This document shows positions 1 to 37,348 of a stretch of DNA of 37,348 nucleotides, piece after piece. Every line of letters starts with the position of its first letter. Within the stretch, counting starts at the first letter, position 1. The notes under the pieces are model-generated. The model was not told the origin of the DNA. It saw only the letters and a list, made by a program, of their open reading frames with translations, and ran no database searches. This DNA is from Bacillota bacterium. Lineage in GTDB: Bacteria; Bacillota; Sulfobacillia; Sulfobacillales; Sulfobacillaceae. A program made the translations under genes and the position numbers. The stretch covers positions 1-37,348 of the forward strand of contig JAJZZH010000004.1 in the NCBI GenBank assembly GCA_021797675.1, written 5' to 3'.

Positions 1-73
1 CCGGATAACCACCCGGGCTAGTTTTCGGTGCCGTACACGATGGCGCGGGGTGGGAGAGATTCCATCGACCGAC

Positions 74-95
74 AGGGATGGCCACCACCATCCCT
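74..95. terminator. Hairpin, possible terminator of an upstream gene
   Basis: A perfect 8-bp inverted repeat (AGGGATGG / CCATCCCT) encloses a 6-nt loop. No T-run follows, so termination is only a guess. No coding region is recognisable in positions 1-495. Confidence 0.3.
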
Positions 96-152
96 ACTCG
101 GCGTTGCGCTGCTAAGAGAGAATCTCGGCCGACCAAACCGTTACTTGCTTAC

Positions 153-197
153 CCAGGAGTTTGGTGGGTGGTATACCTAAATAGTTACCAGGAGTTT
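153..197 (+). repeat. Direct repeat CCAGGAGTTT upstream of transporter promoter
   Basis: The 10-mer CCAGGAGTTT occurs at 153-162 and again at 188-197, a 35-bp period, directly upstream of the -35 element at 212. Position and spacing would suit a DNA-binding activator or repressor of the transporter operon. This is inference; no regulator gene is visible in the window. Confidence 0.35.
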
Positions 198-211
198 CTG
201 TTAGGAGATGC

Positions 212-241
212 TTGACATCTTTGGGTAATATATGATATAAG
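212..241 (+). promoter_or_regulatory. Sigma-A-type promoter of the ABC transporter operon
   Basis: A consensus -35 TTGACA (212-217) is followed after 18 bp by TATAAG (236-241), one mismatch from the -10 consensus. Transcription would start near 248, giving a leader of about 250 nt before the first permease gene. The -10 region contains the motif TATGATATA (231-239), which recurs near two other genes in the window. Confidence 0.6.
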
Positions 242-495
242 ATTTACGGATAGTCAACTTACAAAGCCAATCAACCCAGTCAAATGGGGAATCCATGAAA
301 TGTGGGAGACACCCATAGGGCGTTATCACTCTGAATACTAGCCTAGCGATGAGCCGACCGGGGTGCGCGGGCATTGGGGTGCTGCTGGTGAATCCGGTTG
401 TGCTGATCGGTTGGTCGTATGTGGTGTGAGATCGTGACGCCACCTATCCTTGCAATCAAGTTTGCGTATTCGGGCCGAGAAAGAAGTGGCTACCA

Positions 496-1476
496 GTGAG
501 GGTCCAAGGAGAGATGGTAACACGGTCAAGAGGTGGCCCTTTGGGACTGAAGAAACCGGGCATTCGGAGCCATTGGCATACGTTTAACAAAAACAAGGCA
601 TTGTTTACACTGTCTATGCCCGCCTTGATTTATATCTTCGTAATGTCTTATCTGCCCATGGTTGGTGTGGTGATCGCTTTTAAGCAGTACTACGACAACA
701 CGGGGATATTTGGCAGTCCGTGGGTTGGACTGCAGAACTTCCAGTTTTTCTTTCAAGGATCAGACGCCTGGCTGGTTACGCGCAACACGATTCTATATAA
801 CGCCGCATTCATTGTCTTCGGAATCGTTGCCGCCGTGGGACTGGCGCTGATCATGCATCAGGTGAAGGGCTCGAAACTGCTAGCCGCCTACCAAACGCTA
901 ATGCTGTTGCCCTATTTCATTTCATGGATTATCGTGGCGTACATTGTCTACGGATTCTTGTCCCAGCGGTATGGAATGCTCAATCATGTGTTGCCCGTGC
1001 TGGGGTTTAACCACGTTGCATTTTATCAATCGCCGCAGTTTTGGCCCTATATTCTCATCATTTGTAATCTCTGGCGCAACGTCGGTTTCGCGACCCTCGT
1101 CTACTTCGCGGGCATCATGGGGATTGACCCTACCTATTTTGAGGCGGCGATCGTCGACGGAGCAAGCCGCTGGCAGATGGCCCGTCTGATAACCATTCCC
1201 ATGATTAGCCAGTTGATCGTCATCTTGTTCATTATTGCGGTGGGCGGCATCTTCAACGCGGATTTCGGTCTGTTCTATTTTGTGCCCAACCAGTCGGTGT
1301 TTCTAACCAATGTGACGCAGGTTATCAACACCTACGTGTTCAATGCCCTGATGTCTCTTGGCAATATCGGGATGGCGGCCGCCGTGGGCTTGTACCAGTC
1401 GTTTGTGGGCTTCGTTCTCGTGCTGTTCACCAATTGGGTAGTGCGACGCATTAGTCCCGATCATTCGTTGTGGTAA
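496..1476 (+). CDS. ABC sugar transporter permease, LplB/YtcP type
   Basis: Integral membrane permease of a carbohydrate-uptake ABC transporter, of the LplB-type family that works with a second permease and an extracellular binding protein. About six hydrophobic helices are visible. The cytoplasmic EAA loop reads EAAIVDGASRWQMARLITIP near residues 216-235, the site that contacts the ATPase. The start is uncertain: GTG 496 is the longest, ATG 514 has AAGGAG only 2 nt upstream, and TTG 541 follows GAGGTGG. It is first in a three-gene operon with the genes at 1519 and 2492. No ATPase gene is present, as is common for systems that share an MsmX-type ATPase (known for Firmicutes; inferred here). 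Confidence 0.9.
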   Translation: MRVQGEMVTRSRGGPLGLKKPGIRSHWHTFNKNKALFTLSMPALIYIFVMSYLPMVGVVIAFKQYYDNTGIFGSPWVGLQNFQFFFQGSDAWLVTRNTILYNAAFIVFGIVAAVGLALIMHQVKGSKLLAAYQTLMLLPYFISWIIVAYIVYGFLSQRYGMLNHVLPVLGFNHVAFYQSPQFWPYILIICNLWRNVGFATLVYFAGIMGIDPTYFEAAIVDGASRWQMARLITIPMISQLIVILFIIAVGGIFNADFGLFYFVPNQSVFLTNVTQVINTYVFNALMSLGNIGMAAAVGLYQSFVGFVLVLFTNWVVRRISPDHSLW

Positions 1477-1518
1477 AACGCCTTGCTGGGACTCGAATTG
1501 GGAAATGGGGTAGGTATC

Positions 1519-2403
1519 GTGAAAGATGCTCGCGGGATCACCGCAGTAATCATCCACATCGTGCTCGGGTGCCTAAGCGCCTTCTTTCTGATTCCCCTGC
1601 TGTTGGTCGCGTCCATCTCACTGACCCAGCAGCAGTGGGTAAATGCGCATGGATTTAGCCTCTGGCCGCATGTCTTTTCGCTCGAGGCCTATCAGTATAT
1701 CCTGCAAGCACCTTCCATCCTGTTGCATGCCTATGGGGTGACGATCTTCATCACCGTGGTGGGAACGACCGCGAGTTTACTGATGGTCACCTTGATCGGT
1801 TATGTCATTTCGCGACCCGACTACGCCTACCGGGGGGTGACCACGCTCTACATCTACTTCACGATGCTATTTAGCGGGGGTTTGGTGCCGTTTTACTTCC
1901 TCATGACCAAGTACCTGCATCTCGGCAATACGGTCTGGGCGATGATTGTGCCGGGTCTGGTCAGTCCGTTTTATGTTCTGGTGATGAAGGGCTTTCTGGC
2001 CAAGATTCCTATGGAAATCATCGAGGCGGCAAAGATTGACGGCGCAGGCGAATGGCGCATCTTTTTTCGGATTGTGCTTCCGATGGCCACCCCGGCGCTG
2101 GCTACGGTCGGCGTCTTCACGTCCTTCGCCTACTGGACGGAGTGGTTCAATGCCTTGCTGTTCACTACGACCCAAAGTTTGACGCCGATCCAGTTGCTGT
2201 TATATCGGATCTTCGACGATATCTCCCTAATCACGTCGAATCCCCAGGCCGCCGCGGCGTTGCATTTGAGTTTCGAGAAGATCCCCACCACGGCGTTGGA
2301 AATGGCCATGGTCATGTTCGTGGCGGTACCCATTTTGGCGGTGTTTCCGTTGCTTCGCCGCTATTACGTGCAGGGCCTGACTGTAGGCTCGTTGAAGGGG
2401 TGA
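1519..2403 (+). CDS. ABC sugar transporter permease, LplC/YtcP type
   Basis: Second permease of the transporter, related to LplC/YtcP. It has six predicted membrane helices and the EAA loop EAAKIDGAGEWRIFFRIVLP, which mates with the nucleotide-binding subunit. I prefer GTG 1519 as start because GGGGTAGG lies 4-5 nt upstream and the protein then begins MKDARGITAV just before the first helix; an in-frame TTG at 1483 has no ribosome site. It follows the first permease by 42 nt and precedes the binding protein by 88 nt, so co-transcription is expected. The two permeases would form a heterodimeric channel for an oligosaccharide whose identity cannot be read from sequence. Confidence 0.9.
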   Translation: MKDARGITAVIIHIVLGCLSAFFLIPLLLVASISLTQQQWVNAHGFSLWPHVFSLEAYQYILQAPSILLHAYGVTIFITVVGTTASLLMVTLIGYVISRPDYAYRGVTTLYIYFTMLFSGGLVPFYFLMTKYLHLGNTVWAMIVPGLVSPFYVLVMKGFLAKIPMEIIEAAKIDGAGEWRIFFRIVLPMATPALATVGVFTSFAYWTEWFNALLFTTTQSLTPIQLLLYRIFDDISLITSNPQAAAALHLSFEKIPTTALEMAMVMFVAVPILAVFPLLRRYYVQGLTVGSLKG

Positions 2404-2491
2404 TGCCAGGGGAACAACAGTGGGGCGACGACGGAGTGAAACGGCATGATTGACAACTACAAAACGACAACTCTATAAAGGGGGTTTTCAT

Positions 2492-4093
2492 GTGAAATTG
2501 CAGAACAGGACCGTCAGACTGGCCTCGGTAGTGGCTTTGACCGGCAGCTTGGGGTTGGGGAGCGTCGGTTACGTCTACGCTGGGCTCGTTAGGCCGGCAC
2601 GGGTCAACCCCGTGACTATCAATTGGTATTATCCAGAAACCAACTCCAAGCAGGCGGCCCCACCGAATCTATCCCAGGTGGAGGTGGCGATCAATCGCAT
2701 TGCCGTGCCCAAGATCGGAGTGCGGGTCAACCTGCAACCTATCGCGGAGGGCCAGTATGCGCAGAAGATGGCGCCGATGCTGCAGACGGGAGAGGCTAAC
2801 GGCATCGTATGGACGTCGAATTGGATGTTGCCGTTCACGACTGAGGTGGGTGCCCACGCCTTTAAGCCGTTGAATCATCTGATTGCTCAGCGCGGCCAGG
2901 GCCTGGAAAGAGTGATCGGGGCTAAGTTCTTGAAAGGCACGGCGGTCAACGGAACGATCTACGGGATTCCCAATATTCAACTGGAAGTGCGGCACTCGGG
3001 CATCTATGGCATCCTCCTCACTAGTAACGTCAAAAAAATTGCATATCCGCTGAAGCTCAAGCATGTTACGGCATTGAATTACTGGACTTCGCCCACGGTG
3101 AACTCGCTGGCGCACCTGCACAAATTTCTCTTGGCCGTCCATAAGGCGTTGCCTGAGGTAACTCCGCTTCAGCTGTCGGCAGGCTATGATGGTTTCGACT
3201 CGACATGGTACGGATATTGGACCGTTCAACCCAGCGCTTGGGATCAGAACAACCCTAACCTGCCATTTTTCATTAGGATCGGCAAGTACGGGAAGACCCC
3301 GCCCAAAATCACGTTGGCCCTGAACGCGCAAAAGCAGTTTATTGCGATGATGCATGAATGGTATCAACAGGGGCTGATCAACAAGAATGCCGGGACCATG
3401 ACCAGCAGCCAAACCATGGCTGCTCCGCTTGGGTCCAGTGTGATGATTGGGTGGAACAATGCGCCGGATTGGACGGGAACAACGGGCGCTCTTCCGGCCA
3501 GTGAGGTTGGAAAATACCGGGATCTCCTTTTCTACTTTAACAATGGACCATTGCATGGGGCGTACGAATTCGTCGGCGACCAGTCGACTATCAACGCCAT
3601 TGCGGCGGGAACTACCCACCCGCGGCACGCGATGGCACTGCTGAACATGGTCAACACGAACGCCCGGGTGTACAATCTGTTGGTGAACGGCATTGCGGGC
3701 GTGGACTACACGAAGACCGGACCAAACAGGATTAAGTACACAAAGTCCGGCTCCACGTGGTTTCAGAACAGCAGTTGGGTGATGGGTGACGTGTTCAACG
3801 GATATATGACCAACACTTCGCCAGGATATTCATTCAACCTGGTCAAGAAATGGAACTCCAGCGGGATCGCGTCGCCAGCTGTCGGGTTCACGTTCAATCC
3901 GACTTCGGTTCAGTCGCAAATCGCGAATATGAGTAGCGTGGCCAGTCAATGGGTGCAACCGTTATTCAACGGGGTATATCCCGTCAGTAAGTTCAACCAG
4001 TTCGAACATCAAATGCAGGCAGCCGGCCAGGCGCAGGTCTTAAAGGCCATGCAGCAACAGTTCGATGCCTGGTGGAAAGCGGCTCATTCCTGA
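2492..4093 (+). CDS. Extracellular solute-binding protein of the sugar ABC transporter
   Basis: Substrate-binding component, about 533 residues, of the size usual for LipO-like partners of LplB/LplC permeases. GTG 2492 is chosen because AAAGGGGG lies 7 nt upstream; the TTG at 2450 would add 14 polar residues before the signal. Residues 1-30 form a Sec signal peptide with a probable cut after YVYA. There is no lipobox and no cysteine anywhere in the protein, so it is not a lipoprotein, unlike most Firmicutes binding proteins. It may be held by the permeases or wall, or be released. Many Trp and Tyr residues are present, typical of carbohydrate pockets. A terminator-like hairpin follows at 4110. 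Confidence 0.85.
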   Translation: MKLQNRTVRLASVVALTGSLGLGSVGYVYAGLVRPARVNPVTINWYYPETNSKQAAPPNLSQVEVAINRIAVPKIGVRVNLQPIAEGQYAQKMAPMLQTGEANGIVWTSNWMLPFTTEVGAHAFKPLNHLIAQRGQGLERVIGAKFLKGTAVNGTIYGIPNIQLEVRHSGIYGILLTSNVKKIAYPLKLKHVTALNYWTSPTVNSLAHLHKFLLAVHKALPEVTPLQLSAGYDGFDSTWYGYWTVQPSAWDQNNPNLPFFIRIGKYGKTPPKITLALNAQKQFIAMMHEWYQQGLINKNAGTMTSSQTMAAPLGSSVMIGWNNAPDWTGTTGALPASEVGKYRDLLFYFNNGPLHGAYEFVGDQSTINAIAAGTTHPRHAMALLNMVNTNARVYNLLVNGIAGVDYTKTGPNRIKYTKSGSTWFQNSSWVMGDVFNGYMTNTSPGYSFNLVKKWNSSGIASPAVGFTFNPTSVQSQIANMSSVASQWVQPLFNGVYPVSKFNQFEHQMQAAGQAQVLKAMQQQFDAWWKAAHS

Positions 4094-4109
4094 AAAGTGA
4101 GGATTGATG

Positions 4110-4139
4110 GCCCCGCCTCGATCATGGCCTGGGGCGGGG
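4110..4139 (+). terminator. Likely terminator of the ABC transporter operon
   Basis: CCCCGCC (4111-4117) pairs with GGCGGGG (4133-4139) around a 15-nt loop, 18 nt after the binding-protein stop. The T-tail is weak (TTGTCCTAT). Confidence 0.5.
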
Positions 4140-4660
4140 TTGTCCTATGGCGCGTGGTTCTTCAATCAGGCGCTCTTGTACAATCTTGATGAAGCCGACT
4201 CAACCGACATTGTCCCCCCCACTGAGTGAAGAAGTGCTTGGGATTGAGGCCATATGAAAATGATTGGTCGCTCTTGGATACGGCGGGGATGGCGGCTGTG
4301 GTCGAGACGTCACGGTGGATGGTGATGGTAGCAGGAAGATCTGTGCTCTGCTCTTTAGTGTGTGGGAACCTGGCGGAACGTAAACTGGCATGAGCCGTTG
4401 CGGAGTATCCAGCGTCGACTACCGGTGGTTGCGATGATGGAGGATAGGAAGGGATAGCCGGGGACCTTTCTCCCCGCCTGCTATGTGTCTTTAGGCGAGG
4501 CTGAGCGTGCGCCAAGAAGGCCTTGGGGACGGTGTGATGGTGCGTCTTCGCCTGAGCTGTGACCGATCGACCGAGTGCGGCCTGTATGGCTTGGAATGCA
4601 AAAACGGGAGAACCCACGAGTTTTTCGGACAGGACAAAGTGGCCGCGTGAAAACTAGGGG
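4140..4660. other. Intergenic stretch without recognisable gene
   Basis: About 520 bp between the transporter operon and the toroid protein. Reading frames on both strands are short, arginine- and proline-rich and resemble no family I know. It presumably contains the promoter of the next gene, but I found no convincing -35/-10 pair. Confidence 0.5.
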
Positions 4661-6616
4661 ATGGTGAGTGCATTGGCAGGCCAAATGAACGAGCGGATTT
4701 ATGATCCGACAGGTCAACAAAAGCGCCGGATCGCAGTGTACAGGGCGGTGGCGCACTATCTCGAGAACGGGTTTGACGACACCGGTCGGTGGGTGCACCC
4801 GGAACCGTCAATGGGCAGCCTCAGAGAACGTCTGTGGAGCGTCATCGCGTTTTTAGGTTCCGGTCGCCCTGAACTCGTGTCGAAGGCACGTGGAATCGTT
4901 GAAGCGTCCGCCTATCGGCCGGACGAATTTTCGCCGATGGCCGCAATTCAGTTACTCTTGCGGTACGATGGGCAGCTCGCGGGATCTCCCGCGCGATCTC
5001 TCGAAGATTATCTGGGGAGCGTCATCGATCGCTTTCTTGCCCCGCGCATGGGCTTTGTCGGAGTGAATGACAACTTTCCCTCGATGGCCGCCTGCACCCT
5101 GGTGCTGGGTGGTGAGCACCTGGGACGACCGGATCTGGTCGAGTGCGGGGTGGCTCGGCTCCACCATTTCGACCAACTGCTTACACGGCGCGGGGTCGCG
5201 TCCGAGTACAACAGTCCCACCTACAGCGCGGTTCAATTGCTGGCCTTAGCAGAAATCGGTAACTGGGCCCAGCAGGCGGCGGCACGGAAATTGGCGATAG
5301 CGTGCGAGGAACGGATTTGGCGAGATGTGCTCGGACATTATCATCCGCCGACCTCAGGATTCGCGGGCCCGTTCTCCCGCGCGTATACGGTGGACTCGGT
5401 GGGGCATGTGCACCAGGCGCATGAGGTGCTGTATGGGCTGGTGGGCGAACGGATGGTCATTCATCCGGGCAACACGATTCTGGCCTCGTCCGAAGCTGTT
5501 CCTGGGGAAGTGATCCATATTGGGGTGCGGTTCATGCAGGTGAGTGCGGCCTGGATGGCCACGCCGGACTACCACTGTCCTGCCGACCTCGTGGAAGCGC
5601 TGATGGACAAGACCTATCCCTACGTAATGGTGGCGACCACGGAATATGGGCCCTCCACCGATGCCCCGTCGACCAAAATGGCCGATGCGAGCGTCGTCGA
5701 GCGTGGTGAACTCGACGAATATCCTGCGGGACAGGGGATAATTTCGACCTATATGACGGAAGATTACGCACTCGGGGTGGCGGAGCACTCATTTCACTCC
5801 GGTGTACAGACCGACGCGTTTCACGTGCGCTACCGGCGGACGGCGGAAGTGCGGTCTTCCGCGGACGTGGCCACGGTCTATACGCGGTATCTTGTCAATG
5901 ATAAACGGCCAGGGGAGGCGAGTCCTCAACAGTCGATGATCGCGGGCAGCCCGTGGTTGCTCCCCGACGAAGGGCGCAAGCTCGGGATTCAGCATGAGCA
6001 TACCGCCATGCTGTTGTACAAACCCAAGGTCTACGGCCGCCAGGGCGTACGAAGCCTGAAGCTATCGTTGGTGCTGCCGGCCCAGTACGGGCGAGTCGAA
6101 GAGATCTGGCTGGGCGACCACCGATTGGAGACGCTAGCGGGGGAGAGCGTTGAATCGTGTCCCGTCTATATCAAGGATGGACAGGTCTATCTGGCGGTCC
6201 ATCCCCTGCTGTTGACCAATCATGGCCGTCGCACGGCCGTCCGCGTGGAGCAAGCCAACGATTACATGATGGTGTCCTTTTACAATTACGAGGGGCCCGA
6301 GCGAGATTTTGCCCGCCGAGAGTTTTTATGCACAGGCAACGGCTTTGTCGCCGAGGTTTCGAGCCCCCGAGAGATCGGCGGATTTGACGCGTTTCGCCAG
6401 CAGATGGCGGCGGCGGTCGCGCAGGACGAGCTCTTCACCTGCGACCACTATCGAGGGGTCTCTTTGCGACGGACGCGTTACGCACGGCCGGGATTGATCA
6501 TCGAGGCCGAGTGGAGCCCGGTGAGCGAGGGGGTGAAACGTGCGACGGTCAATGGACGCGTGCCTGAGCGTCCAAGACTTTGGCTGAAGGGAGGCCATGA
6601 CGCCTGGCCCACATGA
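4661..6616 (+). CDS. Putative cytoplasmic polysaccharide lyase-like (alpha/alpha)-toroid protein
   Basis: A 651-residue protein without signal peptide. Residues about 20-340 are helical with repeated hairpins and a SEYNSPTYSAVQLLALAEI segment, resembling heparinase II/III-like and related (alpha/alpha)-toroid lyases. The second half (about 350-651) is beta-rich, as expected for the sandwich domain of such enzymes. Conserved-looking His, Tyr and Glu residues (HVHQAHEVLYG, QHEHTAML) may form the active site, but I cannot assign a family or substrate. The start is unclear: ATG 4661 directly abuts AGGGG, and GTG 4664 or ATG 4685 are alternatives. Placed after a sugar transporter, it probably processes imported oligosaccharides in the cytoplasm (inference). 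Confidence 0.6.
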   Translation: MVSALAGQMNERIYDPTGQQKRRIAVYRAVAHYLENGFDDTGRWVHPEPSMGSLRERLWSVIAFLGSGRPELVSKARGIVEASAYRPDEFSPMAAIQLLLRYDGQLAGSPARSLEDYLGSVIDRFLAPRMGFVGVNDNFPSMAACTLVLGGEHLGRPDLVECGVARLHHFDQLLTRRGVASEYNSPTYSAVQLLALAEIGNWAQQAAARKLAIACEERIWRDVLGHYHPPTSGFAGPFSRAYTVDSVGHVHQAHEVLYGLVGERMVIHPGNTILASSEAVPGEVIHIGVRFMQVSAAWMATPDYHCPADLVEALMDKTYPYVMVATTEYGPSTDAPSTKMADASVVERGELDEYPAGQGIISTYMTEDYALGVAEHSFHSGVQTDAFHVRYRRTAEVRSSADVATVYTRYLVNDKRPGEASPQQSMIAGSPWLLPDEGRKLGIQHEHTAMLLYKPKVYGRQGVRSLKLSLVLPAQYGRVEEIWLGDHRLETLAGESVESCPVYIKDGQVYLAVHPLLLTNHGRRTAVRVEQANDYMMVSFYNYEGPERDFARREFLCTGNGFVAEVSSPREIGGFDAFRQQMAAAVAQDELFTCDHYRGVSLRRTRYARPGLIIEAEWSPVSEGVKRATVNGRVPERPRLWLKGGHDAWPT

Positions 6617-6928
6617 AGTTCGGAAGCCACGGGATCATTGGTGCAATCGTTATCCGAGACACGCTAAGCGCTGAAACCCAGTTTGCGCTCTAAACCGCTC
6701 TGAGGTCCGATTCTTTCTCCGATTCACGGGGAACCACTTCTAACCTTGGACCAACTGCCATCATTACTCGGTCAGCAGGGTTTGGCATTCACTTAAGTTG
6801 GTTGTGCGTGCTTAGTGGAGCAAGCAAGCCCTCTTTCTCTCTGTTTTCGGAGGCCACGCGGGAGAACCGTTTAGGCCAAAGGCCTTTTGAGTCAGCCCTA
6901 TCAGACGACAAAGGACGGTGTGCGCGGT
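6617..6928. other. Intergenic / IS debris, no recognisable gene
   Basis: About 310 bp between the toroid gene and the IS1380 remnant. An ORF at 6802-7095 (+) is antisense to that remnant and not gene-like. On the minus strand the sequence could be the decayed rest of the transposase, but no motif survives. Confidence 0.4.
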
Positions 6929-7402
6929 TCACTGGGTGGCGTTTCCTCGCGCAAGCCAGCGTGTACTTCCCCTCATCGGGGCATACCCGTCGGTTCTTTT
7001 ATCGGTCCGCGAGACGCCTTCTTTCTGGGTTTTGCCGTTGTCGAAGGGCGAGACATCGCAATCTGAAGGCATATAGGACTGGCCGTCCATGGTAAGCGGC
7101 ACGAGCCGCGCGTACTTCTGGAGCAGGGCGACATTCCTTTCGCGAATAATTGCGCTCTATTGCCCGAACGGGTGAGGATCCCTCGCCGCCGCTTGGTTCA
7201 AGCGGCGGCGCACGGGGAGTGATAGCACCTGCGGAATCCCCAGACTGCAGCCAAAAATGCTAGGCCTCCATGGGATCATTGTGGGAGGGGTTGGCCAGGT
7301 TTCCGTCACGGATTCAGGTTCATACCAGACGCCACTACCTGACTGAGTTATTTTGGGTGAGTCACCACCAAAATGCTGAATCACGGCGCTGTTAATACCC
7401 AC
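6929..7402 (-). pseudogene. IS1380-family transposase remnant
   Basis: Read on the minus strand from GTG 7402, which has a strong AGGAGGTGAG site. The frame gives a start-like segment, then SLGIPQVLSLPVRRRLNQAA, an in-frame TAG at 7157-7159, then VSPFDNGKTQKEGVSRT and DGYAPM, and ends at a TGA at 6929. The motif D-x-SPFDN-x-x-x-KKEGVSRTYKG-x-DGYAP is typical of IS1380 transposases (family knowledge). The protein is far shorter than a full transposase (over 400 residues), so the gene is internally deleted, interrupted by an amber codon and truncated. It lies between two carbohydrate genes and is clearly non-functional. Confidence 0.7.
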
Positions 7403-7554
7403 GCCTCACCTCCTGAAATTGGCGCAGTGCAAAATGCTCAACATGGAATGAACGTAATTTGCGTGGGCGACCCCCTCGAACCAGCGCTAATGTTGGAAAG
7501 GGTTGTTGAACCGTCGAAATTATTCTTATTCATAATGAGACCCGTTATCGCAGC

Positions 7555-7608
7555 TTGACTCAGATTCAGCTATTGTGTATGGTAAATCATACATAATATA
7601 TCATACAC
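7555..7608 (+). promoter_or_regulatory. Promoter with overlapping palindromic operator for the beta-helix gene
   Basis: TTGACT (7555-7560) is followed after 17 bp by TATGGT (7578-7583). Overlapping the -10 is an inverted repeat TGTATG (7576-7581) / CATACA (7588-7593), and a third half-site CATACAC ends at 7608 as the mirror of GTGTATG at 7575. TATATCATA (7597-7605) is the reverse complement of the motif at 231 and 16745. The layout suggests a repressor site. The leader to the gene would be about 150 nt. Confidence 0.5.
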
Positions 7609-7741
7609 CGATAAGTAGGCTGGATTGGAGGAAAAGACTATTATCGTGCCCCTGACCATTGTGGGAACGTGCAGGTAAGCGGCGTTTTGTGAAAGGTCTG
7701 GCAGCAATCGCCATATTGTTACAAGGAGGTAGAAGCAAAAC

Positions 7742-10700
7742 GTGAATGTTTTGAAGCGGTGGAACGGAACAATCATGCGGGCAATTGCACTGTTGCTGGC
7801 GCTTTTTCTGATAGGGCCTGGCTTGATTCTCTCGGGTCCAATGGCGGTAGAAGCGGCGTCATCCTCTTCTACAGGCAGTCTCGTCACACCGACCGCCAGT
7901 TTCGTGGGCGTCGACACGGCCACGCAAGGTAACTGGGTTGGGGTGTATGGCAAGGACGGGTATGTGTTGCCCTATTACACTGCCACGGTGGCCTTCGGCC
8001 ATCAGAGTCCGACTCCGGCTGATGTGGCGAAGTTGCCATCCTATGTGAGTGGCTATTCTGGCACGGGAGTTGAATGGGCATACCAGAATCCCACCACGGA
8101 TCCGGGGTCCTTGGAGTCGCCGACCGGTAGCGTCCGTAAGGCGGTGGTGACCAACGCGCCTTACAGTGTGTCGGAGAGTTTTACCTTGACGGATACGGCG
8201 CCGCACCTATTCACCGTGTATTCGGACACCTACGCTTACGGGAATACGTATCGGTTTGAGATTGTGAGTCCGGGAGGGCAGGTACTGGCTTCTCAAACGG
8301 TGAGTAGCGCATCGAAGTCTTGGAATCCGTCGAATGGGGAGTATGTCTCGTTTGAGGTGAGCGGTAGCTTCACCTTGCGAGTCACGGCCGTGTCGGGAGG
8401 ATCCCACTACGTCATGCTGTCGGGCTTTTTCTTTGACCCCATCGTGCCGAATACCCTCTCGAATGTGAGTGTGAGCCCACTGCCGAATCGTGCGGTGCAA
8501 ATCAATTGGAACAACGGTAGCAATGAGCGCACGAGAATTCTGAGAAAAGAGGTGGGTGTGGACACGTCGTTTGCGCCCATCGCCATCCTGTCTGCGGGCA
8601 CGAGCAGCTATGTGGACAGCAACCTGACTCCCGGGGCCACCTACCAGTATGAGTTGCAAGATGTGGAGGCCACTGGGCCGATCGCTTCGGTGCCCACATC
8701 GGTGTACTCGGTGACCCTTCCAGCCTATACCCCGACCACCCTGAGCTTTACGCAGCCTTCGCTCACGGCCTCAGCGCCTGGACAACCGTTGCAAGTGCAG
8801 GCGGTGCTGAAGGATGTGTACGGGCCCGTCTCTGATCAGACCGTGACGTTCACCTTGCAGGGACCCAATGTCGGCACGTACATCAGCAGCGTCGTCGGGA
8901 CGGCGGTCACGGACGCAAACGGCGCGGCAACGGTTTCCTACACGCCGCCGTATGCCGGACACTACCATATACAGGCCACCTTCCCGTGGAATGACGCGCA
9001 AAAGCTGGCTGCCAGTTCTGCAACCATCCCGTTGACGGTGGATGTCGTCCCGTGGACGGTGCCGCCGACCATTTTCCACAGTTCGGATGCGGTACTCCCG
9101 GGACAGGTGTTTAACCTCGTAGGAGCCGGACTGTTCCCCGATGGGCAGGAGGCGGTGGCCGCTCCCTTAAAAGGCGAAACTCCGCCTGCGAACACGCCTT
9201 CGGCGGACGCGACTGCGCTGACCGTGGTGCAGAGCAACGCCAGCGGGGCTTTTATGACGGTGCGTCTCCCTGCGAGTGCGGCTCCCGGAGAGTACGCCGT
9301 CTGGGTGAAAAATGGGTTTGGCTGGAGTACGCCCTTTATTCTCAATGCGCCCAAGCCCTTATGGATCTCAGCTGCCAAGGCGTCGGCTGGCGAGCGAGTA
9401 ACGCTCACCGGGCGCAATCTCGATGCCGTGCAGTTCGGGGTGCACAGCCAAACGGTCATGACGCAAGTCCGGCTGGCTCCCGTGAGCAGTGGACAAAGCG
9501 GCCGCTCCTATCCAGTGAGCCTGGTGCGAGTCAATCCGTATGCGGTGGTATTTCGCGTCGACCATCGGCTGCCGGTGGGGCAATATGGAGTAGAGATCTC
9601 AAACGACGGCGGGCAAACCTGGGCGCCGCTGAGCGACGGGCAGAGCCTGCAGATCGTTCCCCAAGGCCCCGATCCCTTGCACTTGGGGGTGGCGTGGGCA
9701 AGCGCTTTTCACTGGAACCGGATCTTCAACGTCGAGCACTACGGGGCGATGCCCAACACGGGGCAAGACGTCACCACGGCCGTGCAAGACGCGGTCAATC
9801 AAGCCGCGGCGGCCGGTGGCGGCGTGGTATACTTTCCGGCGGGGACGTATAACATTCACCAGGTCGAGCTGCCTGCGTACGTGGTGTTGGAGGGTGCGGG
9901 GCCGACCGCGACCACGCTCAACTTTGACGGCACCGGCAGAATGACCATGATTCAGTCGGTCGGTAACGGGATTACCGTAGGCCATCAGGGAATCGCCAAC
10001 TTGGGCCTGGGCGTGGCGAACCCCCAGGTCTACCCGGACTCCTTTCTCTGGCTGGGGTATCCGTACGGCGCTACGTGGTATGATACTGCGCTCCGTCATT
10101 CAAGCGATTACTTTATCGACAACACCAAGCTAAGCTACCCCCTCACCTGGGCGCCTGACACCAGTTGGCATCCAGTTCAGGGCCGCGGGATGGGGTTGGT
10201 TCTCACCGCGAAGCAAAACGTCGTGATCCGGTCTAACGACTGGATGGGGTACGGGGCGGCGGTGGAATATTGTCTGGTCAACCAATACGTAGACATCCAG
10301 GGTAATCATTTCGAGTACACAACCGGGTCGCTCCTTGATACTGCGTCCTACAGCCTGGTTGAGCACAATCAACTCATCGGGCAGCCCCAGTATGACACGC
10401 CGGCGAATCCAGCATACCTGACCACGAACAGAGCTATAGGTTTTGACCTCCGGTCGAGTTACTACGTAGCCCATAACGCGCTCCAGAACTTAGGGAACGA
10501 GACGACCCAGCAATACAACCCGGATGGATGGTATGGGGGCGAACAGCCAGGTAGTCCGATGGATTTGGGGCAGGTTCTGGGCGGAACCACCAACGCTATC
10601 GCTGTAGCCCCGACGGTTCCGTTTGGTGCCGTTCAAGATGGCTTTGGGAACATTTCGGGAACGACGACGGGAGCGACCTATAACCTGCCGGTTGCATGGA

Positions 10701-11752
10701 GTCGCCTCCGGGTCATGATCGTCGGGGGGCAGGGCACAGGCCAGTATCGCCAGGTCGCCAGCATTACGGGCAACACGATCACGGTGACCCGGCCGTGGAC
10801 GGTAGTGCCGAACGCGAGCAGCCAGTTTGCGTTCGGAACGTTAGGGATTGCGGATACGGTCTACCAGAATTCGTTCACCAACACGTCGAGGGGGCTCCTG
10901 TTATACGGAGGTTTCATCGGGGAGACCGTCGCCAACAACTCGTTCAACGGCGGAAGTGGCGTGCAGGTGGATGCCTTTTACTACGGTTTGTCATCGGGCC
11001 GCGATACCCCGGATTACTTCGATGTCGTGCGCAACAATGTCTTTACGAATCTGCAACAGCCGACGGTGTTGCCGGCGGGGGTGGACGAATCTTACATGTA
11101 CGGCGTGGGGTTGATGTCGGCGAATTCGGGGAACACAGCGTTCGGGTTGGGTGCGTTCGGGACGGAATTCACCGGCAATACACTGCAATATACGCAATCC
11201 ATCGAACCGACGAAATCCTTGTATGTGTTTGCCCAATCTCTGGCCGGTGACGGGCCAACGATAGTGGACACGATCGTGCAGGGCAATCGATTTGTGAACC
11301 TGAACCCTGCGATCGTGTTGACCGCAGGCGTAGCGGACACCGTGCTGAGCGGCAATCAGTATGACAATGTCAGCACCGACGTGAACAACCAAGGGGCGGT
11401 CAACACGGTGACCACGCCCTTTTCCCATCAGGACACGACGGCGCCGTTCTGGCCGACCGATTCAACGGTGAGCGTGACGCCGACGGGACCGCGCAGCGTG
11501 ACGCTGGAGTGGACCCCGGCGGTCGACACCAACGGGGTAACCCAATATCAAGTCTGGGTGAACGGACGGCTCACCGCCATCGTAGGGGCGAACGTCACCA
11601 GCGATCAATTGGGCGACCTCAAGGCGGGGCATTGCTACCGGGTTCAGATCCAGGCGGGCAACGTGGCCGGGAACTGGAGTCTCGGCGGACCCACGGTGAA
11701 GGTGCGCTTGGCGCCAAATACCCCGGAGATCGGGTCACGCGGTCGGCGCTGA
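7742..11752 (+). CDS. Secreted modular protein with pectate-lyase-type beta-helix, FN3 and Ig-like domains
   Basis: A 1336-residue exported protein. GTG 7742 follows AAGGAGGT (7723-7730). Residues 1 to about 38 are a Sec signal peptide ending near VEA. Next come a beta-sandwich (about 40-235), an FN3-like domain (240-330), a Big_1-type Ig-like domain (330-440) and two IPT/Ig-like segments (to 650). A right-handed beta-helix of the pectate_lyase_3 superfamily follows (about 660-1190, opening with HYGAMPNTGQDVTTAVQDAV and GGGVVYFPAGTYNI) and then an FN3 domain (1240-1325). Such helices are found in pectate lyases, polygalacturonases and other polysaccharide enzymes; the substrate is not determinable. 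The C-terminus is abnormal: the ORF stops where further Ig-like coding sequence continues in another frame. Confidence 0.8.
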   Translation: MNVLKRWNGTIMRAIALLLALFLIGPGLILSGPMAVEAASSSSTGSLVTPTASFVGVDTATQGNWVGVYGKDGYVLPYYTATVAFGHQSPTPADVAKLPSYVSGYSGTGVEWAYQNPTTDPGSLESPTGSVRKAVVTNAPYSVSESFTLTDTAPHLFTVYSDTYAYGNTYRFEIVSPGGQVLASQTVSSASKSWNPSNGEYVSFEVSGSFTLRVTAVSGGSHYVMLSGFFFDPIVPNTLSNVSVSPLPNRAVQINWNNGSNERTRILRKEVGVDTSFAPIAILSAGTSSYVDSNLTPGATYQYELQDVEATGPIASVPTSVYSVTLPAYTPTTLSFTQPSLTASAPGQPLQVQAVLKDVYGPVSDQTVTFTLQGPNVGTYISSVVGTAVTDANGAATVSYTPPYAGHYHIQATFPWNDAQKLAASSATIPLTVDVVPWTVPPTIFHSSDAVLPGQVFNLVGAGLFPDGQEAVAAPLKGETPPANTPSADATALTVVQSNASGAFMTVRLPASAAPGEYAVWVKNGFGWSTPFILNAPKPLWISAAKASAGERVTLTGRNLDAVQFGVHSQTVMTQVRLAPVSSGQSGRSYPVSLVRVNPYAVVFRVDHRLPVGQYGVEISNDGGQTWAPLSDGQSLQIVPQGPDPLHLGVAWASAFHWNRIFNVEHYGAMPNTGQDVTTAVQDAVNQAAAAGGGVVYFPAGTYNIHQVELPAYVVLEGAGPTATTLNFDGTGRMTMIQSVGNGITVGHQGIANLGLGVANPQVYPDSFLWLGYPYGATWYDTALRHSSDYFIDNTKLSYPLTWAPDTSWHPVQGRGMGLVLTAKQNVVIRSNDWMGYGAAVEYCLVNQYVDIQGNHFEYTTGSLLDTASYSLVEHNQLIGQPQYDTPANPAYLTTNRAIGFDLRSSYYVAHNALQNLGNETTQQYNPDGWYGGEQPGSPMDLGQVLGGTTNAIAVAPTVPFGAVQDGFGNISGTTTGATYNLPVAWSRLRVMIVGGQGTGQYRQVASITGNTITVTRPWTVVPNASSQFAFGTLGIADTVYQNSFTNTSRGLLLYGGFIGETVANNSFNGGSGVQVDAFYYGLSSGRDTPDYFDVVRNNVFTNLQQPTVLPAGVDESYMYGVGLMSANSGNTAFGLGAFGTEFTGNTLQYTQSIEPTKSLYVFAQSLAGDGPTIVDTIVQGNRFVNLNPAIVLTAGVADTVLSGNQYDNVSTDVNNQGAVNTVTTPFSHQDTTAPFWPTDSTVSVTPTGPRSVTLEWTPAVDTNGVTQYQVWVNGRLTAIVGANVTSDQLGDLKAGHCYRVQIQAGNVAGNWSLGGPTVKVRLAPNTPEIGSRGRR

Positions 11753-12000
11753 GCCAGTGACTGGGTCAGAAGGCGGCGGTGACCTGGTCGACTGCTAATC
11801 CGACGATGGCGCCGGTGAATGCATCGGGCACGGTCACCGGCGCCGCGCCGGGGAACCGGGTGCTGACGGCGGTGTATAGAGCGCTCCAAGCTCAGGTGCC
11901 GGTGACCGTGGGTCGGCTGTCCGATGTGCCGATAGTGCTCGATAACCCTCTTGGCAGGTCGCCGCGGTCTGCTTGCGCCACGAAGCGTCGACAGAGATGA
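11753..12000 (+). pseudogene. Frameshifted C-terminal Big_2 domain of the beta-helix protein
   Basis: Downstream of the stop at 11752, another plus-strand frame reads KAAVTWSTANPTMAPV, then NASGTVTGAAPGNRVLTA and QVPVTV, ending at 12000. The pattern V-x-W-S-x-x-N-P-x-x-A-x-V-x-x-x-GxVTGxxPG is that of bacterial Ig-like domain 2. A TGA at 11758 also interrupts this frame, so at least a frameshift and a nonsense change separate it from the main ORF. It is probably the original C-terminus, perhaps used for wall or polysaccharide binding. Confidence 0.6.
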
Positions 12001-12007
12001 GGGGAGG

Positions 12008-12048
12008 CCCCTCGACGGGGGTGCATCTTATTTTTGTGAGTATATAAT
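12008..12048 (+). terminator. Weak terminator-like hairpin followed by AT-rich -10-like box
   Basis: CCCC (12008-12011) and GGGG (12017-12020) enclose TCGAC and are followed by a T-rich stretch (to 12035). A perfect TATAAT lies at 12043-12048, but no convincing -35 element is 16-18 bp upstream. Confidence 0.25.
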
Positions 12049-12193
12049 TGCCATTTCTAGTATTCAGTGGGAAATATACCGGCGAGACTTCTCGCAAACC
12101 GACATTTCCAACGAGTGCCGATGGATGGTGGTATGTCAGTGAAGTGGACGTCCTCCATGGCCAAAGCCAGGGGTTCCCCCCAGCGACAGGTTT

Positions 12194-12859
12194 TTGATCA
12201 GCGAACATATGGCGGTTGAACGCTTCCCAAAATTCTTGCTATCACTGGCCGCACAGGCCCGTGTGGAATACGCCTCCAGCTTGGCAGGCGAGGAATCCTT
12301 CCTGCGCCGGATGGCCGCGGCCCATGCGAGAGGAGTGGTAGCCAATGCAGAATTGCCAGAAGAAGTTCAGCCCATTGGGAAGGAATTCGGAGAGCTCGTC
12401 GTCCAAGAAGCCCTCACGCTCTTGAAGCAACTGCCTCCAACCCTCAAGGCGCAGATCACCACCTTAGCAGGCGTCGAAACGGTGACCCGCCACAGTTGAC
12501 CCAGATCTTCGGTCAGACCCTTGCGCAGGGCTGGACGCGCGAGATCGTGCAAACCCAGGAGCCGTCGTCGCCCCCGTGTCGGACGTGCGCGCGGACGATG
12601 CGCAAGGTCGACGACCGGCCCATCACGAAACTCGGAATGTTTGGGACGTATCACTGGCGCCGGGCGTACTATGTCTGTCCAGCGGGCCATGGGGGGGCTC
12701 GCCCCGACGGATGGTGTCCTCGGCCTGGGGTCGGAACGGTTTACCCCCGCCGTCGCGCCGGCGGTCAGCGCGTTTGCGGTGAATCTCCCGTTTGATCAGA
12801 TCCCCCCGCTCGTCACACGTTGGTGGATCTTCCGGCTCTTGCACAAAGACTGCTGGTGA
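12194..12859 (+). pseudogene. ISKra4-family transposase, N-terminal fragment
   Basis: Two overlapping frames. The first (12194-12499) is a helical N-terminal piece. The second starts at the TTGA overlap at 12496 and carries the zinc ribbon CRTCARTM, then PITKLGMFGTYHWRRAYY and CPAGHGG. After a run of seven G (12691-12697) the match jumps frame to LAPTDGVLGLGSERFTP and AVSAFAVNLPFDQIPPLV, then is lost near 12825. The zinc ribbon plus RRAYYxCPxxHxGxxPxD is characteristic of ISKra4 transposases. The overlap at 12496 may be original, since some ISKra4 subgroups carry split ORFs; the G7 shift is a lesion. A matching C-terminal part lies at 15720-16384. Confidence 0.65.
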
Positions 12860-12919
12860 CTAAATTGAGAACTAATGTCTGCGTATTTGAACGGTTGTAC
12901 CGTGGACGGGTTGGCTTTC

Positions 12920-12947
12920 CAAGTATCCTTGTTCAAGTATCCTTGTT
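12920..12947 (+). repeat. Two tandem copies of a 14-bp unit
   Basis: CAAGTATCCTTGTT occurs twice back to back (12920-12933 and 12934-12947), next to the start of the ISL3 remnant. It may be a slippage duplication or part of an element end. Confidence 0.6.
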
Positions 12948-13828
12948 TAAGTGATGGGCAACATCTCCGTTCTTCCGTAAGGTATTAGGCAAAATTTGGC
13001 GAAGGGCGATGGTTCGTGATGGAATCTCCCCGACTTCGTGAGTGCCTCCAAGAATACCTCACCGCCTCGATGGTGATGGAGGCGACGCACCAACCCGAAT
13101 GGATCCAGGCCACGCTGGATGTCGTGGGGCAGTTCTGGTATGGGCACGTGATCCCCACCACATGGCGCTCACGGGAGATCCGGCGGATTGGCGATGAGGC
13201 GATGTGTTGGCAGTGGGCCTCCGCCAGCGAACAGGCGGTCTGTCTCGAGTGTCACGCGGTCAGTCATCACCGGACCAAGACCTCCTGGACGCGCCGCCTG
13301 CAGGATCTGCCGTGCGCCGGCATGACCGTGTATCATGTGATTAAAACGAATCGGTATGTGTGCGAGAATCCTGCGTGCCCGGTCGACACCTTGACCGAAC
13401 AATTTGAGGCGATGGCGGGCAAGGATGCCCGCCTTACGCATCGCCTGAAGGAGGTTATCGTGGAGCAAGCCTTGAATTCGAACGCGAACGCCTTGACGGC
13501 ATCGCTCCGGCCGCTAGGCATTCGCGTCAGCCGCGAAACGATCTTGCGCTTGCTGAAGGCTCGGGGCGCGACGGTCGTCGCGCCAGACCTCGCCCGGGAC
13601 GATGTGCGGGTGTGATCGTCGATGATATCAATCTGCACAAGGGAGAGCCGTCGACCGCGTGTTCGGTCTTTATCGACGGGGAGACGCATCGGGTGTTGGT
13701 GATTGCTCAGGGGGCCTCCGAAGCGATTGCCGAGAAAGTGATGCGCGAATTTCCCACCGTTGAGATGGTGAGCCGCGATCGCGGCAGCAGCCTTGGGGAA
13801 ACCGCAGGTGGCGGATAGTTTTCATCTG

Positions 13829-13965
13829 GTTCAGAATTCATACATTGATCGGTTAAGTCAGGTGGTGGGGTTCGGGCTCTGAAATCACGAGGACTATTGC
13901 CGATGAGTGTTTTCCTCCCTCCCCTGATGCCATAGCTGCCTTATCTGGGGATGTAGTTCAGAATT
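13829..13965. mobile_element. 117-bp insertion with 10-bp target duplication in the ISL3 gene
   Basis: GTTCAGAATT is present at 13829-13838 and 13956-13965. The 117 bp between them are not ISL3 coding sequence. Deleting the insert plus one repeat yields FHLVQNLHQAV, as ISL3 proteins read. The insert has only about 5 bp of terminal inverted similarity (TACAT near each end), encodes nothing, and may be a MITE or an internally deleted IS. Confidence 0.55.
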
Positions 13966-14170
13966 TGCACCAGGCCGTGAAAGAGTCTCTGGCGCAGTCC
14001 CTCGGTTCGGATGTCTTCGTGCGGGAAGGGGCTTGGTTGGGTCCCCAAGATGAACGGGGCCGAGAAAGCCAGGCTCGAGCCGGTCCCCGCCGGAGAGACC
14101 AGCGATCGGGCGGATCCCCTGTGCGTGATCACATCGGGTAGGAGGGGGCGTCTCGCCCCCGTCCCCCCAC

Positions 14171-14202
14171 ACCGCCGTACGTACCGTCCGGTATACGGCG
14201 GT
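14171..14202 (-). ncRNA. Group II intron domain V
   Basis: A 32-nt hairpin on the minus strand: lower stem ACCGCCGTA/TACGGCGGT, upper stem TACC/GGTA, a GGAC loop, and a 2-nt CG bulge on the 3' side. This matches the geometry of domain V, the catalytic core of group II introns. The remaining ribozyme may be structurally intact even though the protein is not. Confidence 0.65.
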
Positions 14203-14215
14203 TGACTACTTGTGA

Positions 14216-15054
14216 GACAGCCCGTGATGAGTTTGATACGCGTCCCAGAGGGAGAAGAGGCCTTGGCGGTGCCAATAAGCGAGCGGTAGGGCGGCGTTAA
14301 GTGGGCCATGCGCGATGCGCCAGACCCCATTGCGACTAAACGCCGTTTCGCGGGCGCGGGATTCGGGTGCACGACGCCCTCCGCCATGATGCCCTCTTGA
14401 AGATACGAGCGGATGAGGCGCAGCACCGCTTTGTCGGCAATGTGCCGGGCGACCCGGGCCATGAGGATGTCGTGGTTGACGCGGTCAAAGAACTTTTCGA
14501 GGTCGAGGTCGACCACCCACGTATATCCCTCATTGAGGTACTGCTGCGCTTGCCGAATGGCATCGTGCGCCGACCGCCCCGGGCGAAACCCGAAACTCGC
14601 CTCGGAAAACATGGGGTCGAACAGCGGTGTCAGCACCTGCTGGACCGCCTGTTGGATAAAGCGGTCCAGCGTCGTCGGGATCCCCAACATTCGGGTTCCT
14701 TTCCCGTCCGGCTTGGGAATATCTACGCGCCGAACGGCCGTCGGGACATACGTCCCCTGCCAGCGCTGGTGAGCCACGTCGGGCCGGTGGGCCGCGAGGA
14801 CTGTGGTTAATTGGTCGACCGTCACGCCGTCCACTCCTGGAGCCCCGGCATTCGCCACTACCTGCGTGAGCGCGGCGCGGAGGTTCGCGGGGTCCAAGAT
14901 GGCGTCCATGACGTCATGGGGTGCGGAGGGCGGTTCGGGGGGATGCCGACAAACCACTCAGCGCCCGTGTACCCTCTCCCGGCTTCACCGAGTCGGGATG
15001 ACCGTGGCTCTCGGACGAGACATTCAGCTGTGACGGTGGTTGCTGCGAATCCAT
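14216..15054 (-). pseudogene. Group II intron reverse transcriptase, internally deleted and frameshifted
   Basis: The original start is probably ATG at 15054, 8 nt after AAGGAGG; a shift at a C6 run near 14940 moves the frame. RT domains 0-4 are clear: AGAPGVDGVTVDQL, VDIPKPDGKGTRMLGIPTTL, FGFRPGRSAHDAI and VVDLDLEKFFDRVNHDI. After about 14345 the sequence jumps to the usual C-terminal end, RNGVWRIAHGPLN and YWHRQGLFSLWDAY, stopping at 14216. The catalytic YADD block, thumb and most of the maturase domain are deleted, so no active RT can be made. Confidence 0.75.
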
Positions 15055-15719
15055 CAGAAATTCCTCCTTGACAAGTAATCTCTCTTAAACCCTTCGGCGC
15101 GTCATCGACGCGCCTACTATGGCGAGTGCTGACTGCTCCCTCATCAGCGTCTCCTTACGGAGACGGTTGCCCGAGTGGCTCACGGAAGCGGGGTGTTGGC
15201 CGTTCTAGCACCACGCCCTGTTGTACCGTTGGACTCCGCGCGAGGGTCGAGCGGTTTGAGAGCTCTCCCCGGGTAAGGCTGTGTACTTGTCCCTGCATGT
15301 CCCTGCCGCGTGCTTGTCCGTATTGGGCTTCGTGCTGACCCGCGCACTCGCCCCACGCGACCGGCCTCGTATGCGATTTCTGTTCGTCAGGGCGCAGGTA
15401 TGCCGCCGACTTCCTTCAGATTCCGCCTCACGGCGGACGCCCTTGTCTTAGGCTCATGGTTGGTACGGCCAACCTCCATTCGGGCCTTTCACCCTAAAGC
15501 ACACGGTCATGCGGGGCACACGGGCCCCGCCACCTCGACGGTGGCGGATCGGGAACGACGTATCCAACTCGCGGGCCTGACGGCCCGGCAAGCCACGAAG
15601 TATCGCCGCACCCTGGGTCGGGCTGAAAATGACCGACAGCGGGTTGCGGACGACCGAGATCGCGGGGCGACGGGCGTGCACCAGGGCCGAGGTCCGCCGA
15701 TATCGGAAACAGGCCCCCA

Positions 15720-16384
15720 AAACCGTTCACTACCCTGGTGATCTTGCTGGGCGATGGGGCAGACTGGATCTGGCGCGATGCCGACGAGCATCTGGGGGGG
15801 CGGGGCGCCAAATCGTCAAAATCCTGGACATGTTTCATGGCCGCGAACACCTCTGGGGCTATGGCCGGAGCCATTTTGACACCGAGATCGCGGCCATATA
15901 CACCTGGGCGGAACCGTTAAATAGCCGCTTCGAAACGGACGGGCCCGGACCGATTCTCGCCACCATGGCCGCCCTGGAAGCGCAACGTCCCGGAGCGGAC
16001 CCGGAAAAGGCCGCGGAACATCATCGCTATTTTACGAATCAAGCGGATCGGATGGATTATCCGCGGTATCGAGCGTTGGAGTTGCCCATCGGATTGGGGA
16101 TCGTCGAAGGGGCGTGTAAGATTTTGGTCAAACAGCGATTGGATGCCGGCGGGATGTGGTGGAACCCGGGCGGTATCCAAAGCATCGGCACGTTGCGAGC
16201 GCTCTACCGATCGGGTCGGGAGCGCTGGCGCGCATTGTGGGCAGGGTGCCCTTATGCAGCGGAACGCGGTCGTGCTCCCGGGGTGCCGGACGGTCCCGTG
16301 CGCGGGGACCGCAGAGGTCGCCTAGCGGGCGCGTCGAGTCGTCGCGCGGGAGTCTTCGCACACTGCCTGGATAATGGCAAATAA
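15720..16384 (+). pseudogene. ISKra4-family transposase, C-terminal fragment
   Basis: Frame one carries TTLVILLGDGADWIWRDADE (15726-15800). A G-rich slip near 15797-15810 moves the match to QIVKILDMFHGREHLWGY, YFTNQADRMDYPRYRA, LPIGLGIVEGACKILVKQRL and GGMWWNPGGIQS, ending at 16384. The GDGAxWIW, FHxREHLW and PIGSGxVEgacK blocks identify ISKra4 transposases. The conserved Ser of PIGSG is Leu here. The piece starts exactly where ISL3 similarity ends (15711-15730) and complements the N-terminal fragment at 12194-12859, though about 100 central residues are missing. Confidence 0.7.
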
Positions 16385-16495
16385 ACGACCCAATCATCCA
16401 GGTTGGTGTAAGCATGTCCTTCTGACCTTCTCGCCTTGTGTGGGATTTTCCCGACATCCTGCGGCACGCGCTCAATTCAGGAGGTGAGCAATTTT

Positions 16496-16525
16496 ATGTG
16501 GAAACATATGCACCCACAAACTTAA
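16496..16525 (+). other. Nine-codon mini-ORF with strong ribosome site
   Basis: AGGAGGTGA (16480-16488) lies 7 nt upstream of ATG 16496, which opens MWKHMHPQT and then TAA. It may be the beheaded start of a lost gene or a leader peptide. There is no evidence of function beyond the ribosome site. Confidence 0.2.
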
Positions 16526-16724
16526 TCTGCACCCGATGACGGAGAGACGAAGCGGTTGCGTTCATCGGTGCCCAACAATCATCGCACAAACGTAACGTAG
16601 CACACCCCAGCATAGAGGGCGTACCGTGTGATGGCTGCTTGCGTCGACTAGAATGGCTATTATAGTCACGACATCCAATGATTGAGGTCGCAGTGCGATA
16701 ACTTTTCAAGTCGGTCGAACAGGC

Positions 16725-16755
16725 TTGTGTTCTGGTCAGAAATATATGATATAGT
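16725..16755 (+). promoter_or_regulatory. Promoter-like region with TATGATATA motif
   Basis: TTGTGT (16725-16730) with TATAGT (16750-16755, 19-bp gap) or GATATA (16748-16753, 17-bp gap). The 13-mer AATATATGATATA is identical to the sequence in the transporter promoter near 228-240. It lies about 290 bp upstream of the CBM protein. Confidence 0.35.
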
Positions 16756-17042
16756 TATTGCGGGCGGATGATGATGGTTATCGGCGGACGGACGCCCCGG
16801 AAGAGCCAGGTCGTCGGCTCTATGATAATTGTCGGCGCGCGGCTGTTCAGTTAGACCTTGGCCGAAGCTGGTGACCCAGATCCTATCCCGGTCCCAAAGC
16901 TGCGGGCGACGGATCTTCCCGGATACCGCTAAGATTGCTATGCCCGATGCCTTGTTTACGCCTTCCGGCGCATGCAGGGGATTCGAATCACTTGGTGAAA
17001 ACAGACCGTGTACTGGATGATAAGAGCGGGTATGCGTCTAAA

Positions 17043-18512
17043 ATGGCAAAGGAGTGGCGCAAATTGAGCTCAAGACCTGAGATTGAAGGGAATCCAGTGG
17101 AAATTGCGCCGATCCCCGGCGGGTGGCAAATTATGGCCGAAGGGGAACCTCTGGCCTTTATCGAAGCCAACAGCTTTTATTTGAAGGATGTGAAGTTTTT
17201 CCCGGACGGGGAGACCTTGGTCCACTTTCACCAACTGGCATGGCCCATCTTGGGCAATGATGTCTATCCTTATAAATTCGCCACAAATTTTAAGGTGACC
17301 CTGGACAACCGGACAATACCGATGTGGACGTTGACGGCGAACAGCAACGACGGTGGCCTGTCCATGGTGGCCGGTCTAAGCGTAACCTACGATAGGCACG
17401 GTGCCAAATATCGCATTCGGCAATCGCTGACAGTCCGTCGGCACTATGAACTCGTTTCCGAACGCCTTAACATCGGTGGGAGTTTCAAGCAACTCCTGGA
17501 GTTCAGTGATCCGTACTTTTATCACATCGTCGGCCCCGCAGTCGACATGGACGGGTACTGGCCGGGCTTTTATTACCCTGGCCAGGGATGTGAGGTTCGG
17601 AACTGGCGAAAGCGCTGGACGATGTTTATCAGCGAGGATCCGATCGGAACCTATACCGGTCGATATCACCATCATGGTATTTTTTCGGATCTCTGGCATA
17701 TCGCGCCAGGCGGAATGTTGGGCCTGGTGGATGACCCGGTTGTCGGCAATTTGGCCTACCGTTTCCTTTCCGGCCCCGATTGTTACGTCGCGAAATGCCA
17801 TTGGGGGTATGATACGCACTTCAACGTTTTGGTGGATTCCGAGGAGGCCGTGTCGCCCGCCCACGGTAAGACAACGCTTGCTAGCGGACAGCAGTTTGCC
17901 GTGGAATACGAACTCTATTTTTTGCGTCAGGAAGCCACGCGAGAGGTGTTGGGAAAGACTACCATGGAAGATATCACCCCCGCCATGGCAGAACAACTGA
18001 ATACTCGCCCGATAGTGGTCAGCGGTATCAATCGGTTTGACACTGCGCCCGAGCTCACTGACGCGAGTGCCTTTGCCTGGGAGCGCTCCGGAGTTGGCGC
18101 AACCTGGGACAAAACCCAAGGGTATGACGATCATTTCTCCCTCAAACTGAGCCGCGGCAGCGACGACCCTATCCCCGAGTGGTCGTGCTGGATCGGTCAA
18201 GAGATGTTTATGCAGACGCTAGAGGCTGGAAAGCGTTATCGGTTGTCACTCTATGTGAAGGGCGACCACGTTACCGGTGAAGGCTTAAGAATCGGAGTCG
18301 CTTTTGGCGTGCCTCGATGGCCGGGAATACACGGCAAACTATTGCCGTTGGAATTTACTTGGGCAGACGAAATTAAGGGAACGGACGATTGGAGGCAAAT
18401 CGAACTACGGACTCCTCCTGTGCCCAAAGGCACCATCCGTGCCCGAATTGCCATGGAGCTTCACGGAAGCGGAGAAGCATGGCTGGATAATCTATTGTTT
18501 GAGGCGCTATGA
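17043..18512 (+). CDS. Uncharacterised carbohydrate-active protein with C-terminal CBM-like domain
   Basis: About 489 residues from ATG 17043 (MAKEWRKLSS); the frame stays open up to TTG 16935 and a GTG at 16995 is possible, none with a good ribosome site. No signal peptide. Residues 1 to about 320 are beta-rich with many Tyr, Trp and His (DPYFYHIVGP, GRYHHHGIFSDLWHIAPGG) and resemble cytoplasmic proteins of sugar-degradation loci, but I know no named family. Residues about 330-489 look like a jelly-roll carbohydrate-binding module (WERSGVGATW, YRLSLYVKGD, GSGEAWLDNLLFEAL). The TATGATATA motif upstream and the aldolase and reductase downstream suggest a role in the same pathway (inference). 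Confidence 0.6.
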   Translation: MAKEWRKLSSRPEIEGNPVEIAPIPGGWQIMAEGEPLAFIEANSFYLKDVKFFPDGETLVHFHQLAWPILGNDVYPYKFATNFKVTLDNRTIPMWTLTANSNDGGLSMVAGLSVTYDRHGAKYRIRQSLTVRRHYELVSERLNIGGSFKQLLEFSDPYFYHIVGPAVDMDGYWPGFYYPGQGCEVRNWRKRWTMFISEDPIGTYTGRYHHHGIFSDLWHIAPGGMLGLVDDPVVGNLAYRFLSGPDCYVAKCHWGYDTHFNVLVDSEEAVSPAHGKTTLASGQQFAVEYELYFLRQEATREVLGKTTMEDITPAMAEQLNTRPIVVSGINRFDTAPELTDASAFAWERSGVGATWDKTQGYDDHFSLKLSRGSDDPIPEWSCWIGQEMFMQTLEAGKRYRLSLYVKGDHVTGEGLRIGVAFGVPRWPGIHGKLLPLEFTWADEIKGTDDWRQIELRTPPVPKGTIRARIAMELHGSGEAWLDNLLFEAL

Positions 18513-18628
18513 TCCACCGTGACGATACAATGGCCCCGGAGGCTGAACCATCGGCAAGGATCGCGAAAGCACAAGGGCGTTAACCAATCGCCTTGGGATT
18601 TCGTTAAAGTTACTCGTACAACACTAAT

Positions 18629-19243
18629 ATGAGCACGTTAGTACCCATAGCCGAAGCAGCCACGTTTCATGGTGGAGCAACATTCAGCCGCCGCGGTTGG
18701 GAACACGCGGGGCGGTGGTTGCTGGATGCACGGGTGCCCAGTGGTCCAAGGCACTATGACCTGGCACGGTTACGGCCAAAGACTTTGCCTGCGGGAGCCG
18801 GTCGCCAGCACCCCGTCGCCGATGCCGGGGTATCCAGCCACGACCAGAAATCGGATCCGGAACGCCATGGGCCGGATGCTAAAGATGTTCGGTTCCGCCA
18901 ATGGCTGGACGTTCGAAATCATTTCGGACCTCGGGTCGGGGATGAATTCCCGCCGACGGGGTCTTCGGAATCTCCTGGGACGGTTGCCGGGGATGTGGAC
19001 CACCGGGTGCTGGCCCATAAAGATCGGTTGCTGCGTTTTGACACGGAGTTGGGGTTCGCAATCGGTGAGATGAAGAACATCGAGGTCGTCATCATCAACC
19101 AAGGCGAGGCACCAACTTTCGAGGCGGAACGGGCCCAGGACGTGCTAGAGATCATCATCTTTTTCTTGGCGAGGCTTTATCGCAGCCGGAGTCCCAAGAA
19201 CAAGAAAATGCTGGGGAAACGGAAAGGAGCAGGGGAAGCGTGA
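18629..19243 (+). pseudogene. IS607-family serine recombinase (TnpA) remnant
   Basis: Alternating frames restore a resolvase. MSTLVPIAEAA resembles the MerR-like HTH start. GVSSHDQKSDPERHG contains the catalytic Ser of the Y-x-R-V-S-S-x-x-Q-K-x-D-L motif. Another frame gives GSANGWTF and DLGSGMNSRRRGLRNLL, and the first frame resumes with VDHRVLAHKDRLLRFDTEL, ERAQDVLEII and ARLYRSRS. Shifts near 18880 and 18980, plus a garbled HTH, make it inactive. The usual partner tnpB is not found after it, though a TnpB fragment lies at 24.3 kb on the other strand. Confidence 0.7.
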
Positions 19244-19618
19244 CGCGAACCGTAAAGGGGCTTTCCGACGTTGTCCACCCCGACCAGTGGGTGGCGTGCT
19301 GGCGATCGTCACAGCCTATTCCCTGAAAATGGCCATGTTCTTCGGCCACTCGCCCGGGGCCGACCTGGACATCCCACGAGCCTGTAAGACGGGCCCTCCT
19401 CTTTTTCTCAGCGTTGGTCAGGGTGCGCCAACCGGCTTGGCGTACCTAGTTCGGCGGAAACAGCAATGCTCAGCATGCCAAAAGTCCGATCGCCGATGGG
19501 GGTAGCGAGGGTTGCGATTGAGTGCTTGAGGTTCCCATAAGGCAAGAGGTGCCTCAGGTCGACAGTACTGCGGACAGTCGGCACCACTTCGAGAGTTGTC
19601 AGGTAGGAGGCACGTAAG
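19244..19618. other. Intergenic stretch upstream of the aldolase
   Basis: About 375 bp without a supportable gene. A minus-strand frame (19408-19659) contains SIATLATPIGDRTFGMLSIA, faintly like the effector domain of IclR regulators, but it overlaps the aldolase start and is too short to call. Confidence 0.4.
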
Positions 19619-20536
19619 ATGGACAAGTTGCCGAGAGGGATCGTGGCATCATGTGTCACCCCCCTTATGACTGAGGACGAGGTCGCGTTCGATCTAATTC
19701 CCGATCACATTGACTGGCTTATAGAGGAAGGTGTCGCCGGGATTTCTCCGTTGGGCAGTTCCGGGGAATTCGTGCTGTTCGACACGGAGGTCAGAAAACG
19801 CATTGTGGAAGCGGTGATTGAAGCCAACCATGGCCGTAAACCGTTGGTCGTGGGAACGCACCACTACTCTACACGACGAACCCTTGAACTATGTCGTCAT
19901 GCCGAACGCGTTGGTGCTAGTGCACTCTTGGTTGTCCCCCCGTACTATATGATTCCAACCATCGGCCAGATCATGGATCACTACCGAGCGATTGCGGAAG
20001 CGGTATCTATTCCCGTGGTGCTGTACCACAATGCCTCGAACACCCACATAGACCTCCGTACCGAACACTTGGTTCGTCTTTTTGAGGAAGGGGCCATAGG
20101 CGGTGTGAAAATGTCCAATCCCGAGGCGTACCGCATTTATGAACTATTGCAGGCCACGCAGGATCGACTGCGTGTTTACGTGGGGATTGACACCGCCGCC
20201 TTTGAAGGTCTTTGCTATGGTGCCCACGGATGGATATCGGGTGTTCCCAGCATGGTGCCCCGTGCAGCACGGCGTCTTTACGAAGCTATCGCCGTTCACA
20301 AGAATCTCGACCATGCGCGAGACGAGTGGAAGCGCTTGGTTCCATTGGTCCGTATGGAGTTCGGGGGCTATGACAGGGGGGACGAACCGCACTGGTTCAG
20401 TGTGATGAAGGCTGCGTTGAATCTGATTGGCCCACGTGTCAATGATCCGGCGCTTCCGGTGCAACCGTTAGCACCGGAGGATCGGCGCGACCTCATCAGA
20501 ATTCTAAAGGACCTCGGCTATGAGATGAAGGGTTAA
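19619..20536 (+). CDS. DapA/KDG-aldolase family lyase
   Basis: A 305-residue class I aldolase of the dihydrodipicolinate synthase / N-acetylneuraminate lyase superfamily, a cytoplasmic TIM barrel. Visible hallmarks: the GSSGEF loop (about 43-48), Tyr136 in VVLYHN, and the Schiff-base Lys164 in GGVKMSN. The length equals the family norm. ATG 19619 follows AGGAGG by 8 nt. The superfamily acts on 2-keto acids such as 2-keto-3-deoxygluconate, dihydrodipicolinate or sialic acid. Neighbouring lyase-like proteins and the SDR favour a keto-deoxy sugar acid, but the specificity loop cannot be read with confidence. No lysine-biosynthesis genes are nearby, arguing against true DapA. Confidence 0.85.
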   Translation: MDKLPRGIVASCVTPLMTEDEVAFDLIPDHIDWLIEEGVAGISPLGSSGEFVLFDTEVRKRIVEAVIEANHGRKPLVVGTHHYSTRRTLELCRHAERVGASALLVVPPYYMIPTIGQIMDHYRAIAEAVSIPVVLYHNASNTHIDLRTEHLVRLFEEGAIGGVKMSNPEAYRIYELLQATQDRLRVYVGIDTAAFEGLCYGAHGWISGVPSMVPRAARRLYEAIAVHKNLDHARDEWKRLVPLVRMEFGGYDRGDEPHWFSVMKAALNLIGPRVNDPALPVQPLAPEDRRDLIRILKDLGYEMKG

Positions 20537-21198
20537 TGAAATGAGGAGAGGTCACGGGTTGGTGACATGAAAAGCCGCGGTCTCGTGAGTATCGGTAGCA
20601 GCCACGCCCTTGGTTGGGGTTTGGACATGGCCAGACTTCAGCATTTGTGATGGGGTCCCGTAGGCTTCAAGAGTCGACCAAGCGTTGCGAATCGGCTAGA
20701 TACGGCCACGAAACGACCGAAGACGCCCGATTTCACGTCCGGTTCATACAAACCCGTCTGGGGGTCTCAATGATCGGGCTCAGGCGAGGACAAGGGGATG
20801 GCACCACTTGGATAAGCGATGGACTGAGGGGTCCGAAGGGAATTCAGAAGACCGATCGTTTGGCTGGTATTGATCGCGACGGCGTTTGTCTTCAAGTTCG
20901 CTTGGCTGGCCCCATGGGCGCGAGACCTTTGCTGTTAGGCCGCTAGAGAAATCGACGGCAAACCGGATTAACTTGCATAGCGGTTGAGCAGCCGCTTGGC
21001 GGTGGCATATTTCCGCCTCTCCGGCGACTGCTGGTGAGCATCAGTTGATGGCCGTTGCCACTAGGGCGACCAGCGACGGCCATGGGATTACTGCTACCAG
21101 GGCCGTATACTGCGGCGAATGGCAACACCTATTCCGTGCAGCATAATGCTGCCAAGTGCCGTGTTTCGGCGGGAGGTAAAGAACGGAGGTGGGTTCAA
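20537..21198. other. Intergenic stretch between aldolase and SDR genes
   Basis: About 660 bp. A 26-codon frame from ATG 20568 (MKSRGLVSIGSSHALGWG) may be the beheaded start of a lost gene, but has no ribosome site at proper distance. No other family is recognisable. The far end holds GGAGG at 21185, the ribosome site of the SDR gene. Confidence 0.4.
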
Positions 21199-21942
21199 AT
21201 CGACGCATGGGTGGTGGGAGGAACGTCGGGGATTGGCGCCCAAGTCGTGGAACGATTGCGGGCGCGGGGACTTCAGCCTCTTGCCTTTTCCAACGATGAG
21301 AAGGCTGGCGGCCATCTCCGCGATCGGGGATTGGAATTTGCATATCTAGATTTGGGCCTCTCAGGTGAAGCGGTCGTGGAACGTACGGAAACCCTGCTCA
21401 GGCAGTACGATCCTCCCACATATCTCTTCATGTCGGCGGGGCTGACCCGGCAGCAGGCTGCCGTCGAGACTTCGGTGGCTGAGTGGGAGCTCTTGGCTAA
21501 TGTCAATCTCTTGGGCGTCGTCCACGTGTGCAATGCGGTGGCACGGAGCTGGAGGCTTACTCCAGCCGATCCTTGGATACGCCACTGCGTGATCGTCGGC
21601 TCGGTCAATGCATTTCGGCCCTTGTCGTCGCAGGGTGCGTATAGCGTCATGAAAGCTGGGTTGCACGCGTATGCCAAATGCTTGAGCAATGATTTGGCGG
21701 AAGACCAAATCCGGGTCAACGTCATCGCCCCAGGCGCGATTTGGACCCCTATGAACGAAGCGCTGTGGCTCGACGACCGTGACAGCATCGCCAAACAAAA
21801 AGTACTCAAGTCGTCCCTCCTCGGACGCTGGGGCGAACCACAAGAGATTGCGGACGTAGCCGTGTGGCTCGCGCTGGACAGTCCCACATTTGTATCGGGA
21901 ACGGAATTGGTGGTGGATGGGGGACATCTCGCCCAACGCTGA
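21199..21942 (+). CDS. Short-chain dehydrogenase/reductase (SDR)
   Basis: NAD(P)-dependent oxidoreductase of the classical SDR family, about 247 residues from codon 21199. Rossmann motif VGGTSGIG, catalytic Ser135 (VGSVNA), Tyr148-x-x-x-Lys152 (YSVMK) and the NVIAPGAIWTPM segment are all present. The start is odd: GGAGG at 21185-21189 points to codon 21199, which is ATC rather than ATG; the frame is open back to 21055, and GTG 21211 would remove the first beta strand. In this context it could be a KduD- or DehR-like reductase of unsaturated uronates (inference), but SDR specificity cannot be read from sequence. Confidence 0.85.
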   Translation: MDAWVVGGTSGIGAQVVERLRARGLQPLAFSNDEKAGGHLRDRGLEFAYLDLGLSGEAVVERTETLLRQYDPPTYLFMSAGLTRQQAAVETSVAEWELLANVNLLGVVHVCNAVARSWRLTPADPWIRHCVIVGSVNAFRPLSSQGAYSVMKAGLHAYAKCLSNDLAEDQIRVNVIAPGAIWTPMNEALWLDDRDSIAKQKVLKSSLLGRWGEPQEIADVAVWLALDSPTFVSGTELVVDGGHLAQR

Positions 21943-22135
21943 CGAAACTCTGAACATGCTCTGCACTTGCGAAAGGGATGGCAAGCGTTAAGCTATTTGG
22001 CGTGAGGAAGGGATTGGAAATGGTGTCGTCCGTACCCTCATTATCGGACCCAGCAACGGCAGAAATGAATCGGATGGAGTTGGAAGGCTTCGCCTTGGAC
22101 CTGGCCGACCTGGGCCCACAGCAGATCACGGCGGG

Positions 22136-22960
22136 GTGGAGGCGATCGGGGCGCTCATCGTGGCGATCGTAACCGTCGTGCAGCTCCTGGCGCACGAAAA
22201 TCAGATCCTGCGGCGGCAGGTCGCCGACCTGCAACACCAACTCCATCGCGATAGCCACAATAGTTCGAAGCCCCCTCTAGCGACGGCTATGCCAAGCGCC
22301 GCGCCAAACCACGGCCGGCGCAGGCGGGCGCAAGCCAGGGCCCAACCTGGTCATGTGGGCACCACCTTAACCCCGGTGGCCGACCCCGATGTCATCGGGC
22401 CGCATCCCGTCACCGAATGTGAAGGGTGACACGCGGATCTCTCGGCCGACCCGCCGTGGACGTGCATCGGCGTCAGGTGTTCGATCTGCTGCACCAGCCC
22501 TTCGTGACCAAGGACCATCAAGCGGAAGTGAAGGTGTGTGCCGGTTGTCACCGTCGCAACACGGCCGCCTTGCCGGTCGGCGTCGACGCGCCGGTCCAAT
22601 GTGGACCGGAAATCCTCGCTCTGATGGCGTATCTGCACTGCTATCAGCTTATTCCTCTGGAGCCCATCCGGGCATGGTTTCGGGATGTGTGGTAGATCTC
22701 CCTCAGTTCTGAACCGGTGAAGCGCAGCATCCGGCACATCGCCGCCCGGCTGACGCGGAAATGGAGCAAGCGAAACTGGCCATCCGCGAGGATCCGGTCA
22801 CGGTCTGCGCCGACGAAACCAGCATGCGCGTACAGAGCCGTCGCTGATAGGTCCACGTCGCGTCCACCGCCCGCTTAGCGTTTTTATTTGTCCACGAAAG
22901 CCAGGGACAGGCCGCGGTCTACGCCGAAGACATTTTGCCCCATCGTCCGTCAATTTCCCC
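22136..22960 (+). pseudogene. IS66-family transposase remnant
   Basis: Plus-strand pieces in shifting frames: a coiled start ENQILRRQVADLQHQLHRDS with HNSSKPP, then GHVGTTLTPVADPDVI, DVHRRQVFDLLHQPFV, the zinc-ribbon CAGCHRRN, VDAPVQCGPEILALMAYL and QLIPLEPIR. After 22695 another frame gives TVCADETSMRVQSRR, a stop, and VHVASTARLAFLFVHESQG, matching the first DDE aspartate block DETgxRV and WxHVAST. Frameshifts at about 22430 and 22700, in-frame stops and loss of the C-terminal third show that it is dead. Confidence 0.75.
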
Positions 22961-23289
22961 CTTGAGGAGTTTGTCCATTTATTCGACCGGAAACCGTATG
23001 AGTTTCAATATTTAGGGCACATGGTTAGTCGCTGATCCTATATGTTGTATTGCAGATGGTCGGGATTTGGATTTATGGACAGGCTCCTTGAGGCGGTCCG
23101 GGAAGTGATCGGCAATTTGGTACGGAGACCTCAGGGTAGCGTCAGGGGGTGGGAACGCCGCGGCCCAGCTTGAGCATCGCGGCCGAGAGCACGAAGGCCA
23201 GGTGCACCGAGGCGTTATACCTCCGGGCCGGATGGAACGCTGATGGCCGATGGGCCATGCGCCCCGGGGTCAACCATGGCTTCCCATAT
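22961..23289. other. Intergenic IS debris
   Basis: About 330 bp with no recognisable gene. One frame reads PLEEFVHLFDRKPYEFQYLG near 22970-23020 and may be a fragment of a lost mobile-element gene; I cannot assign it. Confidence 0.35.
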
Positions 23290-23570
23290 CCCGTGCCACC
23301 GGTGCCCACCACACTTACGCTCATCCCGGGCCAGTTGCTAGAAGCCGTCGGCTCCACCCGAATGACGACAGGTGCGGTATATGATCAAACCCACCAGCGG
23401 ATTCCCCGGCCCACGACTGGACCAGCGGGAATCCTCGCGTGGCTACCGTCGGCCCTACTGGCGTGATCCGAGGTCTCTACCCAGGAACAACGGCCATCCC
23501 TACCGTCGCGGACGGCCCGTATGACCGTAACGGTGGGTGTCCCGGATTGTTTACGGCGGACCTAAAATAG
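23290..23570 (+). pseudogene. Big_2 Ig-like domain fragment of a lost surface protein
   Basis: One frame reads PTTLTLIPGQLLEAVGSTRM and GAVYDQTHQRI. After a frameshift between 23405 and 23418 a second frame reads WTSGNPRVATVGPTGVIRGL and YPGTTAIPTVADG, stopping at 23570. The pattern (LtLxPG, GSTxxxxAxVyDqxgqxI, WxSxNPxVATVxxtGvixGxxPG) is that of bacterial Ig-like domain 2. No start or signal survives. It resembles the lost C-terminal domain of the beta-helix protein at 11.8 kb and may be from a paralogue. Confidence 0.55.
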
Positions 23571-23572
23571 CG

Positions 23573-23812
23573 TCAACGGACTGGGCGCATTTCCGCCACT
23601 AATGTTTCGGGGGCAATATCTTGTTCGTGAGGCCACGTCACGGCGCCGAATACAACGCTGACTTGATTAAAGTAGTGTTGGTTTCGCAACTCGCGAAACA
23701 TTCCCAGGTCGAGATAAGGCTTAAGGTCAAAGACGCCCTTTCGCCCATCAGCGATTTCTACATAAATTCGATAGTCAGACAATGGCTTAACGATCTTCAC
23801 GTCCCACTCCAT
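23573..23812 (-). CDS. DUF2442 family protein
   Basis: A 79-residue protein matching the small DUF2442 family (WDVKIVKPLSDYRIYVEIAD, then GVFDLKPYL and FGAVTWPHEQDIAPETL). DUF2442 genes usually sit just after a DUF4160 gene, and the pair has been proposed to behave like a toxin-antitoxin module; its biochemical role is not established. Here it lies 15 nt downstream of a DUF4160 gene that is broken, so it may be a leftover partner. ATG 23812 is the natural start. Its stop nearly touches the Big_2 fragment on the opposite strand. Confidence 0.7.
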   Translation of the reverse strand: MEWDVKIVKPLSDYRIYVEIADGRKGVFDLKPYLDLGMFRELRNQHYFNQVSVVFGAVTWPHEQDIAPETLVAEMRPVR

Positions 23813-23827
23813 GGTGCTAGCTCAACC

Positions 23828-24094
23828 TCACAACGGATCAATCTTGTAGGGACTTTCGCCGCTAATGGCTAGTTCCCAGTCGGCTATTAGTTCATCACGA
23901 TGCAGTTCAACCCATGCCTGTACCAGCCGCAACTGTTTTCTGGGCAACTCGCCCGAAAGAATCTCACCGTCCTCGATGCCGATGGACGCCTCAAATTCGG
24001 CGTATTTGACACGGACATGCGGCAACTGGTGCTGTTGGGTGTCGATCAGATAGAGTCGAATGATAATCCCTTAGAACATAGAAATAACTGGTAT
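23828..24094 (-). pseudogene. DUF4160 family gene with start loss and nonsense codon
   Basis: Read on the minus strand, the complete family sequence is visible in one frame: PVISMF, a TAA at 24071-24073 where the family has Tyr, GIIIRLYLIDTQQHQ, then VRVKYAEFEASIGIEDGEIL and ELPRKQLRLVQAWVELHRDE, ending IDPL. The expected start codon (24092-24094) is ATA. Initiation at TTG 24025 would give only a 65-residue stub lacking the N-terminal strand. The gene precedes DUF2442 by 15 nt, the usual order. Confidence 0.65.
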
Positions 24095-24208
24095 AACCAC
24101 GCTCCACCAAAGGTTATCCTTCGACATCCCAATATATCCATGATAGTCTGGCAACGGGTACTGTCAAGCGCAAGGCGCGACCGCGGTTTGCACCGACTGG
24201 ATACCATA

Positions 24209-24270
24209 GGTTACAGGCTGCACGCGACGACCGGACCTTCACCGGCGAGCTATCTAGGGTTACAGGCTGC
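24209..24270 (+). repeat. Direct repeat GGTTACAGGCTGC
   Basis: The 13-mer occurs at 24209-24221 and 24258-24270 (49-bp period), between the DUF4160 pseudogene and the TnpB fragment. It may mark an element boundary or a recombination scar. Confidence 0.5.
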
Positions 24271-24271
24271 G

Positions 24272-24484
24272 CTACTCGGCGATTCCGGCAAACCAATTCT
24301 TAAATGCTCGGCCCAAATGCCTGATGGCCGTTTGCGGCGCATTTTTGGTGACGTCCAACATCCAGGGAAACCTTTGTGCGAGAGCCAAAAAAATGTGCAG
24401 CGAAGGGCCGAGGAAAAGAGAGCCCTCTGGGCGGTAGCACGAGGTGCCCGGTTTGGAAAGGCCATCGTTTGCGATTGCCTTCAA
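24272..24484 (-). pseudogene. TnpB (IS605/IS607 OrfB) N-terminal fragment
   Basis: On the minus strand the frame contains FLALAQRFPWMLDVTKNAPQ followed by TAIRHLGRAFKNWFAGIAE and a stop. This matches the conserved TnpB N-terminal region LxxLKxExPWLxEVpxxalqxALrxLdrAFknFF. Nothing of the RuvC-like nuclease core survives, so it is a short relic. It could belong to the same IS607 invasion as the resolvase remnant at 18.6 kb. Confidence 0.5.
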
Positions 24485-24508
24485 AGTGGACCCATTTTAC
24501 TCAGCCGA

Positions 24509-24898
24509 ATGCACGTGCAGTGCGACGGGATCGAGTATGAGTTCGACGTCGTGGGGGACCTCGAGGATCATAATCAGCTCATCACGAAAACGCGATGCCC
24601 CGGCCTGCTCAACGCCGTAATCGAAAGGCCTTCGGTCCAGATGCCCGGGCAAATGCTGAAAATCTGCCTCACCGATGCCACGGTGCCGCGCATTACCGAA
24701 GCGCAGAGTAGGGAGCTTTGGCAGTTAGCCAGGGCGCGCGGCCCAAGTGTTGGCGGTCTTATCGACTTGGCCAATCGAACCTTGAATGCGCAGTACACCA
24801 ACCCCCGAGAAATTACCGTCGAAGAATTTCCCAGGGTGGTCGAAGCGTTGAAACAACCTGCACTGACCGATACCGGGGCGGAATTGGCTGCGAGTTAA
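24509..24898 (+). pseudogene. C-terminal part of a phage-type AAA ATPase (SAK4/AAA_24-like)
   Basis: About 129 codons from ATG 24509. The segment GIEYEFDVVGDLEDHNQLIT and KTRCPGLLNAVIERP resembles the end of RecA-like phage ATPases of the AAA_24/SAK4 type (YEFDvvxxLdxxxxxxxxKTRC). It is followed by ITEAQSRELWQLARARG, a helical tail of the kind found on recombination proteins. The ATP-binding half with the Walker motifs is absent: upstream the frame is open but antisense to the TnpB relic. I read it as a 5'-truncated prophage gene; a short independent protein is less likely. Confidence 0.45.
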
Positions 24899-24934
24899 AC
24901 GTCCCATCCAAAGGCATCACCTCATTGCGCTGCC

Positions 24935-24974
24935 AAAAGACCGGGCGGGCTCCATGACCTGTCCGGCCTTTTTT
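24935..24974. terminator. Intrinsic terminator, possibly bidirectional
   Basis: AAAAGaCCGG (24935-24944) pairs with CCGGcCTTTT (24963-24972) with one mismatch, and the 3' side ends in six T. The A-tract on the 5' side would serve the other strand. Confidence 0.6.
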
Positions 24975-25027
24975 GTTGTAGGGTCGTGGTGACACTACTG
25001 TTCGGAAATACGTCCACCGTTCAAGGC

Positions 25028-25056
25028 TTGGCGTGTCTCCTTCTTGCGCTTATACT
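25028..25056 (+). promoter_or_regulatory. Promoter of the gene at 25090
   Basis: TTGGCG (25028-25033), 17 bp, TATACT (25051-25056). The predicted start near 25063 leaves a leader of about 27 nt that contains the GAGAGGGG ribosome site. Confidence 0.55.
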
Positions 25057-25089
25057 CGTCCTATACAAGGTATCGGAGAGGGGTAGCGC

Positions 25090-25608
25090 ATGTCCGATCG
25101 AGAATCCACCATGTTGCGACGATTAGGCCGCATTTTAGACCATTGTCACCGGATCCAACCGGACCTGCTGGGATGGGGATTGGTGACGCCGTCACGCCCC
25201 GATGTCAGCAACGCCTTGCTGGAGATGCTTTACGATGCCGATGAGCTGGTCCAAGCGGTAAATCGGGATCGCGACGCGGGCGAGTGGGTGGGGATGCCGC
25301 CCGAAACGATTGTTGGACTGGCTCGACCGGTCGAGGTCGTTCATGCGGATCATCCGGAGTGGGACTTCGGCCCATGGCTGGGCGAAAAGCTGACGTCTCT
25401 CAAGACGGCTGTAAAAACACTCGTGCGCTACTATTGCTTCGAGGTAGAAGGGGGTGAAACGGTCTGGGAGGGACACTCGCAGGAGGAGTTTCGCCAGGAT
25501 GCCATTCAGCGCGGATTGAGCATGGTGGACCATTATGCCCGGGTTGTCTATGACCAAATCTACAGCAACCGTCTGAAAGTCGATGCGTCACCGGAGGACA
25601 CGGCCTAA
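25090..25608 (+). CDS. Hypothetical protein, 172 residues
   Basis: I do not recognise the family. ATG 25090 lies about 8 nt after GAGAGGGG and behind a good promoter, and codon use is normal, so it is very likely real. The protein is soluble, acidic and mostly helical (LLEMLYDADELVQAVNRDRD near 38-57, LTSLKTAVKTLVRYY near 97-111), with no signal, membrane segment or cysteine cluster; the single Cys pair is not metal-site-like. It follows a terminator and lies tail-to-tail with the TPR gene at 25794, in a region rich in phage and IS debris, so it may be an accessory gene. Confidence 0.7.
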   Translation: MSDRESTMLRRLGRILDHCHRIQPDLLGWGLVTPSRPDVSNALLEMLYDADELVQAVNRDRDAGEWVGMPPETIVGLARPVEVVHADHPEWDFGPWLGEKLTSLKTAVKTLVRYYCFEVEGGETVWEGHSQEEFRQDAIQRGLSMVDHYARVVYDQIYSNRLKVDASPEDTA

Positions 25609-25793
25609 TTCGCCGGGCTAAATCGTTCTGATTCAGACCACCCACACAACCGGTGGCGATGGTGCACCCGATCAAAACGCGCGAGCACCGAGAGCTTTAC
25701 CGGCGATTTTGTTTTAACGTCCTCTGCCCCCGTCAGGGGAAAGCCCGCCCCCTATACGCAGACTTTGTACCATCCATTATCGCAGGAACCTGG

Positions 25794-26819
25794 CTACCGG
25801 CGCTTGTGCTGTTTTTTCTGGCGGGATGGGTTGGACAAGCTCCGCAATTGGGCGGGTGAAAGATACTTTTCAGCCAGAGGGTAGAACGTGGTGGGATCGT
25901 CCGACCGGCCGGAGATCGCCACGACCCAATGTGAGTCAGAATCCCCTCCCGCGTCGGTTGTGGAATTTCTGGCTTCGGCCCATTCTTCCGGCGATGGCAG
26001 CATGGCAATGGCCTTGCCCGATTTTACATGGACGCGCGCCAGTTCTATCAAGGCGTGGGCCAAAAGATCGCGCAGGTCGTTAGCGTTCAACCTTTCATAA
26101 CGCGCCGCCTTGGCCAAGGCTTGCCGCAAATATCGCGCACCGGCCTCTTCCGCCCCTGACTGGATCAGAATCATTCCTAGAGTGAAGTCGGATTCCATGA
26201 GATTCGCATCGAGACTGAGGGATTTTTCCAAGGCAGCCATCGCCAGGTCGGCGCGGCGCGATTTAAAATAGAGATTGCCCAGCCGGTTCCACAAATACGC
26301 GGTCTCGCCCTGACTAGCCATCAGGCCAAAAAAATGCTCTTCGGCGTCGGTGGCGAACGAGTACATGTAGCCGTCAAACAGATCCGCGGTGGTTATGGAC
26401 ACCCACGACGGACGGCCTCTGCCGGATCTCACGGCTAACATTTCGTGGATGAGGCGGGTATAAAAACTGTCCGGAAATTCCCAAGAATCCGCGCCATTGC
26501 AGTATCGGCAGCGGAAATATCCCATGCACTGGAACGAGTCCTTGAGAATCAGGTCGGACCGTGTTTTTTTGACCCGTACTGAATATCGCCGACTTACGAG
26601 GACCATGCCGATGTCGTATTGTGCCGGTCGGTGGCAAATGCGGCAGGTCACTGTCTCCGTGTGACCCGGAACAAGATAAACAATACGTTTGTGAGCTTCG
26701 CTGGCATAAGCCGCCCACTTTCCTGGAAGGGCCTCCACGGTTACCGGTTGCCTTACTTCATCGAGAGGGATGCCGGTCAGGAGACTGATCAATTTCGGAT
26801 TGATGCCCGCCGTATTCAT
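25794..26819 (-). CDS. TPR-repeat protein with CxxC zinc-ribbon-like motifs
   Basis: A 341-residue cytoplasmic protein of unknown function. Residues about 55-110 hold two metal-binding pairs, CRICH and CRYC, about 45 residues apart, suggesting a zinc ribbon. Residues about 165-265 form TPR-like helical pairs (ETAYLWNRLGNLYFKSRRAD, LAMAALEKSLSLDANLMES, EAGARYLRQALAKAARYERL), usually a protein-binding scaffold. The C-terminus is basic (RQKKQHKRR). ATG 26819 is the natural start, behind a good minus-strand promoter with a leader of about 135 nt. It has no obvious operon partner. The zinc-ribbon plus TPR combination is seen in uncharacterised Firmicutes proteins; I infer no specific function. Confidence 0.7.
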   Translation of the reverse strand: MNTAGINPKLISLLTGIPLDEVRQPVTVEALPGKWAAYASEAHKRIVYLVPGHTETVTCRICHRPAQYDIGMVLVSRRYSVRVKKTRSDLILKDSFQCMGYFRCRYCNGADSWEFPDSFYTRLIHEMLAVRSGRGRPSWVSITTADLFDGYMYSFATDAEEHFFGLMASQGETAYLWNRLGNLYFKSRRADLAMAALEKSLSLDANLMESDFTLGMILIQSGAEEAGARYLRQALAKAARYERLNANDLRDLLAHALIELARVHVKSGKAIAMLPSPEEWAEARNSTTDAGGDSDSHWVVAISGRSDDPTTFYPLAEKYLSPAQLRSLSNPSRQKKQHKRR

Positions 26820-26960
26820 CGATGCGTACGCTCCTCGTAATTTCGTCTGGGATCAGAGCCCCGTCTTCTCTACATGTCTACCAGTTGGATTGCTGGTTGG
26901 TTGTCACCGTGGACGGCCACCTTCCACAACACGCAAGCGAATAATTGGCCACCTCTATTC

Positions 26961-26989
26961 ATTATAGTATGGTTGGCTGCTTGTGGTAA
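26961..26989 (-). promoter_or_regulatory. Minus-strand promoter of the TPR gene
   Basis: On the minus strand: TTACCA (26984-26989), 17 bp, perfect TATAAT (26961-26966). Confidence 0.55.
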
Positions 26990-27270
26990 TCCTCTTTCGT
27001 CACCGCTCTCAACGTCATTTAATTTTACCCGGGTTGCGTCAAAGAATTTCCCCACCGCAGTACCCTCAGCCAGCAGAAGTTTCCGAGTTATGGGCCCAAA
27101 TTGCCTCGAAACCCGTCCCGTGTCTCAAAGAGGCGTCTTATACAAAAATGCGTTCAGCGGTGAGGACTTTGTAACAAAAATCCTTGAAAAATCACCGTTT
27201 TTTGGTAGGAGATGGCTACCCCGTGGCGACCTAGAAGTATTATCATCCTACGCGACGGGAGCGATCGTGG
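26990..27270. other. Intergenic region upstream of the IS1634 remnant
   Basis: About 280 bp, more AT-rich than its surroundings, without a recognisable gene. The segment near 27180-27205 (TTGAAAAATCACCG) could be the left end of the IS1634-type element, but no matching right end was found. Confidence 0.35.
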
Positions 27271-27863
27271 ATGGCGACGACTACTCAACGGAAGGTCCAC
27301 GGGCACACGTATTATTATCTGGCAGCGTCGAAACGTATTGACGGAAAAGCGAGATTAGTCTTGCAGAAGTACTTAGGGCGGGTGGAAGACGTCGTGGCCC
27401 AGTTAGAAGGTCAGACCACAGATCCCCAAAGCGTGGTCGTCGAGGAATATGGCGGCAGTCACGCGTTGTTGCAGATAGCGCGACGACGCCGCTTGGTGGA
27501 CCACATTGACGCGGAGGCGCCCAAACGCGCCCAAGGGCTGTCCGTCGGCACGTACATCCTACTGGCCGTGCTCAATCGCGTGTTGGCGCCATGCAGCAAA
27601 GCCAAGTCGGCCGACGGGTATCACGATACGGCGTTCTATCCTGATCTCCCGGTCCGCGACGCGGACCTCGCCAGTCAACGGTTTTGGACCACATGGGCTA
27701 TTTGTCGGCCGAGCGGATCCGGGCCATCGAAACCGCCCTGACGCAACATATGGTGCAAGAATTTTGGCTGGACTTGTCCACCGTGGTTTACGATGCGACC
27801 ACTTTCTTGGGCTGCTCGCCATTTACCGTGGGTAAGGGCTCAGACCAGATTGAGTTGCGGTAG
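27271..27863 (+). pseudogene. IS1634-family transposase, N-terminal fragment
   Basis: From 27271 the frame reads TYYYLAASKRIDGKARLVLQ and KYLGRVEDV, then GLSVGTYILLAVLNRVLAPC and KSADGY. Near 27683 it shifts to DHMGYLSAERIRAIETALTQ and FWLDLSTVVYDATTFLG, stopping at 27861. The DxTTF segment is the first catalytic Asp of IS4/IS1634-type DDE enzymes (family pattern yDtTnF). About two thirds of the transposase is missing, so it is inactive. The remainder is replaced by a strong inverted-repeat structure. Confidence 0.7.
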
Positions 27864-27900
27864 CGACAGCTTGCCCAAGTCAAGGGCAATGGAACCAGAT

Positions 27901-27985
27901 AATCCTCAGGATTCCTGCGGCAATCGCCCAGATTAGGGCGGGGTTCGCAGCAAATCCCGAGGATTTTTCCTGCGGATAACAGGAA
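27901..27985. repeat. Long imperfect hairpin followed by a second hairpin
   Basis: AATCCTCaGGATT (27901-27913) mirrors AATCCcGAGGATT (27953-27965). Inside them CTGCG/CGCAG (27915-27919/27946-27950) and CGCCC/GGGCG (27925-27929/27936-27940) pair around a 6-nt loop, with a 5x5 internal loop between. The outer arms are also near-palindromic on their own. TTTTT follows, then a second stem TTCCTG/CAGGAA (27967-27985). It may be a terminator, a REP-like element or an IS end. Confidence 0.5.
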
Positions 27986-28086
27986 GTTCGTGTCAATTAT
28001 GACAACGGATGGATGACACGATTTTGGCTTATCAGCGTAGTGAATGGTATGGCTCCCGAATCGGCTGGTGAACGAATTTCTGATCG

Positions 28087-28116
28087 TTGGCCTTGATCGC
28101 GCGCAGTTTGTATAAT
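28087..28116 (+). promoter_or_regulatory. Promoter of the L,D-transpeptidase gene
   Basis: Perfect -10 TATAAT at 28111-28116 with TTGGCC (28087-28092) 18 bp upstream. Predicted start near 28123, a 40-nt leader. Confidence 0.5.
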
Positions 28117-28162
28117 TGTTCCAGGCGAGTTACGGCATCCTCGACGAAAGGAAGGGGTTTCC

Positions 28163-29071
28163 TTGCGGACAATGCGTCGCTCCCAGGTTTTTCTGATGGC
28201 GCAAGCGTCGGTCGCCGTGTTGCTCATCACCACAGGATTTCAACCGATGCCCGCTCCGTCCTTTCCACTCATGCGCGCCCAGCAACTTCTGGCGCGTCTC
28301 GGCTATCTTCCACTGCGCTGGCAACGCCTCGTCACGGATTCGCCCGTGTCTCTGACCCAGGCCTGGAACGCGCCGCCTCGGGGTCTCTGGCACTGGACCC
28401 CCGCGCCCGAAGCCATGCATGCGTTGTGGAGTCCGCCCGGCACGCCTAACCTGTTGACGCATGGCGCCTTGATGACTTTCCAGCGCGTGGCGGGTTTGCC
28501 TGCCACTGGCACCCTGACGGGTTCCACCTGCCGCGCGTTGGACGTCGCCACCCATATCGACCAGGTCGATCCCCACGGCAACAATTTCGCCTTGGTTAAT
28601 GAATACCTCGGCTCCTTGCATCCGGAGACCCTGACGCTCTGGCACAATGGTCGTGTGGTCCTGCAGACACCGGTCAACACCGGGATCACCCAAGCCCAAA
28701 CGCCCTTCGGCACATTTCCGGTCTATCTGCGATATCGCAGCCAGACCATGTCGGGGACTACGCCGTGGGGAACGGCCTATTCCGATCCCGGCGTGCCCTA
28801 TGTCAACTACATTGACGGAGGCGTCGCGGTTCATGGCTTTTTGCGGGCTGCCTACGGGTTTCCACAAAGTCTGGGATGCATCGAGTTGCCGATTCCCGCT
28901 GCAGCCCAGGCCTGGAAATATCTCCACATCGGCACGCTGGTTACGGTGGCTCCCAATGTATCGCCGGGCGTTGTTGCCATTTCTGACGGAGTGTCTCCGC
29001 GACCCCGGCCGGCTCATCGCTCCCAGCCCTCGGCCTTGCGCGCAGGATCTTCCCAGGCTCAAGGCGGGTGA
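28163..29071 (+). CDS. L,D-transpeptidase (YkuD) with peptidoglycan-binding domain
   Basis: Exported cell-wall enzyme that forms or edits 3-3 peptidoglycan cross-links. Residues about 5-30 are a hydrophobic signal or anchor. Residues about 36-130 form a peptidoglycan-binding type 1 domain (MRAQQLLARLGYLPL, ALMTFQRVAGLPATGTLT). The YkuD domain follows (about 145-275) with His224 (VHGF) and the catalytic Cys239 in QSLGCIELP, matching HGxxxxxxxGxxxSxGC. TTG 28163 has AAGGAAGGGG about 5 nt upstream; ATG 28172 is an alternative. A polar, Pro/Arg/Ser-rich tail of about 25 residues follows the domain. It is probably monocistronic behind a sigma-A-like promoter. Confidence 0.9.
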   Translation: MRTMRRSQVFLMAQASVAVLLITTGFQPMPAPSFPLMRAQQLLARLGYLPLRWQRLVTDSPVSLTQAWNAPPRGLWHWTPAPEAMHALWSPPGTPNLLTHGALMTFQRVAGLPATGTLTGSTCRALDVATHIDQVDPHGNNFALVNEYLGSLHPETLTLWHNGRVVLQTPVNTGITQAQTPFGTFPVYLRYRSQTMSGTTPWGTAYSDPGVPYVNYIDGGVAVHGFLRAAYGFPQSLGCIELPIPAAAQAWKYLHIGTLVTVAPNVSPGVVAISDGVSPRPRPAHRSQPSALRAGSSQAQGG

Positions 29072-29522
29072 TCCTCGGATCCGGTCCCGACCGGATTGAC
29101 CCCCGCATCGGCAACGCGTTCTCAGCGGCACGGCGATCCCATCGGGCTGGTTTCCTTGCGCTCCCGGACCCTTCCCTGGCCAAAGAACCCCCGGGAGATC
29201 GGCAGACAAGGATGTTTGCCCAAGGGGTGGGACCACCTGCCGCAGGTTTCGGATGTTATTGGCCGACAGGCCATGGTCCAAGACGGCCTCCACGCGAGAG
29301 GACTAGCGAACCGATCGAAAGTCTCTGCATGTAGGCCCGATGAATGTGGTGCCATCGCCGATGCCACCATCCGCGTCTGGATCAGGGCCATGGCACCTGT
29401 CTTGCACCTGGCCGGAGGGGTTATGGTGTCCTCATCCGCCTTGGTGCGCGAGCGGGGATAGACGGGCCCGGGCCCAGGCGTTATCATCAGAACGCACCAC
29501 AACACGCGAAGGAGATGGTCTC
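29072..29522. other. Region between L,D-transpeptidase and GNAT genes
   Basis: About 450 bp. The plus-strand frame in front of the GNAT gene is open but lacks family similarity. On the minus strand a frame includes DHGLSANNIRNLRQVVPPLG (about 29210-29290), which might be a relic of a mobile-element gene, but I cannot name a family. Confidence 0.35.
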
Positions 29523-30623
29523 GTGGGGACTAGCAGGGCGCGCCGGGCGCGCCCGGAAGACGTGCGGGCGCTGGGGGAATTGTCCGACCGGGTCTTCCGG
29601 CCGACGCTGCCACCAGGGGCGGGGATGCCCGTGGAATTTCCCCGCCTGTTTCACGCAGACAACGCTGGCAATCTCTATTTGGTGGAGGATTCGGCAGGAA
29701 ATCCGGTGAGCATGGTGGGAACCTATCCCAGCGAACTGGTGAGCAACGGAATCCGCCTCACGGCGGTTTCTATCGGCTCGGTGGCCACCTTGCCCGATCA
29801 CCGTGGTCGTGGTTACGCTACCGAGATGCTGGAAATGATCATCGAAGATCATTCCCCGCATCATTCCATTATGCTGGTCTCTGGGGGCCGCGGATTGTAC
29901 GCACGCCTGGGCTGTGTGGAATTCGGAACGCTGCTACGAGCCTGGTGGGAGCCGGCTGACTGGTCAGACACCCGCGTGACCTGCCGGGAAAGCGCTTACC
30001 CCCGGGGGGATGCGTCGATGCTCCACCGACTCTACCAAACGGAAGCCTATCGGGTGTTGCGAACGCCTATCGAAATGGAAAGCTATGTGAATGCGACCAC
30101 AGCACCGCGTTTTCGAGCTCGCCCCGCGCCGGGACGCGTGTTGATTGCTGAACGGGAGGACACGGCAGTGGCCTACGCGGTGGCCGCTCCCGGCCGGGAA
30201 GGCGCAGCCATCAACTTCTTGGAGTGGGCGGGAGACCGGGCCGGATTGCTGAGCTTGGCCCAGTATGCCTTGCGCCAGATGCAGGGAGACCGCGTGGAGT
30301 GGCGCTTTCAGCCCGGCGACCGGACGCTCGGCGGTCTGTTGGCGGCCCATCGCATTCCCCATGAACCCTGTCCCAATCAAGGCACGATTGCGCTACTCAA
30401 CCCAGAGCGACTATTGAACGAAGTGAATCCATGGATTGAGGAGCAAACCGGCCAACGTTTAACATGGCAGCAAGGATACCAGGTGGCATGGTCGGGATCT
30501 CCCCCCGCCGAGGTGCCGTCGCTGCCCACCGAACCCAGTCGCGCTGCCCTGACCCGATGGTTCTTTTCGGCCGACGGAGTGAACGTGCCCTTGGTAGATA
30601 CCGGCGGACTAAGCTACATTTAG
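29523..30623 (+). CDS. GNAT acetyltransferase, Eis-like multidomain type
   Basis: About 367 residues. GTG 29523 is chosen because AAGGAG (29509-29514) lies 8 nt upstream and the protein then starts just before the first GNAT strand (RRARPEDVRALGELSDRVFR); the frame open to 29340 is not protein-like. The N-terminal GNAT domain (about 5-140) has the acetyl-CoA loop VATLPDHRGRGYATEML (R/Q-x-x-G-x-G/A). A second GNAT-like part (about 150-290) and a C-terminal tail make it similar in layout to Eis-type acetyltransferases, which modify amines on aminoglycosides or proteins. The substrate here is unknown. It is transcribed alone and ends at the terminator at 30701. Confidence 0.8.
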   Translation: MGTSRARRARPEDVRALGELSDRVFRPTLPPGAGMPVEFPRLFHADNAGNLYLVEDSAGNPVSMVGTYPSELVSNGIRLTAVSIGSVATLPDHRGRGYATEMLEMIIEDHSPHHSIMLVSGGRGLYARLGCVEFGTLLRAWWEPADWSDTRVTCRESAYPRGDASMLHRLYQTEAYRVLRTPIEMESYVNATTAPRFRARPAPGRVLIAEREDTAVAYAVAAPGREGAAINFLEWAGDRAGLLSLAQYALRQMQGDRVEWRFQPGDRTLGGLLAAHRIPHEPCPNQGTIALLNPERLLNEVNPWIEEQTGQRLTWQQGYQVAWSGSPPAEVPSLPTEPSRAALTRWFFSADGVNVPLVDTGGLSYI

Positions 30624-30700
30624 TTTGGCGAGTGGCGAGCCGGTCGAATGGAGGATCCATCCTCTCCCGAGCCGGGCTAAACCAGCGGGTGTGCCAAATT

Positions 30701-30722
30701 GGCGGCGCCCGCCGACTTTTTT
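30701..30722 (+). terminator. Intrinsic terminator after the GNAT gene
   Basis: GGCGG (30701-30705), 3-nt loop, CCGCC (30709-30713), then GA-C and six T. Confidence 0.65.
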
Positions 30723-30913
30723 GTTGACGATCCTCCAAGCTAAGCGGGTCCCAACAACGGATGATCTTGCCCGAAATATGCGAGCCGCGGCGACTCAAGA
30801 GACAGGAATCTGCCGCATGCTTCACGAATGGATAGGGTCATGACTTTACGGTCGCCCAGCATGCGGCGATGGATTCACCAAGCGGCGGGCGTCAGCATTC
30901 TGGGGAGGATTTC

Positions 30914-33664
30914 ATGGAGTATCGAAGCTTCAGCAAAGGGACTTGGGCGGGAATCCTGGGACTTTTATTGACCAGCGGCAGTGTTGGGTGGTCGGCGACG
31001 CGTCCCGTGACCGCCAACGCGGCCGTCGGTTCCCTACAAACGGCGTGGAACCGCCTCATTCTAGAACCGGGTCTCCGCCATTCGAGCGTATCCGCACTCG
31101 CCTATGATGTAACCACGGGTCAGCCGCTGGCGGCGGTTGACCCCAACCTCCGCCAGCCGCCGGGGTCAGTGACCAAGTTGTTTACGACGGCCGCTGCCTT
31201 GGCGCAACTGGGCCCCAACTTTTCCTATCGGACGTTGGTGGCCGCCCCTAAGTCGGTAGCCGAGGGCGTTCCTGGACCCGTGTATCTGGTGGGCGGAGGG
31301 GACCCCTGGCTTGAGGCCAACGGAGCTCACGCCCTGCAAACGCTGGCGGCTGCGGTGGCGAAGCGGGTCCGATCGGCGACGCGGGTGGTCGGGGTGAGTT
31401 CGCTCTTTTCGCCGCCAACCTATGGCCTGGGTTGGCCCTATGGCGTCTTGGGCCAAAATTACGGTGCCGGGACCACCGCCCTGATGGCCGAACGGAGCGA
31501 AGTGTTTGTGACCGTGAAGGTTGGAGGCCCCGTAGACAGCGCCCCGCGGGTTCAGCTCACCTTTAATGCCAACCTGATGATTCCTTCATATTTCCACGTG
31601 ATCAACCTTGCGAAGATTGGCACGGCGCAGAGTTCCGACACGATTGCAGTGACGCGCCGCCCCGGCACCAACGACATCGTGGTGACGGGGAGCATTCCCG
31701 CGACGTCGGCGGCCAATGGCCCGTTTGTCGTGTCGGTGGGCAAGCCTCCTCGGTTTGCCGCTCAGCTGTTTGAGGTGGCACTCCAACAAGCGGGTGTGCA
31801 TTTTGCGGGAAACGCTGCCACGGCTCCCGGGTTGCCCGCGGGATTCGTGACCCTGGCGAGTTACACTTCGCGAAATTTAGTCAAGTATCTACCGATTCAA
31901 AACCAGTTTTCGATTAATCAAATGGCAGAAAACCTCTACCGAGAACTCGGCGTGCACGCGACCCAAAAGGGCTCGCTGGCCGCCGCGAGTGCAGCTATGG
32001 CCCGGTTTTCGGCTTCCGCCGGCCTCTCCCCGGACCGGGTCCAGGTGGATGGTTCGGGGCTTTCCCCGTTAAACGAGGCCAGCGCGGCCGAGGTGGTCCA
32101 ACTCTTGCGCCATGTGGTCCGCCGACCGTACTACAGGGTGTTTCGCAATGCGTTAATGAATCTGAACCACGTCAAGAGCTGCGGATTTTTGTGCCCTCCC
32201 CAGTGGTCGTACGTTCTTCCTAAGGGCGCCAACCTCTGGATAAAGACGGGTAACCTGAGCAATCAATGGAATTACGCGGGATACGCGCGAGCGGCCAATG
32301 GCAATCTCATCGCCTTCGCAATTTTGGACAATGGGGAGCCGACGTCCGCCAACGCCTATCATGGATCACCCGTCGATACCATGATGCAGGATGTGGCGCT
32401 GTGGCCCAACGTCCCGGTGCCGGCCAGTTCTCCGCCCGATTTGCCTGCGGTGCCTTCGGCCTATTGGCAACGGAGGTTGGAAAGCGCGATCCCAGGGCGC
32501 TCGGGCAGTTTGGTCGGGATTTCTGTCGAAAACGTGACGACTCGGCGCACAGTGTGGGCCCAAAACGCCAGTCTGCTCATGCCTGCCGGCTTGCTGACGC
32601 GCGTGGTTCTGGCCGACGCTGCGTTGAACGCCGGCCCAGTCCCTGCCAAGCCCGTTACCGTCAAGGCGGTGGGCAGCGTGGCTGACGGCGAATTGCATGG
32701 AAACTTGGTGCTTAATGGTGACCATGACCCGCTGTTGTCGGGGGCCGGGCTTGCCCAATTGGCCGAGCAGGTGCGACGATCCGGCATTCGTCAAGTCGAT
32801 GGTGCAATGCAATATGTGCAGCCTCCCGCCGCCCGTTGGCCGCGCGCAATACCCTGGAACGATCTGGGCCGGGCCGGAACCCCTCCGCGCACCGCCTTAA
32901 TGGTCAACCAAGATCAGGCCACCATTCAAGCCAGGGGCACCCGGAATGGTCACTCGGCATCGGTGGTGGTATATCCCACGCAAACGCCAATCGATGTCGT
33001 CAATCAGACGCTTACCTCGGCCTCCGGCTCGGCCGCCGTGCACATCCGGCTCCGGTTGGCGACCGACACCTATATCGTCAGCGGGACGGTGCCGGCCGGC
33101 CATAGCGTGTCGATTCCGGTGGCGCCGCCAGATCCTGGTCGATATGCGGCCTTACGGTTTCTGGCCGCACTGAAGCAAAGCGGGGTGCAAGTTCTCCATG
33201 GCCTGGGGGCGACCCCTCATCCCGTTGCTGGCTCACCGGTGGCTGAGCATCCCGGCCCCAGCCTGGCCCGCCTCATCGCGGCATCGTTCCAATCGACGTC
33301 GACGGCCGCGCCGGCCGCCTTGGAGTACGCGCTGGGTCCAAATTGGGGAGGGGCAATGCGGCAAGTGCTCGGTGCATACCCCAGTTATCTGGTGGATCCC
33401 ACCGGAGTTGGCTTAAGCAACTACCTGACGCCCGCGGGAGTCACCACCCTGTTGGTCAAGGCGTGGAATCAGCCGGGTGATGCTCCCTTGGTCCATGCGC
33501 TGACCGCGTCGGGGCTTTGGGTGACCACCGATCCGGAGACCCGCGACCTCGTCGGATATCTTAAGGCGCCTAATGGCCAGGAATACGCAGTGACGGTGAT
33601 GGTTAGCGAATTGCTGTGGAATCACCGATTTGGCGCAACGGTGGCTCGGCTTCCGGCTCCTTAG
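30914..33664 (+). CDS. Duplicated PBP4-type D-Ala-D-Ala carboxypeptidase (peptidase S13), second half degenerate
   Basis: A 916-residue exported protein with two S13-like halves. ATG 30914 follows GGGGAGGA; ATG 30869 lacks a site. Residues 1 to about 37 are a signal peptide ending ANA. Half one (about 38-495) has all penicillin-binding motifs: Ser85-V-T-Lys88, Ser333-I-Asn335 and Lys444-T-Gly446, so it should cleave or transfer D-Ala from wall peptides. Half two (about 505-916) aligns along its length (VGISVENVTTRRTV with SALAYDVTTGQPL, LVLNGDHDPLL with VYLVGGGDPWL), but the SxxK block is PAG559-L-L-T and neither SxN nor KTG is present. Family members normally have one S13 domain of 400-500 residues. 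It precedes the AlkA gene by under 70 nt. Confidence 0.9.
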   Translation: MEYRSFSKGTWAGILGLLLTSGSVGWSATRPVTANAAVGSLQTAWNRLILEPGLRHSSVSALAYDVTTGQPLAAVDPNLRQPPGSVTKLFTTAAALAQLGPNFSYRTLVAAPKSVAEGVPGPVYLVGGGDPWLEANGAHALQTLAAAVAKRVRSATRVVGVSSLFSPPTYGLGWPYGVLGQNYGAGTTALMAERSEVFVTVKVGGPVDSAPRVQLTFNANLMIPSYFHVINLAKIGTAQSSDTIAVTRRPGTNDIVVTGSIPATSAANGPFVVSVGKPPRFAAQLFEVALQQAGVHFAGNAATAPGLPAGFVTLASYTSRNLVKYLPIQNQFSINQMAENLYRELGVHATQKGSLAAASAAMARFSASAGLSPDRVQVDGSGLSPLNEASAAEVVQLLRHVVRRPYYRVFRNALMNLNHVKSCGFLCPPQWSYVLPKGANLWIKTGNLSNQWNYAGYARAANGNLIAFAILDNGEPTSANAYHGSPVDTMMQDVALWPNVPVPASSPPDLPAVPSAYWQRRLESAIPGRSGSLVGISVENVTTRRTVWAQNASLLMPAGLLTRVVLADAALNAGPVPAKPVTVKAVGSVADGELHGNLVLNGDHDPLLSGAGLAQLAEQVRRSGIRQVDGAMQYVQPPAARWPRAIPWNDLGRAGTPPRTALMVNQDQATIQARGTRNGHSASVVVYPTQTPIDVVNQTLTSASGSAAVHIRLRLATDTYIVSGTVPAGHSVSIPVAPPDPGRYAALRFLAALKQSGVQVLHGLGATPHPVAGSPVAEHPGPSLARLIAASFQSTSTAAPAALEYALGPNWGGAMRQVLGAYPSYLVDPTGVGLSNYLTPAGVTTLLVKAWNQPGDAPLVHALTASGLWVTTDPETRDLVGYLKAPNGQEYAVTVMVSELLWNHRFGATVARLPAP

Positions 33665-33727
33665 TGCAATGCGGCTTAGCTCGGAAAGGGGGAACCCGTC
33701 ATTCGCTTTGGCCCGGAGGATCCTGCG

Positions 33728-34360
33728 GTGCAGTATTTGATGCGACGCGATGCCCGCTTGGCAGTGCTGATTGGTCAGGTTGGTGTCGTCGACGTTTGCC
33801 TGCGCCGCCAATATTTTCCGTCATTGGTGCGGGCCGTTGTCGGCCAGCAGCTCTCGGTGCACGTCGCCGAACGCATTTACCACCGCCTTGAAGCGAACGT
33901 AACCCTTACTCCGGCGGCGCTGCGGGCGGCGAGTGACCAAACCTTGAGGGATTCCGGCCTCTCGGCAGCCAAAATGGTTTATATTAGGGAGTTGGCGGAA
34001 AGCGTGGCGCTTGGTGACCTGGTCTTAGAGCGCCTGACTAAGCTGCCTGACGAGCAAGTAATCGAGCAGCTGACGGCGATCAAGGGCATTGGAATGTGGA
34101 CGGCCGCCATGTTTCTCATTTTTTCGTTGGGGCGGCTTGACGTCATGGCAACTGCCGATGCCGGCTTGCGCCGAGCCATTCACTGGCTTTATGCCTCCGA
34201 TACGGAGTACCGCGGCCAAGCTCCCGACTGGGCAACGATGAGTGATCGATGGCGTCCGTATCGCACGGTCGCATCGCTCTATTTGTGGGAGACCATTAAC
34301 CAAGACCTGGTGGCGCGGCCTCGTGAGGTTGTGTTGTCGAAGCTGAATCGAACGCATTAA
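33728..34360 (+). CDS. DNA-3-methyladenine glycosylase II, AlkA-like (HhH-GPD)
   Basis: Base-excision repair enzyme that removes alkylated purines. The HhH motif LTAIKGIGMWTAAMFLIF is followed by the GPD loop DVMATADAGLRRA with the catalytic Asp144. The N-terminal TATA-like AlkA domain is absent, as in the short bacterial form of about 200 residues. GTG 33728 follows GGAGG by about 8 nt. However, family-like sequence (IRFGPEDPAVQYLMRRDARL) continues upstream to an ATT codon at 33701, which has GGAAAGGGGG in front, so the true start may be non-canonical. It is 36-64 nt after the PBP4 gene, hence probably co-transcribed. No methyltransferase partner is nearby. Confidence 0.85.
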   Translation: MQYLMRRDARLAVLIGQVGVVDVCLRRQYFPSLVRAVVGQQLSVHVAERIYHRLEANVTLTPAALRAASDQTLRDSGLSAAKMVYIRELAESVALGDLVLERLTKLPDEQVIEQLTAIKGIGMWTAAMFLIFSLGRLDVMATADAGLRRAIHWLYASDTEYRGQAPDWATMSDRWRPYRTVASLYLWETINQDLVARPREVVLSKLNRTH

Positions 34361-34455
34361 GGCATCACTCAGCCAGCGCCCGCCTTGACGTGGCGCCCCG
34401 TGACCTCAGGGCCGGGGACAATCGGCAAGCGTTGAGGAGTCGTCCTGAGCAAGCT

Positions 34456-34752
34456 TCACGGTTGAACGAATGGCGTCGGTAGTTCGAAACCCGATGATTT
34501 CCCGGAACCCTCTGCGCTACGGGTCACCGGTCCGGTTTCAGGCCGATCCACCGCGGTTTGGCGGGTCAGAGCCTGGGAAAATTGGTGATAGAATTCGCGA
34601 TCATCGGTCGGGTTTGCCCACAAGGTTACCAAGCCTGCGATCCCAGCCGCGGCCAGCAGTCCTCCCCATGCCTGGGAATACCTTACCACCAAGATGACGC
34701 CTGCCGCGAGGCAAATTGCCGTCCAAAGACCGATGACAGTACGGATGTTCAT
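34456..34752 (-). CDS. Small membrane protein, 98 residues
   Basis: Not a family I recognise. ATG 34752 is chosen because AAAAAGGAGGGTCCC precedes it; the frame open to 34836 would add a lysine-rich leader without a ribosome site. Two hydrophobic segments, VIGLWTAICLAAGVILVV (about 6-23) and WGGLLAAAGIAGLVTLW (about 32-48), are joined by a short RYSQA loop. A polar tail with DDREFYHQFSQ follows. Both termini probably face the same side. It lies alone between the repeats at 34421 and 35686. Confidence 0.65.
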   Translation of the reverse strand: MNIRTVIGLWTAICLAAGVILVVRYSQAWGGLLAAAGIAGLVTLWANPTDDREFYHQFSQALTRQTAVDRPETGPVTRSAEGSGKSSGFELPTPFVQP

Positions 34753-34868
34753 GGGACCCTCCTTTTTCGCTGGCTTCCCTGGTTTCGTTGCGACCGGACC
34801 CCCGCGTTCTTGGACTGCTGCCTGACCCTGGGCCACCGCTTATGCTGAACTCTTTGGCGTGAGTTCGA

Positions 34869-34901
34869 CCTGACAGGTCAGGCGCGCTATGGCGTGTCAG
34901 G
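34869..34901. terminator. Hairpin of repeated GTCAGG units
   Basis: CCTGAC (34869-34874) can pair with GTCAGG at 34877-34882 or at 34896-34901; with the distal copy an inner CGC/GCG also pairs. TTTT follows on the plus strand. It may be a terminator or switch between alternative stems; there is no adjacent plus-strand gene. Confidence 0.35.
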
Positions 34902-35004
34902 TTTTGCTGGTGACTGTGTATTTAGTGTAAGCTTTTTGGAGGACACTTGCAATAGCTGACAAATAAATTCGCAATCCATTTTCTTCTGTTGTGCCCCAAT
35001 GTCC

Positions 35005-35553
35005 TCAGACTGGTGACGGCTTCCCGCGGTTAAAGTCGCGTATTGTCGATTCATGGCGGTGGCATGTTCTCCACCCGGCTCCGTCCGCGATCCCAAAAGG
35101 GATGTGCACCATTTGATTCGTGTCATCTATCGGATGGCTGGCAAGCCATCCTGCCACGTCTCGCGCGGGGATGAGGCTGCTCAGCTCATACAAAATAGCG
35201 AGGAGCCTGGATTGCCTTGGGTATTTTCCAGGTACGCGCGGGTGGGCCTCCGTCGGGTCCAAGGCGAAGGCGATCTCTGCGGCCGTCTCTTGCACGGCAT
35301 TCCAAATCGTCATGGTATCGAGCGTCCAACCGAAGAGGCTCACGGTCTTGGCTGCCATCGGTAGGGCGTCAGGGAGCCGAGCACCCCAACCGGGAGAACA
35401 CCGCCATCGTAATGCGCTCCTGGCGCTCCCATCGCGGGCGATGGAAAACTTGTGTCCGCACGGTTGGCACGGCACCCGCAGCTGGCGTAAGACGACCTAT
35501 TGGAAGATGGTCAGCATCTTGGTCGGTTTGCCGTGCCGGGTCTGCCCAAACGT
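35005..35553 (-). pseudogene. Zinc-ribbon transposase relic, family unassigned
   Basis: On the minus strand one frame gives FGQTRHGKPTKMLTIFQ, an amber stop, then VVLRQLRVPCQPCGHKFSIA and the helical segment AAKTVSLFGWTLDTMTIWNA with VQETAAEIAFALDP. Zinc ribbon followed by an HTH-like segment is the usual start of many IS transposases. The nonsense codon, a further frame conflict around ERQERITMAVFSRLG in another frame, and absence of any DDE core show decay. No open end toward 35005 matches a catalytic domain. Confidence 0.4.
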
Positions 35554-35717
35554 TGATCGTTGCCACCGTGGTCGCAGGCAAACGGCTTGTGCGGCCATCC
35601 CATGATCCTTTCCGCATGACCTCGTCAGCGCCTTTGGGAGAACATCGGTGAAATAGGAGGGCAAGGGCCGCGAGCAATGTCATCCATCGGCAAGCGTTGA
35701 GGGAAGGATATTCGAAA

Positions 35718-35746
35718 TTGACAATCGTTCTCCACCGTGATATTCG
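35718..35746 (+). promoter_or_regulatory. Candidate promoter of the AIM24-family gene
   Basis: Perfect TTGACA (35718-35723) with weak -10 options GATATT (35739-35744, 15-bp gap) or TATTCG (35741-35746, 17-bp gap). The leader would be about 210 nt and ends in the palindrome at 35925. Confidence 0.35.
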
Positions 35747-35924
35747 TAAAGTGTGGGATCTTCCCATGCCGTCCTTTCTTTGTGGTGGGGATTGGTGAAT
35801 ATTCACCATTCGGATCGCAATCTACCCTTACGACAAAGAGGGGCGGTTTTCTTGTGCAAGATGCAATATCTACGCGACCCAGTTGGCTTGATTGGCATAG
35901 GCCGTTCCTTCCGAAAGTCGCGCC

Positions 35925-35944
35925 AACGTTAAACGTTTAGCGTT
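35925..35944 (+). promoter_or_regulatory. 20-bp palindrome abutting the AIM24 ribosome site
   Basis: Positions 35925-35944 read as an inverted repeat with a single mismatch around the perfect core TAAACGTTTA. The ribosome site AAAGGAGG starts at the next base (35945). It could be an operator or an RNA hairpin that controls translation. Confidence 0.45.
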
Positions 35945-35960
35945 AAAGGAGGCATTTAGT

Positions 35961-36644
35961 TTGCAAGCTAACACCAGCGGATCCCCCATGTCGGTACTGG
36001 AAGTTTTGTTGGAATCTCCCGAGGACCGTCTGCTTGTTGAAGCGGGTAAGGCCGCGTGGATGGATCACACCGTGCAGATGCGCACGACTGCCATGGAACA
36101 TGGAGGACTGCTCGGCGCACTCAAACGGGCGGCGGGCGGCGGGCCGTGGTTTTGGTCCGAGTTGTCGGGTGCCGGACGCGTGGGTATTGCTGCCACACTG
36201 CCGGGTTCCATCGAATCCATCGAGCTGCAGGGAACGCAGGGTGTCCTCGCTCACCGCTCTGCGTTTTTAGCCGGCAGCGGCAACGTCCAAGTCGGCGTCG
36301 GCTTCCAAAAACGGTTGGGCGCCGGAATATTCGGCGGTGAGGGCTTTATCTTGCAACATCTGAGCGGCGACGGCACCGTTTGGATCCAACTCGGCGGCTC
36401 ATTTGTCACCTATAATCTGGAGGCGGGTGAAACTCTCCTGATCCATCCCCAACACGTTGGGATGTTTGATGCGCACATGTCCTTCGACATTACGATGGTG
36501 CGCGGCATCCGCAATCGCTTGTTTGGCGGCGAAGGTCTGTTTTTCTGTCGCCTTCAAGGCCCTGGGCGCGTCTATTGTCAGTCCATGGCCGTTGCCCAAC
36601 TGGCCCAGGACTTGGAGCCGTATCTCCCATCCCGGCCTTCGTAA
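35961..36644 (+). CDS. AIM24 family protein
   Basis: A 227-residue cytoplasmic protein of the AIM24 / TIGR00266 family, a beta-rich trimeric fold of unclear biochemical role in bacteria. Typical features are the repeated Gly-rich turns LSGAGRVGIAATLPGSIESI, FGGEGFILQHLSGDGTVWIQ and FGGEGLFFCRLQGPGRVYCQ. The length matches the family. TTG 35961 is the start because AAAGGAGG (35945-35952) lies 8 nt upstream. No operon partner is seen; downstream lies the omega-RNA/HNH region on the same strand, whose left edge would be in its 3' flank. Confidence 0.85.
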   Translation: MQANTSGSPMSVLEVLLESPEDRLLVEAGKAAWMDHTVQMRTTAMEHGGLLGALKRAAGGGPWFWSELSGAGRVGIAATLPGSIESIELQGTQGVLAHRSAFLAGSGNVQVGVGFQKRLGAGIFGGEGFILQHLSGDGTVWIQLGGSFVTYNLEAGETLLIHPQHVGMFDAHMSFDITMVRGIRNRLFGGEGLFFCRLQGPGRVYCQSMAVAQLAQDLEPYLPSRPS

Positions 36645-36689
36645 ACTATCGTTGGCTACAAGAGCACCGAACCTTCTCATTTGCAAGCG

Positions 36690-36845
36690 TAGGCTGTTGC
36701 ACCGCGGGGAACCCGCAGACGAAGATCAGTACGGAATCGCGCAATGGGCTTCCGAGCCGGAAACCCAGCTTCGGCGGCCCGCACTCCATTACCGGAATCG
36801 GGGGTAAAGTCCCCGCGTGCAGAGGGGCACTTTTTCCTCGAAAAT
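36690..36845 (+). ncRNA. Candidate omega-RNA (HEARO-like) upstream of the IscB HNH segment
   Basis: A non-coding, highly foldable stretch. It contains the hairpin GCGGG/CCCGC (36704-36716), the stem GGG-TCCG/CGGA-CCC (36746-36766) and the stem CGGGG/CCCCG (36799-36815), followed by a T-rich ending near 36830. Known omega-RNAs lie directly 5' of iscB, with the guide at their 5' end taken from the flanking DNA. By that rule the guide would be the bases just before about 36690, in the 3' flank of the AIM24 gene. The assignment rests on position and structure, not on an alignment. Confidence 0.4.
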
Positions 36846-37018
36846 GCCCAAATGGGCAACAAAGAAATGCATATAGGATCGGAAACAGGCGCCCGACATC
36901 GTTCAATTCGTGGAGCGGAACATTGACGAATCTAATCAACGCAGGCAGCTCGGACAGCTGGAATGGCCCCGAAAGATGCTTGCGCCCCAGGCGCGGCCGT
37001 CCCCCGAATCCATTTTGA

Positions 37019-37348
37019 ACTCCTGCCGGGTACCAGCAAGGCACACTCCTGGGCTATGAGGTGCGGGAGTACTTGCTAGAAAAGTGGGGGCGAGCGTGTG
37101 GGTACTGCGGTCAGACTGATGTCCCCCTGCAAGTCGAACACATCGTGCCCAAGGTGCGGGAGGGAAGCAACCGGGTCAGCAATCTCACCATGGCCTGCGA
37201 ACCATGCAACCTCCGAAAGAACCAGCAAACGGCGGCAGAGTTCGGCTATCCGGACATCCAAGCGCAAGCCCGAAAGCCCCTGAAGGATGCCGCCATGATG
37301 AATGCCACCCGGTGGCGGTTGTATGTGCAGTTGCAGGCCACCGGACTA
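37019..37348 (+). pseudogene. iscB: IscB-like nuclease, HNH part (5' end missing, runs off the window)
   Basis: The frame reads [20 protein letters not shown], then [39 protein letters not shown] and [16 protein letters not shown] up to the window end. This is the HNH insert and adjoining RuvC-II side of IscB (family knowledge: [19 protein letters not shown], EHIxPKxxgGSNRxSNLxxAC, KDAAxxNxTRW). A TGA at 37016-37018 precedes it. The upstream frame lacks the PLMP domain, RuvC-I and bridge helix, which need about 200 codons, while only about 60 separate it from the putative omega-RNA. It is either a deleted IscB or a different short HNH protein; the 3' part is outside the window. Confidence 0.6.

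Follow-up and report, generated by a model that had tools for sequence, protein, structure and literature searches.

Gene and domain organisation

The stretch of Bacillota DNA analysed here (37,348 nucleotides, hereafter the window) contains a gene for a cell wall peptidase of the S13 (PBP4) family that seems to carry a second, catalytically inert copy of itself in the same chain, which raises the question of what such a copy is kept for. The gene is located at 30914-33664 on the plus strand and encodes 916 amino acids. Its open frame spans 30869-33664, and the ATG at 30914 is favoured as startcodon because it is preceded by a strong Shine-Dalgarno sequence (GGGGAGGA, 30902..30909, plus strand, found by direct reading). 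The first 37 residues (30914..31024, plus strand) probably form a Sec signal peptide, as judged from the short N-terminus, the hydrophobic stretch and the ANAA end.

The Pfam profile PF02113 matches the protein twice and the two halves match each other, in agreement with a preliminary description of the protein as an internal tandem duplication of an S13 D,D-carboxypeptidase. When run separately, the N-half gave an E-value of 8.5e-52 (176.8 bits) and the C-half one of 1.6e-25 (90.2 bits), both above the cut-off of 22.8 bits, and the PBP4 equivalog profile TIGR00666 (cut-off 107.8 bits) recognised the N-half at 139.3 bits and left the C-half below its threshold at 74.5 bits. Compared directly, the halves align with an E-value of 2e-10 over 262 columns in BLASTP and with 99.6% probability over 380 columns in a profile-to-profile comparison, a likeness that at the sequence level is far beyond chance. 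A model of the full-length protein reached a pTM of 0.49, which is too low to read the relative placement of the two halves.

The gene sits between those for a GNAT acetyltransferase (29340-30623, plus strand) and a HhH-GPD DNA glycosylase (33728-34360, plus strand), neighbours that are common only to the nearest relative (L037). No neighbouring gene recurs throughout the relatives, and hence the operon context gives no account of the C-half. A plasmid protein search returned only three weak matches, each covering less than half of the query. The genome of the window has no second S13 protein, as its third, weak PF02113 match (C45) is one of its four S11 enzymes. Elsewhere in the window, the plus strand encodes a protein of 1336 aa (7742-11752) that matches a pectate-lyase-like domain, fibronectin type III and, weakly, Ig-like domains, and is probably a large surface protein. 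It also carries a pair of ABC permease genes with a gene for a DUF3502 protein behind them (496-4093), probably a sugar or oligosaccharide importer.

Active-site motifs of the two halves

The N-half (residues ~38-511, 31025..32446, plus strand) contains the SVTK, SIN and KTG motifs attributed to it in the preliminary description. These were read at 31166..31177 (SVTK, with the catalytic Ser85 and Lys88), 31910..31918 (SIN, residues 333-335, starting with S333) and 32243..32251 (KTG, residues 444-446, starting with K444), with a DGSG segment at 32048..32059 (residues 379-382), all on the plus strand. From these motifs and the family membership we infer that the N-half is a D,D-peptidase.

Two further observations concern substrate binding by this half. 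Residue D145 of PBP4a has been named as diaminopimelate subsite in a paper on P. aeruginosa PBP4 (PMC5054556); the position aligned to it by HMMER is a Val in the window and variable among the relatives, and the N-half may therefore have a side-chain subsite unlike that of PBP4a. Secondly, in part of the window's family the KTG of an otherwise intact N-half reads KPG (L004, L014, L016, L044 and L050) or KSG (L043), substitutions which may alter substrate binding in the active half and which make the full activity of every N-half less than certain.

The C-half (residues ~512-916, 32447..33661 with the stop codon ending at 33664, plus strand) was recognised from its PF02113 match, its model and VIA-align. 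It had been described as carrying GLLT in place of SxxK; the loss of the motif stands, but the register was one residue off, since both the profile alignment to DacC (1w5d) and the start of helix alpha-2 (47-62 in the model of the N-half and 48-61 in that of the C-half), identify the true counterpart as LLTR (L560-L561-T562-R563, 32591..32602, plus strand). The catalytic Ser is thus replaced by Leu and the Lys by Arg563, the latter invariant in a 16-sequence family alignment. The absence of SxN and KTG was likewise borne out: the aligned helices have TST (residues 795-797, 33296..33304) at the position of SxN, and in the models and the profile alignment the strand bearing KTG in active S13 enzymes reads LWVTTD, with TTD at 33524..33532 and a shortened loop following it. 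The profile alignment also places DPTG (33395..33406) as counterpart of the DGSG of the N-half; all these segments are on the plus strand.

The fold itself is retained, as had been proposed. The model of the C-half (mean pLDDT 84.7, pTM 0.82) found S13 enzymes as its best PDB matches, with VIA-align Z-scores of 30.9 for R39, 30.6 for PBP4a (1w5d; 381 residues, rmsd 3.1) and ~28 for the PBP4 proteins of E. coli and H. influenzae, so that the C-half is S13-like and not some unrelated domain. An active S13 enzyme would have the catalytic Ser and Lys together with SxN and KTG, none of which is present in the C-half, and no rebuilt catalytic set was recognised among its invariant residues. As modelled, the C-half keeps the S13 fold but none of the S13 motifs, and is predicted to be catalytically dead.

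Distribution of the fusion among relatives

A survey of related genomes found the same fusion with the same dead C-half in all 25 complete relatives, the protein of the window being counted among them: 14 from the Sulfobacillaceae-like genomes of the window's family, three from the Alicyclobacillaceae and eight from a third family. In the 34 genomes of the window's family, every one of the 14 complete S13 genes is a tandem in one open frame (928-1022 aa), and a fifteenth S13 gene is divided over contig ends. No two-domain S13 gene occurs in the order's other families. Outside the order, the fusion is found in Alicyclobacillus mengziensis and A. acidiphilus; it is present in three of the 41 Alicyclobacillaceae genomes, where it accounts for the only three complete S13 genes, and in nine of the ten genomes of the third family, in eight of them complete. 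At the catalytic position of the C-half, all 25 complete relatives have Leu or Trp instead of Ser, and the position of the Lys holds Arg. Several of the named carriers, in Sulfobacillus and Alicyclobacillus, are acidophiles.

A search across 398 genomes of Bacilli, the class to which Alicyclobacillus belongs, likewise returned many S13 open frames of 930-1026 aa with two strong matches each, and in one Bacilli family a two-domain S13 locus is present in 37 of the 39 genomes. The three motifs were read in each half of 34 such tandems, taken from a score-ordered list, so that the resulting fractions are not population estimates. Both halves were intact in 16 tandems, the N-half was lesioned in ten (in two of which, L184 and L185, only the Ser of SxN is lost) and the C-half in eight, and there was no tandem with both halves lesioned. 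By parsimony on a tree of the Bacilli tandems, the state of the N-half changed at least twice and that of the C-half at least five times, at least seven changes in total, and counting the loss in the window family as well brings this to at least eight. In four Bacilli pairs with a lesioned half, the dN/dS of that half was 0.08-0.13, the same as that of the live half. The same search also returned two other arrangements: two S13 domains encoded by neighbouring open frames (528 and 770 aa) that do not share a reading frame (L197, genome G429), either a tandem that has been split or an error of sequencing, and single S13 proteins of ~700 aa with ~250 residues ahead of the S13 domain (L195 and L196).

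In trees of the separate halves, the N-halves and C-halves of the window family and those of the Bacilli tandems each formed one clade. The N-half and C-half clades of the window family are broadly congruent in order, which indicates that its halves evolved together. The halves of the Bacilli tandems grouped with each other (support 95/100), as did those of the window family (90/93), which suggests two separate internal duplications; a single origin shared with the Bacilli tandems is not favoured by the tree. The window-family branches are long and gave a warning from the tree program, and trees in which the N-halves of both groups (p-AU 0.334) or the C-halves of both groups (p-AU 0.213) are joined were not rejected. 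The independence of the losses holds with one fusion or two, because most of the Bacilli C-halves are intact.

Selection on the C-half and its likely role

Our preferred reading, which we regard as probable, is that the protein is a secreted S13 D,D-peptidase in the form of a covalent pseudo-dimer, with an N-half that catalyses and a C-half that is a selected pseudoenzyme scaffold. Dimers are known among S13 (PBP4) enzymes. In the proposed mechanism, the N-half would bind the D-Ala-D-Ala end of the peptidoglycan stem peptides, and an acyl-Ser85 intermediate would form and then be hydrolysed, in a D,D-carboxypeptidase and/or endopeptidase reaction. The non-catalytic C-half would stand in for the other protomer of a PBP4-type dimer, a fixed partner that keeps the active half stable and in position on the wall; we infer both this scaffold role and the contact between the halves.

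The strongest argument for this reading comes from the Bacilli tandems: either half can lose its active site and the second domain is still retained, as would be expected if it is the body of the partner that is selected and not its active site. In eight pairs of relatives of the window's protein, dN/dS was 0.08-0.35 for the C-half and 0.10-0.31 for the N-half, and although some of the dS values are high and rough, the C-half is not decaying; at the sequence level the C-halves are clearly constrained and are under purifying selection. The C-half had the higher mean column entropy, 1.71 against 1.23 for the N-half, and in relation to this 1.71 its segments gave 1.99 (SxN), 1.50 (KTG) and 1.28 (LxxR helix). 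Conservation at the former SxN and KTG positions thus does not clearly exceed that of the remainder of the half, which speaks against a ligand cleft, and the pattern is easier to reconcile with a body that has been retained than with a preserved substrate cleft. The single feature that does not sit easily with a retained body is the invariant Arg; together with the LxxR helix, the best conserved of the motif segments, it could point to a dedicated role for the former active site.

That Arg also speaks for the most serious alternative, in which the C-half is a peptidoglycan-binding module that keeps a stem peptide or a glycan uncut, in its former cleft or on some other surface, and feeds it to the N-half. 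Such a module would account for the retention of the entire S13 fold under purifying selection, and for an Arg invariant at the general-base position on a comparatively conserved LxxR helix; however, this helix is the only segment to stand out, the SxN and KTG positions are no better kept than described above, and the loop at KTG is shortened. The substrate-binding role suggested in the preliminary description is therefore weakly disfavoured, and we consider a binding module unlikely, if still the best of the alternatives.

A regulatory C-half, which might for instance restrain the N-half until a partner or wall signal frees it, in the way that degenerate homologues govern other wall hydrolases, would be compatible with the data, as is a scaffold; the preliminary description had proposed regulation as one possibility. 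In its favour, a conserved dead homologue under selection is joined covalently to an active hydrolase of the wall, and in the Bacilli tandems the dead half can be N or C. Against this, there is no conserved neighbour gene as candidate partner, and the many Bacilli tandems with both sites live indicate that the architecture does not require a dead half; we consider regulation less likely than a binding module.

An active site rebuilt from other residues, or a decoy for beta-lactams as had also been proposed, would find some support in the invariant Arg of the old site, but with no Ser nucleophile at that site in any of the complete relatives no acylation by beta-lactams is expected, and with no conserved catalytic set recognised we regard either as improbable. 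That the C-half is a decaying relic of the duplication, as its lost motifs and higher entropy might suggest, is the least credible of all, given its low dN/dS, its intact fold and its retention in every complete relative across three families.

Returning to the covalent pseudo-dimer, its extension to the tandem PBP4 proteins of Bacillota in general is more tentative, and we put it forward as a possibility with somewhat less than even chances: these proteins would be internalised dimers, in which evolution repeatedly turns one protomer, either of the two and never both, into a selected pseudoenzyme.

Comparison with known systems

Both halves resemble B. subtilis PBP4a/DacC (1w5d) and the Actinomadura R39 enzyme (1w79) in their S13 fold, and the N-half also in its SxxK, SxN and KTG motifs, whereas these enzymes have a single S13 unit of ~460 aa, one active site per chain and no covalent dead copy. 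E. coli PBP4/DacB (2ex2), a member of the S13 D,D-carboxypeptidase/endopeptidase family with the same motifs as the N-half, likewise has one S13 unit per chain and is more distant in sequence. A further parallel is with the Bacilli tandems (L164-L200), which also have two S13 units in a chain of 930-1026 aa, one of them lesioned in 18 of the 34 read; they differ from the window family in that about half keep both sites and that the lesioned half can be either one. Degenerate LytM proteins such as EnvC and NlpD control amidases, and similarly represent a dead peptidase homologue kept beside an active wall hydrolase, but the analogy is one of principle only, as they are separate proteins of another fold that act on amidases.

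Single-domain S13 enzymes are well known, and since any profile search would reveal the tandem, others may have seen it. Full-text searches of an open-access library, which is not the whole literature, turned up neither tandem S13 proteins nor an S13 pseudoenzyme, and a survey of five serine protease families (PMC2605481) does not treat S13.

A comparison of tandems with both halves live, with a dead N-half and with a dead C-half would test whether the partner serves catalysis, stability or placement. If the internalised-dimer reading is true, these tandems would offer a natural series in which to ask what a D,D-peptidase needs a second body for, allostery between protomers and positioning on the wall being examples. 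They also carry a warning for annotation, as in 18 of the 34 Bacilli tandems and in every complete member of the window family one PBP4 domain has lesioned motifs and is still called S13 by a profile search.

What the first reader, a model, noticed from the sequence alone, without database searches (positions are those of the whole stretch)
36650..37348. IscB HNH module next to a possible omega-RNA, with the N-terminal half of IscB missing
A clear IscB-type HNH segment begins right after a stop codon, and only about 170 bp separate it from a structured, omega-RNA-like stretch. A normal iscB needs about 600 bp for PLMP, RuvC-I and bridge helix in between. This is either a decayed transposon or a short HNH protein served by an omega-RNA, reminiscent of the described IshB type (PLMP plus HNH, no RuvC), although no PLMP motif is visible.
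Basis: partly seen in the sequence, partly recalled or inferred. Interest (0 to 1): 0.75.

Follow-up and report, generated by a model that had tools for sequence, protein, structure and literature searches.

The report
Broken IscB fragment among dead transposons
The sequence holds a broken-off piece of a known RNA-guided DNA-cutting gene (IscB) stuck onto scraps of other jumping genes at the end of an assembled contig; it does not look like a new short enzyme with its own guide RNA, so it is ordinary.

Summary
The HNH segment is real: window 37030-37348 encodes an IscB piece (NF040563, 138.7 bits, profile 173-282 of 314), 89% identical in DNA to a full-length iscB on contig C193 of the same genome. 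The proposed omega-RNA is not supported: no HEARO match up to E 10, although that model finds 23 copies elsewhere in the genome; nothing with a lineage model; ordinary folding energy. Instead, 36789-37348 reads as transposon scraps: an IS200/IS605 left end (36789-36822), a TnpB N-terminal scrap (minus, 36825-36887), the middle of an ISL3-type transposase (36878-37028), then iscB from 37030. PLMP, RuvC-I, bridge helix and the RuvC-II glutamate are missing, and no remnant of them was found upstream. Of 80 related loci from other genomes, 79 have the N-terminal half close upstream, 76 uninterrupted; the 80th is cut by its contig start. The contig ends at 37348, so the fragment's 3' end is unseen. 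Verdict: a decayed iscB fragment in a genome, probably Sulfobacillus-like, with much IscB debris.

The parts
35961..36644 (+). AIM24/TIGR00266-family gene, neighbour upstream; not part of the mobile debris
   Evidence: Pfam AIM24 E 7.9e-60; TIGR00266 111 bits over its cut-off of 96.6; 80% identical DNA in the same-genus genome G001:C108
36645..36788 (.).
   Evidence: In 61 genomes only three matches of 21-23 bases at E about 0.05 fall wholly inside it; no plasmid match; no relevant Rfam match
36789..36822 (+). Remnant of the left end of an IS200/IS605-family element, starting at TTAC; holds the GGGGGTAAAGTCCCC hairpin
   Evidence: 30 of 34 bases identical in G018:C47 and in G014:C294, found by BLAST; with a 26-base pattern, seven copies in five relatives, whose flanks upstream of TTAC share only chance identity with the window (0.24-0.29); in G020 a Y1 transposase domain follows, NF033573 80.9 bits, cut-off 55
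36825..36887 (-). N-terminal scrap of a TnpB-family gene (CFRSYMHFFVAHLGIFEEKVP)
   Evidence: 88% DNA identity over 59 bp with G021:C114; 16 of 21 residues identical, inside a longer tblastn alignment with stops, E 1.7e-10. The G021 protein matches NF040570 at 62.6 bits (cut-off 100) and Pfam Cas12f1-like_TNB over its cut-off, and lies beside an IS607 transposase, NF033518 196 bits
36878..37028 (+). Middle piece of a long ISL3-type transposase gene, out of frame with the IscB segment; its boundary with the TnpB scrap is uncertain within 36878-36887
   Evidence: 72% DNA identity with G000:C95:13641-13791; 50 residues at 52%, E 6.8e-9; in G010:C8 such a frame follows an ISL3 N-terminal half, NF033550 E 1.7e-27, 96.5 bits, cut-off 180
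37030..37348 (+). 5'-truncated iscB fragment: HNH domain and following sequence, frame open to the contig end
   Evidence: NF040563 E 2.2e-40, profile 173-282/314; homology to the full-length C193 copy begins at 37030

Best explanation
It is a dead, 5'-truncated fragment of an ordinary iscB gene, joined end to end with scraps of other insertion sequences (IS200/IS605 left end, TnpB, ISL3-type transposase) downstream of an AIM24-family gene. Shown: the similarity of each scrap to its relatives and the sharp joint between 37028 and 37030. Inferred: the scraps came together through repeated insertion, deletion and non-homologous joining in a transposon-rich spot. Inferred: the fragment does not act as an RNA-guided nuclease, because segments that hold the omega-RNA and complete the RuvC site are absent and no omega-RNA was found next to it.
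For: IscB identity. Homology with C193 iscB starts at 37030 and ISL3-type homology ends at 37028. In C193 the bases across this point read GGG GTG GAG TAC CAG (G V E Y Q); in the window GCC GGG TAC CAG (A G Y Q), so the glutamate codon is replaced at the joint. In other genomes most iscB matches also begin at 37030 or 37031 (I count 26 rows), a few up to six bases earlier or some bases later. In C193 the HEARO RNA (26141-26406) ends 50 bp before the iscB match (26457), the expected layout; none is found here. Decayed iscB is common in this genome: matches at C202, C33, C26 and C88 contain stop codons, and of 36 profile matches two (C193, C57) span the profile without a stop.
Against: The HNH frame is open for over 100 codons and its Cys and His residues look preserved by eye; against C193 there are 15 synonymous and 12 non-synonymous codon differences of 106, which fits recent truncation as well as possible function. 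Several other iscB pieces (for example C59, C143, C192, C214, C239) are cut by contig ends, so they need not be broken. RF02033 is known to miss some omega-RNAs. The contig ends at 37348, so the C-terminus is unseen.
Confidence: 0.93

Rival explanations
1. A short functional HNH protein (IshB-like) guided by an adjacent omega-RNA.
For: The HNH frame is open and a GTG start exists at 37061; hairpins can be drawn in 36690-36845; absence of an RF02033 match does not exclude an unusual omega-RNA (65% coverage in PMC9755519, passage).
Against: No omega-RNA match with the Rfam or the lineage model; unremarkable folding energy; no PLMP found; much of the stretch is other transposon debris; no HNH-only form among 80 related loci.
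Confidence: 0.02
2. The joint between 37028 and 37030 is an assembly error: a repeat-containing contig end was attached wrongly, and the true neighbour is a full iscB.
For: The contig ends 318 bp after the joint, inside a multi-copy repeat; other contigs begin or end inside iscB or at the 3' end of a HEARO copy.
Against: Base 37029 belongs to neither alignment and the nearest relatives of the two sides (C95, C193) share no stretch at the joint, whereas assemblers join on long identical words (general knowledge). The piece is not identical to any of the six other iscB copies matched in this genome (75-97%). Other scrap boundaries lie within 250 bp upstream. No reads were available, so this is not excluded.
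Confidence: 0.04
3. A complete iscB lies upstream but is hidden by frameshifts or sequencing errors.
For: Copies with stops or frame changes exist elsewhere in this genome (C33, C26, C202, C88).
Against: tblastn at E<=100 finds no ordered N-terminal piece in 36600-37029, and 36878-37028 matches another element instead.
Confidence: 0.01

Closest known systems
IscB (ISC / HEARO ORF, NCBIfam NF040563)
   Same: HNH domain and neighbouring sequence, 88.7% protein identity over 106 residues to the full-length C193 protein
   Different: Lacks PLMP, RuvC-I, bridge helix and the RuvC-II glutamate; no adjacent omega-RNA found; 3' end not assembled
IshB (PLMP plus HNH, no RuvC; definition recalled from Altae-Tran et al. 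2021, which I did not read; the name occurs once in PMC12477157, passages seen)
   Same: HNH without a complete RuvC
   Different: No PLMP and no omega-RNA found; the truncation is a breakpoint in a family whose relatives are full-length
HEARO / omega-RNA (RF02033)
   Same: G+C-rich hairpins only
   Different: No match at E<=10
IS200/IS605 left end
   Same: TTAC followed by CGGAATCGGG and GTAAAG, as in copies in relatives
   Different: Degenerate hairpin and no transposase found after it

Membership tests
IscB | N-terminal PLMP domain | tested here: not met
   No N-terminal IscB homology above chance in 36600-37029
IscB | RuvC-I and bridge helix | tested here: not met
   Profile match starts at position 173 of 314; nothing upstream
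IscB | RuvC-II catalytic glutamate (E193 in OgeuIscB, PMC9640706, passages) | tested here: not met
   C193 reads GVEYQQG, the window AGYQQG. That this E corresponds to E193 is inferred from position, not aligned
IscB | HNH domain | tested here: met
   Pfam HNH E 2.9e-12; NF040563
IscB | RuvC-III catalytic residues | not testable with these tools
   The contig ends at profile position 282 of 314
IscB | omega-RNA (HEARO) directly 5' of the gene | tested here: not met
   positive control 23 copies in the same genome; RF02033 does not find every omega-RNA
IshB | PLMP plus HNH without RuvC (recalled definition) | tested here: not met
   HNH present, PLMP not found
IS200/IS605 left end (36789-36822) | Terminal sequence shared with elements elsewhere, with unrelated outer flanks | tested here: met
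   30 of 34 bases in two copies found by BLAST
IS200/IS605 left end (36789-36822) | Y1 transposase belonging to the element | tested here: inconclusive
   Present after one copy (G020) of six whose nearby ORFs were tested; a TnpB-family frame after another (G014); the other four ORFs gave no match

The most novel reading that the evidence does not exclude
The truncated but frame-open HNH piece is still made (for instance from the GTG at 37061) and works as a free-standing nicking or DNA-binding domain, or joins in trans with full-length IscB complexes or the many HEARO RNAs elsewhere in this genome.
Probability: 0.02. Interest if true: 0.5.

Novelty: already known. Interest (0 to 1): 0.1.

Why it matters
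It matters mainly as a caution: a G+C-rich insertion-sequence end beside a broken iscB can look like a minimal OMEGA system. The genome itself, with 23 HEARO matches and 36 iscB profile matches of which two span the whole profile without a stop, is a useful example of IscB elements in many states of decay, though contig ends hide some copies.

Tried and rejected
The Rfam search of the whole window at gathering score found only two group II intron matches. Permissive searches of the end found nothing or only a SNORD88 match at E 2.9, far below its gathering score. A lineage omega-RNA model from 19 sequences (104 positions, 13 base pairs) was tried on 20 sources. Of 15 held-out HEARO loci given to it, it found 9 at E<=1.6e-7, L008 at E 0.37, and missed L202, L208, L213, L216 and L209, so it does not cover every subtype; RF02033 matches all of those. 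L057 and L175 are copies near or in the training set and are not counted. Other HEARO loci at hand were not given to it. In the finding's stretch it gave nothing above chance. Its best hit anywhere in the window was 30493-30586 minus, 12.5 bits, E 0.11, taken as chance.

I looked for what follows the contig end through the ORF after the AIM24-family gene in G001 (ion-channel-like by eye). Its only match in this genome is 54% identical and lies on C35, which did not help.

Labels that are weak: Pfam gave no ISL3 label to the ISL3-type frames. NCBIfam did for the N-terminal half in G010 only, under its cut-off, and gave the C95 frame a weak IS21 match (E 4e-6) instead. The ISL3 label of 36878-37028 therefore rests on gene adjacency in G010:C8. 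The TnpB-family frames in G021 and G014 are under the NCBIfam cut-off (62.6 and 84.9 of 100 bits). The seven left-end copies were picked with a pattern of at most three mismatches, so their likeness to the window in the first 26 bases is by construction; beyond about 30 bases identity to the window falls to 0.20-0.40, while among the copies it stays 0.47-0.65.

A 24-base match in G019:C36 spans the TnpB/ISL3 boundary of the window (E 8e-4 for one genome among 61); I treat it as chance. Two minus-strand ORFs at 35005-35809 gave no NCBIfam match. Literature: three searches, listings of 1, 7 and 5 papers; passages of PMC12477157, PMC9755519 and PMC9640706 were seen. I did not look for this locus in print in any other way.

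Full report
What was checked. The finding claims an IscB HNH module starting right after a stop codon, an omega-RNA-like stretch about 170 bp upstream, and no N-terminal half. The window is the whole contig C180 of the assembly G000 and ends at 37348, so nothing beyond it can be read. The best-scoring named relatives of the IscB segment are mostly Bacillota and Sulfobacillus metagenome genomes; the name of G000 is not given, so 'Sulfobacillus-like' is an inference.

The HNH segment is real. The frame is open from the TGA at 37016-37018 to the contig end. NCBIfam NF040563 (IscB) matches with E 2.2e-40 over profile positions 173-282 of 314; at 138.7 bits it is under the whole-protein cut-off of 175, as a fragment would be. 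Pfam HNH matches with E 2.9e-12. The full-length iscB at G000:C193:26457-27389 (428.6 bits, positions 1-314, no stops) is 89% identical in DNA over 37030-37348.

The missing half is missing by breakage. Homology to C193 begins at 37030. In other genomes most iscB matches also begin at 37030 or 37031 (26 rows by my count), a few three to six bases earlier and some later. In C193 the sequence across this point reads G-V-E-Y-Q-Q-G; in the window A-G-Y-Q-Q-G, so the glutamate codon is replaced at the joint. A tblastn of the C193 protein against 36600-37348 at E<=100 returns one strong match (residues 175-280, E 2.5e-69); the next best is E 0.14 on the minus strand, and no N-terminal pieces lie in order upstream.

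What lies upstream. Window 36878-37028 is 72% identical to G000:C95:13641-13791; the protein match is 50 residues at 52%, E 6.8e-9. In G010:C8 such a frame follows an ISL3 N-terminal half (NF033550, E 1.7e-27, under its cut-off), so I call it ISL3-type by adjacency. Window 36825-36887 on the minus strand matches the start of a TnpB-family gene in G021 (88% over 59 bp; 16 of 21 residues within a tblastn alignment of E 1.7e-10) that sits beside an IS607 transposase. Window 36789-36822 matches G018:C47 and G014:C294 at 30 of 34 bases. A 26-base pattern from it finds seven copies in five of the 33 relatives searched, besides the window. Upstream of TTAC these copies share only chance identity with the window (0.24-0.29 in ten-base bins) and lie in unrelated sequence. 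In G020 a Y1 transposase domain of the IS200/IS605 family follows, its match beginning about 130 bases after TTAC (NF033573, 80.9 bits, cut-off 55); in G014 a TnpB-family frame follows (84.9 bits, cut-off 100). I read it as the left end of an IS200/IS605-family element; its hairpin is part of what looked like an omega-RNA. The 144 bp between the AIM24-family gene and this left end remain unassigned, so most of the proposed omega-RNA (36690-36788) has no positive identification.

The omega-RNA test. RF02033 finds 23 copies at E<=0.001 in this genome, three over the gathering score, none on C180. Permissive scans of 36400-37348 and 36646-36900 find no HEARO up to E 10. A covariance model from 19 omega-RNAs of this genome and relatives gives -0.7 bits, E 9.3, in the proposed stretch and at best 2.8 bits, E 0.87, anywhere in 36400-37348. 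The stretch folds no better than shuffled sequence (z -1.30; 22 of 200 shuffles at least as stable). In C193 the HEARO RNA ends 50 bp before iscB. PMC9755519 reports HEARO RNA hits in 65% of the 5' regions (passage), so a missing hit alone is not proof; the lineage model and the folding test point the same way.

Is there a short HNH-only lineage? Of 155 related stretches the best 80 loci were kept, several of them from the same genomes. In 79 of these 80 the N-terminal half lies within 700 bp upstream, in 76 without interruption; L108 and L147 show a frame change, L114 one stop, and L120 is cut by its contig start. So the fragment belongs to an ordinary full-length IscB group. Loci of this genome itself were not in that set.

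Context. Of the 23 HEARO copies in G000, nine have an iscB match shortly downstream (C193:26141, C182, C202, C102, C33, C214, C57, C88, C135), six lie so close to a contig end that this cannot be seen (C81, C193:33858, C228, C79, C7, C196:5591), and eight have none listed nearby (C206, C77, C196:2602, C113, C55, C49, C105, C62); this count is made by hand. Of 36 iscB profile matches, C193 and C57 span the profile without a stop; C202, C33, C26 and C88 contain stops; several others (C59, C143, C192, C214, C239) are cut by contig ends and may be whole.

How it works. Most likely it does not work as a guided nuclease. In OgeuIscB the PLMP motif contacts the omega-RNA and the RuvC site uses D61, E193, H340 and D343 (PMC9640706, passages); the PLMP part and the segments that should hold the first two are absent here. 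The HNH frame is open, so activity of an expressed fragment cannot be excluded from sequence, but nothing points to it.

Limits. No reads were available, so a misassembled joint cannot be formally excluded, though base 37029 belongs to neither alignment and the nearest relatives of the two sides share no stretch there. The 3' part of the fragment is unseen.

Noticed in passing
13016-16384: An ISL3-type transposase gene appears split: an N-terminal-like part at 13016-13615 (+), group II intron matches (RF02001 at 15278-15437 and RF01998 at 15089-15169, minus) with a reverse-transcriptase-like ORF at 13941-14957 (minus), then more transposase-like sequence at 15310-16384 (+). The protein labels are by eye.
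   Followed up: partly
G000 genome-wide (e.g. L008, L222 without iscB nearby; L003 with it): 23 HEARO omega-RNA matches in one 4.06 Mb genome, of which eight have no iscB match listed nearby and six lie at contig ends: solitary omega-RNAs or decayed elements.
   Followed up: partly
G001:C33, C25, C121; G014:C294; G018:C47; G020:C13; G039:C71: IS200/IS605-type left ends beginning at TTAC, one (G018) inside what looks like an aldehyde dehydrogenase gene and one (G014) directly after a TnpB-like frame (gene labels by eye).
   Followed up: partly
35005-35809 (minus strand): Two overlapping ORFs before the AIM24-family gene look by eye like a decayed transposase, but gave no NCBIfam match.
   Followed up: partly
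30493-30586 (minus strand): Weak match to the lineage omega-RNA model, 12.5 bits, E 0.11; probably chance.
   Followed up: no
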